DNA of 58,766 bases from an uncultured Methylococcaceae bacterium (lineage in GTDB: Bacteria > Pseudomonadota > Gammaproteobacteria > Methylococcales > Methylomonadaceae): contig CAIYRS010000027.1 of the NCBI GenBank assembly GCA_903928685.1, forward strand, positions 1 through 58,766. The letters run 5' to 3'. Position 1 is the stretch's first letter. The number at the start of each line of letters is the position of its first letter. The translations under genes were made by a program, and so were the position numbers. This document shows positions 1-58,766 of this stretch, in pieces. The notes below the pieces were generated by a model. The model saw nothing but the letters and a program-made list of their open reading frames with translations. It was not told where the DNA came from and did not search any database.

Positions 1-101
1 AATCCGTGAGCAAAGACTTAAACCATTCATGCTTCGACAAGCTCCGCACGAACGGTTTAAGTCTTTGTACAGTAGGGTTTTACCTTAACTTAATGGCAGT
101 G
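1..101. mobile_element. MITE, right part only (cut by window start)
   Basis: The first 67 bases match 17602-17668, inside the complete MITE at 17500-17703, at all but one position. This stretch holds a hairpin with arms AAGACTTAAACC/GGTTTAAGTCTT around a GACAAGCTC core. It ends at 84-101 with the same 18-bp terminal inverted repeat (CTTAACTTAATGGCAGTG) as the IS4-family element at 15985-17381. It is followed directly by the palindrome core ACGCTCCAGCGT, which is consistent with insertion into a resident palindrome. The left end lies outside the window. Confidence 0.75.
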
Positions 102-203
102 ACGCTCCAGCGTCACCTTACGCAACGCAAGAGCGTTGCAGGATGCGTTACCACGCAGAGCGTGGGAACGATAAATGTAAAGGTACGCACAGCGTACCCT
201 ACG
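102..203. repeat. Cluster of short palindromes (REP-like)
   Basis: Several small hairpins lie in tandem: GACGCTCCAGCGTC, GCAACGCAAGAGCGTTGC, a TACCACGC/GCGTGGGA pair, and GGTACGCACAGCGTACC. The same units recur at 6574-7157 and 17393-17488. They fill the space before the tolC-like gene; no gene is seen here. Confidence 0.7.
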
Positions 204-222
204 ATTGATTTAACAAAACAAA

Positions 223-1620
223 ATGAAAACAACCGCCTTATTTATCATCATCTTGGCCTTATCGCCCACCATCCAAGCCGCACCCGCCTTGGCTTTGGAC
301 GAAGTTGTCAACGCCGCCTTGCAAGCTTTCCCCAGCTTGCTGGCGACTGAGCAGCGCAAAGCCGTTGCCGAAGGTGAAACCCAAGCGGCAGAAGGCGGTT
401 TTGATACGCAAATGAAAATCCGCAACAACTTTTCCGTCGCGGGCATTTACGAAAACCAAAACCACGATGTCAGCTTTGAACAACCCACCGCTTTAGCAGG
501 CGCGACTTTCTTCGGCGGCTGGCGGCGCGGCGCGGGCGATTACCCAATTTACGACGGCAAAAGCTTGACGGCAAACGATGGCGAATGGCGCGTCGGGGTC
601 AACATCCCGTTATGGCGCAACCGCGACATCGACCGCCGCCGCGCCAGTTTGCAACAAGCCGAATTGGCGCAATTGATTGCCGATCACGATTACGACCAAG
701 CCTTGTTGGAAGTGCGCCGCATCGCCACGCACCGCTACTGGGATTGGGTTTTGGCAGGGCAACGCCTGCAAACTGCGGAAAGGCTGTTGCAAATCGCCGA
801 ACAACGTGATTCGGGCATTCGCCAACGCGTGGCAGCGGGCGACATCCCCGAATTTGAAGCGCTCGACAACCAACGCGCCATCCTCGAACGCCGCGAGCGT
901 AAAGTCGCCGCGCAACGCATCTTGGAACAAAGCGCGATCCAATTGTCGCTGTATTGGCGGGGTGGCGATGGCGAACCGCGAATGCCTAAGGCCGAACAAT
1001 TGCCGTCCGGTTTTCCGGTTAACGAGCCGCAAAAGCTGTTGCCTTTTGAGCAAGCCCTGCAAACCGCGCAAGCGCATCGCCCGGAACTGCAACGCTTGGG
1101 TGTGCAAAGCCAGCAAACCCAAACCGAGCTGGAATTCCAACAAAACCAACGCGCACCGGGCGTGGATTTGTCGGTGATGGGCGCACAAGACCAGGGCGCG
1201 GGCAAGGCCTCGCTGAACCGCGACGAGTTGTATGTGGGTTTGAATGTCGATATTCCCTTGCAACGGCGGGTTGCCTCAGGCCGCGCCCAAGTCGCCAGCG
1301 CCAACCTGCAACGCCTGAAATGGGAACGGCAACTTGCCGAAAACCGCATAGCCGCCGACGTGCAAGACGTGTTTTCCGCACTGACCGCCGCCCGTCAGCG
1401 TGTCGCCCTTAGCGGACAACAGCAACAAGCCGCGCAGCAATTGGAACAAGGCGAACGCGAACGCTTTGAATTGGGTGAAAGCACGGTGTTGTTCGTCAAC
1501 CTGCGCGAAATCGCCCACGGCGACGCCGCCTTAATGGCAGCCGAAGCCACCAATACGTTATTTAAAGCCCACGCCGATTACCAAGCGGCGTTAGCAATAA
1601 ACATCCATCAACCCCCTTAA
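223..1620 (+). CDS. TolC-family outer membrane efflux protein
   Basis: This 465-residue protein has the length and Gln/Ala/Leu/Arg-rich helical character of TolC-family outer membrane channels, which form the exit duct of RND, ABC or MFS efflux systems. A Sec signal peptide is visible (MKTTALFIIILALSPTIQAAPA, cleavage near residue 20). Two long helical repeats cover roughly residues 130-240 and 270-440. It is followed 15 bp later by a small membrane protein gene in the same direction. No adaptor or pump gene lies downstream, so any partner is upstream of the window or elsewhere. It differs clearly from the second TolC protein at 17768-19084. The family call is firm; the substrate is unknown. 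Confidence 0.85.
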   Translation: MKTTALFIIILALSPTIQAAPALALDEVVNAALQAFPSLLATEQRKAVAEGETQAAEGGFDTQMKIRNNFSVAGIYENQNHDVSFEQPTALAGATFFGGWRRGAGDYPIYDGKSLTANDGEWRVGVNIPLWRNRDIDRRRASLQQAELAQLIADHDYDQALLEVRRIATHRYWDWVLAGQRLQTAERLLQIAEQRDSGIRQRVAAGDIPEFEALDNQRAILERRERKVAAQRILEQSAIQLSLYWRGGDGEPRMPKAEQLPSGFPVNEPQKLLPFEQALQTAQAHRPELQRLGVQSQQTQTELEFQQNQRAPGVDLSVMGAQDQGAGKASLNRDELYVGLNVDIPLQRRVASGRAQVASANLQRLKWERQLAENRIAADVQDVFSALTAARQRVALSGQQQQAAQQLEQGERERFELGESTVLFVNLREIAHGDAALMAAEATNTLFKAHADYQAALAINIHQPP

Positions 1621-1635
1621 ACAGGCGGAGGTTTT

Positions 1636-2073
1636 ATGAAAGCAGCATGGCCCAGTTGGGCAACCCCAATCTTCATCTGCAAAACCGTGGCAATCGTAGC
1701 CTTAATGGTTTACATCATCCACGCGCCCATCGAATTCTTCCATCACATCATGGAAGTCTTGCACATCGTCTACGAAAGCATCGCCTTCGTGATAGAAGAA
1801 TTCTTGCACCACGTCTTCCACTTGAACAAATTCCAAAGCCAATTGATTGTGTTTTACGGCAGCTGGATGATCGGTTTATTCGTAATTTACCGCTTATGGA
1901 AAAACATGCCGTCGTTTTGGCAACGGCAACAAGACCGCTTCTACGTGCATTATTTGCGTTTGAAAATATTCGCCACCGCCTTTTGGGGACAAGCGAACTG
2001 GATAGACCGTATCAAATTGATGTTGATACAAATTGGCTTGATGGCTGGGGCGTTTATGTTTGTTTTGGGGTGA
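1636..2073 (+). CDS. Small integral membrane protein of unknown function
   Basis: This 145-residue protein is not recognised. It has three likely membrane segments: near residues 13-35 (ending in a His-rich stretch HAPIEFFHHIMEVLHIV), 68-88 (IVFYGSWMIGLFVIYRLW) and 125-144. A His- and Phe-rich loop (EEFLHHVFHLNKF) lies between the first two. A strong ribosome binding site (GGCGGAGG) precedes the ATG. The 15-bp gap after the TolC-like gene implies co-transcription, so an accessory role in the same export system is plausible but unproven. A hairpin at 2083-2117 follows. Confidence 0.7.
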   Translation: MKAAWPSWATPIFICKTVAIVALMVYIIHAPIEFFHHIMEVLHIVYESIAFVIEEFLHHVFHLNKFQSQLIVFYGSWMIGLFVIYRLWKNMPSFWQRQQDRFYVHYLRLKIFATAFWGQANWIDRIKLMLIQIGLMAGAFMFVLG

Positions 2074-2082
2074 AAACCAAGC

Positions 2083-2117
2083 AACACCTTTCAGGTTTTT
2101 AAAACCTGAAAGGTGTT
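2083..2117. terminator. Hairpin terminator after the TolC/membrane protein pair
   Basis: An inverted repeat with arms AACACCTTTCAGG and CCTGAAAGGTGTT surrounds a T/A-rich loop, 10 bp after the stop of the preceding gene. The inner sequence (CCTTTCAGGTTTT/AAAACCTGAAAGG) is almost identical to the terminator at 44461-44500. The T-run after the stem is short, so termination strength is uncertain. Confidence 0.55.
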
Positions 2118-2266
2118 TGATAAGACGTTATTTCCTTAATATTAAAGCGAGAGCCTTAAGTCTACAGCACCACTTTCTAAGATACGCTAGCTCAAGTTAT
2201 ATCTGTCGATTACCATATTGGCTACCTCCATACATTTACCATCAAACATATCAAGCAGGTAAACTT

Positions 2267-2527
2267 ATGAACATATCCTTACCTCTGCATCTGGAAACTT
2301 TAGTAAAAACCAAAGTTGAAAGCGGGTTGTACACTTCAGCTAGTGACGTGATGCAAGAAGCCTTGAAACTGCTGGAAGAGCGCGACCACTTGAACTCACT
2401 CAAATTTGAAAGTTTACGGCAAGACGTTCAAAAAGGCGTCGATAGCGGCGAAGCTGCACCATTAAATATTGATGCCATCAAAGCAAGAGGCAACGCAAGA
2501 CTTGCCGCCCATCTAAACAAGAACTAA
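2267..2527 (+). CDS. parD: ParD-like type II antitoxin
   Basis: This 86-residue protein opens with the short beta-strand of a ribbon-helix-helix DNA-binding domain (MNISLPLHLETLVKTKV), then GLYTSASDVMQEALKLLEER, typical of ParD/CopG antitoxins. The C-terminal part is charged and probably wraps the toxin. The reading frame is open further upstream, but the ATG at 2267 follows an AGGT ribosome site and begins exactly at the ribbon strand. It lies 3 bp upstream of parE. Family knowledge: ParD neutralises ParE and represses its own promoter. Confidence 0.85.
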   Translation: MNISLPLHLETLVKTKVESGLYTSASDVMQEALKLLEERDHLNSLKFESLRQDVQKGVDSGEAAPLNIDAIKARGNARLAAHLNKN

Positions 2528-2530
2528 CAA

Positions 2531-2821
2531 ATGCCCCGTCTATTAATCCGGCCCGCCGCCGAAGCCGACCTTGACGAAATTTGGTGGTACATTGCCCAAG
2601 ATAGCCCTAGCAACGCCAATCGCTTCCTAGACAAAATCCAAGACAGCTGCCTAACATTGGCTGAGCAACCTAACATTGGCGCGAAACGTGACAAAATAAA
2701 GCAAGGGCTGCGTAGTCATGCTGTCGGCCATTATCTGGTTTTTTATTTTCCGCTAGTTGATGGCATTGAGATTATTCGCGTACTTCACGGATCGCGGGAT
2801 ATTGGCAATTTTAAGGGGTAA
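2531..2821 (+). CDS. parE: ParE/RelE-superfamily toxin
   Basis: This 96-residue protein has the ParE fold signature: IRPAAEADLDEIWWYIAQDSPSNANRFLDKI, then LAEQPNIGAKRDKIKQGLRSHAVGHYLVFYF and a final IIRVLHGSRDI strand. The length matches ParE toxins, which poison DNA gyrase, although some close relatives are ribosome-dependent RNases. The gene appears intact and follows parD by 3 bp, the usual antitoxin-first order. The next gene starts 3 bp after its stop, so a third gene appears to be in the operon. Confidence 0.88.
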   Translation: MPRLLIRPAAEADLDEIWWYIAQDSPSNANRFLDKIQDSCLTLAEQPNIGAKRDKIKQGLRSHAVGHYLVFYFPLVDGIEIIRVLHGSRDIGNFKG

Positions 2822-2824
2822 AAA

Positions 2825-3202
2825 ATGAGTGAAATTACGGTTAATTTACATGAATGTAGGCATTGTGCTGGTTTAGGAACCTGTAAAAATGGTGCTAATG
2901 AAAGCTCTTGCTTAGCTTGTGCGAAAAAGAACGAATTACATTTTTGGGAGTATGACAACCAAGACAAACGAAAAGGCCTAATGTGTGGTTCATGCGGAGG
3001 AATTGGTAAAGCCGAGCCATTAACTGAGCGAATGCACAATAGAATTCCTGTGATTTTGGCATTTACGCTTGTTTTTGGCTCTATGCTGATTATTTTTTTT
3101 GCTGCTTATCGTGACAGTAAGTTCTTTTCAGAGCTGCTGACATTTGCCAGCGTTATTGTGGGGTCTGTATCTGGCTATTATTTCTCCAATAAAGAAAAGT
3201 AA
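2825..3202 (+). CDS. Zinc-ribbon membrane protein, unknown function
   Basis: This 125-residue protein is not recognised as a named family. Its N-terminal half holds DnaJ-like cysteine pairs: CRHCAGLGTC near residues 11-20, CLAC near 29-32 and CGSCGGIGKAEP near 54-65. They should bind one or two zinc ions. Two hydrophobic segments follow (about 74-95 and 103-121), so the zinc part is anchored to the membrane with its C-terminus close behind. It starts 3 bp after parE and is probably co-transcribed with parDE. That position is odd for a toxin-antitoxin locus, and a functional link is only inferred. Confidence 0.65.
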   Translation: MSEITVNLHECRHCAGLGTCKNGANESSCLACAKKNELHFWEYDNQDKRKGLMCGSCGGIGKAEPLTERMHNRIPVILAFTLVFGSMLIIFFAAYRDSKFFSELLTFASVIVGSVSGYYFSNKEK

Positions 3203-3548
3203 ATCCCAGACAAACATCTTTCAAAATCCTCTTGGCTTACTTCTCTTTATCCAAGTACTTTATCTATAAAACTAGACTTTATAAAAATATCGAAAAAACC
3301 TATTAAACAAATAGTTTTATCCGATTTTACTATTTTTAAGGATAGCTTTATTTTATTAGCTGAATTTAAAGGCAAAACATCAAACCGCTATGGCCTTATA
3401 GTAGAAACATCAAAACATGTTTTTGACTCCGCCAAAGCGCCCTTACACTAAGCTTATCGGCCTATTTCTTGCTTAATTCTTCAATCGAAACGCCTTTTGC
3501 CACCGTTTATTTTTTCCAAGAACCCTAAAACCTGTACAGAGAGACCTT
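3203..3548. other. 346-bp AT-rich gap before ppc
   Basis: No gene is supported here. The stretch is AT-rich and carries a near-palindrome at 3408-3430 (TCAAAACATG/TTTTTGA) whose AAAACATGTTTT core is shared with palindromes at 31176-31195 and 40829-40864. A possible sigma-70 promoter for ppc lies at 3423-3451 (TTGACT, 17 bp, CACTAA). The promoter is only a weak match. Confidence 0.4.
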
Positions 3549-6356
3549 ATGACCACCGATTCTGCTTTTGATGACAAAGCCCTGCAAGCCAGCATCAAGT
3601 CGCTTAAGACGATGCTGACGCAGGTGCTGAAAAGCCAAGCTAACCCGAAAATTATGGCAACGGTTGAGCAGTTGCAAAAACAATTTGCCGCCTTGCAACG
3701 TGACGACACGCCTACCAAGCGCAAGCAGTTGATGGATACGCTCAAAGGCTTGCCAGCGGATACGCTGACCGAAGTGATCCGCGCGTTTAGCTTATATTTC
3801 AGCTTGTTAAACATTGCCGAAGAGGCGACCAACTTACGCAACCGCCGTAAGGACATCGAAAACAACAAGCATTTCTGGCCCGGTTCTTTCCATGACACGC
3901 TACAGCAATTCCAACAACAAGGCGTGACGGTTGACGATTTACAAACGCTGTTGAACGAACTGCATTACCTGCCAGTGATGACCGCGCATCCTACCGAAGC
4001 CAAACGCCGTACGGTGCGTAGCGCGTTGCGGAAGATTTTCGTCAGTTACGAGCAGCTCGACGACCAACGCCTAAAAGGCTATTACCGCGAACAAGCCTTA
4101 GAAAGCCTGCACAGCCAAATCCAATTGCTGTGGAAAACCGACGAAGTCCGCACCCGCAGCATGAACGTGGTCGATGAGATTGAAGCGGGCTTGTTTTATT
4201 TCCCACTGTCGCTGTTTGAAGCCACCGCGCGGGTGTACCGCAATTTCTTCCGCGCCGTGGGGGATGTTTATGGTGCAGAGGCGGCACAACAACTGAACAT
4301 TCCGTACTTTTTAAATTACGGCTCATGGATCGGCGGCGACCGCGACGGCAACCCAAACGTCAAGCCAGAAACCACAGCTCATGCTTTGCGTCTGCAAGCC
4401 CGCACCATCGTGCAAGAATATTTGCGCCGTATCGACTTGGTGCGTGAGCAACTGGCGTTTTCTTATGGCTTGTGCGAACCCAGCGCCGAATTTTATGCCA
4501 GCTTAGAAAAAGACCGCGCTTTCATTGGCGAATATGCCAGCACCTTAGAACGCAGCTTCCTGCAAGAACCGTATCGGCAAAAACTGTCGCTGATGCGTTA
4601 CCGTTTGGAGCAACGCTTACAGCAAATCGAACAACGCATCCAAGACGGCTTTAGCGGGCAGCTGGTCAATTACGGTTACGGCAGCGCTGGCGAGTTTTAT
4701 GCCGATTTGGAAGTCATCCGCGAATCCTTGCTCAGTCATGGCGACAACGCCGTGGTCGGCTTGGAGCTGCAAGACTTGTTACGCTTAGTCGGCACTTTTG
4801 GCTTCCATTTGATGCAAATGGACGTGCGCCAAGAATCCACCCGCCACAGCGAAGCGGTCGCGGAAATCTTCACCAACGCCTTGGGCTTGGATTATCTGGC
4901 GATGGACGAAGAAGCGCGCCTGAAAATCTTAGGCGAAGCCATCGCCACGCCGGGCGGCTTGGTGTACGACGCCACCAAACTGTCCGAAGCCACCGTTGAA
5001 ACCTTAGATTTGTTCCGCATCATGGCGCAAATGCGCCGCGAAATTGGCGGCGATTGTTTCAGCAAATACGTCATCTCCATGACCCACGCCGCCAGCCACA
5101 TCATGGAAGTGTTGCTGCTTGCCGCCCAACATGGTTTGTCGGGACGCATCGGCGGGCAATGGTTCTGCCACATTGGTGTCAGCCCCTTGTTTGAAACCAT
5201 CAACGACTTAAACCACATCGACATCGTGTTGCGGACGCTGTTCGCGCAACCCGCTTACCGCGAATTGCTGCAAGCTTCCGGTCAGCGCCAAGAAATCATG
5301 CTCGGCTATTCCGACTCTTGCAAAGACGGCGGCATTTTGGCTTCTGCGTGGGGCTTGTATCGGGCGCAACAACAAGTCATGGCAATTGCCGACGAACTCA
5401 GCATTCCGTATCGCCTATTCCACGGACGCGGCGGCACAGTCGGACGGGGCGGCGGTCCAACTCACCAAGCCATTTTGGCGCAACCCCCTGCGACGGTGCG
5501 CGGACAAATCAAATTCACCGAACAAGGTGAAACCTTGTTTTACCGCTACAACAACATGGAAACCGCCATGTACGAGCTGACCATGGGCATCACCGGCCTG
5601 ATGAAAGCCAGCTTGAGCTTGGTGCGCCCAGTTGAGCAAGACCGTCCAGAAAACCTTGCCATCATGAGCGAATTGGCGCAAATCGGCGAACGCGGCTTCC
5701 GCCAACTCACCGAACACACGCCCGGCTTTTTGGATTATTTCTACGAAGCCACGCCGTTATCGGAAATTGGCGGCCTCAATATCGGCTCGCGCCCGTCGCA
5801 CCGCAAAAAACAAGACCGCTCGAAAAACTCCGTGCGGGCGATTGCTTGGGTATTCTCTTGGGCGCAATCACGGCAGACCTTTCCGGCGTGGTACGGCATC
5901 GGCGCGAGTTTGGAAACCTGGTGTGCAGGCAAACCAGACCGCCTAGCGGCCTTGCGTGAGATGTACAAAACCTGGCCGTTCTTCCGCAATTTGCTCAGCA
6001 ACGCGCAAATGGCCTTGAGCAAATCCGACATGAACATCGCCCGCGAATACGCCACCTTGTGTTTGGACGAACAAGTCGGCAAAGGCATCCACAGCATGAT
6101 CGCCGCCGAACATCACCGCAGCGTGGAATGGGTGTTGGAAGTCGCCGAAGCCGAACGCTTGTTGGCAGAAAATCCTGACTTGGCAGTGTCATTGCATCAT
6201 CGCAACAATTATCTAGGGCCGCTGAATTACATCCAGGCCAATTTGATTAAGCTGGTGCGGGAAGAACAGCAAGACGAGAAAGGCGACAACCCATGGCGCA
6301 AACCGCTATTGCGTACCATTAACGCCATAGCCGCAGGGATGCGGAATACGGGCTAG
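3549..6356 (+). CDS. ppc: Phosphoenolpyruvate carboxylase
   Basis: This 935-residue protein carboxylates PEP to oxaloacetate, refilling the TCA cycle in the cytoplasm. Diagnostic motifs are VMTAHPTEAKRR (catalytic His147), GSWIGGDRDGNP, YSDSCKDGG, the glycine loop FHGRGGTVGRGGGP, IGSRPSHR and a C-terminus ending in Asn-Thr-Gly. The length is full for bacterial enzymes and no plant-type N-terminal phosphorylation site is seen. The ATG follows a GAGAG ribosome site. In methanotrophs this enzyme fixes bicarbonate alongside C1 assimilation. It is a single-gene unit closed by a strong terminator at 6372-6413. Confidence 0.97.
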   Translation: MTTDSAFDDKALQASIKSLKTMLTQVLKSQANPKIMATVEQLQKQFAALQRDDTPTKRKQLMDTLKGLPADTLTEVIRAFSLYFSLLNIAEEATNLRNRRKDIENNKHFWPGSFHDTLQQFQQQGVTVDDLQTLLNELHYLPVMTAHPTEAKRRTVRSALRKIFVSYEQLDDQRLKGYYREQALESLHSQIQLLWKTDEVRTRSMNVVDEIEAGLFYFPLSLFEATARVYRNFFRAVGDVYGAEAAQQLNIPYFLNYGSWIGGDRDGNPNVKPETTAHALRLQARTIVQEYLRRIDLVREQLAFSYGLCEPSAEFYASLEKDRAFIGEYASTLERSFLQEPYRQKLSLMRYRLEQRLQQIEQRIQDGFSGQLVNYGYGSAGEFYADLEVIRESLLSHGDNAVVGLELQDLLRLVGTFGFHLMQMDVRQESTRHSEAVAEIFTNALGLDYLAMDEEARLKILGEAIATPGGLVYDATKLSEATVETLDLFRIMAQMRREIGGDCFSKYVISMTHAASHIMEVLLLAAQHGLSGRIGGQWFCHIGVSPLFETINDLNHIDIVLRTLFAQPAYRELLQASGQRQEIMLGYSDSCKDGGILASAWGLYRAQQQVMAIADELSIPYRLFHGRGGTVGRGGGPTHQAILAQPPATVRGQIKFTEQGETLFYRYNNMETAMYELTMGITGLMKASLSLVRPVEQDRPENLAIMSELAQIGERGFRQLTEHTPGFLDYFYEATPLSEIGGLNIGSRPSHRKKQDRSKNSVRAIAWVFSWAQSRQTFPAWYGIGASLETWCAGKPDRLAALREMYKTWPFFRNLLSNAQMALSKSDMNIAREYATLCLDEQVGKGIHSMIAAEHHRSVEWVLEVAEAERLLAENPDLAVSLHHRNNYLGPLNYIQANLIKLVREEQQDEKGDNPWRKPLLRTINAIAAGMRNTG

Positions 6357-6371
6357 ATGTTTTAAGCGCGT

Positions 6372-6413
6372 AAAAAAGCCCCTCAGGTTGTATGGCCTGA
6401 GGGGCTTTTTTTT
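6372..6413 (+). terminator. Rho-independent terminator of ppc
   Basis: A 12-bp stem (AAGCCCCTCAGG / CCTGAGGGGCTT) with an 8-base loop is followed by eight T residues and preceded by an A-run. It begins 16 bp after the ppc stop. Confidence 0.93.
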
Positions 6414-6492
6414 GCCTGTTATTCACGACAAATGTTTGATGCGTGGCTCGTGTACAGTTTGCGTGGCTTAGATGTACTGCATTCAATATTTT

Positions 6493-6568
6493 GTAGGATG
6501 GGCTGACGACAGGAAGCCCATCAAATCCGTGCGCCAATGATGGGCTTCCTGTCGTCAGCCCACCCTAC
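6493..6568. repeat. Long hairpin repeat, GTAGG...CCTAC type
   Basis: A 76-bp element whose outer arms (GTAGGATGGGCTGACGACAG and its near-exact complement) can pair along about 30 bp, leaving a small loop. Closely related copies occur at 6863-6940 and 19112-19195, and diverged copies at 10513, 10903, 30690 and 47048. Confidence 0.85.
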
Positions 6569-6573
6569 CTAAC

Positions 6574-6840
6574 TATTGTTCCCACGCTCCGCGTGGGAAT
6601 ACCGCCGCTGACGCTCCAGCGTCGCTATACGCAACGCCGGAGCGTTGCAGTATCCGTTACCACGCGGAGCGTGGTAACGATAAATTGATGTTTTACGAAT
6701 TTTCCGCTGGTTGCACTGGTTACCAAGCTCCGGCTTGGTAACCCAAGTTTCAGAAGCTCTAGCTTCGAGAATGATTGGAAGCTAGAGCTTCCTATCCCGC
6801 ATTCCCAAGCCGCAGCTTGGGAACGAGTGTCAACACTGGA
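6574..6840. repeat. Array of short palindromes (REP-like mosaic)
   Basis: At least seven different small hairpins follow one another: TTCCCACGC/GCGTGGGAA, GACGCTCCAGCGTC, GCAACGCCGGAGCGTTGC, TTACCACGC/GCGTGGTAA, TTACCAAGC/GCTTGGTAA, AAGCTCTAGCTT and ATTCCCAAGC/GCTTGGGAA. Each has a GC-rich arm and a loop of 2-6 bases. The region is non-coding. Confidence 0.75.
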
Positions 6841-6862
6841 GCGTGGGGACTATCAAATATTT

Positions 6863-6940
6863 TGTAGGATGGGCTGACGATAGGAAGCCCATCAAATCCG
6901 TGCTCCAATGATGGGCTTCCTGTCGTCAGCCCATCCTACA
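6863..6940. repeat. Long hairpin repeat, second copy
   Basis: Near-identical to 6493-6568 and here perfectly closed by TGTAGGAT/ATCCTACA. Changes relative to the first copy in the outer stem keep or improve pairing. Confidence 0.85.
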
Positions 6941-6954
6941 TTTAGGCGTCGTAA

Positions 6955-7157
6955 TATTGCTATTGTCCCCATGCTCCGGCGTACCCTCAGCGGCATAAAT
7001 GGGAATACCGCCGTGACGCTCCAGCGTTGCGTTTACCTGTAAACAACGCCGGAGCGTGGGAGCTATCACAAACGTAGGGTACGCTGTGCGTACCTTTAAT
7101 GCTGTCAAGGCGTGAAACAAAAGGTACGCGCTACCCTCTGGGGCATAAAAGCGTACC
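6955..7157. repeat. Short palindrome cluster before the STAND gene end
   Basis: More units of the 6574-6840 type, including CCAGCGTTGCG with its partner and two GGTACGC/GCGTACC hairpins. The last unit (GCGTACCCTACA) supplies the TAG stop codon of the minus-strand STAND gene at 7158. Confidence 0.65.
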
Positions 7158-10100
7158 CTACAAGCCATCACCCAATTTATCCATATCCACATAAAACTCA
7201 TCACGCGGATTCAATTCCACATCCGGCATGGGTTCGTATTTTGATTCATCAAACGGCGGCAGATCGGGTTCGGGTGCGCCGAGTGCTTTTAGATGGCGGC
7301 GGGCGTTGCTTAGGCCGAAGTGGTAGGCGTAAGGCGGGCCGTCACACCAGGCGAGTTGGTAGGCGCGGGTGGCAGCGGCAATAGCCGCTAGCGTGTTGCC
7401 TTGGTCGCATTCGATTTGCGCGAGCACGTTGCGGGCATCGGCGTGCAGCAGCGGATACGGGCCGTGTTCGGCGGCATCCCAGATTTGTTCCAGCAAATCG
7501 CGGGCGGTGGCGTAGTCTTCGCGGCGGCGGTGCAACTCGGCTAAAGCTATCAGAGCGGGTAGTTCTTCTTCTACGCGGTTAACTTTGCGGGCACGATCTA
7601 AGGCATGATGCAAACTTTCCTCGGCGGATTTTAGATTACCTATGCCTAAGGCCGCTTCACCCTGCAAGCGAGCCGCGCGGATGAAGTCGCCTTCGACTCG
7701 ATGAACTTGTGCAGAACTCCCTGCGCGGATGGCCAGCGGCAAGGCGGCAGCGGCTTGTCGTTGCCAGAGCTGATGTTGGGCGAGAACTGAGTATACTACG
7801 CCTTCGGATCGCTGCTCTTGCTTGGCTTGGAAAATCGCTAAGGCACGGCGTAGTGAGGTGTCGGCGGCGGAGTTGTGTCCGCTGGTGGCGAGGGCAAAAC
7901 CACGCCGTCTTTCATTGATACCAGCCCTAAAGTTATCTGTATTTTTCCGCGTTATTGCCAAAGCCCGCACCGCAGCCATTTCCGCTGTACGCAGTTGTCC
8001 GGATAGCCTTAGCGTGCTAGACAGATTACGAAGACCAGTGGCGGCCTCGTTTTCGTCCTGCTCGGCTTCATCTATGCCTATTTTAACGTGGAATAGCAGT
8101 GTGGCTCGGGCTGGTTCGCCGCTAAGTCGATAAGCCTGCGCCAGCGAATTCAGCGTAAAACTGCGATGCCTTGGGCTAGACAAACGGGGTAAACTTTGCC
8201 AGCCGTCGGGGAAAAAGCGTTCCAGCCATTCCACCCGTTGGCGGCTGGCACTTAAACGATATAACGTAGCTTTTTCGAGATGATTCCGAAACACAGCAAG
8301 GGCATCGTCATAACGCTCCAAGCCGATCAGGCTATGGTATAGCTCGATGGCGGGGGTTAGGTCTTCTAGGGTTTCGACTTGTTTCCAATCTGGCGGTCTG
8401 GGTGCGGCATCAAAATAACCGTACAGTTGGCTGTAGACCTCTTGGCGGGCACTGTCTGCCAGTGCCGCCCACACCACACCGCGCACGATGGGGTGGAGAT
8501 CGTAGCGGTTGGCGCGTCTGTCCCAACCGACTAGGCCACGGTCTTCCAGTTCGGTGAGGATTTGGTCTAGGCTTTCTGCTTTATCTTCTGGCGCTTTAGC
8601 TCCCTCTCCCCGTGGGAGAGGGTTGGGGTGAGGGTGATTTAAACTGGCTGCATTCCTTAGCGTCTGTTCTTGAATTTCGTCGTCAGTATTTTCAAGGAAA
8701 GGTGTTGTTTTTGATTCCCTCACCCTACCCTCTCCCGCGGGGAGAGGGTTTTTGGCGGCTGCGCCGCTGGTTTGGTTGGTTTCGATTGCTTGGGCATTGT
8801 TGAACAACGCCTCCAAAGTCTCCCAGCCCGCAGGCATCCGAAACGCCGCCAAGGTATGCAGCACCCGTTTTTGCACCTCGCCCAAACCTTGCAAAGCATA
8901 TTGCAATACATGGGTTTTGGCGTTTTTCAAATCCAAACGGGTTGGGTCGAATTTGGGATTGGCCTTGCGCCAGCGGCTAAAATCGCCAGGTGCTGGGCGA
9001 TAATCGGCGATTTCACCCGCCAAGGCGCGTAGCAACAGCGGGTAATTGCCGAAGGCGTTGAACACGGGCAGCAATTCATCCCGCGCTCCGCTAACACCGA
9101 ATTCCCGCCACAGGTTGAGCGCGTCGTCATCTTTCAAACCATTCAAAAACAACGGATAACAACCCGGCAACGGTTGTGCGGTTTGGCTTTGCAATTCTGC
9201 CGGATACAAGCGGGTGGAAATTAAAATACGGGAGTTGCGGACTTGGGAGAGGCGGCGCAGGAAGCGTCCGGCGCGTGGGTCGGTGCAGCGGCGTAGGCGG
9301 TGTTTTTCCAGGTAAGTTTCTTTGATGTTGTCTGGCAAACCATAGGCCGCGGCGAGTTGGTTGGCGGTGCGTTCGTCCAAATCATCATCCGCCATGTAGG
9401 CCGCGTCCATGCGCGAATAGGCTAGCAGGATGCGCTCCAAACCATCCAGTACCAGCAAAAACGGTTGCTCATCCAAGCAACGGAACAAGCTGTCTTCGCG
9501 CTCCGGCGGCGGCAAGCTGCGGCTGTCTTGTTCCGATAAGCCAGCCGTGTAAGCCAAGGCGCGGATGATGAAGTTTTCGTAATGGGCATCGCTTTCGTAA
9601 AAGCTCCACCACAAACGGCCTGCGAGTTTGGGCAGTTCCAGCGGGGCGATGTCGTTAAACCATTTCCAAGTCAACGCGCTTTTTCCCATGCCGCCGATGG
9701 CGACGACGTTGAACAGGCGCACATCGGCTGGCACTTGCTGGTTGCGGGTCACCCAATCGGTGAGCAAATTGAGTTCGGCTTGCCGCCCGACCACGTTTTT
9801 GCTTTGCAGCAAGGTATACGGGTGGGCGATGTAGGTTTCGGGGGCTTTGGGGATGTGGCTGGTGGGGTGGAATTTTGGGGTTGGGGTTTCGCCGGATTCT
9901 GTTTGTTGGCGGAGTTTTAGCTCTGATAAAGCATGGAGAATTTCACCACGTAAATCTTCAGGCGATTTGAATTCTTTGCGGATACGGCCTTGGCAAGCAC
10001 GCGTTTTGAAGGCTTCGAGTTTACGTTGTGCTTCGGCATCGGTTTCGACCATTTTTCGTGTAGTTGGATGGTCTTCGTGCATTAGAAAAATCAGAATTTC

Positions 10101-10397
10101 CATCTTTCCTGCTTGTTTACGTTCTAAAGCCCGATTGAATTCCATTTCCGTAATTGAAATGTCGCTACCGTCGGGTATCCAGCCGTATCGCCAAGCGTAA
10201 ATGCCGATGTAAATATCGGAGTTATCGACCATTTCCAAGGATTTTTGTACTGCGCCCATATCGCAGGCGGCTAGATGTTCCATTGCTTCCGGTTTAAATC
10301 CTAGACGGGAGCAAGCATGGATGGCTTCGTTTCGGTGTTCCGGCAAATCCAACGCCGTGCTGCTAATCATCGCTGTCTTAATCGCCTTACTCATCAT
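7158..10397 (-). CDS. DUF4062 - NB-ARC-like NTPase - TPR protein (STAND family)
   Basis: This is a large signal-transduction NTPase of about 1079 residues. Residues 8-165 form a DUF4062-type N-terminal domain (MISSTALDLPEHRNEAIHAC, then DIYIGIYAWRYGWIPDGSDISITEMEF). A P-loop ATPase follows, with VVGRQAEL near 204, Walker A GGMGKSA near 237-243, Walker B PFLLVLDGLERIL near 314-326 and a sensor-like RILISTRL near 392. The C-terminal third is helical TPR-type repeats. The longest frame begins with TTG at 10403, but ATG at 10397 has an AAAAGG ribosome site six bases upstream. STAND proteins of this layout are often conflict or antiphage sensors; that role is inferred. About 60 residues near 545-605 are encoded by an inserted repeat (8599-8754). 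It stands alone between two palindrome arrays. Confidence 0.85.
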   Translation of the reverse strand: MMSKAIKTAMISSTALDLPEHRNEAIHACSRLGFKPEAMEHLAACDMGAVQKSLEMVDNSDIYIGIYAWRYGWIPDGSDISITEMEFNRALERKQAGKMEILIFLMHEDHPTTRKMVETDAEAQRKLEAFKTRACQGRIRKEFKSPEDLRGEILHALSELKLRQQTESGETPTPKFHPTSHIPKAPETYIAHPYTLLQSKNVVGRQAELNLLTDWVTRNQQVPADVRLFNVVAIGGMGKSALTWKWFNDIAPLELPKLAGRLWWSFYESDAHYENFIIRALAYTAGLSEQDSRSLPPPEREDSLFRCLDEQPFLLVLDGLERILLAYSRMDAAYMADDDLDERTANQLAAAYGLPDNIKETYLEKHRLRRCTDPRAGRFLRRLSQVRNSRILISTRLYPAELQSQTAQPLPGCYPLFLNGLKDDDALNLWREFGVSGARDELLPVFNAFGNYPLLLRALAGEIADYRPAPGDFSRWRKANPKFDPTRLDLKNAKTHVLQYALQGLGEVQKRVLHTLAAFRMPAGWETLEALFNNAQAIETNQTSGAAAKNPLPAGEGRVRESKTTPFLENTDDEIQEQTLRNAASLNHPHPNPLPRGEGAKAPEDKAESLDQILTELEDRGLVGWDRRANRYDLHPIVRGVVWAALADSARQEVYSQLYGYFDAAPRPPDWKQVETLEDLTPAIELYHSLIGLERYDDALAVFRNHLEKATLYRLSASRQRVEWLERFFPDGWQSLPRLSSPRHRSFTLNSLAQAYRLSGEPARATLLFHVKIGIDEAEQDENEAATGLRNLSSTLRLSGQLRTAEMAAVRALAITRKNTDNFRAGINERRRGFALATSGHNSAADTSLRRALAIFQAKQEQRSEGVVYSVLAQHQLWQRQAAAALPLAIRAGSSAQVHRVEGDFIRAARLQGEAALGIGNLKSAEESLHHALDRARKVNRVEEELPALIALAELHRRREDYATARDLLEQIWDAAEHGPYPLLHADARNVLAQIECDQGNTLAAIAAATRAYQLAWCDGPPYAYHFGLSNARRHLKALGAPEPDLPPFDESKYEPMPDVELNPRDEFYVDMDKLGDGL
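8599..8754. repeat. Inverted repeat element captured inside the STAND coding sequence
   Basis: Two inverted units face each other. CCCTCTCCCCGTGGGAGAGG followed by GTTGGGGTGAGGG lies at the left, and CCCTCACCCTACCCTCTCCC followed by GCGGGGAGAGGG at the right. Each is itself a hairpin. Translated on the minus strand they give NPLPAGEGRVRE and HPNPLPRGEG, low-complexity segments between the NTPase and TPR parts. The reading frame is kept through the whole insertion. Confidence 0.85.
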
Positions 10398-10512
10398 TGC
10401 CAACCTTTTGAATTTTGGATGTTTGGCTATTTTACAATGATTATGTAGTTAGCGGCTTTTAGGTTTGTGCGGGATGCGTCGAACTGGCGCAGCTAGGATT
10501 CGTTTGAGTCGA

Positions 10513-10597
10513 GTAGGTTGGGTTAACAGCTTTACCGTTAACCCAACGTATCGAAGCCACTGATGTTGGGTTGCAAAAAACATGCAACCCAACCTAC
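10513..10597. repeat. Double hairpin repeat (GTAGGTTGGG type)
   Basis: The outer GTAGGTTGGG/CCCAACCTAC arms enclose two internal hairpins, GTTGGGTTAAC/GTTAACCCAAC and GTTGGGTTGC/GCAACCCAAC. A second copy is at 10903-10988 and a related one at 47048-47126. The rest of the 10404-10984 gap holds only other repeats; no gene is seen. Confidence 0.8.
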
Positions 10598-10641
10598 GAG
10601 ACTTTCATCAACTAGCCGGATTTTTGATGTTTGGCCTTGTT

Positions 10642-10669
10642 TGGAGTGAAAAACCTGTTTTTCACTCCA
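10642..10669. repeat. 28-bp palindrome (TGGAGTGAAAAAC type)
   Basis: Arms TGGAGTGAAAAAC and GTTTTTCACTCCA pair perfectly over 13 bp around a two-base centre. It resembles the AAAACATGTTTT palindromes at 31176 and 40829. Confidence 0.7.
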
Positions 10670-10723
10670 CCGCTGCTTTCTTGTAAAGATTTAGGCAATT
10701 GCCTCAACGCTTATCGGCAACTC

Positions 10724-10881
10724 GTAGGGTGTATAAGCGAAGCGTCATACACCACATCGGGATTGCAATAACTGCAAACGGATTTACCGCTCCGCGTTAT
10801 TCATTTCTGCCATCAATTGACCCTACATGGCGTGTTACCTATTCGCAATTTGGTGTATGGCGCTTCGCTTATACACCCTAC
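10724..10881. repeat. 158-bp hairpin repeat with long loop
   Basis: The arms GTAGGGTGTATAAGCGAAGC (left) and GCTTCGCTTATACACCCTAC (right) match perfectly, followed by a second block GTCATACACC/GGTGTATGGC. About 100 bp of loop shows no open frame of interest. It may be a small non-autonomous element. Confidence 0.7.
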
Positions 10882-10902
10882 TTTATTGTGCCGTTTAGTC
10901 GA

Positions 10903-10988
10903 GTACGTTGGGTTAACAGCTTTACCGTTAACCCAACTTATCGAAGCCATTAATGTTGGGTTACAAAAAGCATGGCAGCCCAACCTAC
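10903..10988. repeat. Double hairpin repeat, second copy
   Basis: Same structure as 10513-10597 with scattered differences. Its right arm overlaps the last codons of the RND gene, and the TAG stop of that gene lies inside the arm (CGTAGG on the minus strand). Confidence 0.75.
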
Positions 10989-13900
10989 GATATTTTCTCG
11001 ACTTCTTTGGGCATATTGCGCTTAATCAAAAAATACACCACCGGAATCACCACCAGCGAAAACAAGGTTGACGCAATGATGCCAAAGATAAAACTCCATG
11101 CCAAACCAGAAAAAATCGGATCAAGCACAATCATCATCGAACCCAGCACGGCTGAGGCAGCAGTCAAAAATATCGGATTTAAACGCGTTGCGCCCGCTTC
11201 CACTATCGCATCCGCCAAGCTAATCACCGGATTATTGCGGTAAATGTTTTCGATAAAGTCGATCAGAATAATCGAGTTACGCACCACGATACCCGCCAAT
11301 GCGATCATGCCGATCATGGCTGTGGCAGTGAAGTAAATCGGCGTGGCGTAGCCGCCGACGGGTTCGGTGAATAAATTGATGAACCAAAAACCGGGCATGA
11401 TGCCGATGACGGTCAACGGGATGGCTATCATCATAATCAGCGGCACGCCCAGCGATCCGGTTTGCCCGACCAGCAAGACGTAAATCATCACCATTGCCGC
11501 GCCGAAGGCGATGCCTAAATCGCGGAAGACATCGACGGTGATTTTCCACTCGCCCTCCCCTGCCATTTCGGCTTTGTAGCCATCGGGCAAAGGCTTTTCA
11601 TCGAATGTACCGAACAAATCCAAAATCGCTTCGACCGGACTGCGGCCTGCCATTTCGCCTGTGACATAAGCGACGCGTTGTAAGTTTTTGTGGTAAATCG
11701 CTTGCTCGCCGTGTTCGTGTTTGAAGCTACCGATTTCGCTTAAGCGCACCAGTTGCCCGTTGGCGGTTTGCACCGATAAGGCCAGCAAATCGGCTTCGGA
11801 AGAACGGGCTTCACGCGGCAGTTGTAATTGGATGGTTAAGGGTTGGCGTTCTTGGGGAATGTGTAACACGCCCACCGAGCCGCCTGCGATTGCCAATTGC
11901 AGGGTTTGCGCGACTTGCGCGGTGCTGATGCCGAGCAACGCGGTTTTGTCGTGGTCAACCAAGTAGTGCAATTTGCCGTGGTCGGCTTCGGCAAAATCAT
12001 CGACATCGACTACGCCTGCGGTTTTTTCGATGTCCCCGCGCACCCGTTTTGCGACGTGGATTAAGTCGGTATAACTGGCTTCCGGCGGGCCGTAGATTTC
12101 GGCGACTAGCGTTGACAATACGGGCGGCCCCGGCGGCATTTCGACGATTTTGATGTTCGCGCCGTAGTGTTTGGCTATGCGTTCGACTTCTGGCCTGATT
12201 CTGAGCGCGATGTTGTGTGACGGTTGGTCGCGGTGTTTTTTGTCCGCCAACACAATGCGGATGTCGCCAACATTAACGCCTTGGCGTAAATAGTAATGGC
12301 GCACCATGCCATTGAAATCCATCGGCGAAGACAGGCCGACATAGCTTTGGTAACTGCTGACTTCGTTGACGGTGGCGAGGTAATGCCCCAACGCCGCCGC
12401 GACTTCATCGGTGGTTTCCAAACTGCTACCTTTGGGCATGTCGATGATGAGCTGCAATTCGTTTTTGTTATCGAAGGGCAAGAGTTTCAGCGGCACGATG
12501 CGCGTCACCGCCATCATGGCTGAGGCGACGAAGGCGATCATAACGATTAATAAGAATAACCACGCCTTGGCTTTGCTTGCCAATAAGGGCGCGACGATGG
12601 CTTGATAGATTTTGAAACCGCGAGTTTCTTTTAAGTTAAATTCCGCACCATGATCCTTGCCGTAATCACCTTTCAAAAGTTTGAAACTCGCCCACGGTGT
12701 GACGGTGAAGGCAATCACCAGCGACATTAACATCGCCACTGGCACGTTGAACGCCATCGGTGCCATGTACGGGCCCATCATGCCAGTGATAAAAAACATC
12801 GGCACGAAGGACATAATGACGGCAAACGTCGCCAAAATGGTCGGCGGGCGGATTTCGTCGACCGCACTCAGTAAGGCTTGCAGCGGCGGTTCTTTGCGCA
12901 TTTTGTAGTGGCGGTGGATGTTTTCGACATCGACGATGGGGTCATCGACCAGCAAACCCAGCGACAAAATCAGCGCAAACAAAGTCACGCGGTTGATGGT
13001 GTAGCCGAACAGGTAATCGCACAGCAAGGTGACGGCGAAGGTCATCGGTACGGCTAAGGACACGATCAGCGATTCTTTAAAACCCAAGGACAAGGCCAGC
13101 AACACGATGATAGTCAAAATGGCGATGCTTAAGTGCATGACCAATTCGTTGACTTTGTGGTCGGCGGTTTCGCCGTAGTTGCGGGTGATAGTGATTAGCA
13201 CATCGTCGGGGATTAACGTGCCTTTGAGCTGTTCGGTGACTTTCAAAACGGCTTCGGCGACGCTAACGGCGTTGCTGCCTTTGCGTTTGGCAATGGCGAT
13301 GGTGGTTAACGGGCGTTCTTCACCTACGCTGGGTAACTTGGTGGCTTCTCCGGCGGTTTGCATATGCGCGACTGCTGGGCCAAAACCGATGCGGGTGTAA
13401 GTGTCGGTGTCCGCGCCGCCGTCGATGATTTTTGCGACATCCCGTAAAGTTAGCAGGCGACCATCTACGACTTTCACGACCGTGCCGCCGATTTGTTCAG
13501 CGGTTTGGTAATGCGGGCCGGCTTCGAGACTGATTTCTTTGTTTTGTTCGGTGAGCGTACCGACAGGCAGATTGACGTTGTTTTTCACCAACGCCTGTTG
13601 GATGTCCAGCAAGGTGATATTGCCTGCTTGTAATTTGGCAGGGTCTGGATAGACGGAGATTCGCCGTGGTGCGCTGCCGACTACCCAACTTTTGCCGACG
13701 TTGTCCACTTCGCGCAAGCGTTCGACCAATTCATCGGCGATGCGGCGTAAGTCGGTGGCTTCCATAGCCTCGTGTTGAGGCGGCGCAGGTTCCCTACCTG
13801 CGTCCGCACTTCCGCCATCCCTGGCGGTCGTCGCTTGTTGCGGTGACAAACTCAACATCAAAATCGGCACATCGTCGATTTCTACAGGCTTGACCAACCA

Positions 13901-14305
13901 ATTCGTCACCCCAGGCGGGATAATGTCTTGGTTAGCCAGTACTTTATCGCGGGTTTTAATCAGGCTGTTTTCCAGATTTTCGCCAACCAAATAGCGCACC
14001 GTAACGACCGATTCACCAGGGCGCGAGACGGAATAAACGTATTCCACGCCTTGGATTTGCCGCAGTAAGGTTTCCAATGGCGTGGTGACTTGTTTCTCGA
14101 CTTCCTCAACCGATGCGCCCGGCACTTGTACGAACACGTCCATCACAGGAACGATGATTTGCGGGTCTTCCTCGCGCGGGGTCAAAAATAACGCCGCCGC
14201 CCCTGCCAGCAAGGAGATAATCAGGAACAGCAGGGATAAATGCGAAGTGGTAAACAGCCGGACGATGGCGACGGTTAGGCTGTCTTTTCGGAATTCTTGG
14301 GTCAT
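10985..14305 (-). CDS. RND-family efflux permease
   Basis: This is an inner-membrane proton-driven pump subunit of 1106 residues, with the two-fold repeated RND layout. The first membrane helix is at 22-42, a periplasmic porter loop follows, then a helix cluster near 390-590, a second helix near 600-625, a second periplasmic loop and a final cluster near 920-1090. Family features include GASVEEVEKQVTTPLE and GLLVDDPIVDVENIHRHY in the proton-relay helix. About 27 residues near 156-182 (TTARDGGSADAGREPAPPQH) are a foreign insertion encoded by two REP hairpins. It lies downstream of an adaptor gene (14752-15849) and a TolC gene (17768-19084) on the same strand. The substrate is unknown; neighbouring sulfide genes suggest a sulfur-stress link. 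Confidence 0.9.
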   Translation of the reverse strand: MTQEFRKDSLTVAIVRLFTTSHLSLLFLIISLLAGAAALFLTPREEDPQIIVPVMDVFVQVPGASVEEVEKQVTTPLETLLRQIQGVEYVYSVSRPGESVVTVRYLVGENLENSLIKTRDKVLANQDIIPPGVTNWLVKPVEIDDVPILMLSLSPQQATTARDGGSADAGREPAPPQHEAMEATDLRRIADELVERLREVDNVGKSWVVGSAPRRISVYPDPAKLQAGNITLLDIQQALVKNNVNLPVGTLTEQNKEISLEAGPHYQTAEQIGGTVVKVVDGRLLTLRDVAKIIDGGADTDTYTRIGFGPAVAHMQTAGEATKLPSVGEERPLTTIAIAKRKGSNAVSVAEAVLKVTEQLKGTLIPDDVLITITRNYGETADHKVNELVMHLSIAILTIIVLLALSLGFKESLIVSLAVPMTFAVTLLCDYLFGYTINRVTLFALILSLGLLVDDPIVDVENIHRHYKMRKEPPLQALLSAVDEIRPPTILATFAVIMSFVPMFFITGMMGPYMAPMAFNVPVAMLMSLVIAFTVTPWASFKLLKGDYGKDHGAEFNLKETRGFKIYQAIVAPLLASKAKAWLFLLIVMIAFVASAMMAVTRIVPLKLLPFDNKNELQLIIDMPKGSSLETTDEVAAALGHYLATVNEVSSYQSYVGLSSPMDFNGMVRHYYLRQGVNVGDIRIVLADKKHRDQPSHNIALRIRPEVERIAKHYGANIKIVEMPPGPPVLSTLVAEIYGPPEASYTDLIHVAKRVRGDIEKTAGVVDVDDFAEADHGKLHYLVDHDKTALLGISTAQVAQTLQLAIAGGSVGVLHIPQERQPLTIQLQLPREARSSEADLLALSVQTANGQLVRLSEIGSFKHEHGEQAIYHKNLQRVAYVTGEMAGRSPVEAILDLFGTFDEKPLPDGYKAEMAGEGEWKITVDVFRDLGIAFGAAMVMIYVLLVGQTGSLGVPLIMMIAIPLTVIGIMPGFWFINLFTEPVGGYATPIYFTATAMIGMIALAGIVVRNSIILIDFIENIYRNNPVISLADAIVEAGATRLNPIFLTAASAVLGSMMIVLDPIFSGLAWSFIFGIIASTLFSLVVIPVVYFLIKRNMPKEVEKIS
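13784..13827. repeat. Two REP hairpins inside the RND coding sequence
   Basis: CGCAGGT-TCCCT-ACCTGCG (13784-13802) and CCGCCA-TCCC-TGGCGG (13812-13827) are adjacent perfect hairpins with near-identical loops. They encode the Gly/Ala/Pro-rich insertion of the RND protein in frame, at the N-terminal periplasmic porter loop. Confidence 0.75.
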
Positions 14306-14322
14306 TATGGCTCTCGTATGGC

Positions 14323-14721
14323 TCAGACCGTATGGCCTTTTGCATGGGATTGAATGAACAATTCAATCGCCCCCGGTGTTCGCGCACCTCTTTCTAGCCA
14401 CTCAACGCGCCATTCGGCAATGCGTTCACCTTTTTCATGGATGAATACGCCTGCTTCCGGCTCATTGATCCACTCAAGTTGGCGAATTAATGCCAAAGGC
14501 TTTTCTGCACCTTCCGTGTCTGTTGAAAAGGCTAGCGCGTCTTCATAGCTTGCAAACGCATAGTAATAATCTTCCCCATCAAACTCGTCTGGCGCACCAC
14601 GTTCTGGATGGCACCACACCCGATATTCAAGGACGTCATCAAAAAAGTAACCCGCACCCGATTTGGCGTATGCAGGGTATTCGCCAACCAATTCAGGTTC
14701 AATGGCATCAGGGTATGGCAT
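14323..14721 (-). CDS. Conserved hypothetical protein (YYYAF-type)
   Basis: This 132-residue soluble acidic protein has the pattern DDVLEYRVWCHPERGAPD, DYYYAFASYEDALAFS, GAEKPLALIRQ and EWRVEWLERGART. I recall this pattern from a conserved family often mislabelled as GCN5 acetyltransferase; no GNAT acetyl-CoA motif is visible. It has no signal peptide or membrane segment. It sits between the adaptor gene (30 bp downstream of its stop) and the RND gene (17 bp upstream of its start), so it is probably co-transcribed. Function is unknown. Confidence 0.7.
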   Translation of the reverse strand: MPYPDAIEPELVGEYPAYAKSGAGYFFDDVLEYRVWCHPERGAPDEFDGEDYYYAFASYEDALAFSTDTEGAEKPLALIRQLEWINEPEAGVFIHEKGERIAEWRVEWLERGARTPGAIELFIQSHAKGHTV

Positions 14722-14751
14722 GATTTTCTCCTAAGCAATTAAGAACGTGTT

Positions 14752-15849
14752 TTAAGGTTGTGCGGGGTTATATGCCAAAATCGTTTCGCCTTCATGCAGG
14801 CCAGACAATACTTCAACTTGTTCACCATAAACTTTACCCGTGCGAATATGGCGGGTATGCCATTGTTTGCCTTCCACCACCTTAACGGCTTGCAATTGCC
14901 CGTAATGCAGCACGGCGGTTGCCGGAATTAACAGCGCGGTCTGTTCGGCTTGGCAAGCCAATTCCAGCCAGCCGAATTGACCGTGTTGTAAACCTTGGGT
15001 GCGCGGTAAACTGATTTTTATGGCTTGGCTGCGGGTTTGTGGATCGGTTTCCGGCGCGATTTCGTCCACTTTTCCGGTTAAGGTTTGGTGCAAAGCATCG
15101 ATACGAACTGTGACTGCCATGCCTAAATGGATGGTTTCGGCACAATGGCTGGAAATTGCCGCTTCCAAGCGTAAATCATCGGGTTTCAGCAAAGTGACTA
15201 TCGGCTGGTTCGGCAAACCCATATCACCCGGCTCTTGCAAACGTTCGCCGATGATGCCATCGAACGGTGCGTACAAGATATTCTCGCCCAACATGACTTG
15301 GCTTTGTTGCGCGGAGCTGGCGGCTTGGTTCGCCATTGCCCGCGCCGCTTTGGCTTGTGCCAATACGGCATCGTAATTTTGGCGGGTCGCGGCTTGTTTT
15401 TGATATAAATCAATGATGCGTTTTTCTTCCGCCTGCGCTTGTGCGGCTTGCGCTTGCGCGGCGGCTTGCGCGGCTTGGGAGGCATTGCTGGCGGCGCGTA
15501 AATCGCGGTCATCCAATCTTGCCAACACTGCACCTTTTTTCACCCGCTCGCCCGGATACACCAGAATCTCAACAATGCGGGCGTTCAATTTCGGCGCGAT
15601 TTTGATTGCTATGCGCGAGCGCACCGTACCTTGCCACGCTAGGGCATTGGCGGCGGCTTGGCGGCTGACGGTTATTGTGTCGGCATTGGCGAGCAAGGTT
15701 TGGGCGGTGTTTGCCGTGGTTCCAGATTTAATTTTTTCTTCGCCGCCGAGAAAGCCTAGCGCGAATAAAATCACCAGCAACAAGCCGCCAATGGCAGCAG
15801 TGGGGATTAGCCATTTTGGCGGGTTGAAGGATGGCGTTGGGTTGGTCAT
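14752..15849 (-). CDS. RND periplasmic adaptor (membrane-fusion protein)
   Basis: This 365-residue HlyD/AcrA-type adaptor links an RND pump to a TolC channel. One N-terminal membrane helix (about residues 14-36) is followed by a lipoyl half-motif (IAPKLNARIVEILVYPGERVKKGAVLARLD). An Ala/Gln-rich coiled-coil hairpin comes next (repeated QAAQAQAEEK), then the second lipoyl half (ILYAPFDGIIGERLQEPGDMG), a beta-barrel and a membrane-proximal domain. The frame is open 33 codons upstream through a repeat, but ATG 15849 has an AGGA site and begins the conserved part. It belongs with the RND gene downstream and probably with TolC at 17768, from which it is now separated by an IS. Confidence 0.9.
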   Translation of the reverse strand: MTNPTPSFNPPKWLIPTAAIGGLLLVILFALGFLGGEEKIKSGTTANTAQTLLANADTITVSRQAAANALAWQGTVRSRIAIKIAPKLNARIVEILVYPGERVKKGAVLARLDDRDLRAASNASQAAQAAAQAQAAQAQAEEKRIIDLYQKQAATRQNYDAVLAQAKAARAMANQAASSAQQSQVMLGENILYAPFDGIIGERLQEPGDMGLPNQPIVTLLKPDDLRLEAAISSHCAETIHLGMAVTVRIDALHQTLTGKVDEIAPETDPQTRSQAIKISLPRTQGLQHGQFGWLELACQAEQTALLIPATAVLHYGQLQAVKVVEGKQWHTRHIRTGKVYGEQVEVLSGLHEGETILAYNPAQP

Positions 15850-15874
15850 GGGGAAATCCTGTTTAATGCGGCAA

Positions 15875-15957
15875 ATATAGGATGTGCTGAACCCAAAGGG
15901 GAAGCGCATCGTTCGTGGCTCAACAGATGCGCCTCCTTGCGTCGGCACATCCTATAT
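15875..15957. repeat. Hairpin repeat, ATATAGGATGTGC type
   Basis: Arms ATATAGGATGTGC and GCACATCCTATAT enclose an inner GCGCATC/GATGCGC pair. A second copy lies at 30957-31015, and the start of another at 58740 runs off the window. It sits just upstream of the adaptor gene. Confidence 0.75.
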
Positions 15958-15973
15958 AGTTTCGATAGTTCCC

Positions 15974-15984
15974 ACGCTCTGCGT
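15974..15984. repeat. 11-bp target-site duplication, left of IS4-family element
   Basis: ACGCTCTGCGT is repeated exactly at 17382-17392. Joining the flanks restores the palindrome TTCCCACGC-TCT-GCGTGGGAA, so the element inserted into a resident short palindrome. An 11-bp duplication fits the IS4 family. Confidence 0.9.
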
Positions 15985-17381
15985 CACTGCCATTAAGTTA
16001 AGAAAAACCCATTTAAAAACAATGCTTTTTCTGCCGCTTATGGAAGCTCAACAGCGTCCTCGACGAGGTGTTTTTCCTTGGTGGGTTGCGGTCGCCACGC
16101 GCCAGGCAAGGGTTAGTGAGGAACAAGGTTGTCAGCTGTTCCAGTAGCGCGTCAGTTTCAAGCCCGCCACCCAAGATCAGGTCCAAGGCGAGGTTTTTGA
16201 CCGCGTTGAACGACACCGCCCGGTTTACCGTCTGTGGGTACTGGGTGTCCTTGGCATCCAGCATGGCCTGTGCAGTGTCGGTCAGCATCGATTCCACGCC
16301 GGACAGGTAAACGGTGGCATGGAAGTCTTGACGTACCGCTTCGGCACCCGTGCCAGTGAAGTTCTCCAGTTCCAGGCGGGTCTTAAGCAGGCCGTAGAAG
16401 GTCTCGATGCCCCAGCGTAGCCTGTACAATTCCCGGAAGCCTTCGGTGGGGTACAGGTAACCGTCCAGCAACGAGGTGACCAGCACCTCGTATTCGCCCG
16501 TACTGAGCAATACCCTGACGAACCGGACGGTGAGCGTCAAGGGCAGGCCTAGCCCACGGATGGCGGGCAGTTGCCCCGCGCACGGGGTCAGCGTCACCAC
16601 TTGGCTGTCTTCACCCTCGCCCTTGAGCATCCGCCGGGCTTCGGCAAACGAGGCCGCCGAGCAGCGGATGGCGAAATCACGGCGGTGGCGGCTGAGTTCC
16701 GCCAGCATCCGGTAGGACGGGTAATTCCTGTCCATGGTCAGCAAGTCGCCTGGCCGCGTATGGGGCAGATGGCCTGCTGCCAAGTCAATCTCGTAGGCCT
16801 TGGCCTTGCCCAAGGTGGCGTCCAAGGCGACCCGGTTGAGCACGTCGTACAGCACTGATGCCAAGGCATACGGACGTTCACCTTGGGTTTCCGCCGTCTT
16901 GCCGTCCGTCCAGGCAATCGTGCCGAATTCTTCGCGGATGGCTTCGGTGTCCGGCAGCACCAGCTTAGAACCATCGACCGCCAGAACCCGGAAGCCCCAG
17001 AAGCGTTGGTAATCGCCGTCACTGTACAGGTTCTCCACCACGGCGGCCTGGTTCAGCTCGATGAACGCCGTGTGTTTGAACTTGTACCGCGCCTGCGAAT
17101 AGGCGCTGGCGGTCACGGTCGGCTGACCCAGCCAAGTCATCGCTTCGTTGACGACATTTTGCAGCGATTTCACGCTGTTCCTCATGACCAACACCAGCAC
17201 CAAGGCAAAATGCAGGCTGCGGCACCGCGTGAAGGCTTTGGCATTCTGGCGGTGGCGAGATTTGAAGGCATCCGACTCAATCCGCTCTTGGGTAATTTCA
17301 ACAGTACGTTTTTTTTAGCCATGTTCAACTGTGATTCAAATCGGTCTATTATTACAAAAATCGCTTAACTTAATGGCAGTG
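15985..17381. mobile_element. IS4-family insertion sequence (1397 bp)
   Basis: The element is bounded by 18-bp inverted repeats: CACTGCCATTAAGTTAAG at 15985-16002 and its exact complement at 17364-17381. It is flanked by an exact 11-bp target duplication and carries one transposase gene on the minus strand. The terminal sequence resembles the IS4 end. The intact ends and exact duplication point to recent insertion. It lies between the TolC gene and the adaptor gene of the minus-strand efflux cluster. Confidence 0.93.
16013..17322 (-). pseudogene. IS4-family DDE transposase, reading frame broken at an A8 tract
   Basis: The main open frame (17203-16013) holds the DDE core: AVDGSKLVLPD (first Asp), LLTMDRNYPS (second Asp) and the IS4 signature Y-x2-R-x3-E-x6-K in YRLRWGIETFYGLLK. 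The expected N-terminus (EITQERIESDAFKSRHRQ) is open in the same frame upstream but has no start codon there. An ATG at 17322 reads MAKKN and then meets a run of eight A (17309-17316 on this strand). One extra A, or a -1 slip, would give MAKKKRTVEITQERI and a complete 436-residue transposase. It is either a frameshift mutation, a sequencing error in a homopolymer, or programmed slippage. Confidence 0.85.
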
Positions 17382-17392
17382 ACGCTCTGCGT
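17382..17392. repeat. 11-bp target-site duplication, right of IS4-family element
   Basis: Exact copy of 15974-15984, followed by GGGAATTC, the second arm of the palindrome that was the insertion target. Confidence 0.9.
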
Positions 17393-17488
17393 GGGAATTC
17401 ATCCAATGACGCTCCAGCGTCATGAAACACAAGTATGTTTATAAACTTTTGCGTTCCGCAACGCAGGAGCGTTGGATGCGGCGTTCCC
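17393..17488. repeat. Short palindromes between the IS and the MITE
   Basis: Contains ATGACGCTCCAGCGTCAT and an imperfect CAACGC/GCGTTG unit of the same types as at 102-203 and 6574-6840. Confidence 0.6.
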
Positions 17489-17499
17489 ACGCAGAGCGT

Positions 17500-17703
17500 C
17501 ATTGCCATTAAGTTAAGAATTAACAATATCTATCAATGGTATAGGCTGGATGTGGCAGGATTTTTCCGTTCGTCCTGAGCTTGTCGAAGGATGAACGGAA
17601 AAATCCGTGAGCAAAGACTTAAACCATTCATGCTTCGACAAGCTCAGCACGAACGGTTTAAGTCTTTGAGTCATATAATTTTTTCCTTAACTTAATGGCA
17701 GTG
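17500..17703. mobile_element. MITE of the IS4-family element (204 bp)
   Basis: The ends are CATTGCCATTAAGTTAAG (17500-17517) and CTTAACTTAATGGCAGTG (17686-17703), matching the IS ends at 15985-17381 with one difference. Flanks are ACGCAGAGCGT on the left (17489-17499) and ACACAGAGCGT on the right (17704-17714), an 11-bp duplication with one mismatch. Together with outer TTCCC/GGGAAC they form another resident palindrome. The interior has no gene, only two hairpins: GGATTTTTCCGTTCGTCC and its complement, and AAGACTTAAACC/GGTTTAAGTCTT. It can move only with a transposase supplied in trans. The right half is nearly identical to 1-101. Confidence 0.85.
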
Positions 17704-17767
17704 ACACAGAGCGTGGGAACGATATGTAAATTTTTTCGTGCCTTTCGTGTTTTTCGTGGACAACTTT

Positions 17768-19084
17768 TTAAAACCCACCTGTCGCCTGTTTCAGTTCCGC
17801 TTCCGCCCTTAAGGCATCAAACCGTGCTGAGATTTGCCGGGTATGCGCTTTATCACGCGCCACTTCGGCTTCGATATAACGGGTCACCGTCACCACGCCT
17901 GCTTGGCGTTGTTCATTCACCAAACGCAAGGCCTCTTCGGCAGCTTGTACCGATACCGCCGCGACATCGGCGCGGTTCAAGGCTTCTTGCAAGCGCAGTT
18001 GTGCAGATTTGACGGCGTTTTCTATCTGCAATCGTTGTTGGCGCAGGGTTTCTTGCGCGGCGGTGAGTTCGTGTTCGGCTTTTTTAACTTTATTTTGGGT
18101 GGCGAAACCGTTGAACACATCGACTTCGACTTGCACGCCCACGGTGACGTTGTCGCGGTTGGTATCAAAATCGGGGCTGCGGTTGTTGAAGCCGTAGCTG
18201 GCGTAGGCATCGGCGCGGGGCAGATATGCACCTTTGGCGGCGGCGAGCTGTTGTTCTGCCATCGCCACGCGCTTGGCAGCAGCTTGCAGTTCGGGGTGTT
18301 GCGCTAAGGCTTGGGTCAATAAGACATCATATTTGGGCGGATTTTTCGGCAAGGCTTGTGCCAAGGTTTCCTTGATCGCCAACGGCTCATTAGCGGACAT
18401 ACCCAACAAGGTTTTCAGCATGGTGTTCGCCATTTCGACCGCATTGGCGGCTTGGATTTGCGCTTCTTTGGCTTCGGCCAGTTGCACTTGCAAAGACAGC
18501 ACATCCGATTTCAGCACCGTTCCTGCATCAAAACGAGTTTGTGATTGCGTCAGTTCACTTTGCACGGCGGTAACCGAGCTTTCATTAACTTGCTGGGCAT
18601 CGACCGCCGCCAATTGCGCGTAATACGCGGCAGTGATGTGGCTGACCAAACGGTTTTTTACCGCCGCTTGATCCAATTCCGATGCCGCCACGCCCAATTC
18701 CGCCGCTTGCGCTTGGTAGCTATCCTGACCGCCTCTATATAAAGAATAGGTCGCGCCGATTTGTTCGCGGAAATTGTCCACGCCACCCGGATGGTTGAAA
18801 TCCGTACCCGCAAAATTGAGCCGCCGCTGGGCGATAATCATCGCAAACGCTTCCGCCGGATTATTGCTGTGTTGGTAAGCAATGCCTGCTTTGATTTGCG
18901 GGTAATAATTCGCCATCGCCAAACCCAGTTGGTCTTGGGCCTGGTCAATACGCGCCTGCATGATGCTTAGCTCTGGATTATTGGCCAACGCGTAGTCTAT
19001 CGCTTGCGGCAAGGTCAGCGGCGGGGCGGCGTAGGCGGTGCTGCTGAGTACACAGCTAATGAGCAATAATTTCAATGGGTTCAT
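17768..19084 (-). CDS. TolC-family outer membrane protein of the RND cluster
   Basis: This 438-residue outer membrane efflux channel has a signal peptide (MNPLKLLLISCVLSSTAYA, cleavage near 19). Mature sequence begins with PPLTLPQAIDYALANNPELSIMQARIDQAQ, the typical first TolC helix. A second repeat starts near residue 245 (YDVLLTQALAQHPELQAAAKRVAMAEQQ), with the strand motif NVTVGVQVEVDVFNG near 310. It is on the same strand as the adaptor and RND genes and 1.9 kb upstream of the adaptor. The gap is filled by repeats, a MITE and the IS, so an original tolC-adaptor-pump operon was probably split. SQR lies directly upstream. Confidence 0.9.
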   Translation of the reverse strand: MNPLKLLLISCVLSSTAYAAPPLTLPQAIDYALANNPELSIMQARIDQAQDQLGLAMANYYPQIKAGIAYQHSNNPAEAFAMIIAQRRLNFAGTDFNHPGGVDNFREQIGATYSLYRGGQDSYQAQAAELGVAASELDQAAVKNRLVSHITAAYYAQLAAVDAQQVNESSVTAVQSELTQSQTRFDAGTVLKSDVLSLQVQLAEAKEAQIQAANAVEMANTMLKTLLGMSANEPLAIKETLAQALPKNPPKYDVLLTQALAQHPELQAAAKRVAMAEQQLAAAKGAYLPRADAYASYGFNNRSPDFDTNRDNVTVGVQVEVDVFNGFATQNKVKKAEHELTAAQETLRQQRLQIENAVKSAQLRLQEALNRADVAAVSVQAAEEALRLVNEQRQAGVVTVTRYIEAEVARDKAHTRQISARFDALRAEAELKQATGGF

Positions 19085-19111
19085 AGTATGAGATACGCTA
19101 CGGTTTTAATA

Positions 19112-19195
19112 GTTGTAGGTTGGGCTGACGTAAGGAAGCCCAACGATAGGTGACTCCGGCTTGTTGGGCTTCCTTACGTCAGCCCAACCTACAAC
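19112..19195. repeat. Perfect 84-bp hairpin repeat (GTTGTAGGTTGGGCTGACG type)
   Basis: The 33-bp arms are exact complements across a loop of 18 bases between the SQR and TolC genes. It is the same family as 6493 and 6863, with ATGGGC replaced by TTGGGC in both arms. It may also act as a transcription attenuator between the two genes. Confidence 0.85.
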
Positions 19196-19199
19196 AGAA

Positions 19200-20471
19200 C
19201 TACTTTTTCAAGCGCATAATGCCCATCGCTTTTAACGGCAAGCGCTCATAAAACGGTTCGCTCAAGCCTTTGCGGACTTTACGCATGAAGTATTTTTCAT
19301 AGCCGATTTTTGCCCAATGCACCCATTTTCCGCGTGATGCCCATTGCACATTGCGCGGCGGGATTTGCGGCATGGCGAGGAAGGCGATGCCGGTGTCGCC
19401 AAAATCGGCGAGGCATAGCGCGTTCCAAGTGCCTTTATGGCTGGGTGCTTTGCCGTCCAATTCGTCGCGGATGTTGTGGGCGGTGGCGGTGACCATCGAC
19501 TCGATCATGTAACCCGTTTTGGGTGTGCCAGTCGGTACGGGCGTTTGTTCCAGCGGCGGGATGGCGATACAGACGCCGACGGAGTAGATATTTTTGTAAG
19601 TCGGGTTGCGTTGGTGTTCGTCCACCAAGACAAAGCCGCGCGGGTTAGTGAGTTTTTCGATGCCGAACAGCGCGTCTACGCCTTTAAAGGCGGGCAACAT
19701 CATGCTGTGTTTAAACGGCAATTCGTGTTGTTTTTTTACTGCGCCGTTTTCATCGACTTCGGTGACGTACATCATGCCGTCTTCAACGCGGTCAACCTTG
19801 GCGTTGCAAATCCAGTTGATGTGCTTGTTACGCATTTCGCTTTCCAACATGCCTTTGGTGTCGCCGACGCCGCCTAAGCCCAAATGCCCGATGTACGGCT
19901 CGGAAGTCACATAGGTCATTTTCACTTTGTCGCGGATCATGCGTTTGCGTAAATCGGTTTCGACGATGAACATGTATTCATAAGCCGGGCCAAAACAGGA
20001 TGCGCCTTGTACCGCGCCGATAACAATCGGGCCAGGTTCTTGTACGAAATCATCCCAACGCTCACCTGCTGGACCAGCGTGGTCTACGTGGCAAACCGAT
20101 TCGGTGTAGCCATGCGGGCCTAAGCCTTCAATTTCGTCAAACGCCAGTTTTGGGCCGGTGGCGATGACTAAATAATCGTAAGTGACGCTGCTGCCGTCTG
20201 CCAATTCCAATTGGTTTTGTTCCGGTTGGAAACGGGCGACTTTTTGCTGGATGAAGGTGATTTTTTTCTTTTTAAAGACAGGTTCCAGCGGCACTTTGAT
20301 GTCTTCCGGTTTGCGCCAGTTAACGCCCACCCACGGATTGGACGGCACGAAATGGAAGGTCGGCGTGTCGGCGATAACCACCACTTCGTCTTCTTTACGC
20401 GCCAAGTCTTTCATTTCAAATGCCATTGGGATGCCGCCAATACCAGCACCGACGATTACGATTTTAGCCAT
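19200..20471 (-). CDS. sqr: Sulfide:quinone oxidoreductase-type flavoprotein
   Basis: This 423-residue FAD enzyme oxidises sulfide and passes electrons to quinone at the membrane. It has the N-terminal dinucleotide fold KIVIVGAGIGGIPMAFEM, the second FAD motif YDYLVIATGP, and three cysteines at about 127 (ESVCHVDHAGP), 159 (QGASCFGPAYEY) and 301 (YSVGVCIAIPP). These match the three redox and bridging cysteines of SQR, which favours SQR over plain NADH dehydrogenase. The C-terminus (YEKYFMRKVRKGL..) is amphipathic and could bind the membrane. It lies between DUF2892 and TolC on one strand. In a methanotroph it would detoxify sulfide or draw electrons from it. Confidence 0.85.
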   Translation of the reverse strand: MAKIVIVGAGIGGIPMAFEMKDLARKEDEVVVIADTPTFHFVPSNPWVGVNWRKPEDIKVPLEPVFKKKKITFIQQKVARFQPEQNQLELADGSSVTYDYLVIATGPKLAFDEIEGLGPHGYTESVCHVDHAGPAGERWDDFVQEPGPIVIGAVQGASCFGPAYEYMFIVETDLRKRMIRDKVKMTYVTSEPYIGHLGLGGVGDTKGMLESEMRNKHINWICNAKVDRVEDGMMYVTEVDENGAVKKQHELPFKHSMMLPAFKGVDALFGIEKLTNPRGFVLVDEHQRNPTYKNIYSVGVCIAIPPLEQTPVPTGTPKTGYMIESMVTATAHNIRDELDGKAPSHKGTWNALCLADFGDTGIAFLAMPQIPPRNVQWASRGKWVHWAKIGYEKYFMRKVRKGLSEPFYERLPLKAMGIMRLKK

Positions 20472-20502
20472 GAAGTTTCCTCAGTGTTTATTTATTCTTT
20501 TT

Positions 20503-20620
20503 AAGTCCACGAAATTCACGAAAAACACGAAATAAATAACATCGTGTTATTTGTCCAAGGGATTACCATTTTTAATTTTTCGTGCTTTTCGTGCTTTTCG
20601 TGCTTTTCGTGGACAACTTT
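20503..20620. repeat. TTTCGTG tandem and inverted repeat
   Basis: Four consecutive TTCGTGCTTT-like units (20578-20612) end in TTTTCGTGGAC. The inverse, GTCCACGAAATTCACGAAAAACACGAA, begins at 20506. The two can fold together. A short relative, TTTCGTGTTTTTCGTGGACAA, ends at 17765 beside the TolC stop. Confidence 0.65.
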
Positions 20621-20632
20621 TAGTTTTTAGCC

Positions 20633-20845
20633 TTATTGGCAGCTTGATTGCACACCCAGTTTTTTCAGGATCATTTCCAGTGGACAGAATTGGGTAAAAC
20701 TGCTTTGCAGCAAATTGAAACCGACAAAGGCGGTAAACCACAGCCAGTTTTGGTGTTGGAACAATGGGCTGCTTTCTACACCCAAGCTTAAGGACAGCAG
20801 GACAAAAGTGCCCGCCACCATTCGGACAATGCGTTCAATGGTCAT
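20633..20845 (-). CDS. DUF2892 (YgaP-like) small membrane protein
   Basis: This 70-residue protein has the DUF2892 pattern: an N-terminal MTIERIVRMVAGTFVLLSLSLG helix, a W-rich turn, then WFTAFVGFNLLQSSFTQFCPLEMILKKLG with the conserved FCP motif. Two membrane helices are evident. Such proteins accompany rhodanese, SQR and persulfide-response operons and may handle sulfane sulfur at the membrane. It is the first gene of the minus-strand run DUF2892-SQR-TolC. A promoter with an overlapping palindrome lies about 95 bp upstream (20934-20968). Confidence 0.85.
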   Translation of the reverse strand: MTIERIVRMVAGTFVLLSLSLGVESSPLFQHQNWLWFTAFVGFNLLQSSFTQFCPLEMILKKLGVQSSCQ

Positions 20846-20933
20846 GGTGTTTATCTCCAGATACTTTATTTAAGAATGGTTGAATGTCGTGACTATTGCA
20901 TCTGAGCTTGTAATCATTAATCCGCTAAGCCTG

Positions 20934-20955
20934 TATATTATAATACTCTAATATA
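20934..20955. promoter_or_regulatory. Candidate operator: perfect TATATTA-N8-TAATATA inverted repeat
   Basis: Seven-base arms are separated by eight bases and overlap the -10 and spacer of the predicted promoter for DUF2892-SQR. AT-rich palindromes at this position are bound by ArsR-family sulfide sensors in other proteobacteria. No such regulator gene is in the window, so the regulator is unknown. Confidence 0.45.
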
Positions 20956-20968
20956 TAAGCCACGCCAA
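20940..20968 (-). promoter_or_regulatory. Predicted sigma-70 promoter for DUF2892-SQR
   Basis: On the minus strand TTGGCG and TATTAT are spaced by 17 bp, and a TATAAT lies three bases further on. It is about 95 bp upstream of the DUF2892 ATG. The remaining 20846-21278 interval holds only the hairpin at 21105-21173. Confidence 0.45.
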
Positions 20969-21104
20969 CACCTGTAACTAATCAAAAAATCGCACCCAAA
21001 CTAATAGACAAACAGAAATGGCGGAAAAAGTTGGGCTAATCGTTGTCGCTCTTCAATCCATGGCCGAATAACATTGAAAAATATTTTGTTTGTGCTGGTT
21101 TACG

Positions 21105-21173
21105 GTAACTAATTGATTCCGTTCGTGCTGAGCTTGTCGAAGCATGAACGGGATCGATTAGTTCAGCACTTCC
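21105..21173. repeat. Hairpin repeat with GAGCTTGTCGAAGC core
   Basis: Arms TAACTAATTGATTCCGTTC and GAACGGGATCGATTAGTTCA surround GTGCTGAGCTTGTCGAAGCAT. The same unit is at 28188-28249, and related cores are at 14-67, 17558-17667 and 58464-58510. Confidence 0.75.
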
Positions 21174-21278
21174 TTGAATAGCGTCAGCGGAACGCAGCCA
21201 TCCTTTATCGTTGGATGGCTGGATGCAGGAAGGACAAGCGCTTTTGATGGGATGAGGTACGCACCAAATAGATAATGA

Positions 21279-21875
21279 TTACCCGCAACAAGGCAGTTTT
21301 TTAGCCAGCCAATAATCCAAGCTGACGTAACGTCCGCCGCCGTAAAAAAACAGCACTACCAGCATGATGGCGTAAGTGGCAGCAAATTCCACGCCGTTAT
21401 TTAAAATCACAAAGCTCCCTGTTTCGGTCAGCCAATCGTAATTACCGTGGGTTTGTAAGATTTCTTTGGCTTTTTCTAAGCGTATCGCCGCTTCCATGGT
21501 GCGCTCATTAGCGAAAAACCCGCTACCTTCGGCGATGGCTAGCCAACCGTTTTGCCAATGTACGGTTATCATCGCGCCGATCATGGTTAAAAACAGTGGG
21601 ATTGATACCCAACGCACGCCTAAGCCTAGCAATAGGCAGATGGCGCCGATGGTTTCTGTGCCTGTCACTAATGTTGCCATTACCGTGGGCATGGGCAAGC
21701 CTAAGCCCCAATCGGTGTTGCCAAACCATTCTATGGTGCTGGGGAAGTCGGCAAATTTTTTGCTGCCCGCCATCCACATAATCGGCACTAGATACAGGCG
21801 TATGGCTAGCGGGGCTATAAAGTCGGCGGCTTTGCTGCGGTTTAGGTAGTCTTGCATTTGATGCAGATTAATCAT
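21279..21875 (-). CDS. DoxX-family membrane protein (HvfX-like)
   Basis: This 198-residue protein has four likely membrane helices and DoxX features: LAIRLYLVPIMWMAGSKKFADF, then PMPTVMATLVTGTETIGAICLLLGLGVRW, then IPLFLTMIGAMITVHWQNGW and a final helix EFAATYAIMLVVLFFYGGGRY. The frame opens with TTG at 21890, but ATG 21875 (MINLHQMQDYLNRS) fits family starts better. DoxX proteins occur in respiratory or thiol-related complexes and as a standard member (HvfX) of HvfA/bufferin operons. It is divergent from the HvfA-like gene at 22145, which supports that link. Confidence 0.82.
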   Translation of the reverse strand: MINLHQMQDYLNRSKAADFIAPLAIRLYLVPIMWMAGSKKFADFPSTIEWFGNTDWGLGLPMPTVMATLVTGTETIGAICLLLGLGVRWVSIPLFLTMIGAMITVHWQNGWLAIAEGSGFFANERTMEAAIRLEKAKEILQTHGNYDWLTETGSFVILNNGVEFAATYAIMLVVLFFYGGGRYVSLDYWLAKKLPCCG

Positions 21876-22048
21876 GAGGCGATATTCCAATAAGTTATGA
21901 ATAAGGTTGGCGATGCGCTGAAGTGCTTATCGCCTGCTTATTAGTCGTGGTTATGGTGAATTCCTTACTAATGAATTTGCCTGTTATAAGGCATAGACAA
22001 TGTTGCGACGGGGTTTACGAAAAAATCTGCTTTCATCTGAAAAATAAT

Positions 22049-22078
22049 TGTAAGGATTTGTTTGTGGCTGCGACTAAT
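22049..22078 (+). promoter_or_regulatory. Candidate ECF sigma promoter for the HvfA-like gene
   Basis: TGTAAGG and GCGACTAAT blocks are separated by 14 bases, about 66 bp upstream of the HvfA-like ATG. Their form resembles a two-block ECF promoter, and an ECF sigma gene lies 0.5 kb downstream. Assignment to that sigma factor is inference. Confidence 0.35.
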
Positions 22079-22144
22079 AGGCAGTTTCAAGGCATTTGTA
22101 AGAAACTACTTTCTATTTACTTTTATTTTATTGAGAGACTACCC

Positions 22145-22501
22145 ATGAAAAATTTCGCAAAAACTCCATTGGCTTTAACTTTAGGTACTTCTTTGTTGGC
22201 TGGCTTTGCTGTGAATGTGGCGCACGCTGAAACCGCTGGCACGCAAGCTAGCCCGTTTGCTATGACTGAATTGGCGCACGGCTATATGCAGATGGCGGAA
22301 GCGGATGCGATGAAAGCGACTGAAGCGAAGAAAGCAGATGGTTCTTGTGGTGAAGCAAAGTGCGGCGCTAAAAAGACTGAAAGCACTGAAAAAATGAAGG
22401 AAGGCAGCTGCGGCGACAAAAAATCTGAAGGTAGCTGTGGCGCTAAAAAAGCGGAAGGCGATGCAAAAACTGATGAAGGTAAATGTGGTGCGAAGAAGTA
22501 A
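22145..22501 (+). CDS. HvfA/bufferin-like cysteine-repeat secreted peptide precursor
   Basis: This 118-residue low-complexity protein starts with a Sec signal peptide (MKNFAKTPLALTLGTSLLAG, cleavage after AHA near 28). A short spacer (ETAGTQASPFAMTELAHGYMQ) is followed by a Lys/Glu/Gly-rich tail. The tail has five Cys-Gly motifs at about residues 68, 73, 89, 98 and 114: GSCGEAKCGAKK, EGSCGDKK, EGSCGAKK, EGKCGAKK. This EGKCG pattern is that of HvfA-type peptides, in which DUF692 (MNIO) enzymes modify the cysteines and the product binds copper. No DUF692 or DUF2063 gene is in the window. A hairpin follows at 22532, then sigma and anti-sigma genes. Confidence 0.8.
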   Translation: MKNFAKTPLALTLGTSLLAGFAVNVAHAETAGTQASPFAMTELAHGYMQMAEADAMKATEAKKADGSCGEAKCGAKKTESTEKMKEGSCGDKKSEGSCGAKKAEGDAKTDEGKCGAKK

Positions 22502-22531
22502 TTTGTCCGCAAAGGCTTTCTGAGGATTATT

Positions 22532-22571
22532 TTTGCCAACAGGCCGCAAGCCAATTCTTGCGTCCTGTTGG
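22532..22571 (+). terminator. Hairpin after the HvfA-like gene
   Basis: The strong stem GCCAACAGG-C-CGCAAG pairs with CTTGCG-T-CCTGTTGGC over a six-base loop. There is no clear T-run after it, so it may attenuate or stabilise the transcript rather than stop it. The rest of 22572-22687 holds only the sigma gene ribosome site. Confidence 0.55.
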
Positions 22572-22687
22572 CATTTGCGTTCAGCGGTAAAGGCGTATTT
22601 ATAAATAATAAGGTGCACACAGCGTAACCAACGTCTAAGTCGGGCGTGTTATCCTTTATCGGTATTTTTAACCGAAGGATAATCCGA

Positions 22688-23266
22688 ATGTCCGCAGAAA
22701 ATAATATGCCTGAGCCAAGCCAATGGCTTGATTTATATGGCGACAGACTTTTTCGCTATGCCTTAGCCAGAGTTAGGCTTGATGATGTTGCTGAAGATTT
22801 ATTGCAAGAGACATTGTTGGCAGCTATCCAAGGCTTTAGCAAATTTAACCAGCAGGCTTCGGTGTATTCTTGGCTGGTGAGTATCTTAAAAAATAAAATC
22901 ATCGATTATTTCCGCAAATCAAAACGAGAGTTGCCGTTGTTGGATGATGCGGCGATGGGTGAGGATTTGTTGGAAGAGCAATTTGATGATGTCGGTCATT
23001 GGCAGATGAATTTGGTGGATTGGGGTTCGCCGGATAAATGTTTACAAAATCAAGAATTTTGGACGGTTTTCTACCGTTGCCGCGACCGTTTGCCAGAAGC
23101 GATGGCGCGTTTGTTTATGTTGCGCTTAGATGGATTTTCTACCGAAGAATGTTGCCAATTATTAGATATGGCGAATGCCAACCAATTATTGGTGGCTTTG
23201 TCGAGGGCGCGGATGAAGTTACGGCAATGCCTTGAGGTATCTTGGTTTGCATCGGGAGGTGCTTAA
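22688..23266 (+). CDS. ECF-type RNA polymerase sigma factor
   Basis: This 192-residue protein contains sigma region 2 (WLDLYGDRLFRYALARVRLDDVAEDLLQETLLAAIQGF, then YSWLVSILKNKIIDYFRKSKRE) and region 4 (LPEAMARLFMLRLDGFSTEECCQLLDMANANQLLVALSRARMKLRQCL). A stretch of about 40 residues links them. The ATG at 22688 has an AAGGAT site; the frame is open 14 codons upstream but lacks a better start. The stop overlaps the start of the anti-sigma gene (TAATG), so translation is coupled. It probably controls the HvfA-like gene and perhaps DoxX. Confidence 0.9.
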   Translation: MSAENNMPEPSQWLDLYGDRLFRYALARVRLDDVAEDLLQETLLAAIQGFSKFNQQASVYSWLVSILKNKIIDYFRKSKRELPLLDDAAMGEDLLEEQFDDVGHWQMNLVDWGSPDKCLQNQEFWTVFYRCRDRLPEAMARLFMLRLDGFSTEECCQLLDMANANQLLVALSRARMKLRQCLEVSWFASGGA

Positions 23267-23517
23267 TGCTGAGTTGTAAACAAACCACGGAATTGGCATC
23301 TAACCGCTTAGATGCGCCAATAACAGGCTGGCAAAAACTAGGAGTGGGCTTGCATTTGGCGTTGTGCGCCAATTGTCGCCGTTATGCTAAGCAATTAAAG
23401 TTTCTGCAACGGGTATTTACCAACGCCGATAACCAAGCGCTTGGCCCGCTGTTATCTGATGAAGCGCGCCAGCGAATTCGCCAAAAATTGCAGGATGCGG
23501 GTAATCACGATGATTGA
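23266..23517 (+). CDS. Zinc-binding anti-sigma factor (zf-HC2 type)
   Basis: This 83-residue soluble protein has the H-x3-C-x2-C motif (LHLALCANCRRYAK, His30, Cys34, Cys37) and an N-terminal Cys4. It matches the short ZAS-type anti-sigma factors that clamp ECF sigma factors and release them on thiol oxidation or metal stress. The start ATG overlaps the sigma stop codon and a GGGAGG ribosome site lies inside the sigma gene. No membrane segment is present, so the signal sensed is cytoplasmic. Confidence 0.82.
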   Translation: MLSCKQTTELASNRLDAPITGWQKLGVGLHLALCANCRRYAKQLKFLQRVFTNADNQALGPLLSDEARQRIRQKLQDAGNHDD

Positions 23518-23563
23518 TCCTGCTGTGGACTAAATTGCCCTCAATAAACGCCAGAACATCCCG

Positions 23564-24358
23564 ATGAATTTTTATGTGCTGCCTGAACAGGCTTTAGTTA
23601 TCTGCTGGAGCCCTAAATGCGCCTGCACCGCCATTTGTGATTGGCTGGTGAATGGCGTAATCAAACCGCCAATGCCCATCAAAGGTAATAACCGCCTTTT
23701 TTTGCGCGATAACGGCTATTTTCAACAAGCGGATACCGCCTTACCGTATATTTTCGACCACGGTTTTACGCCGGTTTTATTTACCAGAAACCCGCTAAGC
23801 CGCGTAGAAAGCGCATTTCTTAGCAAATTTGTGTTTGGTAAAAACAAACCTATTGCCAGCGCGGAGAACCTAGAGCAATTCACACTAAACACGATTAATG
23901 CCTACTATGGGCATATTGGCTACTCAGATGAGTACCGGGGCATTGCCTTGTTGGAATTATTGGATTATGTCGCCGATTGCATTAAAAACAATAGACTGGA
24001 TTTGATTGACCATCACTGGGCACCGCAAACGCTGGCATTCGTTGATGAAACCTATGCTTTAATGAAAGGCAAACGTTTTCTGGTTAAACAAGAAAACTTT
24101 TATCACGACCTAAAGAATATCAATTGCGCGTTAGGTTTGACGTATTTGCCTCCTCACCTTAACAAAACCTTGCAGCCATCAGACTGGACAAACGTTGCCA
24201 CACCCGATGAGCTAGCCAGAATGCACAGTCATGTCATCGTCGCAAAAAAGCTAAAAATCGCTAAAAATCAGTTGCTCAGCAATGCAGCAAAAGCAGCGAT
24301 TGCGGATATTTTTTATCATGATTTTAAAGCTTTCTCATACACCATCCCGAAAACTTAA
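23564..24358 (+). CDS. Sulfotransferase-family protein
   Basis: This 264-residue protein has both PAPS-binding motifs of the sulfotransferase-2 superfamily: the 5-phosphosulfate loop WSPKCACTAICDWL near residue 15 and the 3-phosphate motif FTRNPLSRVESAFLSKF near residue 77. A DHHWAPQT motif near 153 fits carbohydrate sulfotransferases. It would transfer sulfate to a cell-surface glycan or exopolysaccharide. It has no signal peptide or membrane segment. It is a lone gene 46 bp after the anti-sigma gene with no polysaccharide genes around it, and could be co-transcribed with sigma/anti-sigma. Confidence 0.8.
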   Translation: MNFYVLPEQALVICWSPKCACTAICDWLVNGVIKPPMPIKGNNRLFLRDNGYFQQADTALPYIFDHGFTPVLFTRNPLSRVESAFLSKFVFGKNKPIASAENLEQFTLNTINAYYGHIGYSDEYRGIALLELLDYVADCIKNNRLDLIDHHWAPQTLAFVDETYALMKGKRFLVKQENFYHDLKNINCALGLTYLPPHLNKTLQPSDWTNVATPDELARMHSHVIVAKKLKIAKNQLLSNAAKAAIADIFYHDFKAFSYTIPKT

Positions 24359-24532
24359 GGGGGTTTACTGGCAGTTGCCTGCTAAAAATTATAGTTGCCC
24401 ATCGTTAAGTTTTAGCCATCATGCAATTACATTGCTTTCCCAGCTAACTTGGTGATGTATCTTTAATTGGCTTTATAAATGGTTGCCAAAAGTAATCATT
24501 CGCTAAATCTCTCTACAATATGTATTTTTAGC

Positions 24533-24562
24533 TTGTTGTATACCAACAAATACCGCTAAAAT
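24533..24562 (+). promoter_or_regulatory. Predicted promoter of tRNA-Leu
   Basis: TTGTTG and TAAAAT are separated by 18 bp. The -10 box ends 18 bases upstream of the first tRNA base, a normal spacing for a short tRNA leader. Confidence 0.5.
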
Positions 24563-24580
24563 AGCAAGTTCAGTCAATGT

Positions 24581-24664
<84 letters not shown>

Positions 24665-24765
24665 CTTAAAAAATCATTATATAGATGGCACGTCGCTGCT
24701 ATCTTTCCAGCTTTCCAGCCGATTATCGGCGTCTTCCTTTATAAATAATTGCGTGGAGTAAAGAA

Positions 24766-26061
24766 ATGCAAGTTTCTGTCGAAAAGACATCAGAATTAAG
24801 CCGAAAAATGACTGTTAGCGTGCCAGAAACCGTGGTTCAAGAAAAAATCGCCGCGAAGCTAAAGTCTTTGGCGCGTGAAGTTAAAATTGATGGTTTTCGT
24901 CCTGGTAAAGCGCCACAACAAGTAATCAACAAAATGTATGGCGAACGGGTACGCGGCGAAATTGCTAGCGACTTGATCCAATCCACCTATTTTGAAGCCC
25001 TGCAATCTGAAAATTTAAAACCTGCTGGCTATCCACACATTGATTCCTTAGAGGAAACCGACGGCTTTAAATACACCGCCGTGTTTGAAGTTTATCCTGA
25101 AATTTCTTTGCAAGACTTAAATCAACTGCAAGTTAACCGCCCTGTTGCCACGGTTGCAGAAAGCGATGTTGACGCGATGATTGAAAAGCTAAAACAACAA
25201 AAGAAAGGCTGGGAAGTTGTTGAGCGTGCAGCACAATCTTTAGACCGCATCACTATTAATTTTTCTGGCAAATCCGAAGACGAAAATTTCACCAACGGCG
25301 ATGTGGAAAAATATCCAGTTGAAATTGGCGCCAAACAAATGATCCCTGGCTTTGAAGACAATTTAATTGGCTTAAGCGCAGGCGACAGCAAATCTTTTAC
25401 CGTCAGCTTTCCTGAAGACTATGGCAACGCCAAATTAGCTGGCAAAGAAGCCACTTTTGACGTGGTCGCCGTTTCCGTAGAAGCGCCAACGCTTCCAGAA
25501 ATTGATGCTGAATTCATCACCAGCTACGGCATTGCTGAAGGCACGATGGAAGCCTTCCGTGAAGACGTGAAAGCCAATATGGAACGCGAGCTTGACCGCA
25601 CTTTACGCAACAAATTCAAAGTCGCCGTTATGGATGCGTTGTATGAAAAAGTCCAAATAAACGTGCCAAACACCTTGGTGGATCAAGAAGTTGAAACCAT
25701 GATGAAACCTTATATTGAAAACGCCAAACGCCAAAAAATAAATCTGGAGGATTTACAATTGCCGCGCGATGCCTTTCAAGACCAAGCCAAGCGCCGTGTT
25801 GCCTTGGGTCTGATCCTTGGTGAAGTTATCGAAACCGCCAACATTGTCTTGGATGCTGATAAAGTCCGCACAACGATTGAAGACATGGCAAAAAGCTATG
25901 AACGCCCTGAAGACGTGGTCAGCTGGTATTACGCCGACAAAACCCGTTTAAATGACGTCCAACAAATGGTATTGGAAGAGCAAACCGTCGATTGGTTAGT
26001 TGCCCAAGCCAGTGTTGCTGACGAATTGACAACTTTTGATGCTATCATGGATCAAAAATAA
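24766..26061 (+). CDS. tig: Trigger factor, ribosome-associated chaperone
   Basis: This 431-residue protein folds nascent chains at the ribosome exit. The N-terminal ribosome-binding domain has the signature GFRPGKAP near residues 44-51. An FKBP-type prolyl isomerase domain covers about 150-245 (RITINFSGKSEDENF, IGAKQMIPGFEDNLIGL), followed by the helical C-terminal chaperone domain. The length is normal and the ATG follows an AGTAAAG site. It starts the tig-clpP-clpX unit, 15 bp before clpP. Confidence 0.97.
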   Translation: MQVSVEKTSELSRKMTVSVPETVVQEKIAAKLKSLAREVKIDGFRPGKAPQQVINKMYGERVRGEIASDLIQSTYFEALQSENLKPAGYPHIDSLEETDGFKYTAVFEVYPEISLQDLNQLQVNRPVATVAESDVDAMIEKLKQQKKGWEVVERAAQSLDRITINFSGKSEDENFTNGDVEKYPVEIGAKQMIPGFEDNLIGLSAGDSKSFTVSFPEDYGNAKLAGKEATFDVVAVSVEAPTLPEIDAEFITSYGIAEGTMEAFREDVKANMERELDRTLRNKFKVAVMDALYEKVQINVPNTLVDQEVETMMKPYIENAKRQKINLEDLQLPRDAFQDQAKRRVALGLILGEVIETANIVLDADKVRTTIEDMAKSYERPEDVVSWYYADKTRLNDVQQMVLEEQTVDWLVAQASVADELTTFDAIMDQK

Positions 26062-26076
26062 CCTTAGGGAATCGCC

Positions 26077-26724
26077 ATGTATATATCGCCTTCTAGCAAT
26101 CAGATCATCACTCCACAAGCGGCAGGCGGATTAGTGCCTATCGTCATTGAACAAACCGCCAGAGGCGAACGTTCCTTTGACATTTACTCCCGCCTATTAA
26201 AGGAAAGGGTGATCTTTTTGGTCGGTCAGGTTGAAGATTACATGGCTAACCTGGTGGTTGCACAGTTGCTGTTTTTGGAATCGGAAAATCCAGATAAAGA
26301 CATCCATCTTTATATCAATTCACCAGGTGGTTCGGTAACAGCAGGTATGTCGATTTATGACACCATGCAGTTCATCAAACCGGATGTCAGCACCATGTGT
26401 ATCGGTCAAGCTGCCAGCATGGGCGCATTGCTGCTGACTGGGGGCACCAAAGGCAAACGGTATTGCTTACCGCACTCCCGGATGATGATCCACCAACCCT
26501 TAGGTGGATTCCAAGGACAGGCATCTGACATTGATATTCACGCACGGGAAATTTTATCTATCCGTGAAAAACTCAATAAAGTCTTGGCTTATCACACAGG
26601 CCAAACCATGGAAAAAGTCCAACAAGATACCGACCGTGACAACTTCCTGAGCGCCAATGATGCCGTCAATTACGGCCTAATTGACAAAGTATTGTCAACC
26701 AGAACCGCATTAACAGAAGAGTAA
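26077..26724 (+). CDS. clpP: ATP-dependent Clp protease, proteolytic subunit
   Basis: This 215-residue serine protease subunit has the triad Ser114 ([10 protein letters not shown]), His139 ([10 protein letters not shown]) and Asp188 (TDRDNF). The N-terminal stretch before [24 protein letters not shown] is a short propeptide, as in E. coli. It assembles into a 14-mer barrel fed by ClpX, whose gene follows at 58 bp. Confidence 0.97.
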
Positions 26725-26782
26725 GCAGCGTTTACCGAAACATTCGGCAAGACGGATTACAACTGCGAGGAACGGAAAGTAA

Positions 26783-28051
26783 ATGAGTAACGACAAATTT
26801 AAAGACGACGAAAAACTGCTGTACTGCTCATTTTGTGGCAAAAGCCAACATGAAGTCAGAAAGCTAATCGCAGGGCCATCGGTTTATGTTTGTGATGAAT
26901 GTGTGGAGCTTTGTAACGACATCATCCGCGATGAATTACAAGAAGACGACAATGTCGCCCGCGATGAATTACCAAAACCTAAAGAAATCAAGGAAGAACT
27001 AGACAGCTACGTCATCGGTCAAGACCGCGCCAAAAAAATCTTGGCAGTGGCTGTTTATAACCATTACAAACGCTTACGCAGCAAAAACAAGAAAGACGCC
27101 ATCGAATTGGCTAAAAGCAATATCTTGTTAATTGGCCCAACTGGCTCAGGCAAAACCTTATTGGCGGAAACCTTGGCGCGCTTGCTTGATGTGCCGTTCA
27201 CCATTGCGGACGCCACCACCTTGACGGAAGCGGGTTATGTTGGTGAAGACGTAGAAAACATCATCCACAAAATCCTGCAAAAATGCGATTTTGATGTCGA
27301 AAAAGCCGAAAGCGGTATCGTTTATATCGATGAAATCGACAAAATCACCCGCAAATCCGAAAACCCGTCAATTACCCGCGACGTATCTGGCGAAGGCGTA
27401 CAACAAGCCTTGTTAAAACTGATTGAAGGCACAATTGCTTCGGTGCCGCCACAAGGTGGACGTAAAAATCCGCAACAAGAATTTTTGCAAGTAAATACCG
27501 CCAACATTTTATTCATCGTCGGTGGTGCGTTTGCAGGCTTGGATAAAATCATCAAAGCCCGCTCTGAAAAAGGCGGTATCGGCTTTTCCGCAGAAGTAAA
27601 AAGCAAAGACGACAGCAAAAACGTCGGCGAATTGTTTTCGGAAGTGGAAGCAGAAGACTTGATCCGTTACGGCTTGATCCCTGAGTTTGTCGGTCGCTTA
27701 CCTATCGTGGCTACCTTGGAAGAATTGGACGAGCAAGCACTGATACAAATTTTGACCGAACCGAAAAATGCCCTTATCAAACAATACAAACATTTGTTTG
27801 AAATGGAAGGTGCGGAACTGGAATTTAGGGATGACTCGCTAAGCGCCATCGCCCGTAAATCCATGACCCGAAAAACGGGCGCTAGAGGCTTACGGACAAT
27901 CGTCGAAAACATCCTGCTAAACACTATGTACGAACTGCCCTCCGCTGACAACATCAGCAAAGTGGTGGTTGATGAAACCGTCGTGAATGGTGAAGCTGAA
28001 CCTTACTTGGTTTATAAATCCGATAAAAGAAAGACCGCTTCAGAATCTTAA
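26783..28051 (+). CDS. clpX: ClpX, ATP-dependent unfoldase of ClpXP
   Basis: This 422-residue AAA+ unfoldase has an N-terminal C4 zinc-binding domain (CSFCGK near 15 and CDEC near 37). Walker A is GPTGSGKT near 118, Walker [11 protein letters not shown] near 175-184, with sensor and C-terminal domain ending [12 protein letters not shown]. The GFVGR pore/sensor region reads [11 protein letters not shown] terminator follows at 28074. In many relatives lon and hupB come next; here they are absent. Confidence 0.97.
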
Positions 28052-28073
28052 TCGACTTGTACATCTGACAAAC

Positions 28074-28103
28074 AAACGCCGCAATTTCTTGCGGCGTTTT
28101 TGT
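28074..28103 (+). terminator. Rho-independent terminator of the tig-clpP-clpX operon
   Basis: AAACGCCGCAA and TTGCGGCGTTTTT form a 10-11 bp stem with a short TTTC-type loop and a T-run, 22 bp after the clpX stop. Confidence 0.92.
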
Positions 28104-28154
28104 ATTAGCTACCGGGATTTCCATCCCTCATCAATAAATTGGCTAAGGAATTGC

Positions 28155-28249
28155 TGAACAAGGCCTTCGACAAGTCCAGGCCGAACGGCAACTAATTGAT
28201 TCCGTTCGTGCTGAGCTTGTCGAAGCATGATCGGAATCGATTAGTTCAG
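28155..28249. repeat. Hairpin repeats with GAGCTTGTCGAAG core
   Basis: A TTCGACAAGTCCAGGCCGAACGG unit is followed by AACTAATTGATTCCGTTCGTG with its inverse CGGAATCGATTAGTT. It is nearly identical to 21105-21173 and lies between the convergent clpX and trhO genes. Confidence 0.7.
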
Positions 28250-28256
28250 TACCTCG

Positions 28257-29258
28257 CTAACCAGCCACCATCTCTTCAGCAGCCTGCGCCTGCTTCGCCG
28301 CCAGCCTTGCCATTTTTTCCTGTCGTTTAACCAACAAAGCTTTTGCCGCATCACTACCAATATGGGCTTCGCCGCGCTGTTTAGCCAATTGCACTTGCTT
28401 TTCCCTTTCCTTAAAGCGCTCACGGCGTTCTGGTGCGACTTTATCAAAACAATGCGGGCAACTTACCCCTTGCTGATAATGCGCGCTGGCTTTGTCTTCC
28501 TCGGTAATCGGCATACGGCAGGCATTGCATTGGTCATACTTGCCCTTTTCTAATTGCAGATTCACCGTCACCCGTTCATCAAACACAAAACACTCACCTT
28601 CCCAACGGGTTTGTTGCGGCGGCACGGCTTCCAAATATTTCAAAATCCCGCCTTTCAGATGATAAACCTCTGAAAAACCTTGTTCTTTTAAATACGCTGT
28701 AGATTTTTCACAGCGAATGCCGCCCGTACAAAACATAGCGATTTTTTTGTGTTTTTCACCAGCCAAATGGGTTTTTACGAATTCTGGAAACTCTCGAAAA
28801 CTTACCGTATTCGGGTTGATGGCATTTTTAAAGCTACCAACTTGGTATTCATAATCGTTGCGGGTATCAACCAAAAGCACTTCCGGATCGTCAATCAACT
28901 GGTTCCAATCTTGCGGATCGACATAAGTACCCACTACACGGGTAGGATCAATGCCTTCCACGCCCATAGTGACAATTTCCTTTTTCAACTTCACTTTAGC
29001 GCGATTAAACGGCGGCTGGTCGGTAAAAGATTCTTTGTAATCAATCTCCGCCAAGCGCAGATCAGAACGCAACCATGCCAATAAAGTATCAATAGCCTCA
29101 CGCGAACCCGCAACCGTGCCATTAATCCCTTCACGGGCTAATAGTAAAGTGCCACGGACGTGGTTTTCCTCCATGACATCATGGAGCGGCTGGCGTAAAT
29201 CTTGAAAATTTTCAAGGGTGACAAATTTGTATAAAGCACAAACAACAATTACAGACAT
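28257..29258 (-). CDS. trhO: tRNA uridine(34) hydroxylase (rhodanese-domain, YceA family)
   Basis: This 333-residue protein performs oxygen-dependent hydroxylation of uridine 34 in tRNA, the first step to cmo5U/mo5U. An N-terminal acylphosphatase-like domain ([18 protein letters not shown]) precedes a rhodanese domain with active Cys177 in [15 protein letters not shown]-terminal zinc-type segment carries CNACRMP and CPHC. The length is typical. The last 50 residues are Lys/Arg/Ala-rich and probably bind RNA. It is a single gene on the minus strand. Confidence 0.93.
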
Positions 29259-29338
29259 GGATTATTCCTTCGTGTAAGCCGGAACGTAAATCCGGGACAA
29301 AAAAGAGGGTTATTATACGGGAATTTTTGGCGTTAACG

Positions 29339-29370
29339 CACTAACGCTGACGCTATAGTTAGCGTTAGTG
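29339..29370. repeat. Inverted repeat at the left edge of the RHS islet
   Basis: CACTAACGCT and AGCGTTAGTG are exact 10-bp complements around 12 bases. It sits where trhO-side sequence ends and truncated RHS coding sequence begins, so it may mark a rearrangement junction. Confidence 0.5.
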
Positions 29371-29380
29371 CCGTGCCTCG

Positions 29381-30163
29381 TTGAACGTCGTGGCGCAGGA
29401 AACCCTTTGGTTGGGCGACTTGCCTGTGGTGATGGTCAAAAAAATCGCGGGCGTGTACAGCTTTTACCCTATCCACGCCGACCACCTGAACGTCCCGCGT
29501 ATTATCCTTAACACCGCCAACGTCGCGGTATGGCGTTGGGACAACAGCGACGCCTTCGGTTTGGGCAGCCCCAACCAAGACCCGGACGGTGACGGCACCG
29601 CCATCACCTACAACCTGCGCTTCCCCGGGCAGTATTACGACAAAGAAACCGGGCTGCATTACAATTACTTCCGGGATTATGACCCGAATACTGGCAGGTA
29701 CCTTGAAAGTGACCCGATTGGCTTGGCTGGAGGGATGAATACTTATGGGTATGTCGGCGGCAACCCGGTAAACCTAGTTGATCCAACAGGTAAAAACCCC
29801 ATAGTTTTAATACCTTATATAGTTCCAGCCGCAGGTGCAGGAGCCGTTTATTGTTCGCTCTTCCCGGATAAATGCCGTCAAGCTGCACAGGCTTGTGTCG
29901 ATGCTATCGATAGGATGTTTAATGAAGCTGATGATGTCCAAGAAGAATATGATTCATTAGAAGCTTGTGTTGGTTGTGTTAACCCACTAGATGAAGTTGA
30001 ATACGAAGGTAAAACAAAAAATCAGGGATTACGAGATCAAGGATATACAGAAAAATGGACAGGAATAGATTCAAATGGAACATACCAATCAGGATTTAAA
30101 AATCCTAATACGGGGAAGTGGACTGGAGGCCATGAATCTTCGAAAAACAATAAATATTGGTAG
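29381..30163 (+). pseudogene. 5-prime-truncated RHS protein: core end plus variable C-terminal tip
   Basis: The first 137 residues are the end of an RHS core: ETLWLGDLPVVMV, the IHADHLNVPR motif, RFPGQYYDKETGLHYNYFRDYDPNTGRYLESDPIGL and the boundary NPVNLVDPTG. The rest of a normal RHS shell (over 1000 residues) is missing and no ATG is available (frame begins TTG). Residues 138-260 form a variable tip with a hydrophobic start (IVLIPYIVPAAGAGAVYC) and end GKWTGGHESSKNNKYW. It is a candidate toxin domain of unknown type. DNA from about 29790 becomes AT-rich, unlike the core part. It is probably an orphan tip cassette, and an immunity candidate follows 22 bp later. Confidence 0.8.
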
Positions 30164-30185
30164 TTATTAATTGAGGTGGTTTTTT

Positions 30186-30674
30186 ATGGAAATTAATAAA
30201 CTAATTGCTGTAGTTCAAGGATTTTATCCAAATGAATTTAATTCTCTATCTGAAACAGTAGAAGCAGCTGCTAAAATTAAAGAATTGAAAAAATTAAAAA
30301 TTGAATCGATAAATGGAAAAACAGTAACAGACTATCAATTTAATGGAACTGTTTTAATTGTTAGCTTTAATAATGGTCAATGGTTGATTATTTCACCTGG
30401 AGAAAAATTAATAAATTGGGATGTTGTTTCTATTAAACCAATTATGATGGGAGAAATAATAGAGCAGAATATTCACTTCCAACTTACTAATGGCAATAAA
30501 ATATTATGGGATTGGAAAACGATATTAGATGGTTTTTTAGGTAAACAAGTTGTCATCTCACCAAGCGATCAATATTTATTTATATTTTCCCGCAATGGTG
30601 ATGAATACATGTTTGATTTTTTAGTGGATAAATGTAATCCAGATAAAAAATATTTGTATATTTCTAAAGCTTAA
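30186..30674 (+). CDS. Putative immunity protein of the RHS tip
   Basis: This 162-residue soluble protein is not recognised. It is Lys/Ile/Asn-rich and mostly beta-strand in pattern (FNGTVLIVSFNNGQWLIISPG, then QYLFIFSRNGDEYMFDFLV). ATG 30186 has a GAGGTGG ribosome site 8 bases upstream. AT content is far above the window average, as in the preceding RHS tip. Its position right after the tip, size and composition fit the immunity gene of a polymorphic toxin. The function is inferred from context only. Confidence 0.6.
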   Translation: MEINKLIAVVQGFYPNEFNSLSETVEAAAKIKELKKLKIESINGKTVTDYQFNGTVLIVSFNNGQWLIISPGEKLINWDVVSIKPIMMGEIIEQNIHFQLTNGNKILWDWKTILDGFLGKQVVISPSDQYLFIFSRNGDEYMFDFLVDKCNPDKKYLYISKA

Positions 30675-30689
30675 CGAAAAATCAAAGCT

Positions 30690-30769
30690 CGTAGGTTGGG
30701 GTGACGTTAGGAACCCCAACGATTGATGATTCCAGATGTATTGGGGTTCGCTCCTCACCCCAACCTACG
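30690..30769. repeat. Hairpin repeat, GTAGGTTGGGGTGACG type
   Basis: CGTAGGTTGGGGTGACGTTA pairs with the right half ending CCCCAACCTACG. Compared with the copy at 19112, GGGCT is changed to GGGGT and the opposite arm changes with it, so pairing is kept. It begins just after the immunity gene. Confidence 0.75.
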
Positions 30770-30831
30770 ATTTTTTGGGTGGATTGCAGGGTCAGATGTC
30801 TATCTGCTCAACCCGTAAGTCGGATGAATGT

Positions 30832-30916
30832 AAGGTGGATTCGCGCCAGCAATCCACCATTCGAAGCATTGATGTTACGTTAGTGATGGCGGTTTGCTGG
30901 CGCGAAACCACCCTAC
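30832..30916. repeat. Hairpin repeat, GGTGGATTCGCGCCAGC type
   Basis: GGTGGATTCGCGCCAGCAA lies opposite TTTGCTGGCGCGAAACCACC with few mismatches. It is a different family from the flanking hairpins. Confidence 0.7.
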
Positions 30917-30956
30917 GAATGGCATTTTAATCCTCAAAAATCCATAAGATGCGCTT

Positions 30957-31015
30957 ATAGGATGTGCCTAACGAAGGGAGGCGCATCGTTCGCGTGTTTC
31001 TTCGGCACATCCTAT
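30957..31015. repeat. Hairpin repeat, ATAGGATGTGCC type
   Basis: ATAGGATGTGCC and GGCACATCCTAT are exact arms. It is related to 15875-15957. It adjoins the second RHS fragment. Confidence 0.7.
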
Positions 31016-31020
31016 TGCAT

Positions 31021-31165
31021 TGCCCACCATCACCGACGACACCCACAACTATTACTACAACGGCTTTGGCGAGCGAGTCATCAAAGACACCACCAGCGAC
31101 CTTGCCGAGCCGTTATGTTTATGACCGCGCAGGCAACTTTCTGGCTGAATACAACAAATTGATGG
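31021..31165 (+). pseudogene. RHS/YD-repeat fragment with frameshift
   Basis: One frame reads TDDTHNYYYNGFGERVIKDTTSD and, after a +1/-2 shift near 31108, another reads SRYVYDRAGNFLAEYN. Together they match the RHS segment that normally lies directly before the LWLGDLPV part found at 29400. So the two fragments are in inverted order relative to an intact gene. No start codon exists and the sequence ends in a palindrome at 31176. Confidence 0.75.
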
Positions 31166-31175
31166 TTGTCGTGCA

Positions 31176-31195
31176 GTGCAAAACATGTTTTGCAC
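31176..31195. repeat. 20-bp perfect palindrome (AAAACATGTTTT core)
   Basis: GTGCAAAACATGTTTTGCAC is fully self-complementary. It shares its 12-bp core with 40829-40864 and, less exactly, with 3408-3430. It lies 23 bp after the mltB stop on the other strand. Confidence 0.8.
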
Positions 31196-31218
31196 GCCTA
31201 AAGATTACTTATAGGTGA

Positions 31219-32268
31219 CTAACCGCCTTTAAAGCGTTGCTTGATGGCTTGCGCCAATTGATGGACAGCCATCGCGTATTTATTGCTGTTATTGTATTTT
31301 TTGATGACTTTAAAATTGGGGTGGACTCGCCAATATTCGCTGCCTTGATAGCTGCTCAATTCAATGACATTGTCGTCATTGGCGGGACGGGCGGGATAAG
31401 TGACCGGACTATGCAACTGCCAACCACTACGCGAAAAGTAATGGGCAACACTGCCGATGGCATCTTCAGGATCCCATATATCGCGGCGACCATTATTGTC
31501 GAAATCAACCGCTAAGCGGCGGAAACTGCTGGGCATAAACTGCCCATATCCCATTGCACCCGCCCATGATCCGACAGGCTGGCGCGGATCAAATCCTTCC
31601 TCACGGGTCATCAACAAGAAGTTTTCTAATTCAGACATAAAAAACTTGGAACGACGGTAAGTATCAAACGATAAGGTGGTTAAGGCATCAAAAATACTGG
31701 TTTTGCCAAAGTTTTTGCCGAAATAGGTTTCCACACCAATGATGGCAATAATGTATTCAGGATCAACACCATAAGTATTGCTGGCCCGGGTTACGGCTGC
31801 GGCGTTATTGCGCCAAAACTGCACGCCATTATTGATGTGGGCTTCGGTAAGAAATTTGCTGCGATAACGCGCCCAACTGCCCAAATGCGGCTTTTGCGGG
31901 CCGGCGCTGGGTTCTGGACTCTCTAGTTTGATAACAGCATCGAGCCGATGTGCAGTGGAAAACAAGCCGTTAAGATAGGCTTCTGAAAAACCATGTTTTT
32001 GCACCATTTGCTGTATAAATCCCTGCACCGCAATCGATTGCCCATACGTACCTGTTACCCGCTCTCCATAATAATGCTGCACGCCCAAATTGGTAGTATT
32101 GCTATTGGGATATGGCTGCACCGAAATAGGCTCATCCGGTTTTATCGGGGTAATCTGCGGCTGTCCATTTGCTACAGTCTCACTATGCTGCCCGGTCGGT
32201 GAGCTGGCACAACCCGTGAGCAGAATGAAAACAACGGACTTTAGCAGGTGTTTATGGACGGTCACCAC
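31219..32268 (-). CDS. mltB: Lytic murein transglycosylase B (lipoprotein)
   Basis: This 349-residue peptidoglycan lytic transglycosylase is anchored to the outer membrane. The signal ends in a lipobox (VVFILLTGC). The family motif IIGVETYFGKNFGKTSIFDALTTL contains the catalytic Glu, followed by GSWAGAMGYGQFMPSSF, DFDNNGRRDIWDPEDAIGSVAHYF and a C-terminal YWRVHPNFKVIKKYN. The frame is open upstream to 32400, but GTG 32268 (or GTG 32265) follows an AGAGG site and starts the lipoprotein signal. It is a single gene, divergent from ilvI. Confidence 0.93.
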   Translation of the reverse strand: MVTVHKHLLKSVVFILLTGCASSPTGQHSETVANGQPQITPIKPDEPISVQPYPNSNTTNLGVQHYYGERVTGTYGQSIAVQGFIQQMVQKHGFSEAYLNGLFSTAHRLDAVIKLESPEPSAGPQKPHLGSWARYRSKFLTEAHINNGVQFWRNNAAAVTRASNTYGVDPEYIIAIIGVETYFGKNFGKTSIFDALTTLSFDTYRRSKFFMSELENFLLMTREEGFDPRQPVGSWAGAMGYGQFMPSSFRRLAVDFDNNGRRDIWDPEDAIGSVAHYFSRSGWQLHSPVTYPARPANDDNVIELSSYQGSEYWRVHPNFKVIKKYNNSNKYAMAVHQLAQAIKQRFKGG

Positions 32269-32502
32269 AGTAGCCTCTTGGTTTTTATACCGGAAAATAA
32301 GCAGATAAGTTAATCGTACAATCATCATCAACACTAGATTGACATTACAATTTTGCCAAAAACCTAGTAGAATGCCGACGATTATGGGGTGGAAACACAA
32401 CGTTTAATAATAATTCATCCCGCCGTTTTTTAAAAGGAATGCTTGAGTAAAGTGCCCTAACGGAAAAACAGCGCGGAAACAGACTAGTTTATTGAGGTGG
32501 GC

Positions 32503-34239
32503 GTGGAGCTAAGCGGCGGACAAATTATCGTTCAAAGTCTTAAAGACGAAGGCGTAGAATTCATTTTTGGTTATCCTGGCGGCGCAGTTTTGCATTTGTA
32601 TGATGCACTGTTCCAACAAGAAGACATCAAACACATTCTGGTACGACATGAGCAGGGCGCGACCCATGCGGCGGACGGCTATGCCCGCGCCACAGGAAAG
32701 CCCGGTGTGGTATTAGTAACCTCAGGCCCTGGCGCAACCAATGCGATTACTGGTATTGCCACGGCTTATATGGACTCGATTCCATTGGTGGTTATTTCTG
32801 GTCAGGTATCATCACCTGTTATCGGCAGCGATGCTTTCCAAGAAGTGGATATGATCGGCATCAGCCGTCCTTGTGTGAAACACAACTTCTTAGTGAAAGA
32901 TGTCACCAAGCTTGCTGAAACCATCAAAAAAGCCTTTTATGTAGCGACCACAGGCCGCCCAGGCCCAGTGGTTGTCGACATTCCAAAAGACATGACTGAC
33001 CCAAAAATAAAAGTACCTTATAAGTACCCTAAAAAAGTCACCATGCGCTCCTATAACCCTGCGGTTATTGGTCACAAAGGCCAAATTAAAAAAGCCGTGG
33101 ATTTATTGCTGTCCGCACAAAAACCAATGATTTATTCAGGTGGCGGCGTGGTTTTGGGTGAAGCCAGCAAAGAGCTGACCGAATTCAGCCATTTATTAGG
33201 CTATCCAGTCACCAACACCTTAATGGGTTTGGGCGCATTCCCGTCTACCGACAAGCAATTTATCGGCATGTTGGGTATGCACGGCACTTATGAAGCCAAT
33301 ATGGCAATGCACGAAAGCGATGTCATTATCGCCATCGGTGCCCGTTTTGATGACCGCGTTACAGGCAAACTGGCAGATTTTTGCCCGTACGCAAAAATCA
33401 TCCATATTGACGTTGATCCGGCTTCCATTTCCAAAACCGTTAAAGTTGACATCCCCATTGTCGGTGAAGTCAAACCCGTTTTGGAACAGATGATAGAGCA
33501 AATCAAAGAAAGCAAAACCAAGCCTAATAAGAAAGCCTTGGAAGCTTGGTGGCAACAAATTGCCGAATGGCAAAGTATTGATTGTTTGGCGTTTGACCGC
33601 GACAGCGGCCTCATCAAACCGCAATATGTCATCCAACAACTCTACGCCGTCACCAAAGGTGATGCTTATGTCACTTCCGACGTAGGCCAGCACCAAATGT
33701 GGGCAGCGCAATATTACCCGTTTGATAAACCCCGCCGTTGGATAAACTCCGGTGGTTTAGGCACAATGGGCTTTGGTTTGCCAGCGGCAATCGGCGTAAA
33801 ACTGGCCTTCCCAGAGGCGGATGTCGCCTGTGTTACGGGTGAAGCCAGCATACAAATGTGCATCCAAGAGCTGTCTACCGCCTTGCAGTACAAAACCCCC
33901 GTTAAGATTATTAACATGAACAACCGCTACATGGGCATGGTAAGGCAATGGCAAGAGTTTTCTTATGAAAGCCGCTATTCGCATTCGTACATGGACACCA
34001 TCCCTGAATTTGTAAAACTCGCCGAAGCCTATGGACACGTTGGTATTCGCGTAGAAAAACCTGAAGACGTGCGTCCGGCATTGGAACAAGCGTTCGCCTT
34101 AAAAGACCGCACGGTATTTTTGGACATCATCACTGACCGTACAGAAAACGTTTACCCAATGATTGAAGCAGGCAAAGCCCACAACGAAATGAAACTTCGG
34201 GTGGCATTAGGAACAACCACTGACAGGGAGTTGGCATAA
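32503..34239 (+). CDS. ilvI: Acetolactate synthase large subunit
   Basis: This 578-residue ThDP enzyme condenses pyruvate (or pyruvate and 2-oxobutyrate) in branched-chain amino acid synthesis. The N-terminal domain has [16 protein letters not shown] and the catalytic Glu in [20 protein letters not shown]. The ThDP motif is [18 protein letters not shown]...[13 protein letters not shown]; note GEA where GDG is more usual. GTG 32503 is favoured over GTG 32497 because GAGG lies at the right distance and the protein then begins MELSGGQII as in relatives. The stop overlaps ilvH. Confidence 0.96.
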
Positions 34240-34730
34240 TGCGGCATATCATCTCCATTCTGATTGAAAACGAATCCGGTGCGTTATCACGGGTTGCTGG
34301 GTTATTTTCCGCACGCGGCTACAATATTGAATCTTTGACGGTCGCACCAACAGAAGATGCCAGCTTGTCGCGCATGACTATCGTCACCCGTGGCAGCGAC
34401 AACATCATCGAACAAATCACCAAACAGCTCAACAAGCTGATTGATGTTTATAAGCTGATTGATTTGGTGGATGCCAACCACATCGAGCGCGAGCTGATGC
34501 TGGTAAAAATTAAGACCACCGCCGAAACCCGTGAAGAAATCCGCAGTACCGCAGCGATTTTTCGTGGCAAAATTATCGATGTCACCGCAACCAGCTATGT
34601 CGTGGAAATGACTGGGCCATCAGACAAACTCGATGCCTTCATTGCCACCTTAAGCAAAGATGCCATTATCGAAGTGGTGCGTTCCGGTGCGACGGGCATT
34701 TCCCGTGGCGAGCAAGGGCTGCACCTATAA
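34239..34730 (+). CDS. ilvH: Acetolactate synthase small (regulatory) subunit
   Basis: This 163-residue subunit has an ACT domain: RHIISILIENESGALSRVAGLFSARGYNIESLTVAPTED. It binds valine for feedback inhibition, followed by the second half VKIKTTAETREEIRSTAAIFRGKIIDVTATSYVVEMTG. Its ATG overlaps the ilvI stop (TAATG), so expression is coupled for stoichiometry. ilvC follows 46 bp later. Confidence 0.96.
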   Translation: MRHIISILIENESGALSRVAGLFSARGYNIESLTVAPTEDASLSRMTIVTRGSDNIIEQITKQLNKLIDVYKLIDLVDANHIERELMLVKIKTTAETREEIRSTAAIFRGKIIDVTATSYVVEMTGPSDKLDAFIATLSKDAIIEVVRSGATGISRGEQGLHL

Positions 34731-34737
34731 CCCCTGA

Positions 34738-35793
<1,056 letters not shown>

Positions 35794-35806
35794 TCTGCTA
35801 TATCGA

Positions 35807-35847
35807 CTGGTTTCAGTTAGCTGCTTAGCAGTGGCTGAAACCAGTTA
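35807..35847. terminator. Hairpin between convergent ilvC and the Gly/Cys-tail gene
   Basis: ACTGGTTTCAG and CTGAAACCAGT flank an inner CTGCTTAGCAG hairpin. There is no T-run on either side. Placement between convergent genes suggests a shared terminator. Confidence 0.5.
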
Positions 35848-36495
35848 ATCACCACCACCGCACCCTCCTCCCCCACAGCCGTCACCACCACCGTCACTGC
35901 TGCTATCGCCTCCGCAACCGCTAGAACATCCACCGCCACAGCCAATATGGCTGGCACAAAAGCTCTGATTACCCGCCAATAGACAATCCAAGTTATAAGT
36001 AAAGCCACCAGCTATCGCCAGTTGTTTATCCAATGAAAACAGCATCGGCAAACGGGTAGGTGCTTTTGGATTAATACCCTCTTTCATACAGGCCAAACGC
36101 CAAGCGCGTTTAATACCGTCTTGGGCAAAGGTAGACGTAGCCATCGCTTCAGCGGGTGTATGGTGTAAAAACCGCCCTAAAGCTTTTTGGCAGAATTGTT
36201 GATAACTGCGGGTAAATAAAATGAATTCATGCCAAGCGTCATCAACAATTTGCGATGGCATGGACACCATTTTTTTTTGTGCTTTATTGCAGATAAAAAA
36301 ATAATCCCGCAAACTTTGAAACACCAAGTCCAATTCGGTATCACCCAAATCGGGATATTTTCGTTTTAACTTGGCTTTAATCGCGGGATGGAATCGGTAG
36401 GCGTTGATGTAGCTGAGTCGAGAATTTTGCTGCATCTTCATAAAGACCACAAACAAAAACATCACCAGCATAGATAGGGCAATAAACGTGGACAT
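35845..36495 (-). CDS. Membrane-anchored GRDP-like protein with Gly/Cys-rich tail
   Basis: This 216-residue protein starts with one membrane helix (STFIALSMLVMFLFVVFMK). A soluble domain follows (VDDAWHEFILFTRSYQQFCQKALGRFLHH), as in glycine-rich-domain and TIGR04222-like proteins. The final 40 residues are almost only Gly, Cys, Ser and Asp, with about eight Cys after GCGGGCSSGCGG. Such tails could bind metal or be crosslinked. There are no functional neighbours. Function is unknown. Confidence 0.7.
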   Translation of the reverse strand: MSTFIALSMLVMFLFVVFMKMQQNSRLSYINAYRFHPAIKAKLKRKYPDLGDTELDLVFQSLRDYFFICNKAQKKMVSMPSQIVDDAWHEFILFTRSYQQFCQKALGRFLHHTPAEAMATSTFAQDGIKRAWRLACMKEGINPKAPTRLPMLFSLDKQLAIAGGFTYNLDCLLAGNQSFCASHIGCGGGCSSGCGGDSSSDGGGDGCGGGGCGGGD

Positions 36496-36605
36496 CGGCG
36501 TTTTTCTCCAAAACTAAAGCAAACGCCGCAATACTACACTGCCAAAAATAATAATCTAACAAAAAACTTACTTCGCTGAGCGCATCAGCGCCACAAACAA
36601 ACCGC

Positions 36606-37025
36606 TTAGCGACCGATTTCATTACCGAATAACGCGCCAGCAGCAGCACCGATACCGGTCGCCAGAGGATCGCCTTGGCTGAACCCATAGCCTAAAGCCC
36701 CGCCGACAACACCACCAACCAATGCCTGGCCTGGACGTGGGTCGCGATACTGACGATATTCTTCATACTGATAGGACTGCTGCGGAGCGTATTGAACCAC
36801 TTCACGATAAGTCTGTGGCTGCGGATAATAAATAACTTCCTCCCGATAAACTGGCGGGGCTGGGTAATAAATTACCTCTTCACGATAATAAGACGGCTGA
36901 CGGAAATGGTGATGGCGGTGGTGATGTTCCCGATATTCACCCCAATCGTCTCTATCAGCAGAAGCTACCGAAGAATAGCCAGCAAACACTGCCAGCAACT
37001 GTATAAGCAAAAGCCATTTTTTCAT
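36606..37025 (-). CDS. Secreted glycine-zipper protein with Tyr/His-rich repeats
   Basis: This 139-residue protein begins with a signal peptide (MKKWLLLIQLLAVFAGYSSVASA). A His cluster (REHHHRHHHFRQ) and repeats of YREEVIYYP (two) and YREVVQYAP follow. The C-terminus has a glycine-zipper segment ALVGGVVGGALGYGFSQGDPLATGIGAAAGALFGNEIG, as in rickettsia 17-kDa/YMGG-like surface antigens. It is probably periplasmic or outer membrane associated. It is a single gene with no close partner. Confidence 0.75.
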   Translation of the reverse strand: MKKWLLLIQLLAVFAGYSSVASADRDDWGEYREHHHRHHHFRQPSYYREEVIYYPAPPVYREEVIYYPQPQTYREVVQYAPQQSYQYEEYRQYRDPRPGQALVGGVVGGALGYGFSQGDPLATGIGAAAGALFGNEIGR

Positions 37026-37177
37026 AACAATCCCCTTAATGATGCAATAAAACCATCGCTGGCTTTATCCCAATCAGGAAACCGCCAACTTGAGATCAGC
37101 ATAAGTGAATGAATATTAATGATGGCTTAATCAAATCGATCAAGCCGCCTAGCCAGCGATAATCCAACCATTAAATC

Positions 37178-39586
37178 TTAGTTTTCAGCCACACCCAAAC
37201 CATAAGGCCATTGCCAGTTCTGGATTTCCGGCATGTCTTCCCCGTGTTTGTAAATGTATTGCTTATGGTCGATTAATTTATCGCGGATGTATTGCTTCAA
37301 ATACACCGCTTGATTACGCAAACGCGGCACGCGGTCGATAACATCGGCGACTAAATGGAACCTGTCCATATCATTCATCACCACCATATCAAACGGCGTA
37401 GAGGTCGTGCCTTCTTCTTTATAGCCACGGACATGCAGATTGCAATGGTTGGTGCGGCGATACGCCAAGCGATGGATTAACCAAGGATAACCATGATAAG
37501 CAAACACAATCGGCTTATTTTTGGTGAACAGCTCATCAAAATCTTTATCCGACAAACCATTGGGATGTTCGCTATTAGGCTGCAATCGCATCAGGTTGAC
37601 GACATTAATCACGCGGATTTTTAAATCTGGCACTTTGGTACGCAAAATATCCACCGCCGCCAAGGTTTCCAAAGTTGGCACATCACCCGCACAAGCCATC
37701 ACTACATCTGGCTCATCGCCGTAATCATTACTGGCCCAATCCCAAACGCCAATGCCTGCTTCACAATGTTTCATCGCCGCATCCATATTCAGCCACTGTG
37801 GCGATGGCTGTTTGCCCGCGACAATCACGTTGACATAATTTCGGCTACGCAAAACATGGTCGGTCACCGACAACAAAGTATTGGCATCAGGCGGCAAAAA
37901 CACCCGCACCACTTCGGCTTTTTTATTGATGACATGGTCGATAAAGCCCGGATCTTGGTGAGAAAAACCGTTATGGTCTTGTCGCCACACATGCGAGGTC
38001 AGCAAATAATTTAACGATGCCACTGGCCTGCGCCACGGAATACGGTTACAGGTTTTCAGCCACTTGGCATGTTGGTTAAACATGGAATCGACAATATGGA
38101 TAAAGGCTTCGTAGCAAGAAAAAAAGCCATGCCGCCCAGATAATAAATAGCCTTCCAACCAGCCTTGGCAGGTATGTTCGCTGAGGATTTCCATCACCCG
38201 CCCGTCTTGTGATAAATCGGTATCTTCCGGCAAGATTTTTTCCATCCAGACCCGCGAAGTCGCCTCGAAAATATCATCCCAACGGTTGGATGCGGTTTCA
38301 TCCGGGCCAAAAATACGAAAATTACCCTGCTCCATATTGTTTTTCATCACATCGCGCAAAAACCGCCCCATCACCCGCGTGGCTTCGCCATTGACTGCGC
38401 CAGGTGATGGAACATCTACTGCGTAATCTTGGAAATCCGGCAAACGCAAATCCCGCAATAAAATGCCGCCGTTAGCATGGGGATTATCGGTCATCCGGCG
38501 ATGACCTTGCGGGGCAAGCGCCAGCAATTCCGGCAACGGTTTACCATGTTCATCAAACAATTCTTCTGGGCGATAGCTTTTCAGCCACCGTTCCAGCAAT
38601 TCAATATGCTCCGGATTGTTCTGCATATTGGCTAATGGCACTTGATGCGAGCGCCAAAAGCCTTCGGTTTTTTTGCCATCGACGCTGCTAGGGCCAGTCC
38701 AACCTTTAGGCGTACGCAAAATAACCATAGGCCAAACCGGACGCGCCAAGGTTTCAGCCGGATTATCACGGGCATGGCTTTGGATGGCGTTGATTTCTGC
38801 CATACATTGATCCAACACACTCGCCATACGGGTATGGACAATTTCCGGATCGCTGCCTTCCACCAAATAAGGCCGATAGCCCAAGCCGGTAAACAATTGC
38901 AGTAATTCCTCTTCGTCTATGCGGGCTAAAATGGTGGGATTGGCAATTTTATAGCCATTCAAATGCAAAATCGGCAACACCGCGCCATCCCGACGTGGAT
39001 TAAGAAATTTATTGGAATGCCAAGCCGCTGCCATCGGCCCGGTTTCCGCTTCACCATCGCCAACCACACAGCAGGCGATTAAATCCGGGTTATCAAACAC
39101 CGCGCCAAACGCATGTGATAAGGCATAGCCCAATTCGCCGCCTTCATGGATAGAACCTGGGGTTTCTGGGGCGACATGACTAGGAATGCCACCCGGAAAG
39201 GAAAACTGCTTAAACAAGGCTTTCATGCCGACTTTATCTTGGGAGATATTCGGATAAAACTCGCTGTACGAACCATCCAGCCAACTATTGGCGACCATCG
39301 CCGGGCCGCCGTGGCCTGGGCCGCAGATAAAAATCATATTCAAATCATAGGCATTTATCAGCCGATTCAAATGCACATTGATAAAATTCAATCCGGGCGT
39401 CGTCCCCCAATGCCCTAATAAACGTGGCTTGATATGCGCCATTTTTAAGGGTTCTTTCAATAAAGGATTATCCAACAGATAAATTTGCCCAACTGACAAA
39501 TAATTGGCAGCCCGCCAATAGGCATCCATTCGCTCCAGCAATTCCGCCGTTACACGCAAGTCTTGATGATGTTGTTGCACGTTCAT
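37178..39586 (-). CDS. xfp: Phosphoketolase (xylulose-5-P / fructose-6-P)
   Basis: This 802-residue ThDP enzyme cleaves xylulose 5-phosphate or fructose 6-phosphate with phosphate to acetyl phosphate plus glyceraldehyde 3-phosphate or erythrose 4-phosphate. Motifs: [47 protein letters not shown] and the ThDP-binding [22 protein letters not shown]. The length is full. Its gene is 19 bp after ackA on the same strand, so the pair converts sugar phosphate to acetate and ATP (or the reverse). In methanotrophs this offers a carbon-saving branch from the RuMP cycle. Confidence 0.97.
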
Positions 39587-39605
39587 ACCCTCTTGTTTTA
39601 ATGGC

Positions 39606-40793
39606 TTAATAGCCTAGAAAAGCCTGTATTTGTCTAGCAATTTCCCGTTCTTCTTCGGCGTTGACCACCAAAATGCGCGAACGGCTGTCGGCGGCACTAA
39701 TATCCTGATTGTTATCGTTGGTTGTACTATTGGCGATCTCATCCAATACCAAACCCAAATGCGCCATGCCTTGCAGTATCTGACTACGGACGCTAGCGGC
39801 ATGAAAACCGATACCGCCAGTAAACACTAATGCAGACAAGTCACCAAGTATAGCGTAATAAGCGCCGATATATTTCTTGATGCGGTAACAGAACATCGCC
39901 AAAGCCAATACCGCCAAAGGCTCGTTTTGTTCCGCACCATGCAAAATAACCCGCATATCGGTGTCGCCAGCCACGCCTTTCAAGCCACATTGATGGTTTA
40001 ACATCGCCTCCAACTCGCTGAGGGTCATGCCAGATTTTTGCAGGGCGATGGCAATCATGGGGTCAATATCGCCGCAACGGCTCGCCATCATCAAGCCCTC
40101 AGTCGGGGAAAAACCCATCGAGGTATCCACGCTGATACCGTTGCGGACAGCGGTAGCACTGGCGCCGCCGCCCAAATGCAAGATGATGAGATTTAATTCT
40201 TTAGCAGGTTTACCTAATAATTCTGCGGCGGCAGTAACGCTGTGTTGACAAGAAATGCCATGAAATCCGTAGCGATAAAATGCCATTGACGTGGGTAAGT
40301 TATTTGGCAACGCATAACGTCCGGCATAGCCGGGAATTTGCCGATGGAATGCAGTATCGAACACCGCAAATTGCGCGACCGAAGGCAAAGCCTCCGCAGC
40401 CATTGCCATTCCCAAGCGATTAACTGGATTATGCAACGGGGCATACGCATCTAATTGCGGCAAGCGTGCTAATAAGTCGTCGGTAATGGCGACCAGACCA
40501 GTAAAGCTATCGCCACCATGCACAACCCGATGCCCAATCGCCACAACCGTCCATGCGTTTGCGGCAAGCAACTGCTGCCAGTGCGAAAACACCGCCGTTA
40601 AGGCTGTTTTGGCATCGTGCTCGCCCGCTTGCTGATGATGAATGCTGGCAGCATTCGCTGCTTTAACTTCAAGCGTTAAACCTTGCTCGCCATAATCAGC
40701 ATTCACAAACGCCTGCGCCAACAATCCCGTGGAAAACAAAGCGGTTTTGACCGACGTGCTGCCGACATTAATAATCAAAAAGTAAGCGTTCAT
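39606..40793 (-). CDS. ackA: Acetate kinase
   Basis: This 395-residue ASKHA-fold kinase interconverts acetyl phosphate + ADP and acetate + ATP. Visible motifs are the N-terminal [36 protein letters not shown] (catalytic Asp), [30 protein letters not shown] and [14 protein letters not shown]. It is the first gene of the ackA-xfp operon. NVGSTS replaces the more usual N(A/C)GSSS at the N-terminus, a mild variation. No pta gene is present, so acetyl phosphate comes from Xfp. Confidence 0.96.
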
Positions 40794-40828
40794 AACAGCG
40801 TGATTTACCTTATAAAAGCATATAAATT

Positions 40829-40864
40829 ATTTAGGAGTCCAAAACATGTTTTGGACTCCTAAAT
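40829..40864. repeat. 36-bp perfect palindrome (AAAACATGTTTT core)
   Basis: ATTTAGGAGTCCAAAACA is mirrored exactly by its complement. It lies 35 bp upstream of ackA, at the end of the IS1-like remnant. The core matches 31176-31195. It could be an operator for ackA-xfp, a bidirectional terminator or a mobile palindrome. Confidence 0.8.
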
Positions 40865-41180
40865 ATGAACCAACTAACAACTACCGTTATTACAAACCTT
40901 TGATATTGAGTGGGACGGATTACAAACCAATGTATCACCCCGTCATGCCAGTCGGCCTTTTTGGAAAAAGAGAGCGTTTTCCGGGTCATCCACCCAAGCC
41001 ATTGGCGCAAGGTATTGTTCCATCGTTCCATATGGTCGGTTTGACCTGATTCCTTACCAATGCTTTGGTGGGTGTCGGCGGAAAAGACGCTGGCATACAC
41101 CCGCCAAAAGTCGCTGCATTTCCGGCAGATTTGTTCGCTGCGCCTTGAGTCGATACCGATCTTATCTACAAGAGGCAGTG
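40865..41180 (-). pseudogene. IS1-family transposase remnant
   Basis: The reverse strand reads THQSIGKESGQTDHMERWNN, TLRQWLGWMTRKTLSFSKKA and then a short C-terminal tail, the catalytic end of IS1-type transposases. Upstream it continues RSEQICRKCSDFWRVYASVFSADT, where the usual segment between CRK and SDFW is missing, so an internal deletion occurred. The N-terminal half is gone and no terminal repeats are seen. Confidence 0.8.
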
Positions 41181-41302
41181 ATTCGCGAGCGATGCCGCTG
41201 AATGAGTTTATAGCAGAAACAATGACAGGCCTGGCTAATGGAAACGATGAGGTGTATGTCGATCAAGCGCAGTGTTACATGATAACCCAAGGGCAGGCAT
41301 GA
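41171..41302 (+). pseudogene. C-terminal remnant of a short-chain dehydrogenase
   Basis: The end of this frame, SRAMPLNEFIAETMTGLANG followed by NDEVYVDQAQ, matches the conserved C-terminus of DltE-type SDR oxidoreductases. Everything N-terminal is replaced by IS1-like sequence. A TetR gene lies on the opposite strand 208 bp on; such regulators often control an adjacent SDR gene. 41303-41510 shows nothing recognisable. Confidence 0.55.
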
Positions 41303-41510
41303 ATTGGTGTATGCCTTTCCAGTTGCTTGTGGACAACCCTATCCCGGTCAGTCATTGATCCGATCTGTAAAATGGCTGATCCGCCATCAGCGGTATACTG
41401 ATGCCAGAGCTATTCGGTTTTGTTGTAGACAATCGGTAGTTTTTGAATACCAAAAGTCCAAGATGGCGAACACGCTAAAACTTTTCTAGCAGATGATATT
41501 AAGCCAAGCT

Positions 41511-42113
41511 TTAAAAGTTGCTGAGCACAATTTCCACTATAGCCAGCAACTCTTCTTTCGTTGCGCCACTCGTTGCCTGTACTGACAAACCCTCATGAAC
41601 AGTGACCAGATATTTCGCCATGACGGCGGCATCAAAACTAGCATCCAAGTCGTTTTGCGTTTGAGCTAATTCAAATCGTTGACGCAGCAAGTTTTCATAA
41701 CCCAGTCGTTGAGCGATGAGTTGCTGTTGGATACTTTCATGACCTTGCCCACAATTCAATGCGCCTTGAAGTACAAGACAACCCAGCGGCGTTTGTGTAT
41801 CCGTTAAAAATTCGACGGATTCAGTCAGCAGCTTTCGCAATGCCTGCTGTATTGTCGGTTCATTCAGCGCATCAGGAACAAAGGCAACATGGCAGGTTAA
41901 ATATTTATCCACTGCCTTACGAAATAATTCTTCCTTGGTGCCAAAGACCGAATACAGACTGGGTTTATTAATACCCATTGCCTCGGTTAAAGCGCCCAAT
42001 GATGCCCCTTCGTACCCATAGCGCCAGAAGACACGCATCGCTTTTTCTAACGCGTCATCCTCATTGAAAGCTCGGGGACGTCCCCGTTGTGTCGTACTGG
42101 TTTCTGAATTCAT
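41511..42113 (-). CDS. TetR/AcrR-family transcriptional repressor
   Basis: This 200-residue regulator has an N-terminal helix-turn-helix (DDALEKAMRVFWRYGYEGASLGALTEAMGINKPSLYSVFGTKEELFRKAV) preceded by RGRPRAFN, the usual TetR DNA-contact region. The C-terminal ligand domain has LGCLVLQGALNCG and a long helix RFELAQTQNDLDASFDAAVMAKYLVTVHEG, as in the AcrR-like subgroup that senses quinones or aldehydes. Its probable target, an SDR gene, survives only as a fragment at 41171-41302. Confidence 0.9.
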   Translation of the reverse strand: MNSETSTTQRGRPRAFNEDDALEKAMRVFWRYGYEGASLGALTEAMGINKPSLYSVFGTKEELFRKAVDKYLTCHVAFVPDALNEPTIQQALRKLLTESVEFLTDTQTPLGCLVLQGALNCGQGHESIQQQLIAQRLGYENLLRQRFELAQTQNDLDASFDAAVMAKYLVTVHEGLSVQATSGATKEELLAIVEIVLSNF

Positions 42114-42170
42114 AAATATTTCGATATTTTAATTGATGTTACGCACTCACTTTTTGTGAGACGAAAATAA

Positions 42171-42525
42171 ATAACAATAAATCGCTATCGCGATGTTTAT
42201 TAAATCGGGTTCTCGCACCCGAAGGCGAGTTACTTTCTTTTGCGCCGCCTCGGCAACTGCTCCTGCGTTGCTCTACCTCCTGCATCCATGCAGTCGAAAA
42301 GCAAGTAACCAAAGAAAAGGCGGCCCGGTTGCCGCTCATGTCTTGCGCTCCTCGCATTTGTCGGGGGACGGCAAAAGGGGCTTCCTGCCCCTTTGCCGCC
42401 GCGCGGCTTCCATGCCGCACCCTTTATGCCCTTGGGTGCTTCGGGCTATTCCCGACAAATACTCCGGTGCTCGACGCGGCAAACGGGAGAAAAGCGCGTT
42501 ACTGCGTAACATCAGTTAATAATCT
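42171..42525. repeat. Long multi-hairpin repeat element, non-coding
   Basis: The 350-bp block has several facing pairs: CTATCGCGATG, GGGTTCTCGCACCC, CGAGTTACTTTCTTTTGC opposite AAGCAAGTAACCAAAGAAAA, CAAAAGGGGCTTCCTGCCCC, and GCGTTACTGCGTAACATC. Much of it is very GC-rich compared with its flanks. This resembles a dispersed repeat I recall from many proteobacteria. It occupies the TetR/EEP intergenic gap, and no gene is supported. Confidence 0.6.
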
Positions 42526-42556
42526 GTAACAGCCTAAATCCCCTTTTCTAAAATAC

Positions 42557-44062
42557 CTACTTAGGCGCAAACACCAACAAATACCCATTATGGTCAGACA
42601 CCCGCCCATAATCGCCTTCCGTAAACAACACCCTTGCCGACACCGCCTTTAACTCACTGCCTTTCTTCATAAAAACATAATCAATCCGATAATCGTCGGC
42701 GTTATAGCTTTGCCAGTAAGGGTCTTGTTGACGAAAATTCTGCTCCGCTAACTGATTGCCATTGGCTGCAAAATATTGGTCATCATACTGCCCATCCGCC
42801 ACTGCCAAACGATAACCTGGCGAGCCAACCGCAACATTAAAATCCCCACACAACAAAGTTGCGTTGACATGTGCACCGTGTTTTTCTGCCGCCCATGCTT
42901 GCAACCGTTGGAACTGTCCGGCAAAACCATCTTCCCACCAACTTAAATGTGCAGAAAACACATTTACAGCCCCCAAAAATGGCACCGTAATTTCTGCCAT
43001 CACCACCTTGCGGGAATGGATACTGAAAGCATCGTGGCTATCGGAAACATACCGGGCATCGTGGTTGCACATGGGATAACGGCTTAAAATGGCAACGCCT
43101 TCCCGATAGCGGTCAAAGCCCAAATGCGACCAATCGGTATGGATATAGAACGGCGTTGGTAAACGCTCATTAATAATCCGCGCCGCGTTAGACTGCCAAT
43201 CGCCGTTGCCGTTATTCCACAACTCTGCCACTTCCTGCAAACACACCACATCCACATCCAGCTCGTTAATGGCCTTGGCAATCTGGTTAAATTTTTCATC
43301 TTGATCGACTTCTTGATAACAATGCAAATTCAAAATCATCAAGCTTAACGGCTTACGTGCGTAACAATAATTATTACCCGCATTGTTATCCCAAAAAACT
43401 TGCCCGGCGCATTCGTAACTGATGCTGTATTCCAGCGCAAATGCCTTACCAACCCGCAACCACGCCTGCCAAATCTGCACGCCATATTGGTTAGGGTTTC
43501 TGGCATTGCTAAGCGCGGTTTTATCCCAATAATTGCGGCGAAAATGGCAAGCCGTGATTTTGCTGTGCCGCCAATTGTCAGTAGTCCAATGCAAATTAAC
43601 CTTATCAATAGCCAACTTGGCATTTACGGCGATAGTGACAGAAATAAATTTTTGCTGGTCTTGCAAGCGGCTAGCAAAAGCCAGATGCTGGATGACTTGG
43701 TTTTGGGCAAGCATAACCCCAGAATCCGCTTGGCTAAGATAGTTATTGCCTTGCTGATTATCCCAATACTCACCGCCCAACACCCGATAACGCAAACCAA
43801 ATTGGATATTACCCGGCAACGATTGCGCCGGACTAGCAAGGCAATGGCACTCTGCCAACCAATACTCGCCACCATCCTGCGCGTTAGCATGAAACTGCGC
43901 CGATAAGCCCTGCCACTGCCCATCTTCACCAGCCCAAAACACCTCCACCTGTTTCTCATAGCTAAGATTTTCCACCCACATAAAAAACCTTAGCGTTTGC
44001 TGCTGGGTTTTATTTTTTCGGCTAATGCTATTTTCTATATAAAGCAGGCGGATTTGAGCCAT
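42557..44062 (-). CDS. Tandem CBM21 - endonuclease/exonuclease/phosphatase fusion protein
   Basis: This 501-residue protein has no signal peptide and so is probably cytoplasmic. Residues 22-110 and 135-235 are two CBM21-type starch/glycogen-binding modules: WVENLSYEKQVEVFWAGEDG and RYRVLGGEYWDNQQGNNY in the first, VNLHWTTDNWRHSK and GQVFWDNNAGNNY in the second. Residues 240-499 are an EEP (DNase I-like) domain with all key residues: Asn245 (LNLHCYQ), Glu277 (VCLQEV), His372 (SAHLSWW), Asp407/Asn409 (LCGDFNV), Asp461 (RIDYVF) and Asp490-His491 (VSDHNGYL). It lies beside glycogen genes on the same strand. EEP enzymes cleave phosphoester bonds in nucleic acids, lipids or inositol phosphates. A glycogen-bound phosphatase is an attractive but unproven role. 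Confidence 0.85.
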   Translation of the reverse strand: MAQIRLLYIENSISRKNKTQQQTLRFFMWVENLSYEKQVEVFWAGEDGQWQGLSAQFHANAQDGGEYWLAECHCLASPAQSLPGNIQFGLRYRVLGGEYWDNQQGNNYLSQADSGVMLAQNQVIQHLAFASRLQDQQKFISVTIAVNAKLAIDKVNLHWTTDNWRHSKITACHFRRNYWDKTALSNARNPNQYGVQIWQAWLRVGKAFALEYSISYECAGQVFWDNNAGNNYCYARKPLSLMILNLHCYQEVDQDEKFNQIAKAINELDVDVVCLQEVAELWNNGNGDWQSNAARIINERLPTPFYIHTDWSHLGFDRYREGVAILSRYPMCNHDARYVSDSHDAFSIHSRKVVMAEITVPFLGAVNVFSAHLSWWEDGFAGQFQRLQAWAAEKHGAHVNATLLCGDFNVAVGSPGYRLAVADGQYDDQYFAANGNQLAEQNFRQQDPYWQSYNADDYRIDYVFMKKGSELKAVSARVLFTEGDYGRVSDHNGYLLVFAPK

Positions 44063-44169
44063 GATGGTATCCAGTTGTTCTGTTGAAATGCGTAGCCCAT
44101 ATGGAGCTTGCGTTTACGATATATGCCAAATATTGCTAAACTAACTCAAAAACACCAAGAGGCATCACC

Positions 44170-44421
44170 ATGACTACCATTACTTTCGATACCCAAGAGC
44201 TGGTCAATGAACTTGAAAACAACGGATTTACTCGACAACAATCAGAAGCTGTCGTATCTGTACTGAAAAAATCACAAAATGAATTGGCAACTAAGCTAGA
44301 TATTGCACCACTGGCATCTAAAACAGACTTGCTTGAACTCAAAGTTGATTTGGTTAAATGGGTGGGGGCTTTAATGTTGGCACAGGTTGCTGTGATTGCT
44401 GCTTTGGTCAAGTTGCTTTGA
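44170..44421 (+). CDS. DUF1640-like small coiled-coil membrane protein
   Basis: This 83-residue protein has the CCDC90/DUF1640 pattern: TITFDTQELVNELENNGFTRQQSEAVVSVLKKSQNELATKLD, a coiled-coil segment, then a C-terminal membrane helix WVGALMLAQVAVIAALVKLL. Proteins of this kind often lie near addiction or mobile genes, but here it stands between glycogen genes on the opposite strand. A GAGGCATC ribosome site precedes the ATG and a strong terminator follows. Confidence 0.8.
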   Translation: MTTITFDTQELVNELENNGFTRQQSEAVVSVLKKSQNELATKLDIAPLASKTDLLELKVDLVKWVGALMLAQVAVIAALVKLL

Positions 44422-44460
44422 TTTAACAACCCCTCACCGCTTCTCGTCTCACAAAACTTC

Positions 44461-44500
44461 AGGCCTTTCAGGTTTTAAAAACCTGAAAGGCCTTTTTTTT
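44461..44500 (+). terminator. Rho-independent terminator after the DUF1640 gene
   Basis: AGGCCTTTCAGGTTTT pairs with AAAACCTGAAAGGCCT, followed by eight T. The stem resembles that at 2083-2117. It overlaps the last bases of the minus-strand GH57 gene. Confidence 0.85.
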
Positions 44501-46100
44501 ATCTGATGATTGGCGGTCGGTAATCACGGAAATCAATATCTGGAAAAATATTGTCCATGATTTCCAATGCCGATACATAGCGCTCGTCCAGCCTGTTTTT
44601 GCGAATACCGTCGTGCAGATAGTTGAAGCGGGCGAGATGGTCGGTTAGCTGTTTTTTAGCGTAATTAACGTTAGTGTCTGCTTTTAAAATGAAGGCCCAA
44701 TCAGAAGCTTGTGCTAATAACAGCGAGCGGGCGGCTTGGTTTAAGGCGCGTTTTTGCAATGGGCTTAGCGCTAGGCTATGTAAATCTGTTGCCAGTTTTT
44801 CCATTTCTGCTTCGGCTTTGTAGAGCAGCGGGTAAATCCAATCATTGGTTTCGTTAAGCCAGTAACTGGAATAGCCTTGATCGCCCCATGTGGACGCGGA
44901 GGGTTGGGCGATTTGGTGTTGCGTAATGCGCGTTAAATAGTCAATGCAACTGAGGGTTTCCACGTTACACGTCGCTTGGCTTGCCAACCGTAATACCGCT
45001 TCTAGCCAGTACGGGCCTTCAAACCACCAATGCCCGAACAATTCAGCATCATAAGGCGCTACGATAATCGGCGGCCTAGCCATTTTTGCCGATAGCGCGG
45101 TGAGTTGTTGCTGGCGTTTGGCAATAAAATCTTCAGCATGTTGCTTAATTTTGGCACGGGCTAGGCGCGGGTTATAAACTGCTTTGGGCTGGTCATTACC
45201 TGTGACGCGATAATACTTAATGCCTGTGTTGATACGGGTTTCGCCGTCCAAAATATACGGGCCGATGTAGTCCAAATCCAAATCAAAGCCAATATCGCGG
45301 TAGTATTCGCGGTAATCGCCATCGCCCGGATAGCCTTCGCTGGCACTCCACACTTGTTTGGATGACATGGGATCGCGGGCAAAAGCCAGTACGCCGTTGC
45401 CGCAATCTAGCGGCGCATACACGCTGTTGACTGGCGGCGGGGTGGCTTGACCAATACCGTGGCTATCGACAAAAAAATAGCCGACACCTGCGGCTTTCAA
45501 CAAGGTTTCCAAGCCCGGATAGTAAGCGCATTCCGGCAACCAAAAACCTTGTGGGGCAAAGCCAAAGTGGGCTTTAAAGCAGTCGATGCCGATGTTGATT
45601 TGATTACGCACCGCAGTTTCGCTGGTGTTTAATAACGGCAAAAATCCGTGGGTGGCTGCGGTGGTTATCAGCTCTAAACGGCCTGTTTGCTGATGGTGTT
45701 TGAATGCTGCCAGTAAATCACTCTGATAGCGTTGTTGATAACTGGCTAGACTGGCTTTAAAAAAACGTCGGTATAAACGCGCCAGTTTTTGCAGTTCAGG
45801 CTGTTTGCGGGTGCGGATAATTTCTTTTTCCGCCAATGCCAACAAGCGTTGCAGATGTGCCAGATAGCGGCTTTGCAATAACTCGTCCGCCAACATAGAA
45901 ATCAGCGGTGGCGACAGCGATAAGGTTAATCGGCAAGGGATTTGGTCTTGTTGCAAACGCTCCAGCACCCCTAGCAAAGGGATATAACATTCTGTTATTG
46001 CTTCAAATAACCAATTTTCTTCAAAAAAATGCGGATGTTCGGGGTGGCGCACGTACGGTAGATGGGCGTGCAGCACAATACTAAGAAAACCTTGTTTCAT
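44499..46100 (-). CDS. GH57 glycoside hydrolase, probable 1,4-alpha-glucan branching enzyme
   Basis: This 533-residue GH57 protein has HAHLPYVRHPEHPHFFEENWLFEAITECYIPLL at the N-terminus. The nucleophile is Glu190 in GFWLPECAYYPGLE and the acid/base Asp351 in PYDAELFGHWWFEGP. The WSASEGYPGDGDYREYYRDIGFDLD region is characteristic of GH57 branching enzymes (about 530 residues) rather than the larger 4-alpha-glucanotransferases. It would introduce alpha-1,6 branches in glycogen in the cytoplasm. It overlaps the upstream DUF4912 gene by ATGA, a pair seen in other bacteria. Confidence 0.9.
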   Translation of the reverse strand: MKQGFLSIVLHAHLPYVRHPEHPHFFEENWLFEAITECYIPLLGVLERLQQDQIPCRLTLSLSPPLISMLADELLQSRYLAHLQRLLALAEKEIIRTRKQPELQKLARLYRRFFKASLASYQQRYQSDLLAAFKHHQQTGRLELITTAATHGFLPLLNTSETAVRNQINIGIDCFKAHFGFAPQGFWLPECAYYPGLETLLKAAGVGYFFVDSHGIGQATPPPVNSVYAPLDCGNGVLAFARDPMSSKQVWSASEGYPGDGDYREYYRDIGFDLDLDYIGPYILDGETRINTGIKYYRVTGNDQPKAVYNPRLARAKIKQHAEDFIAKRQQQLTALSAKMARPPIIVAPYDAELFGHWWFEGPYWLEAVLRLASQATCNVETLSCIDYLTRITQHQIAQPSASTWGDQGYSSYWLNETNDWIYPLLYKAEAEMEKLATDLHSLALSPLQKRALNQAARSLLLAQASDWAFILKADTNVNYAKKQLTDHLARFNYLHDGIRKNRLDERYVSALEIMDNIFPDIDFRDYRPPIIR

Positions 46101-46807
46101 AACAGTTGGTAACCTTTACCTGAAGCATTACCGCGCTTACTGGATGAATAGAATGTGGTTGGCAATGGATTGCTATCAAGCAGCAAACTTTGTTGATGGG
46201 GTAACGGCTCACCTGCCCCATAGCTAGAGCCATGGTTAGGGATTTGGATATGATTGGAATTACGGGTGGCGAAAAATTGCTGGTCAGTACCCAATAAACC
46301 GATACTGGCAGAATAGGCATAGGCATTGCCCATCGGCGGCAAGGTTATTTGTTGCTGTTGCGAAGCGCGGTCAATTTCGACATCAAACCAAGTGGTATCG
46401 GGAAGGCTGTCGCTATTTTCGGTTTCAACAAATAAGCGCAACGCAGGTTTGGCGGCGATGTTTTTGGCCTCGCGCAGTTGCGATTTTAACTCGGGCAGAT
46501 TCCAGTACACATAAACATGCTGGGGATCAACGGGCAGCAACATTAATTTGGGGGTTTCCAGAATGGGGCGGCAAGTCAAACTAACGGCATTGCTGATTTC
46601 TAATAATTCATTGGCTGAAAGCGTTGTCGTGGCGTTGGTTTGCTGGCTTTTTACAGTGAATTGCGGCGCAAAGTTATTGCTGATAACGTTGCTGATGGCT
46701 TGCAAGTGCTGGGCAGAAAACGCTGGCGCAAGGCTGTTTTTATGGCGCGAAGTCACATCCTTTGCTGTAAAAGCGCTGGTAACATCTTGTCTTGAATCCG
46801 AAACCAT
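46097..46807 (-). CDS. DUF4912 protein, partner of GH57
   Basis: This 236-residue protein has a DUF4912 core (PKLMLLPVDPQHVYVYWNLPE, then ALRLFVETENSDSLPDTTWFDVEIDRASQQQQITLPPMGNAYAYSASIGLL). The N-terminal 80 residues are low complexity, and so is the Ser/Gly-rich tail. The function of DUF4912 is unknown; it is typically encoded next to GH57 branching enzymes, suggesting an accessory glucan-binding or assembly role. ATG 46807 lies six bases after GAGG; ATG 46810 and TTG 46819 are alternatives. Its stop overlaps the GH57 start. Confidence 0.82.
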   Translation of the reverse strand: MVSDSRQDVTSAFTAKDVTSRHKNSLAPAFSAQHLQAISNVISNNFAPQFTVKSQQTNATTTLSANELLEISNAVSLTCRPILETPKLMLLPVDPQHVYVYWNLPELKSQLREAKNIAAKPALRLFVETENSDSLPDTTWFDVEIDRASQQQQITLPPMGNAYAYSASIGLLGTDQQFFATRNSNHIQIPNHGSSYGAGEPLPHQQSLLLDSNPLPTTFYSSSKRGNASGKGYQLL

Positions 46808-47047
46808 CATCAGCCTCAACCTTATTGTTAACGTCTATTTGTCCATTTTTTGGTAGCAAAGGCGGCTTGGTTGTTGCGTTTGTTACGGCAACCAGCGATG
46901 CCTATCTAGTCTCTAAAAAACTCTAACTGTTGGTCATAGCGAATGCAAGCGTTTTTAAGACCGCGTCCTTGCAGGATGACAAGCCAGTTTACGGCTTATT
47001 GGCAGGTATAGCGCAAATACTTTCAATTGTTTGCGAGGGATAGTTAT

Positions 47048-47126
47048 GTAGGTTGGGCTGCATGCTTTCCGCAACCCAACATCTCCGCCAAGCCCGTTGG
47101 GTTGCAAAAAGCGCAACCCAAGCTAC
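47048..47126. repeat. Double hairpin repeat (GTAGGTTGGGCTGCATGC type)
   Basis: GTAGGTTGGG...CCCAAGCTAC encloses GTTGGGTTGC/GCGCAACCC and an imperfect GGTTGGGCTGC/GCAACCCAAC unit. It is the same family as 10513 and 10903. The rest of 46820-47155 holds nothing recognised. Confidence 0.65.
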
Positions 47127-47155
47127 GCCTGCCGAACTTGTTTTATATCCAAATT

Positions 47156-49252
47156 TCAATCTACTTGCAGCGGATTTTCAAAAATGGCTATGGTTTGGCT
47201 ATTGACCAAATAGCCAGACTCCGGCAAAGGCTGTTGTTTTTTAGAGGCGATAATATCGTTTGGTGATGGCAACGAGGTGTCTACTGCCAAGCACCATGAT
47301 TTTCCGTCGATTTCCGGCAAGGCAACGGTGATGGCTTGATCGGACATATTCATGACAATATGCAAATCCGCTTCATGTTCAGCAATACCTGCCAAGGTAA
47401 ACGCCAAAACCCGTGCATCCGCGTCATGCCATAGTGGCGTATCCAATTCCACACCATGCCAACTGATGTCTTTCAAGGTTTTGCCTGCAACCGCTTTGCC
47501 TGTCAAAAACCGTCTACGCATAATAGAAGCATGACGTTTCCGTAAAGAAATCATCATTTTTACGAACCGGAAAATATCGGCATTTTCTTCCAGCTTATCC
47601 CAATCTAACCAACTCAAGGCGTTATCTTGGCAATAACAGTTGTTGTTGCCTTGTTGGCTATTTAAGAACTCATCACCAGCCAACAACATCGGTACACCGT
47701 GGCTTAACAATAAAATGGCATAAACATTTTTGACTTTTTGTTTACGCAGCGCCAAAACCACACTGTCGTTGCTATCGCCTTCAACACCACAATTAAAACT
47801 CAGGCTGTTATTACAGCCATCATTGTTGTTTTCGCCATTGGCAAAATTGTGTTTATGGTTGTAGCTGAATAAGTCGTATAGGGTAAAGCCGTCGTGGCAA
47901 GTGACAAAATTGACGCTGCTGATCGGTAATCCACCTTTGTACTCGTACAAATCACTACTGCCGCAAATACGCGTTGCCAATTCTTGCACCACGCCTTTGT
48001 CACCACGGATAAAGCGGCGCACCACGTCGCGGTAGCGCCCGTTCCATTCAGCCCAACGGTAACCGGGGAAACTGCCCACTTGATACAAACCTGCCGCATC
48101 CCAAGCTTCGGCTATCAATTTGGTTTTCGCCAATTGTTCCGACAGCTCTATGCCCCATAAAACTGGCGGATTTTGCAGCACTTCGCCGGTTTCGCCACGC
48201 GCCAAGGCACTGGCTAAATCAAAACGGAAGCCATCAACGTGCATTTCCCGCACCCAGTATTCCAAGCAGCCAATGATAAATCCAGCAACTAGCGGATGGT
48301 TAGCGTTGACGGTATTGCCGCAACCCGTGTAATCGCGGAAGATGCTTTTATCGTGGTTATCCAGATGATAAAAAATATTGCCGCCAATACCACGGAAATT
48401 GATGACTGGGCCATTTGCCCCGGCTTCAGCGGTATGGTTAAAAACTACGTCCAAAATCACACCAATACCGGCTTGATGCAGGGCTTTAACTAAATCACGG
48501 AATTCCCGCAAATGCGTGCCTAATTCCGGGGTAACGCAATAACCAGGATGCGGGCTAAAAAAGCTGTGGGTGCTATAGCCCCAATAATTTCTTAAGCCAA
48601 GTTCAGCGGTTTTTTCGGGGACATCTTGCTCGTCAAATGCCATCACTGGCAATAACTCCACATGAGTAATGCCGAGTTTTTGCAAGTAGGGGATTTTTTC
48701 TATCAGACCCGCAAATGTGCCTGGATGGGCAACTTGGGCGGATTGATGGCGGGTAAAGCCGCCAACGTGGATTTCATAAACAATCGCCCGTTCACTGCGT
48801 ATCCGTAACGGGGTATCACCTTCCCAATCGTAGCTGTTGTCCACGACTACGCCACGCATCGCCGTTAAGCCGTTGTCTCCTGGCAAGCACGCTTTTTTGC
48901 GGTTCCAATGTTTGTCAGAAACCGCTTTTGCCCAAGGATCCAGCAATTGTTTATCTTTATCAAAGCGATAACCCACTTCACGGCTTTGGTCTGGGCCGTC
49001 CATACGCCAAGTGTACCAAGTGCCTATGGGTAATTTACAAACGTAAATATGCCAAGAAAAAAAAGTGCGGTTATTTTCTTTTTCTAAGGTAATGATCTGG
49101 AAGGGTTCTTGGCTATCGACGCTATCGAACAATAGCAATTCAACCTGATCCGCATGATGGCTAAAAATTGAAAAATTCACGCCTTCGGGATCAGGTTTAG
49201 AGCCTGATGGATAAGGGTTACCGTGCTTTACTTTATATTTTCTTTCTTCCAT
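47156..49252 (-). CDS. glgX: Glycogen debranching enzyme (GlgX-type, GH13)
   Basis: This 698-residue isoamylase-type enzyme hydrolyses alpha-1,6 branches in glycogen. An N-terminal CBM48-type domain (HGNPYPSGSKPDPEGVNFSIFSHHADQVELLLFD) precedes the GH13 barrel: ILDVVFNHTAE, DGFRFDLASALAR (nucleophile Asp near 345), LIAEAWDAAG (acid Glu near 382) and NFVTCHDGFTLYDLFSYNHKHN. YWGYSTHSFFSPHPGY is typical of GlgX/TreX. The frame extends 12 codons upstream, but ATG 49252 (MEERKYKVKHG) has a GGA site. The gene is on the same strand as DUF4912, GH57 and CBM21-EEP, 350-bp upstream of DUF4912. Confidence 0.94.
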   Translation of the reverse strand: MEERKYKVKHGNPYPSGSKPDPEGVNFSIFSHHADQVELLLFDSVDSQEPFQIITLEKENNRTFFSWHIYVCKLPIGTWYTWRMDGPDQSREVGYRFDKDKQLLDPWAKAVSDKHWNRKKACLPGDNGLTAMRGVVVDNSYDWEGDTPLRIRSERAIVYEIHVGGFTRHQSAQVAHPGTFAGLIEKIPYLQKLGITHVELLPVMAFDEQDVPEKTAELGLRNYWGYSTHSFFSPHPGYCVTPELGTHLREFRDLVKALHQAGIGVILDVVFNHTAEAGANGPVINFRGIGGNIFYHLDNHDKSIFRDYTGCGNTVNANHPLVAGFIIGCLEYWVREMHVDGFRFDLASALARGETGEVLQNPPVLWGIELSEQLAKTKLIAEAWDAAGLYQVGSFPGYRWAEWNGRYRDVVRRFIRGDKGVVQELATRICGSSDLYEYKGGLPISSVNFVTCHDGFTLYDLFSYNHKHNFANGENNNDGCNNSLSFNCGVEGDSNDSVVLALRKQKVKNVYAILLLSHGVPMLLAGDEFLNSQQGNNNCYCQDNALSWLDWDKLEENADIFRFVKMMISLRKRHASIMRRRFLTGKAVAGKTLKDISWHGVELDTPLWHDADARVLAFTLAGIAEHEADLHIVMNMSDQAITVALPEIDGKSWCLAVDTSLPSPNDIIASKKQQPLPESGYLVNSQTIAIFENPLQVD

Positions 49253-49300
49253 TGGATTCCACGAGGTTGAACCGTGGCACAGCCACATTACCGCTTATGT

Positions 49301-50485
49301 TTAAGCAACGGCTTGTTTTATTCTTGCCAAGGCATTTTCAAGATTACTCATGCTGGTGGCAATTGAGATACGGATATGCCCTGGGCAACCAAATGCCGAA
49401 CCTGGTACTAAAGCCACGCCTGCATTTTCAATTAAGTATTCGGAAAAACCTAAGTCGTCGTCAATGCCTGGCAATCTGGCAATGAGTTTTTCCACATTGG
49501 GGAACACATAAAATGTACCGTCGGTTGGGATGCACTCAATGCCATCAATGCTGTTGAGTTCGGCGACGACATAATCGTGACGGTGTTTAAATTCAACACA
49601 CATTTTGCCGATAAAGCTTTGGTCACCTGTTAACGCCACTTCTGCTGCCACTTGGGAAATAGATGTTGGGTTAGAGGTGCTTTGTGATTGGATGGTACAC
49701 ATGGCTTCAATCAGATCAACTGGGCCTGCGGCATAACCGATACGCCAGCCTGTCATGGAATAGGCTTTGGAAACGCCATTCATGACCACAGTACGGTCGT
49801 ATAAATCGGGATGGGCATTGAGAATATTGACGAAAGAACCTTGCTCCCAAAGTACATGCTCATACATATCATCAGTGGCAATAATAATATTGGGGAATTC
49901 TTTTAACACGTCGCCCAATGCAGTTAATTCCGCTAATGAATAAGCAATGCCGGAAGGATTTGAAGGGCTGTTAATGAAAACTAAGCGGGTTTTATCAGTG
50001 ATAGCCGCTCGCAATTGCTCAGCAGTAATCTTAAATTGCTGGGCTTGGGTGGTTTCAATAAATACAGGCACGCCATCTGCTAACAACACCATATCAGGGT
50101 AAGAAACCCAGAATGGCGCCGGAATAATGACTTCATCGCCCGCGTTTAATAATGCTTGGGTGAGGTTAAATGAGCTTTGTTTGCCACCACAAGACACTAA
50201 AATTTGTTTAGGCTGGTAGTCCAAACCATTGTCATTTTTAAATTTGGCAATAATGGCTTTTTTTAAACTCGGAATGCCGTCAACAGCGGTGTATTTGGTA
50301 AAACCGTCATTAATGGCTTTGATTGCTGCCGCTTTGATGTGGTCTGGGGTATCAAAATCGGGTTCGCCCGCACCTAATCCAATAATGTCTTTGCCCGCTG
50401 CACGCATCGCGGCGGCTCTGGCAGTAACGGCTAATGTAGGTGAAGGTTTTACTGTTTGGACTCTATGTGAAAGTGTGATGCTCAT
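49301..50485 (-). CDS. aspC: PLP-dependent class I aminotransferase (aspartate aminotransferase type)
   Basis: This 394-residue class I/II aminotransferase has LGAGEPDFDTPDHI at the N-terminus, the SPSNPSGIAYS substrate loop and the PLP lysine in MNGVSKAYSMTGWRIGYAAGP. A C-terminal arginine (PGHIRISIATSM) binds the substrate carboxylate. This pattern is the gamma-type aspartate aminotransferase that makes aspartate from oxaloacetate. ATG 50485 (MSITLSHRVQTVKPS) matches family starts; the frame opens 18 codons earlier. It follows pyk on the same strand but is separated by a terminator. Confidence 0.9.
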   Translation of the reverse strand: MSITLSHRVQTVKPSPTLAVTARAAAMRAAGKDIIGLGAGEPDFDTPDHIKAAAIKAINDGFTKYTAVDGIPSLKKAIIAKFKNDNGLDYQPKQILVSCGGKQSSFNLTQALLNAGDEVIIPAPFWVSYPDMVLLADGVPVFIETTQAQQFKITAEQLRAAITDKTRLVFINSPSNPSGIAYSLAELTALGDVLKEFPNIIIATDDMYEHVLWEQGSFVNILNAHPDLYDRTVVMNGVSKAYSMTGWRIGYAAGPVDLIEAMCTIQSQSTSNPTSISQVAAEVALTGDQSFIGKMCVEFKHRHDYVVAELNSIDGIECIPTDGTFYVFPNVEKLIARLPGIDDDLGFSEYLIENAGVALVPGSAFGCPGHIRISIATSMSNLENALARIKQAVA

Positions 50486-50593
50486 GTCTTGCCGTGTAAA
50501 ATCAATGTAAAAATGGGGTTGATTATACACCATATACAATAGCTTGCTAAGCAGCCATGCTGTTTGCCAGCAGTTATTAATGAGTAACCATTA

Positions 50594-50622
50594 AAAAAGG
50601 CCGCATAAAGCGGCCTTTTTAT
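50594..50622 (-). terminator. Rho-independent terminator of gap-pyk
   Basis: On the minus strand AAAAAGGCCGC-TTTAT-GCGGCCTTTTTT forms an 11-bp stem with a T-run, 37 bp after the pyk stop and before the aminotransferase start. Confidence 0.92.
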
Positions 50623-50658
50623 TTATTGCTTAATCAGCAAATACTACTTACTGAATAA

Positions 50659-52107
50659 TTAAGGCGTAAGACCCTGTCCAACGACAATGATTTTCATCGC
50701 ATTGGTGCCGCCTTTAACACCTGTTAAATCACCTTTAGTGATAATGAATTTATCGCCATCTTTAGCGATATTCCATTTTCTTAGCTCTTTAACGATACCA
50801 CGGTTAACTTCGGCATGGTCTTGGGTTTCTTCCAACTTGTAATAGATAGGAAAAACCCCGCGCAACAATGTTGCTTTACCTAAGGTTTCTTCAATACCAC
50901 TAAACGCAAAAATCGGTATTGCTGAACTGATACGCGACATCCACAAAGGCGTAGAACCTGACTCAGTCAAAGCAACTATACCTTTAATTTTACTGTGGTT
51001 TGCCAAATACATAGCAGACATGGCAACCGCCTCATCGTCACGCTCAAATTGGATGTTGATCCGATGATCTGACTCACGCACGATCGGTTGTTTTTCCGCT
51101 TCAATACAAATACGGTTCATGGCTTCAACGGCTTTAACAGGATACTTACCTGAGGCAGTTTCTGCCGACAACATAATCACGTCAGTACCATCATAAACGG
51201 CGTTGGCAACGTCAAACACTTCCGCACGGGTAGGAATGGCGTTCTCAATCATCGATTCCATCATTTGCGTAGCCGTAATGGCAACACGGTTCAGTTCACG
51301 AGTACGTTTGATGAGTTTTTTCTGGATAGCTGGCAGATTGGCATCGCCAATTTCCACACCCAAATCACCACGGGCAACCATCACCGCATCCGATGCCAAG
51401 ATGATTTCGTCCATCACTGGATCAACAATGGCTTCAGCACGTTCAACTTTAGAAACGATACCAGCGAAACAACCCTCTGCTTCCAACAAACGTCTTGCTT
51501 CGTTCAAGTCTTCAGCGCAACGCGGGAAAGACACCGCAACATAATCACATTTAATCTTACCAACAGTGATAATGTCTTCTTTGTCTTTATCGGTTAAAGC
51601 CGCTGCCGACAAACCGCCACCCATCAAGTTGATACCTTTATTGTTGGATAAATCACCACCAACAACCACGGTACAGTTAACGCGCATGTCAACCACATTG
51701 ACCACATCCAGAACGATACGACCATCGTCCAGCAACAAACGGCTACCAGGGACAACTTCCATTGCCAAAGGCTCGTAAGTAATGCCGACTTGGGTGTTAT
51801 CGCCCATCAGTGGGTCAAAATTGATGTCCAAGGCAAAATCCTGGCCTTCATTCAAAAATACTTTAGTATCTTTGAAACGGGCGATACGGATTTTAGGGCC
51901 TTGCAAATCTGCCAAGATACCGACGCGACGTCCAGTTTTTTTGCTTAAGACGCGTACAGCTTCCGCTCTAGCAATATGATCTTCGGCAGAGCCATGGGAA
52001 AAATTCAGGCGGACAACATCAATACCCGCCGCAAACAATTCTTCAAGCACACCCGGCTTATCGGTAGCAGGGCCTAAGGTGGCAAGAATCTTGGTTCTTC
52101 TTAACAT
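50659..52107 (-). CDS. pyk: Pyruvate kinase
   Basis: This 482-residue enzyme catalyses the last step of glycolysis. It has RRTKILATLGPATDKPG, VRLNFSHGSAEDH, DLQGPKIRI and the active-site KVERAEAIVDPVMDEIILASDAVMVARGDLGVEIG, then TATQMMESMIENAIPTRAEVFDVANAVYDGTDVIMLSAETASGKYP. Full length without the C-terminal PEP-utiliser extension. It starts 5 bp after gap, so the two are co-transcribed; the terminator at 50594 closes the unit. Confidence 0.97.
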   Translation of the reverse strand: MLRRTKILATLGPATDKPGVLEELFAAGIDVVRLNFSHGSAEDHIARAEAVRVLSKKTGRRVGILADLQGPKIRIARFKDTKVFLNEGQDFALDINFDPLMGDNTQVGITYEPLAMEVVPGSRLLLDDGRIVLDVVNVVDMRVNCTVVVGGDLSNNKGINLMGGGLSAAALTDKDKEDIITVGKIKCDYVAVSFPRCAEDLNEARRLLEAEGCFAGIVSKVERAEAIVDPVMDEIILASDAVMVARGDLGVEIGDANLPAIQKKLIKRTRELNRVAITATQMMESMIENAIPTRAEVFDVANAVYDGTDVIMLSAETASGKYPVKAVEAMNRICIEAEKQPIVRESDHRINIQFERDDEAVAMSAMYLANHSKIKGIVALTESGSTPLWMSRISSAIPIFAFSGIEETLGKATLLRGVFPIYYKLEETQDHAEVNRGIVKELRKWNIAKDGDKFIITKGDLTGVKGGTNAMKIIVVGQGLTP

Positions 52108-52112
52108 TGGGT

Positions 52113-53126
52113 TTATTCCGCGTTAACTAAAGCAATTGAGGTGTCTAACATACGGTTTGAAAAACCCCATTCATTGTCATACCAAGAAAGGACTTTAACG
52201 AATACGCCATCAACAACTTTAGTCAAAGGCTCTTCGTAAATAGAAGACGCAGGGTTGTGGTTGAAATCAGTAGAAACCAACGGCATTTCGTTAATATCCA
52301 AGATACCTTTCAAATAACCTGCAGAAGCAGTTTTCAAAATTTCATCAATTTCGGCTTTGCTAGTGCTTCTTGCGGCAGTGAAGCTCAAGTCAACTACAGA
52401 AACGTTGATAGTTGGTACACGCATCGCGAAACCATCCAATTTGCCTTTCAATTCAGGCAATACCAAACCAACCGCCGCAGCTGCGCCAGTTTTGGTTGGG
52501 ATCATAGATTGGGTAGCAGAACGCGCACGACGTAAATCGCTGTGGTAAACGTCAGTCAACACTTGGTCGTTAGTGTAAGAATGGATAGTTGTCATCAAAC
52601 CGTGGACAACACCGATGGCATCATTCAATGGTTTAACTAAAGGCGCCAAACAGTTAGTGGTGCAAGACGCGTTAGAGATAACGGTGTCAGTAGCTTTCAA
52701 CGTGTTGTGGTTAACACCGTAAACGATAGTGGCATCAACGTCATCGCCACCTGGCGCAGAGATAATGACTTTTTTCGCGCCAGCAGTGATATGTGCAGAA
52801 GCTTTAGCTTTGCTAGTAAACAAACCAGTACATTCATGGACAACATCAACGTCCAAATCGCCCCAAGGCAATTTTGATGGATCGCGTTCTGAGAAAACTT
52901 TAATTTTATCGCCATTGATAATCATGTAGTCGCCATCGACACTGACATCAAAAGGGAATTTGCCATGTACAGAGTCGTACTTAGTCAAGTGTGCGTTGGT
53001 ATTGGCATCACCCAAGTCATTGATAGCGACGATTTGGATTTCATCGGTGCGGCCTGCTTCATACAAAGCACGGACGATATTACGTCCAATACGACCATAA
53101 CCATTGATAGCAACTTTAATTGGCAT
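52113..53126 (-). CDS. gap: Glyceraldehyde-3-phosphate dehydrogenase
   Basis: This 337-residue phosphorylating GAPDH has the Rossmann motif [43 protein letters not shown], the catalytic Cys155 in [13 protein letters not shown] and the C-terminal [14 protein letters not shown]. An Asp is absent at the adenine-ribose position; the segment reads VAINDLGD, as in NAD-linked enzymes of this clade. It leads the gap-pyk pair. An AGAAATTC-type ribosome site precedes the ATG. Confidence 0.97.
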
Positions 53127-53226
53127 TGAATTTCTCCAGAATAAGAGGGGGTAATTTACAAAAAGCGGTATCCGCTCACAAAAAACTGACTAACTATATC
53201 AAAATATCCGTTGATTCGTCCATTGA

Positions 53227-54252
53227 TTAGCCGTGGTTAACAATTTCCCGCAACAATGCCGTCGCGTAACTTCCCGCAGGCAAACTGAAACTTAAACGCA
53301 ATTGTCCAGGCTCAGCAAACGCCCAACTTAAATCCGCTGCGTTAACCCGTAAAGGCCGCCTGTCGCGGCTTGCCCCAGCAGCAATCAAGCCATTCGCCAA
53401 ATCGGGATAAGCTTCCAGCACCGCTTGCTCAAGCGCCAAAGCCTCGCCAGAAACATCCGCCGCCCCTTTGCCCCATAACACCGCTGAAGGATGGATGTCT
53501 TGCTCTGCCAAGCGCCGGACAATCTCGGCATCCGCCTGCTCTGAACGGAAACAACTGTGCGAACAATCAAACACATAGCAATCCCCCGCCAGTGGTTGCG
53601 CCCACATGCCCATCGCGATACGTTTGGCTAAAATATGGTTGAACAAAAACGAACGCGCCGCCGACAAATACAAGCTCCGTTGCTCGCGACCGACTTTTGC
53701 GCCCGCAAACATCGCCAACGCCTTATTGACATTCTGGCCCGCATGACCAAAACGCTGGCTACCATAATAATTGGCGACACCCTGCGCCTTAATCGCCTGC
53801 AATTGCTGCTCAGTTTTATCCTTATCACCGTGCCAATCACGAACCGTAATCTGGAAGCGATTACCCGCCAACACCCCGCGTTTTAATTTGCGGGCATGGC
53901 GCACCGCTTGCAGAATTTTTAAATTATCCGTTTCCAAGCCCGACCAATCCGGCGCTTCCTGCCCTGGCAGCCAGACACTAAACCACTGCCGGGTAACCGC
54001 ATGACGGTCTTTTAAGCCCGCATAACCAATATCCCGCTGCCGGACATTGGCAAACCTCGCCAACAAACGCGCCACGAACTCAGTGTTTTCGCCGATTTTT
54101 TCAATCTGCAAAAACACATGCTCACCCTCACCGGAAGGCTCAAAACTGAGCATTTCATCAACGAAAAAATCTTCAGGCAAACTGCGGATTACCCCCGAAG
54201 CACTAGGCGATCCATACACATAAGGCCAATCAGGTATATCGATAGCCATCAT
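53227..54252 (-). CDS. truD: tRNA pseudouridine(13) synthase
   Basis: This 341-residue TruD enzyme makes pseudouridine 13 in tRNA-Glu. The catalytic Asp is in YAGLKDRHAVTRQWFSVWLPG. NRFQITVRDWHGD, NYYGSQRFGHAGQNVNKAL and a TruD insertion domain follow, ending in LRLSFSLPAGSYATALLREIV. ATG 54252 overlaps the TGA of ispF (TGATG); TTG 54255 and ATG 54249 are alternatives. It is the last gene of ispD-ispF-truD. Confidence 0.95.
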   Translation of the reverse strand: MMAIDIPDWPYVYGSPSASGVIRSLPEDFFVDEMLSFEPSGEGEHVFLQIEKIGENTEFVARLLARFANVRQRDIGYAGLKDRHAVTRQWFSVWLPGQEAPDWSGLETDNLKILQAVRHARKLKRGVLAGNRFQITVRDWHGDKDKTEQQLQAIKAQGVANYYGSQRFGHAGQNVNKALAMFAGAKVGREQRSLYLSAARSFLFNHILAKRIAMGMWAQPLAGDCYVFDCSHSCFRSEQADAEIVRRLAEQDIHPSAVLWGKGAADVSGEALALEQAVLEAYPDLANGLIAAGASRDRRPLRVNAADLSWAFAEPGQLRLSFSLPAGSYATALLREIVNHG

Positions 54253-54725
54253 CAAACGTTGGCAAGCAAGACAACCGCCTGCACCGCAATGCCTTCTTTG
54301 CGGCCTTCAAAACCCAGCTCTTCGGTGGTAGTGGCCTTAACGTTGATGCAATCCACCGCCACCAGCAAATCTTCCGCGATATTGGCGCACATAGCGGCGA
54401 TATGCGGTGCCATTTTTGGCGCTTGGGCAATAATAGTCACATCCGCATTCACCAACGCATAACCCTTGGCCTGCACGATGCCATAAACATGGCGCAACAA
54501 CACCCGGCTATCCGCGCCCTTAAAATTCGGGTCGGTATCGGGGAAATGCTTACCGATGTCACCCAAAGCCGCCGCACCCAACAAGGCATCAGCCAAGGCA
54601 TGCAATACCACGTCACCATCAGAATGGGCAATCAAACCGCGCCCATAAGGGATAGTTACCCCGCCTAAAATAATATGGTCGCCATCGCCAAAACGATGCA
54701 CATCGTAACCCTGCCCTATTCTCAT
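54252..54725 (-). CDS. ispF: 2-C-methyl-D-erythritol 2,4-cyclodiphosphate synthase
   Basis: This 157-residue MEP-pathway enzyme has the metal ligands in [22 protein letters not shown] (Asp8, His10) and His42 in [33 protein letters not shown]. The C-terminal motif is [26 protein letters not shown]. It overlaps ispD by four bases (ATGA) and truD by one to three, so the three genes form one translation-coupled operon. Confidence 0.97.
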
Positions 54726-55417
54726 TACTGTTGCTCCAAATAAAATTGCGCTAATGCCAAATCTTCAGGCCGGGTGATTTTGATATTATCCGGCCTACCT
54801 TCAACGATTTTCGGTTGCCCGCCCTGCATTTCCACCGCACTGGCCTCATCGGTAACCGCCAAATTGCCTTCCGCCGCTTCTAAAGCCGACTTCAAGCGAC
54901 CATAACGGAACATCTGCGGCGTTAACGCCCGCCAAATATGGCTTCTATCCAACGTCCCCAAAATAGACCTGCCTTGCACATTCTTTAAAGTATCGTGCGA
55001 AGCCAACGCCAAAATGCCGCCAACCTCATCATCAACCAAGCTATTGATTAACAAATGAATATCATCGGTCGTCAGACAAGGCCTTGCCGCATCATGCACC
55101 AACACCCAATCGCTATCAGCAGCCACATCGCGGATTGCTTTCAGCGCCGACAACACCGAATCAGCACGTTCTTTACCACCCGCCGCCGTCACAACCTTGG
55201 CATGACTAGCCAAAGGCAACTCAGGCCAATACGGGTCTTCCACAGAAATCGCCACACTCACCGCCGAAAACACCTCCGCCTGCAACAAGCGCAGCAAGGT
55301 TTGTTCAAGCACGGTTTTGCCATTGAGTTGCAAATATTGTTTAGGTCGGTCAGCGTTCATACGCTTACCAACACCAGCAGCCGGAACAACTGCCCAGAAT
55401 TTTGTCGGTTCGGTCAT
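54725..55417 (-). CDS. ispD: 2-C-methyl-D-erythritol 4-phosphate cytidylyltransferase
   Basis: This 230-residue enzyme makes CDP-methylerythritol in isoprenoid synthesis. It has [33 protein letters not shown] (CTP-binding Gly/Lys/Arg), [12 protein letters not shown], and [15 protein letters not shown] near the end, with [19 protein letters not shown]. It is the first gene of ispD-ispF-truD. Confidence 0.97.
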
Positions 55418-55513
55418 GGTAATCGGAAGGTTTTGGGGGAATCGCTAAAAAAGCGCAAGGATACCGGAATTTTAAGCCGTCAAACAGAAAATAGCCGCCT
55501 TAAAAAGGCGTTC

Positions 55514-56413
55514 TTACAAATGACTTTCAACCAGTTCAGGAACAAACGGTTTGTTATTAATAACAATTTTTTTAATTAACTCTAAATCTTGTTGCCTATA
55601 AAAATCAAAGAAACTGCTAACAACAGTTTGTTGACTCAACTCATTTATCTTCGATCCATTGTAAGTATCAAAATCCTCAGCAAATTGCAGATTCAAATGC
55701 TTATAGGTGCTTCTATAAATTGGCGGCTCAAAGTCATTTAATAAATGCTGATTGCCGATTTTTCTAACCAATGGCGAAGTTATCGCACATCTATTCAAAA
55801 TTTTCTCAGCAAGATGCTTAAAAACAATAGTTTTTGGATGACTAAAATGATTGAACAATCTTGTATGTTGGTAATTTTTTTCAATAAACTCCGACAATGT
55901 CATGTCAATACCGAATTCTTCCTCACGGCTCCTCAGCTCCATAATCGATTGTTCAGCAAGGCCAACCGACAGTTTTTTCGGATATAAATCCTCTTTTTGC
56001 ATCAATTCCAAGGTTTTCTCTTCCGACAAACCTATGGCACATGAATAAGCAATAAAATAATCATGAATCAAATTTAAAACAGAAACATGACCTTTTAGGG
56101 TTTTTAAATGTGGAAAATAGCCATCAAAATAAATCGATGGTATTGAGATTGTTATTGCCTTGGGATTGGTTTTTTTTAGCAGAAATGCACTACTAAGTTC
56201 ATTTGGCCGTTTTGGCGTAGCCGCAATGGGCTGATAAATAAACAAATCCGCCTGCCCCAGTTTTTCAATAACATCTGGAATATCCTTATCCTTTAAATGT
56301 TGTACTGGCAAGATACGTAACAACTCATAAGTACAAGAAAACTCATGATTGTTAAACAAGGTTTTTGTCAAAGCACCACCTTGGCAATTTGCTAAAATGA
56401 CAAACTTTTTCAA
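55514..56413 (-). CDS. WcbI-family polysaccharide biosynthesis protein
   Basis: This 299-residue protein starts VILANCQGGALTKTLFNNH, the NCQG motif of WcbI-like proteins involved in capsule sugar modification. QADLFIYQPI and AITISIPSIYFDGYFPHL follow, also family features. The C-terminal half is helical and Lys/Asn-rich. The GC content is lower than its neighbours and no capsule genes are nearby, so it may be acquired. A weak hairpin GCCGCCTT/AAGGCG lies right after its stop. Confidence 0.7.
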   Translation of the reverse strand: MKKFVILANCQGGALTKTLFNNHEFSCTYELLRILPVQHLKDKDIPDVIEKLGQADLFIYQPIAATPKRPNELSSAFLLKKTNPKAITISIPSIYFDGYFPHLKTLKGHVSVLNLIHDYFIAYSCAIGLSEEKTLELMQKEDLYPKKLSVGLAEQSIMELRSREEEFGIDMTLSEFIEKNYQHTRLFNHFSHPKTIVFKHLAEKILNRCAITSPLVRKIGNQHLLNDFEPPIYRSTYKHLNLQFAEDFDTYNGSKINELSQQTVVSSFFDFYRQQDLELIKKIVINNKPFVPELVESHL

Positions 56414-56615
56414 CTAGCCTCCTAAATATAAATACGGGTTAATCTAAAGATCGGATTTTCTTAACACCCAATAAGATAACACCAAAAAAATAGCGGCTGC
56501 AAAAAACCCCAATTCCTTGACAACAACAATAAGCTATTACCCAACAGCCCACAGTTGCCGATGATTGCCAATAGCGCATAGAATGCCTGTTTTAATTTTT
56601 TTGGAGCGTTACCCC

Positions 56616-57167
56616 ATGTCAGACGAAATTTGGTTTAGAACTGGCGAAGCCACAGTATTTTCTAGCGAAGGACAAGGCACCGATGCCATGCCGGAAATCC
56701 TGATCGGCAACGTCAAAGGCCCTGCTGGTCATGCCTTCGCCAACTTGATGGGACAAACCGCAGGCCATACCCGCATGTTTGCCATTCGTGCCTGCAACCA
56801 ACAAGTGCGCCCCGCCACCATAATGGTACCGAAAGTCACCATCAAATCGGCGGCTTATGTGGAATTGCTCGGCGGCCCAGTACAATCGGCGATTGCTGAT
56901 GCGGTACTCGACAGCGTCATCGCAGGCGTAATCCCCGCCGAGCTAGCCAACGACTTGTGCATCATCGCCATGATTTGGATTGCCCCAGAATGCGCCACCA
57001 ATCCAGACCTAGACCGTAAAGACCTGTACCGCACCAACTACGAAGCCATGAAACTGGCAATCAGCCGCGCCTTAAGCAACTCACCGACCATTGAGGAGCT
57101 AACCGCCAACCGCCATAAAATCTTCCACGAAATGTACGACCCAGAAACTGGCGAGTCGCAGTGGTAA
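56616..57167 (+). CDS. Formaldehyde-activating enzyme homologue (Fae-like, divergent)
   Basis: This 183-residue protein has the Fae fold signature: MFAIRACNQQVRPATIMVPKVTIKSAAYVELLGGPVQSAIADAVLDSVIAGVIP, then YRTNYEAMKLAISRAL. Fae condenses formaldehyde with tetrahydromethanopterin in methylotrophs. Here the segment GTDAMPEILIG, aligned by eye to the canonical EVAHIDLIIG, has Met25 where canonical Fae has its proposed catalytic His, and the N-terminus is longer. It is therefore probably a paralogue with another or a regulatory role. ATG 56616 follows TTGGAG. It overlaps the L,D-transpeptidase gene, which overlaps truA. Confidence 0.85.
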   Translation: MSDEIWFRTGEATVFSSEGQGTDAMPEILIGNVKGPAGHAFANLMGQTAGHTRMFAIRACNQQVRPATIMVPKVTIKSAAYVELLGGPVQSAIADAVLDSVIAGVIPAELANDLCIIAMIWIAPECATNPDLDRKDLYRTNYEAMKLAISRALSNSPTIEELTANRHKIFHEMYDPETGESQW

Positions 57168-57649
57168 GCAAGCCCTATCTTGACGTTTCCATTAGCCAAC
57201 AACAGTTGGCTATTATCGAAAACGACCAGATCGTCCGCGTCTTTCCGGTATCCACCGCCAAAAATGGTGCCGGAGAACGCAAAGGCAGCCAATGTACACC
57301 CACAGGCTGGCATAAAATCCGCGCCAAAATTGGTGACGGGCAACCACTGTATTCAGTGTTTGTCGGGCGACGGCCTACGGGTGAAATCTACAGCCCCGCC
57401 CTCAGCCAACAATACCCGCAACGCGATTGGATCTTAACGCGGATACTCTGGCTAAACGGCCTAGAACCCGGCAAAAACCGCTATGGCGAAGTCGATACCG
57501 GCTGGCGCTATATCTACATCCACGGCTGCCCAGACCAACTCATGGACGGCAGCCCGCAATCCCACGGCTGCATCCGCATGTACAACGCCGATGTCTTAGC
57601 CTTATTTGACCACATCAACACAGGCATCAACGTCCATATCCATGACTGA
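57161..57649 (+). CDS. YkuD-domain L,D-transpeptidase without signal peptide
   Basis: This 162-residue YkuD protein has the active-site motif IHGCPDQLMDGSPQSHGCIRM with catalytic Cys137 and upstream His. The N-terminal region SKPYLDVSISQQQLAIIENDQIVRVFPVSTAKNGAGERKGSQCTPTGWHKI is the usual substrate face. No signal peptide or LysM domain is present, so export is unclear. The start is GTG 57161, within the last codons of the Fae-like gene. Such enzymes crosslink peptidoglycan or attach lipoproteins. Confidence 0.88.
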   Translation: MVSKPYLDVSISQQQLAIIENDQIVRVFPVSTAKNGAGERKGSQCTPTGWHKIRAKIGDGQPLYSVFVGRRPTGEIYSPALSQQYPQRDWILTRILWLNGLEPGKNRYGEVDTGWRYIYIHGCPDQLMDGSPQSHGCIRMYNADVLALFDHINTGINVHIHD

Positions 57650-58454
57650 TAAGCAACGCATCGTCTTAGGTGTGGAATACAACGGCAGCCAATATTGCGG
57701 CTGGCAATGGCAAAAAAACCGCCGCAGCGTACAAGTCACCTTAGAAGACGCGCTCACAAAAATCGCCAACCATCCGGTCACCGTCACCTGCGCCGGACGC
57801 ACCGACGCAGGCGTACACGCCCTAGAACAAATCGTACATTTCGACACCACCGCCAACCGCCACACCGACGCCTGGCTATTAGGCGGCAACAGCAACCTGC
57901 CGCCAGACGTACGCATAACTTGGGTGCAACCAGCTATCGGCGATTTCCACGCCCGTTACAGCGCCATCGCCCGATTTTACCGCTACATCATCTTAAACCG
58001 CCCCGTGCAATCCGCCCTGTCCTACCAACAAACCACCTGGTGCTACCCGCCCTTGGATGCCGAAAAAATGCACCAAGCCGCGCAACATCTCATCGGCAAC
58101 CACGATTTCAGCTCCTTTCGCGCTCAAGGCTGCCAATCCAAAAGCCCGCAACGCATCATGTATTTCGTCAACGTCCACCGCGAAGGCGAACGCGTCATCA
58201 TCGACATATCCGCCAACGCCTTTTTGCATCACATGGTCAGGAATATTGCAGGCGTGTTGATGGCAATCGGCTCAGGCAAACAACCCGTGGATTGGACGCT
58301 AGACTTGCTGGCAGCAAAAAACCGCAAACAAGCCGCCGTAACCGCCCCACCCGACGGCCTCTACCTAGGCGGCGTTTTATACCCAGAACACTACGGCATC
58401 CACAAACACCCCATATTCCAACAACTCCCCGCAGACGCCAAACGCTTTGATTAA
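57642..58454 (+). CDS. truA: tRNA pseudouridine(38-40) synthase
   Basis: This 270-residue enzyme modifies the anticodon stem-loop of several tRNAs. The catalytic Asp55 is in CAGRTDAGVHALEQIVHF. LGVEYNGSQYCGWQWQ lies at the N-terminus, ARFYRYIILNR and SANAFLHHMVRNIAGVLMAIGSG later, and TAPPDGLYLGGVLYP at the end. ATG 57642 overlaps the transpeptidase stop; a start at 57606 would add a Ser/Thr-rich extension with no family match. It is the last gene of fae-like-ykuD-truA. Confidence 0.96.
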   Translation: MTDKQRIVLGVEYNGSQYCGWQWQKNRRSVQVTLEDALTKIANHPVTVTCAGRTDAGVHALEQIVHFDTTANRHTDAWLLGGNSNLPPDVRITWVQPAIGDFHARYSAIARFYRYIILNRPVQSALSYQQTTWCYPPLDAEKMHQAAQHLIGNHDFSSFRAQGCQSKSPQRIMYFVNVHREGERVIIDISANAFLHHMVRNIAGVLMAIGSGKQPVDWTLDLLAAKNRKQAAVTAPPDGLYLGGVLYPEHYGIHKHPIFQQLPADAKRFD

Positions 58455-58463
58455 AGTTAAGGA

Positions 58464-58510
58464 ATCGCTGAACAAAGCCTTCGACAAGCTCCGTCCGAAC
58501 GGTAACTAAT
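58464..58510. repeat. Hairpin repeat, GACAAGCTC core
   Basis: The unit GAATCGCTGAACAAAGCC followed by TTCGACAAGCTCCGTCCGAA and GGTAACTAATTC is a shorter version of those at 21105 and 28155. Confidence 0.6.
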
Positions 58511-58533
58511 TCTATCGTTCCCACGCTCTGTGT

Positions 58534-58739
58534 CACTGCCATTAAGTTAAGGATTTATACCTTTAATTTCAAAAAGATAACAATGTCGTAGGGCGTATTA
58601 GCGATAGCGTAATACGCCGGATGCTTGAAATCCAACATGCGGTGCAATACGGCTATCGCCTATTGCACGCTACAGCAGGCGTTTTACGGTTTTTTAAAAA
58701 TTTAATTTTAAAAGTAATTTCATTAACTTAATGGCAGTC
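58534..58739. mobile_element. Second MITE with IS4-family ends (206 bp)
   Basis: The left end CACTGCCATTAAGTTAAG (58534-58551) is identical to that of the IS at 15985; the right end ATTAACTTAATGGCAGTC is at 58722-58739. It is inserted after TTCCCACGCTCTGTGT, again a palindrome core. The right flank (ATAGGATGTGC, start of another repeat) does not match the left, so one flank has been rearranged. The interior differs from the 17500 MITE: it holds a GGCGTATTAGCG/CGTAATACGCC hairpin and a GGTGCAATACG/CTATTGCAC unit. No gene. Confidence 0.75.
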
Positions 58740-58766
58740 ATAGGATGTGCTGTACCCAAAGGGCAT

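Follow-up and report, generated by a model that had tools for sequence, protein, structure and literature searches.

What would a bacterium do with a phosphoesterase fused to two glycogen-binding modules and encoded beside genes of glycogen metabolism? The question is raised by a 501-aa protein encoded in the window (the whole 58,766-nucleotide stretch analysed, contig CAIYRS010000027.1) of an uncultured Methylococcaceae bacterium, which its relatives suggest to be a methanotroph and whose genome comes to 3.38 Mb. The answer that we favour, and to which we would give about an even chance, is that the fusion may be a cytoplasmic phosphatase that is bound to glycogen and takes phosphate esters off glucosyl residues. 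The features discussed are listed here, with the basis or a remark in brackets.

42557..44062, (-) strand: CBM21-CBM21-EEP protein, 501 aa (ORF and Pfam matches)
43733..43999, (-) strand: CBM21 domain 1, residues about 22-110 (CBM_21 match; aligned to 2m83)
43358..43666, (-) strand: CBM21 domain 2, residues about 133-235 (CBM_21 match; aligned to 7qf7)
42560..43345, (-) strand: EEP catalytic domain, MapP-like, residues about 240-501 (Pfam, MapP profile, tree)
44170..44421, (+) strand: 83-aa ORF separating GH57 from the EEP gene (an interruption in the window genome)
44499..46100, (-) strand: GH57 branching-enzyme-like protein (Glyco_hydro_57 and BE_C; NCBIfam branching-enzyme models match below their cut-offs)
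46097..46819, (-) strand: DUF4912 protein
47156..49288, (-) strand: GlgX glycogen debranching enzyme (TIGR02100, over cut-off)

The fusion protein

The frame begins with ATG and runs for 501 aa with no internal stop. Exo_endo_phos of Pfam matches residues 257-491 (E 1.3e-21, 77.8 bits, cut-off 24.5), and CBM_21 matches two stretches of the protein (E 7.9e-17); at 44.0 and 35.2 bits (cut-off 28.9) these copies are the only CBM_21 matches in the search of the genome, and the family was found in 0 of 14 control genomes. A preliminary description of this DNA had placed two CBM21 modules before an EEP domain and seen no signal peptide, and had named the lack of a CBM21 match as what would speak against it; both copies lie over the cut-off, both Pfam families are present in all 19 aligned full-length proteins, and the N-terminus, MAQIRLLYIENSISRK, is by eye unlike a signal peptide. 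The protein is probably cytoplasmic. Its structure model is of fair to good quality, with a pLDDT of 80.1 and a pTM of 0.77, residues 180-188 and 430-459 being the poorly modelled parts. The fusion is real and conserved, and, judged from the openly licensed literature, apparently undescribed so far.

Gene neighbourhood

Upstream of the EEP gene, on the same strand of the window, lie the genes for GH57, DUF4912 and GlgX, much as the preliminary description had it, with the qualification that the opposite-strand ORF of 83 aa separates the EEP gene from GH57, so that a single transcript is not assured in the window genome. Homologous loci were read from the 18 full-length matches and a hand-picked set of further genera, 43 in all and 40 after removal of three duplicates; ORFs shorter than 130 aa and without a match were passed over as neighbours, and two loci, L097 (without an EEP gene) and L084 (EEP frame overlapped), were kept out of the counts, the latter having by its coordinates the order GlgA-EEP-PLD. 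In 29/40 loci the next same-strand upstream gene encodes either GlgA or a GH57 branching enzyme, one or the other being directly adjacent to the EEP gene in most of the loci read, and a glycogen gene occurs within the locus in 31/40, some loci being short. The association with glycogen genes is found repeatedly, in different genera. Among the six scanned neighbours of the fusion gene in the window there is no PTS protein, and hence nothing like the malT adjacency of MapP.

Two other observations concern the same region. Genes for phosphoketolase and acetate kinase stand side by side at 37178-40793, near the glycogen genes. The segment 42300-42499, which follows closely on the 3' end of the EEP gene, has a G+C content of 61.5%, against 41-49% around it; a 27-base piece of this segment occurs once in the window and elsewhere only in four loci that cover the same place.

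The PLD-type partner

The fusion is accompanied by a protein with two PLD domains: both are found in 154 genomes of the family, and the PLD-type protein is encoded by the next same-strand downstream gene in 34 of the 36 loci where that gene is visible. In the window genome the PLD gene sits on another contig, and the domain identities were taken from another locus, L010. Modelling gives its N-terminus a weak resemblance to alpha-glucan-binding domains, and the profile of the PLD protein has two weak matches in the PDB, to cardiolipin hydrolase (5.5e-4 and 8.4e-4). Outside the family, 9 other genomes of 274 have weak partial matches only.

This company suggests that a phosphodiester may be involved. 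It is possible, if well short of an even chance, that methanotrophs have a glycogen-dephosphorylation module, in which a CBM21-CBM21-MapP-like phosphatase and a PLD enzyme with its own glucan-binding domain clear both phosphodiesters and phosphomonoesters. Two-step phosphodiester editing, in which the PLD partner would open a phosphodiester of the glycogen, be it a cross-link or a head group, and leave the EEP domain to remove the monoester that remains, is in our judgement rather unlikely.

Putative ligand sites of the CBM21 modules

The solved sequence relatives of the CBM parts are PPP1R3A/B/C and a fungal glucoamylase, and the CBM21 of the glycogen-targeting PP1 subunits of the PPP1R3/PTG kind (2eef, 7qf7, 2m83) is homologous to those of the fusion. 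In the excerpt of the PTG-cyclodextrin study (PMC9582199), site II comprises N177, F180, E181, K182, Y203 and D214, and site I comprises R187, W193, Y196, C235, W246, N248 and N253. These residues were placed on the two modules through HMMER alignments (2m83, 7qf7) and by eye. The first module has N32, Y35, E36 and K37 at the first four places of site II (motif N32-x-x-Y35-E36-K37, with N/S32 and D/E36 as variants among homologues) and also the site I residues W100, N102 and N107. The second has four of the seven site I residues (W164, W224, N226 and N231), lacks counterparts of R187, Y196 and C235, and does not keep those of site II. In their ligand sites the modules thus look complementary, and the pair probably binds glucan, as far as alignment can tell.

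Over 41 rows (28 distinct), picked for their length and for containing the strings GDFN and LQEV, K37, N107, W164, W224, N226 and N231 are invariant, with Y35 in 36/41 and N32 in 28/41. From this set 7 of the 47 fetched CBM21-EEP loci are absent, and for E277, D407 and N409 its counts are circular; on the catalytic residues we rely on the alignment of the window protein with the 18 full-length loci (n=19).

These residues bear on the nature of the substrate. The substrate of the fusion could be phosphorylated maltodextrins in solution, or some other sugar phosphate, with the CBM21 pair serving only to position the enzyme where these arise; methanotrophs are not known to have a maltose PTS, which counts against such a role. 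In its favour is MapP of Enterococcus faecalis, an EEP enzyme reported to remove phosphate from maltose 6-phosphate (PMC3737437). The invariance of K37, W164, W224, N226 and N231 across the 41 rows suggests that contact with the polymer matters, and we regard a soluble substrate as distinctly unlikely.

CBM21 modules were also seen in another setting: a Ruminococcus contig (L021, 4969-10061) has six consecutive genes with products matching the CBM21 part; most of these products begin with a signal-like N-terminus, and the two scanned hold two CBM_21 stretches each.

Kinship of the EEP domain

The residues N245, E277, H372, D407, N409, D461, D490 and H491, which we take to be the catalytic set of the EEP superfamily, do not vary among the 19 aligned proteins, so that the completeness of the active site noted in the preliminary description extends to all of them. 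A MapP profile built from 8 sequences gives 135-152 bits on the EEP domain in six carriers, whereas YbhP reaches 23 bits and exonuclease III 19.5, and the best solved match of the EEP part is 3TEB, a MapP relative. Identity to MapP-like proteins is 26-31% (about 27% to the E. faecalis protein), and stretches such as SHxG-x3-Y-x-EG and H-x-SWW are common to MapP and CBM21-EEP proteins. In the tree, the CBM21-EEP proteins group with MapP (97/94), apart from the nucleases; four or five rows whose branches were long or whose limits were poor had been omitted, and with them kept the joint clade has 84/91. The AU test did not reject a grouping of CBM21-EEP with YbhP-like proteins (p 0.101; 0.275 in a smaller set) or one with ExoIII (p 0.058; 0.018 in the smaller set); CBM21-EEP and MapP alone with other relatives outside is not the best tree either (p 0.181, smaller set). 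The EEP domain thus appears to belong with E. faecalis MapP, with some doubt left by the AU tests.

A nuclease of the ExoIII-like or YbhP-like kind was considered as the main reading and set aside; the MapP profile scores are against it, and the AU tests leave it some room. The preliminary description had offered an anchored nuclease or lipid phosphodiesterase as its alternative, and the arrangement in E. coli, where the gene for YbhP (EEP; 23 bits on the MapP profile) lies beside that for ClsB (PLD; annotated as cardiolipin synthase), as EEP and PLD genes do in the fusion loci, might be taken to favour a glycogen-anchored enzyme of this sort. The profile scores favour MapP by more than 100 bits, the two cardiolipin hydrolase matches of the PLD profile are weak, and glycogen genes adjoin in most loci read; the alternative is less likely than a glycogen phosphatase and, in absolute terms, improbable. 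A non-catalytic or regulatory glycogen-binding protein, for which the CBM21 of PTG, targeting PP1 to glycogen (excerpt of PMC9582199), offers a precedent, is most improbable with eight active-site residues invariant in 19/19.

Single-domain EEP proteins of about 280 aa occur in the same family. They are related at 36-40% identity and are 81-87% identical among four, and their MapP profile scores are as good as those of the fusion. In four loci read of six fetched no glycogen reference protein matched near them, which indicates that the EEP sub-branch is not glucan-specific. The preliminary description had asked whether homologues lie consistently away from glucan genes: this is so for the single-domain relatives in these four loci, and is not so for the fusion, with its 31/40. 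The single-domain genes (L111-L118; L123, L124, L126, L127) do not have neighbours in common across the four loci that were read.

In a gammaproteobacterial locus (L053, 1513-2298), a MapP-like gene lies between genes for glycogen phosphorylase and PTS IIBC and links the MapP-like EEP branch to alpha-glucan use outside Firmicutes. A record filed as an Enterococcus phage (OR846610.1, L140) carries an apparent maltose locus of the E. faecalis chromosome, which is probably host DNA that entered the assembly.

Distribution

The 18 full-length homologous loci, 55-65% identical to the fusion, are titled Methylobacter or Methylococcaceae in 17 cases and Gammaproteobacteria in one, and carriers include Methylobacter tundripaludum SV96 and M. 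luteus IMV-B-3098. Within the family, the fusion protein has a match in 163 of 237 genomes, spread over 22 of 29 genera; 158 of them match strongly (E < 1e-100, full length not implied) and 5 only weakly or in part. A sample of 369 genomes of the class gave 19 matches including the window's own, the other 18 covering only query positions from 223 on, in the EEP part, and none reaching the CBM21 part; the full architecture was thus absent outside the family in this draw, from which rare cases may escape.

GlgA is present in 220/237 family genomes and co-occurs with the fusion (Fisher p 0.031), but is too widespread to serve as a discriminating marker. The 69 family genomes that have GlgA and no strong match to the fusion count against a glycogen phosphatase. 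A viral origin was considered and rejected, since no viral contig matches the patterns and the five matches in the phage collection are on the EEP part alone; among plasmids, 58 records match, all on the EEP part alone, and 0 of them cover 80% of the query.

Proposed function

Under the favoured reading, the CBM21 pair would hold the protein on alpha-1,4-glucan chains while the EEP domain, probably with a divalent metal, as is typical of the EEP superfamily, would hydrolyse phosphate monoesters carried by glucosyl residues, either in glycogen itself or in maltodextrins cut from it. Dephosphorylation would keep the chains usable by the neighbouring branching, debranching and synthase enzymes, and the PLD-type partner perhaps works with the fusion. 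For the glycogen phosphatase that the preliminary description had proposed speak the grouping with MapP and the recurring glycogen locus, and against it the single-domain relatives away from glycogen genes, the low identity to MapP-like proteins, the AU tests and the incomplete set of PTG ligand residues, with four of seven at site I and no site II in the second module.

The host's glycogen would have to carry phosphate, and we infer that it does; no evidence for phosphorylated methanotroph glycogen was found. PPDK_N has one match in the window genome, in an 806-aa frame that we take to be perhaps PEP synthase, and for this reason a glucan dikinase, which we looked for as a source of such phosphate, is not evident there. 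A hint of use comes from the endosymbionts of deep-sea mussels, which are presumably methanotrophs. In the excerpt of a study of such mussels, a 'maltose 6-phosphate phosphatase' is among the massively transcribed endosymbiont genes, grouped with transporters (PMC13401447); it could be the fusion or a single-domain relative. According to the excerpt of a 2025 paper, every branching enzyme tested, from bacterial to human ones, has a lower affinity for alpha-glucan that bears phosphate (PMC13011383); with the gene often following that of a branching enzyme, this gives a reason why a glycogen phosphatase might be needed.

Relation to known systems

By profile and tree, MapP of E. faecalis belongs to the same EEP sub-branch as the fusion, but it is single-domain and PTS-linked, whereas the fusion has two CBM21 modules and a glycogen locus. 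BT3783 (PDB 4c1r), a mannosyl-6-phosphatase, likewise has the EEP fold and, by its PDB title, removes a glycan 6-phosphate, but is 19% identical to the fusion and has mannose as its substrate. PTG recruits a separate protein phosphatase, while the fusion carries its own EEP domain. Laforin (CBM20 and a dual-specificity phosphatase) also joins a glucan-binding module to a phosphatase; it differs in both its catalytic and its CBM family, the catalytic domain of the fusion being EEP and not a dual-specificity phosphatase of the laforin or SEX4 type, and its activity is proven where that of the fusion is predicted. The fusion would thus be a MapP-related enzyme with glycogen-binding modules, working by analogy like laforin without being a member of its family.

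The excerpt of the 2025 paper treats phosphate on the glycogen of insects, yeasts and bacteria, which are said to lack laforin, as speculation (PMC13011383). In the openly licensed literature 'glucan phosphatase' with bacteria and exonuclease is absent, and CBM21 has 0 occurrences in methanotroph literature among the matches listed; in the excerpt of a 2024 Chem Rev review, CBM21, glycogen phosphorylation and phosphorylated glycogen occur 0 times. New beyond the preliminary description are the relationship to MapP, the PLD partner and the family-wide spread. If the dephosphorylation module with its PLD enzyme exists, it would be a bacterial counterpart of laforin that arose independently, and bacterial glycogen would be phosphorylated. 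The fusion would also offer a second, unrelated route of glucan dephosphorylation, of use in comparisons with Lafora disease and in the engineering of starch. A conserved candidate in named strains makes the phosphate of bacterial glycogen approachable by gene deletion.
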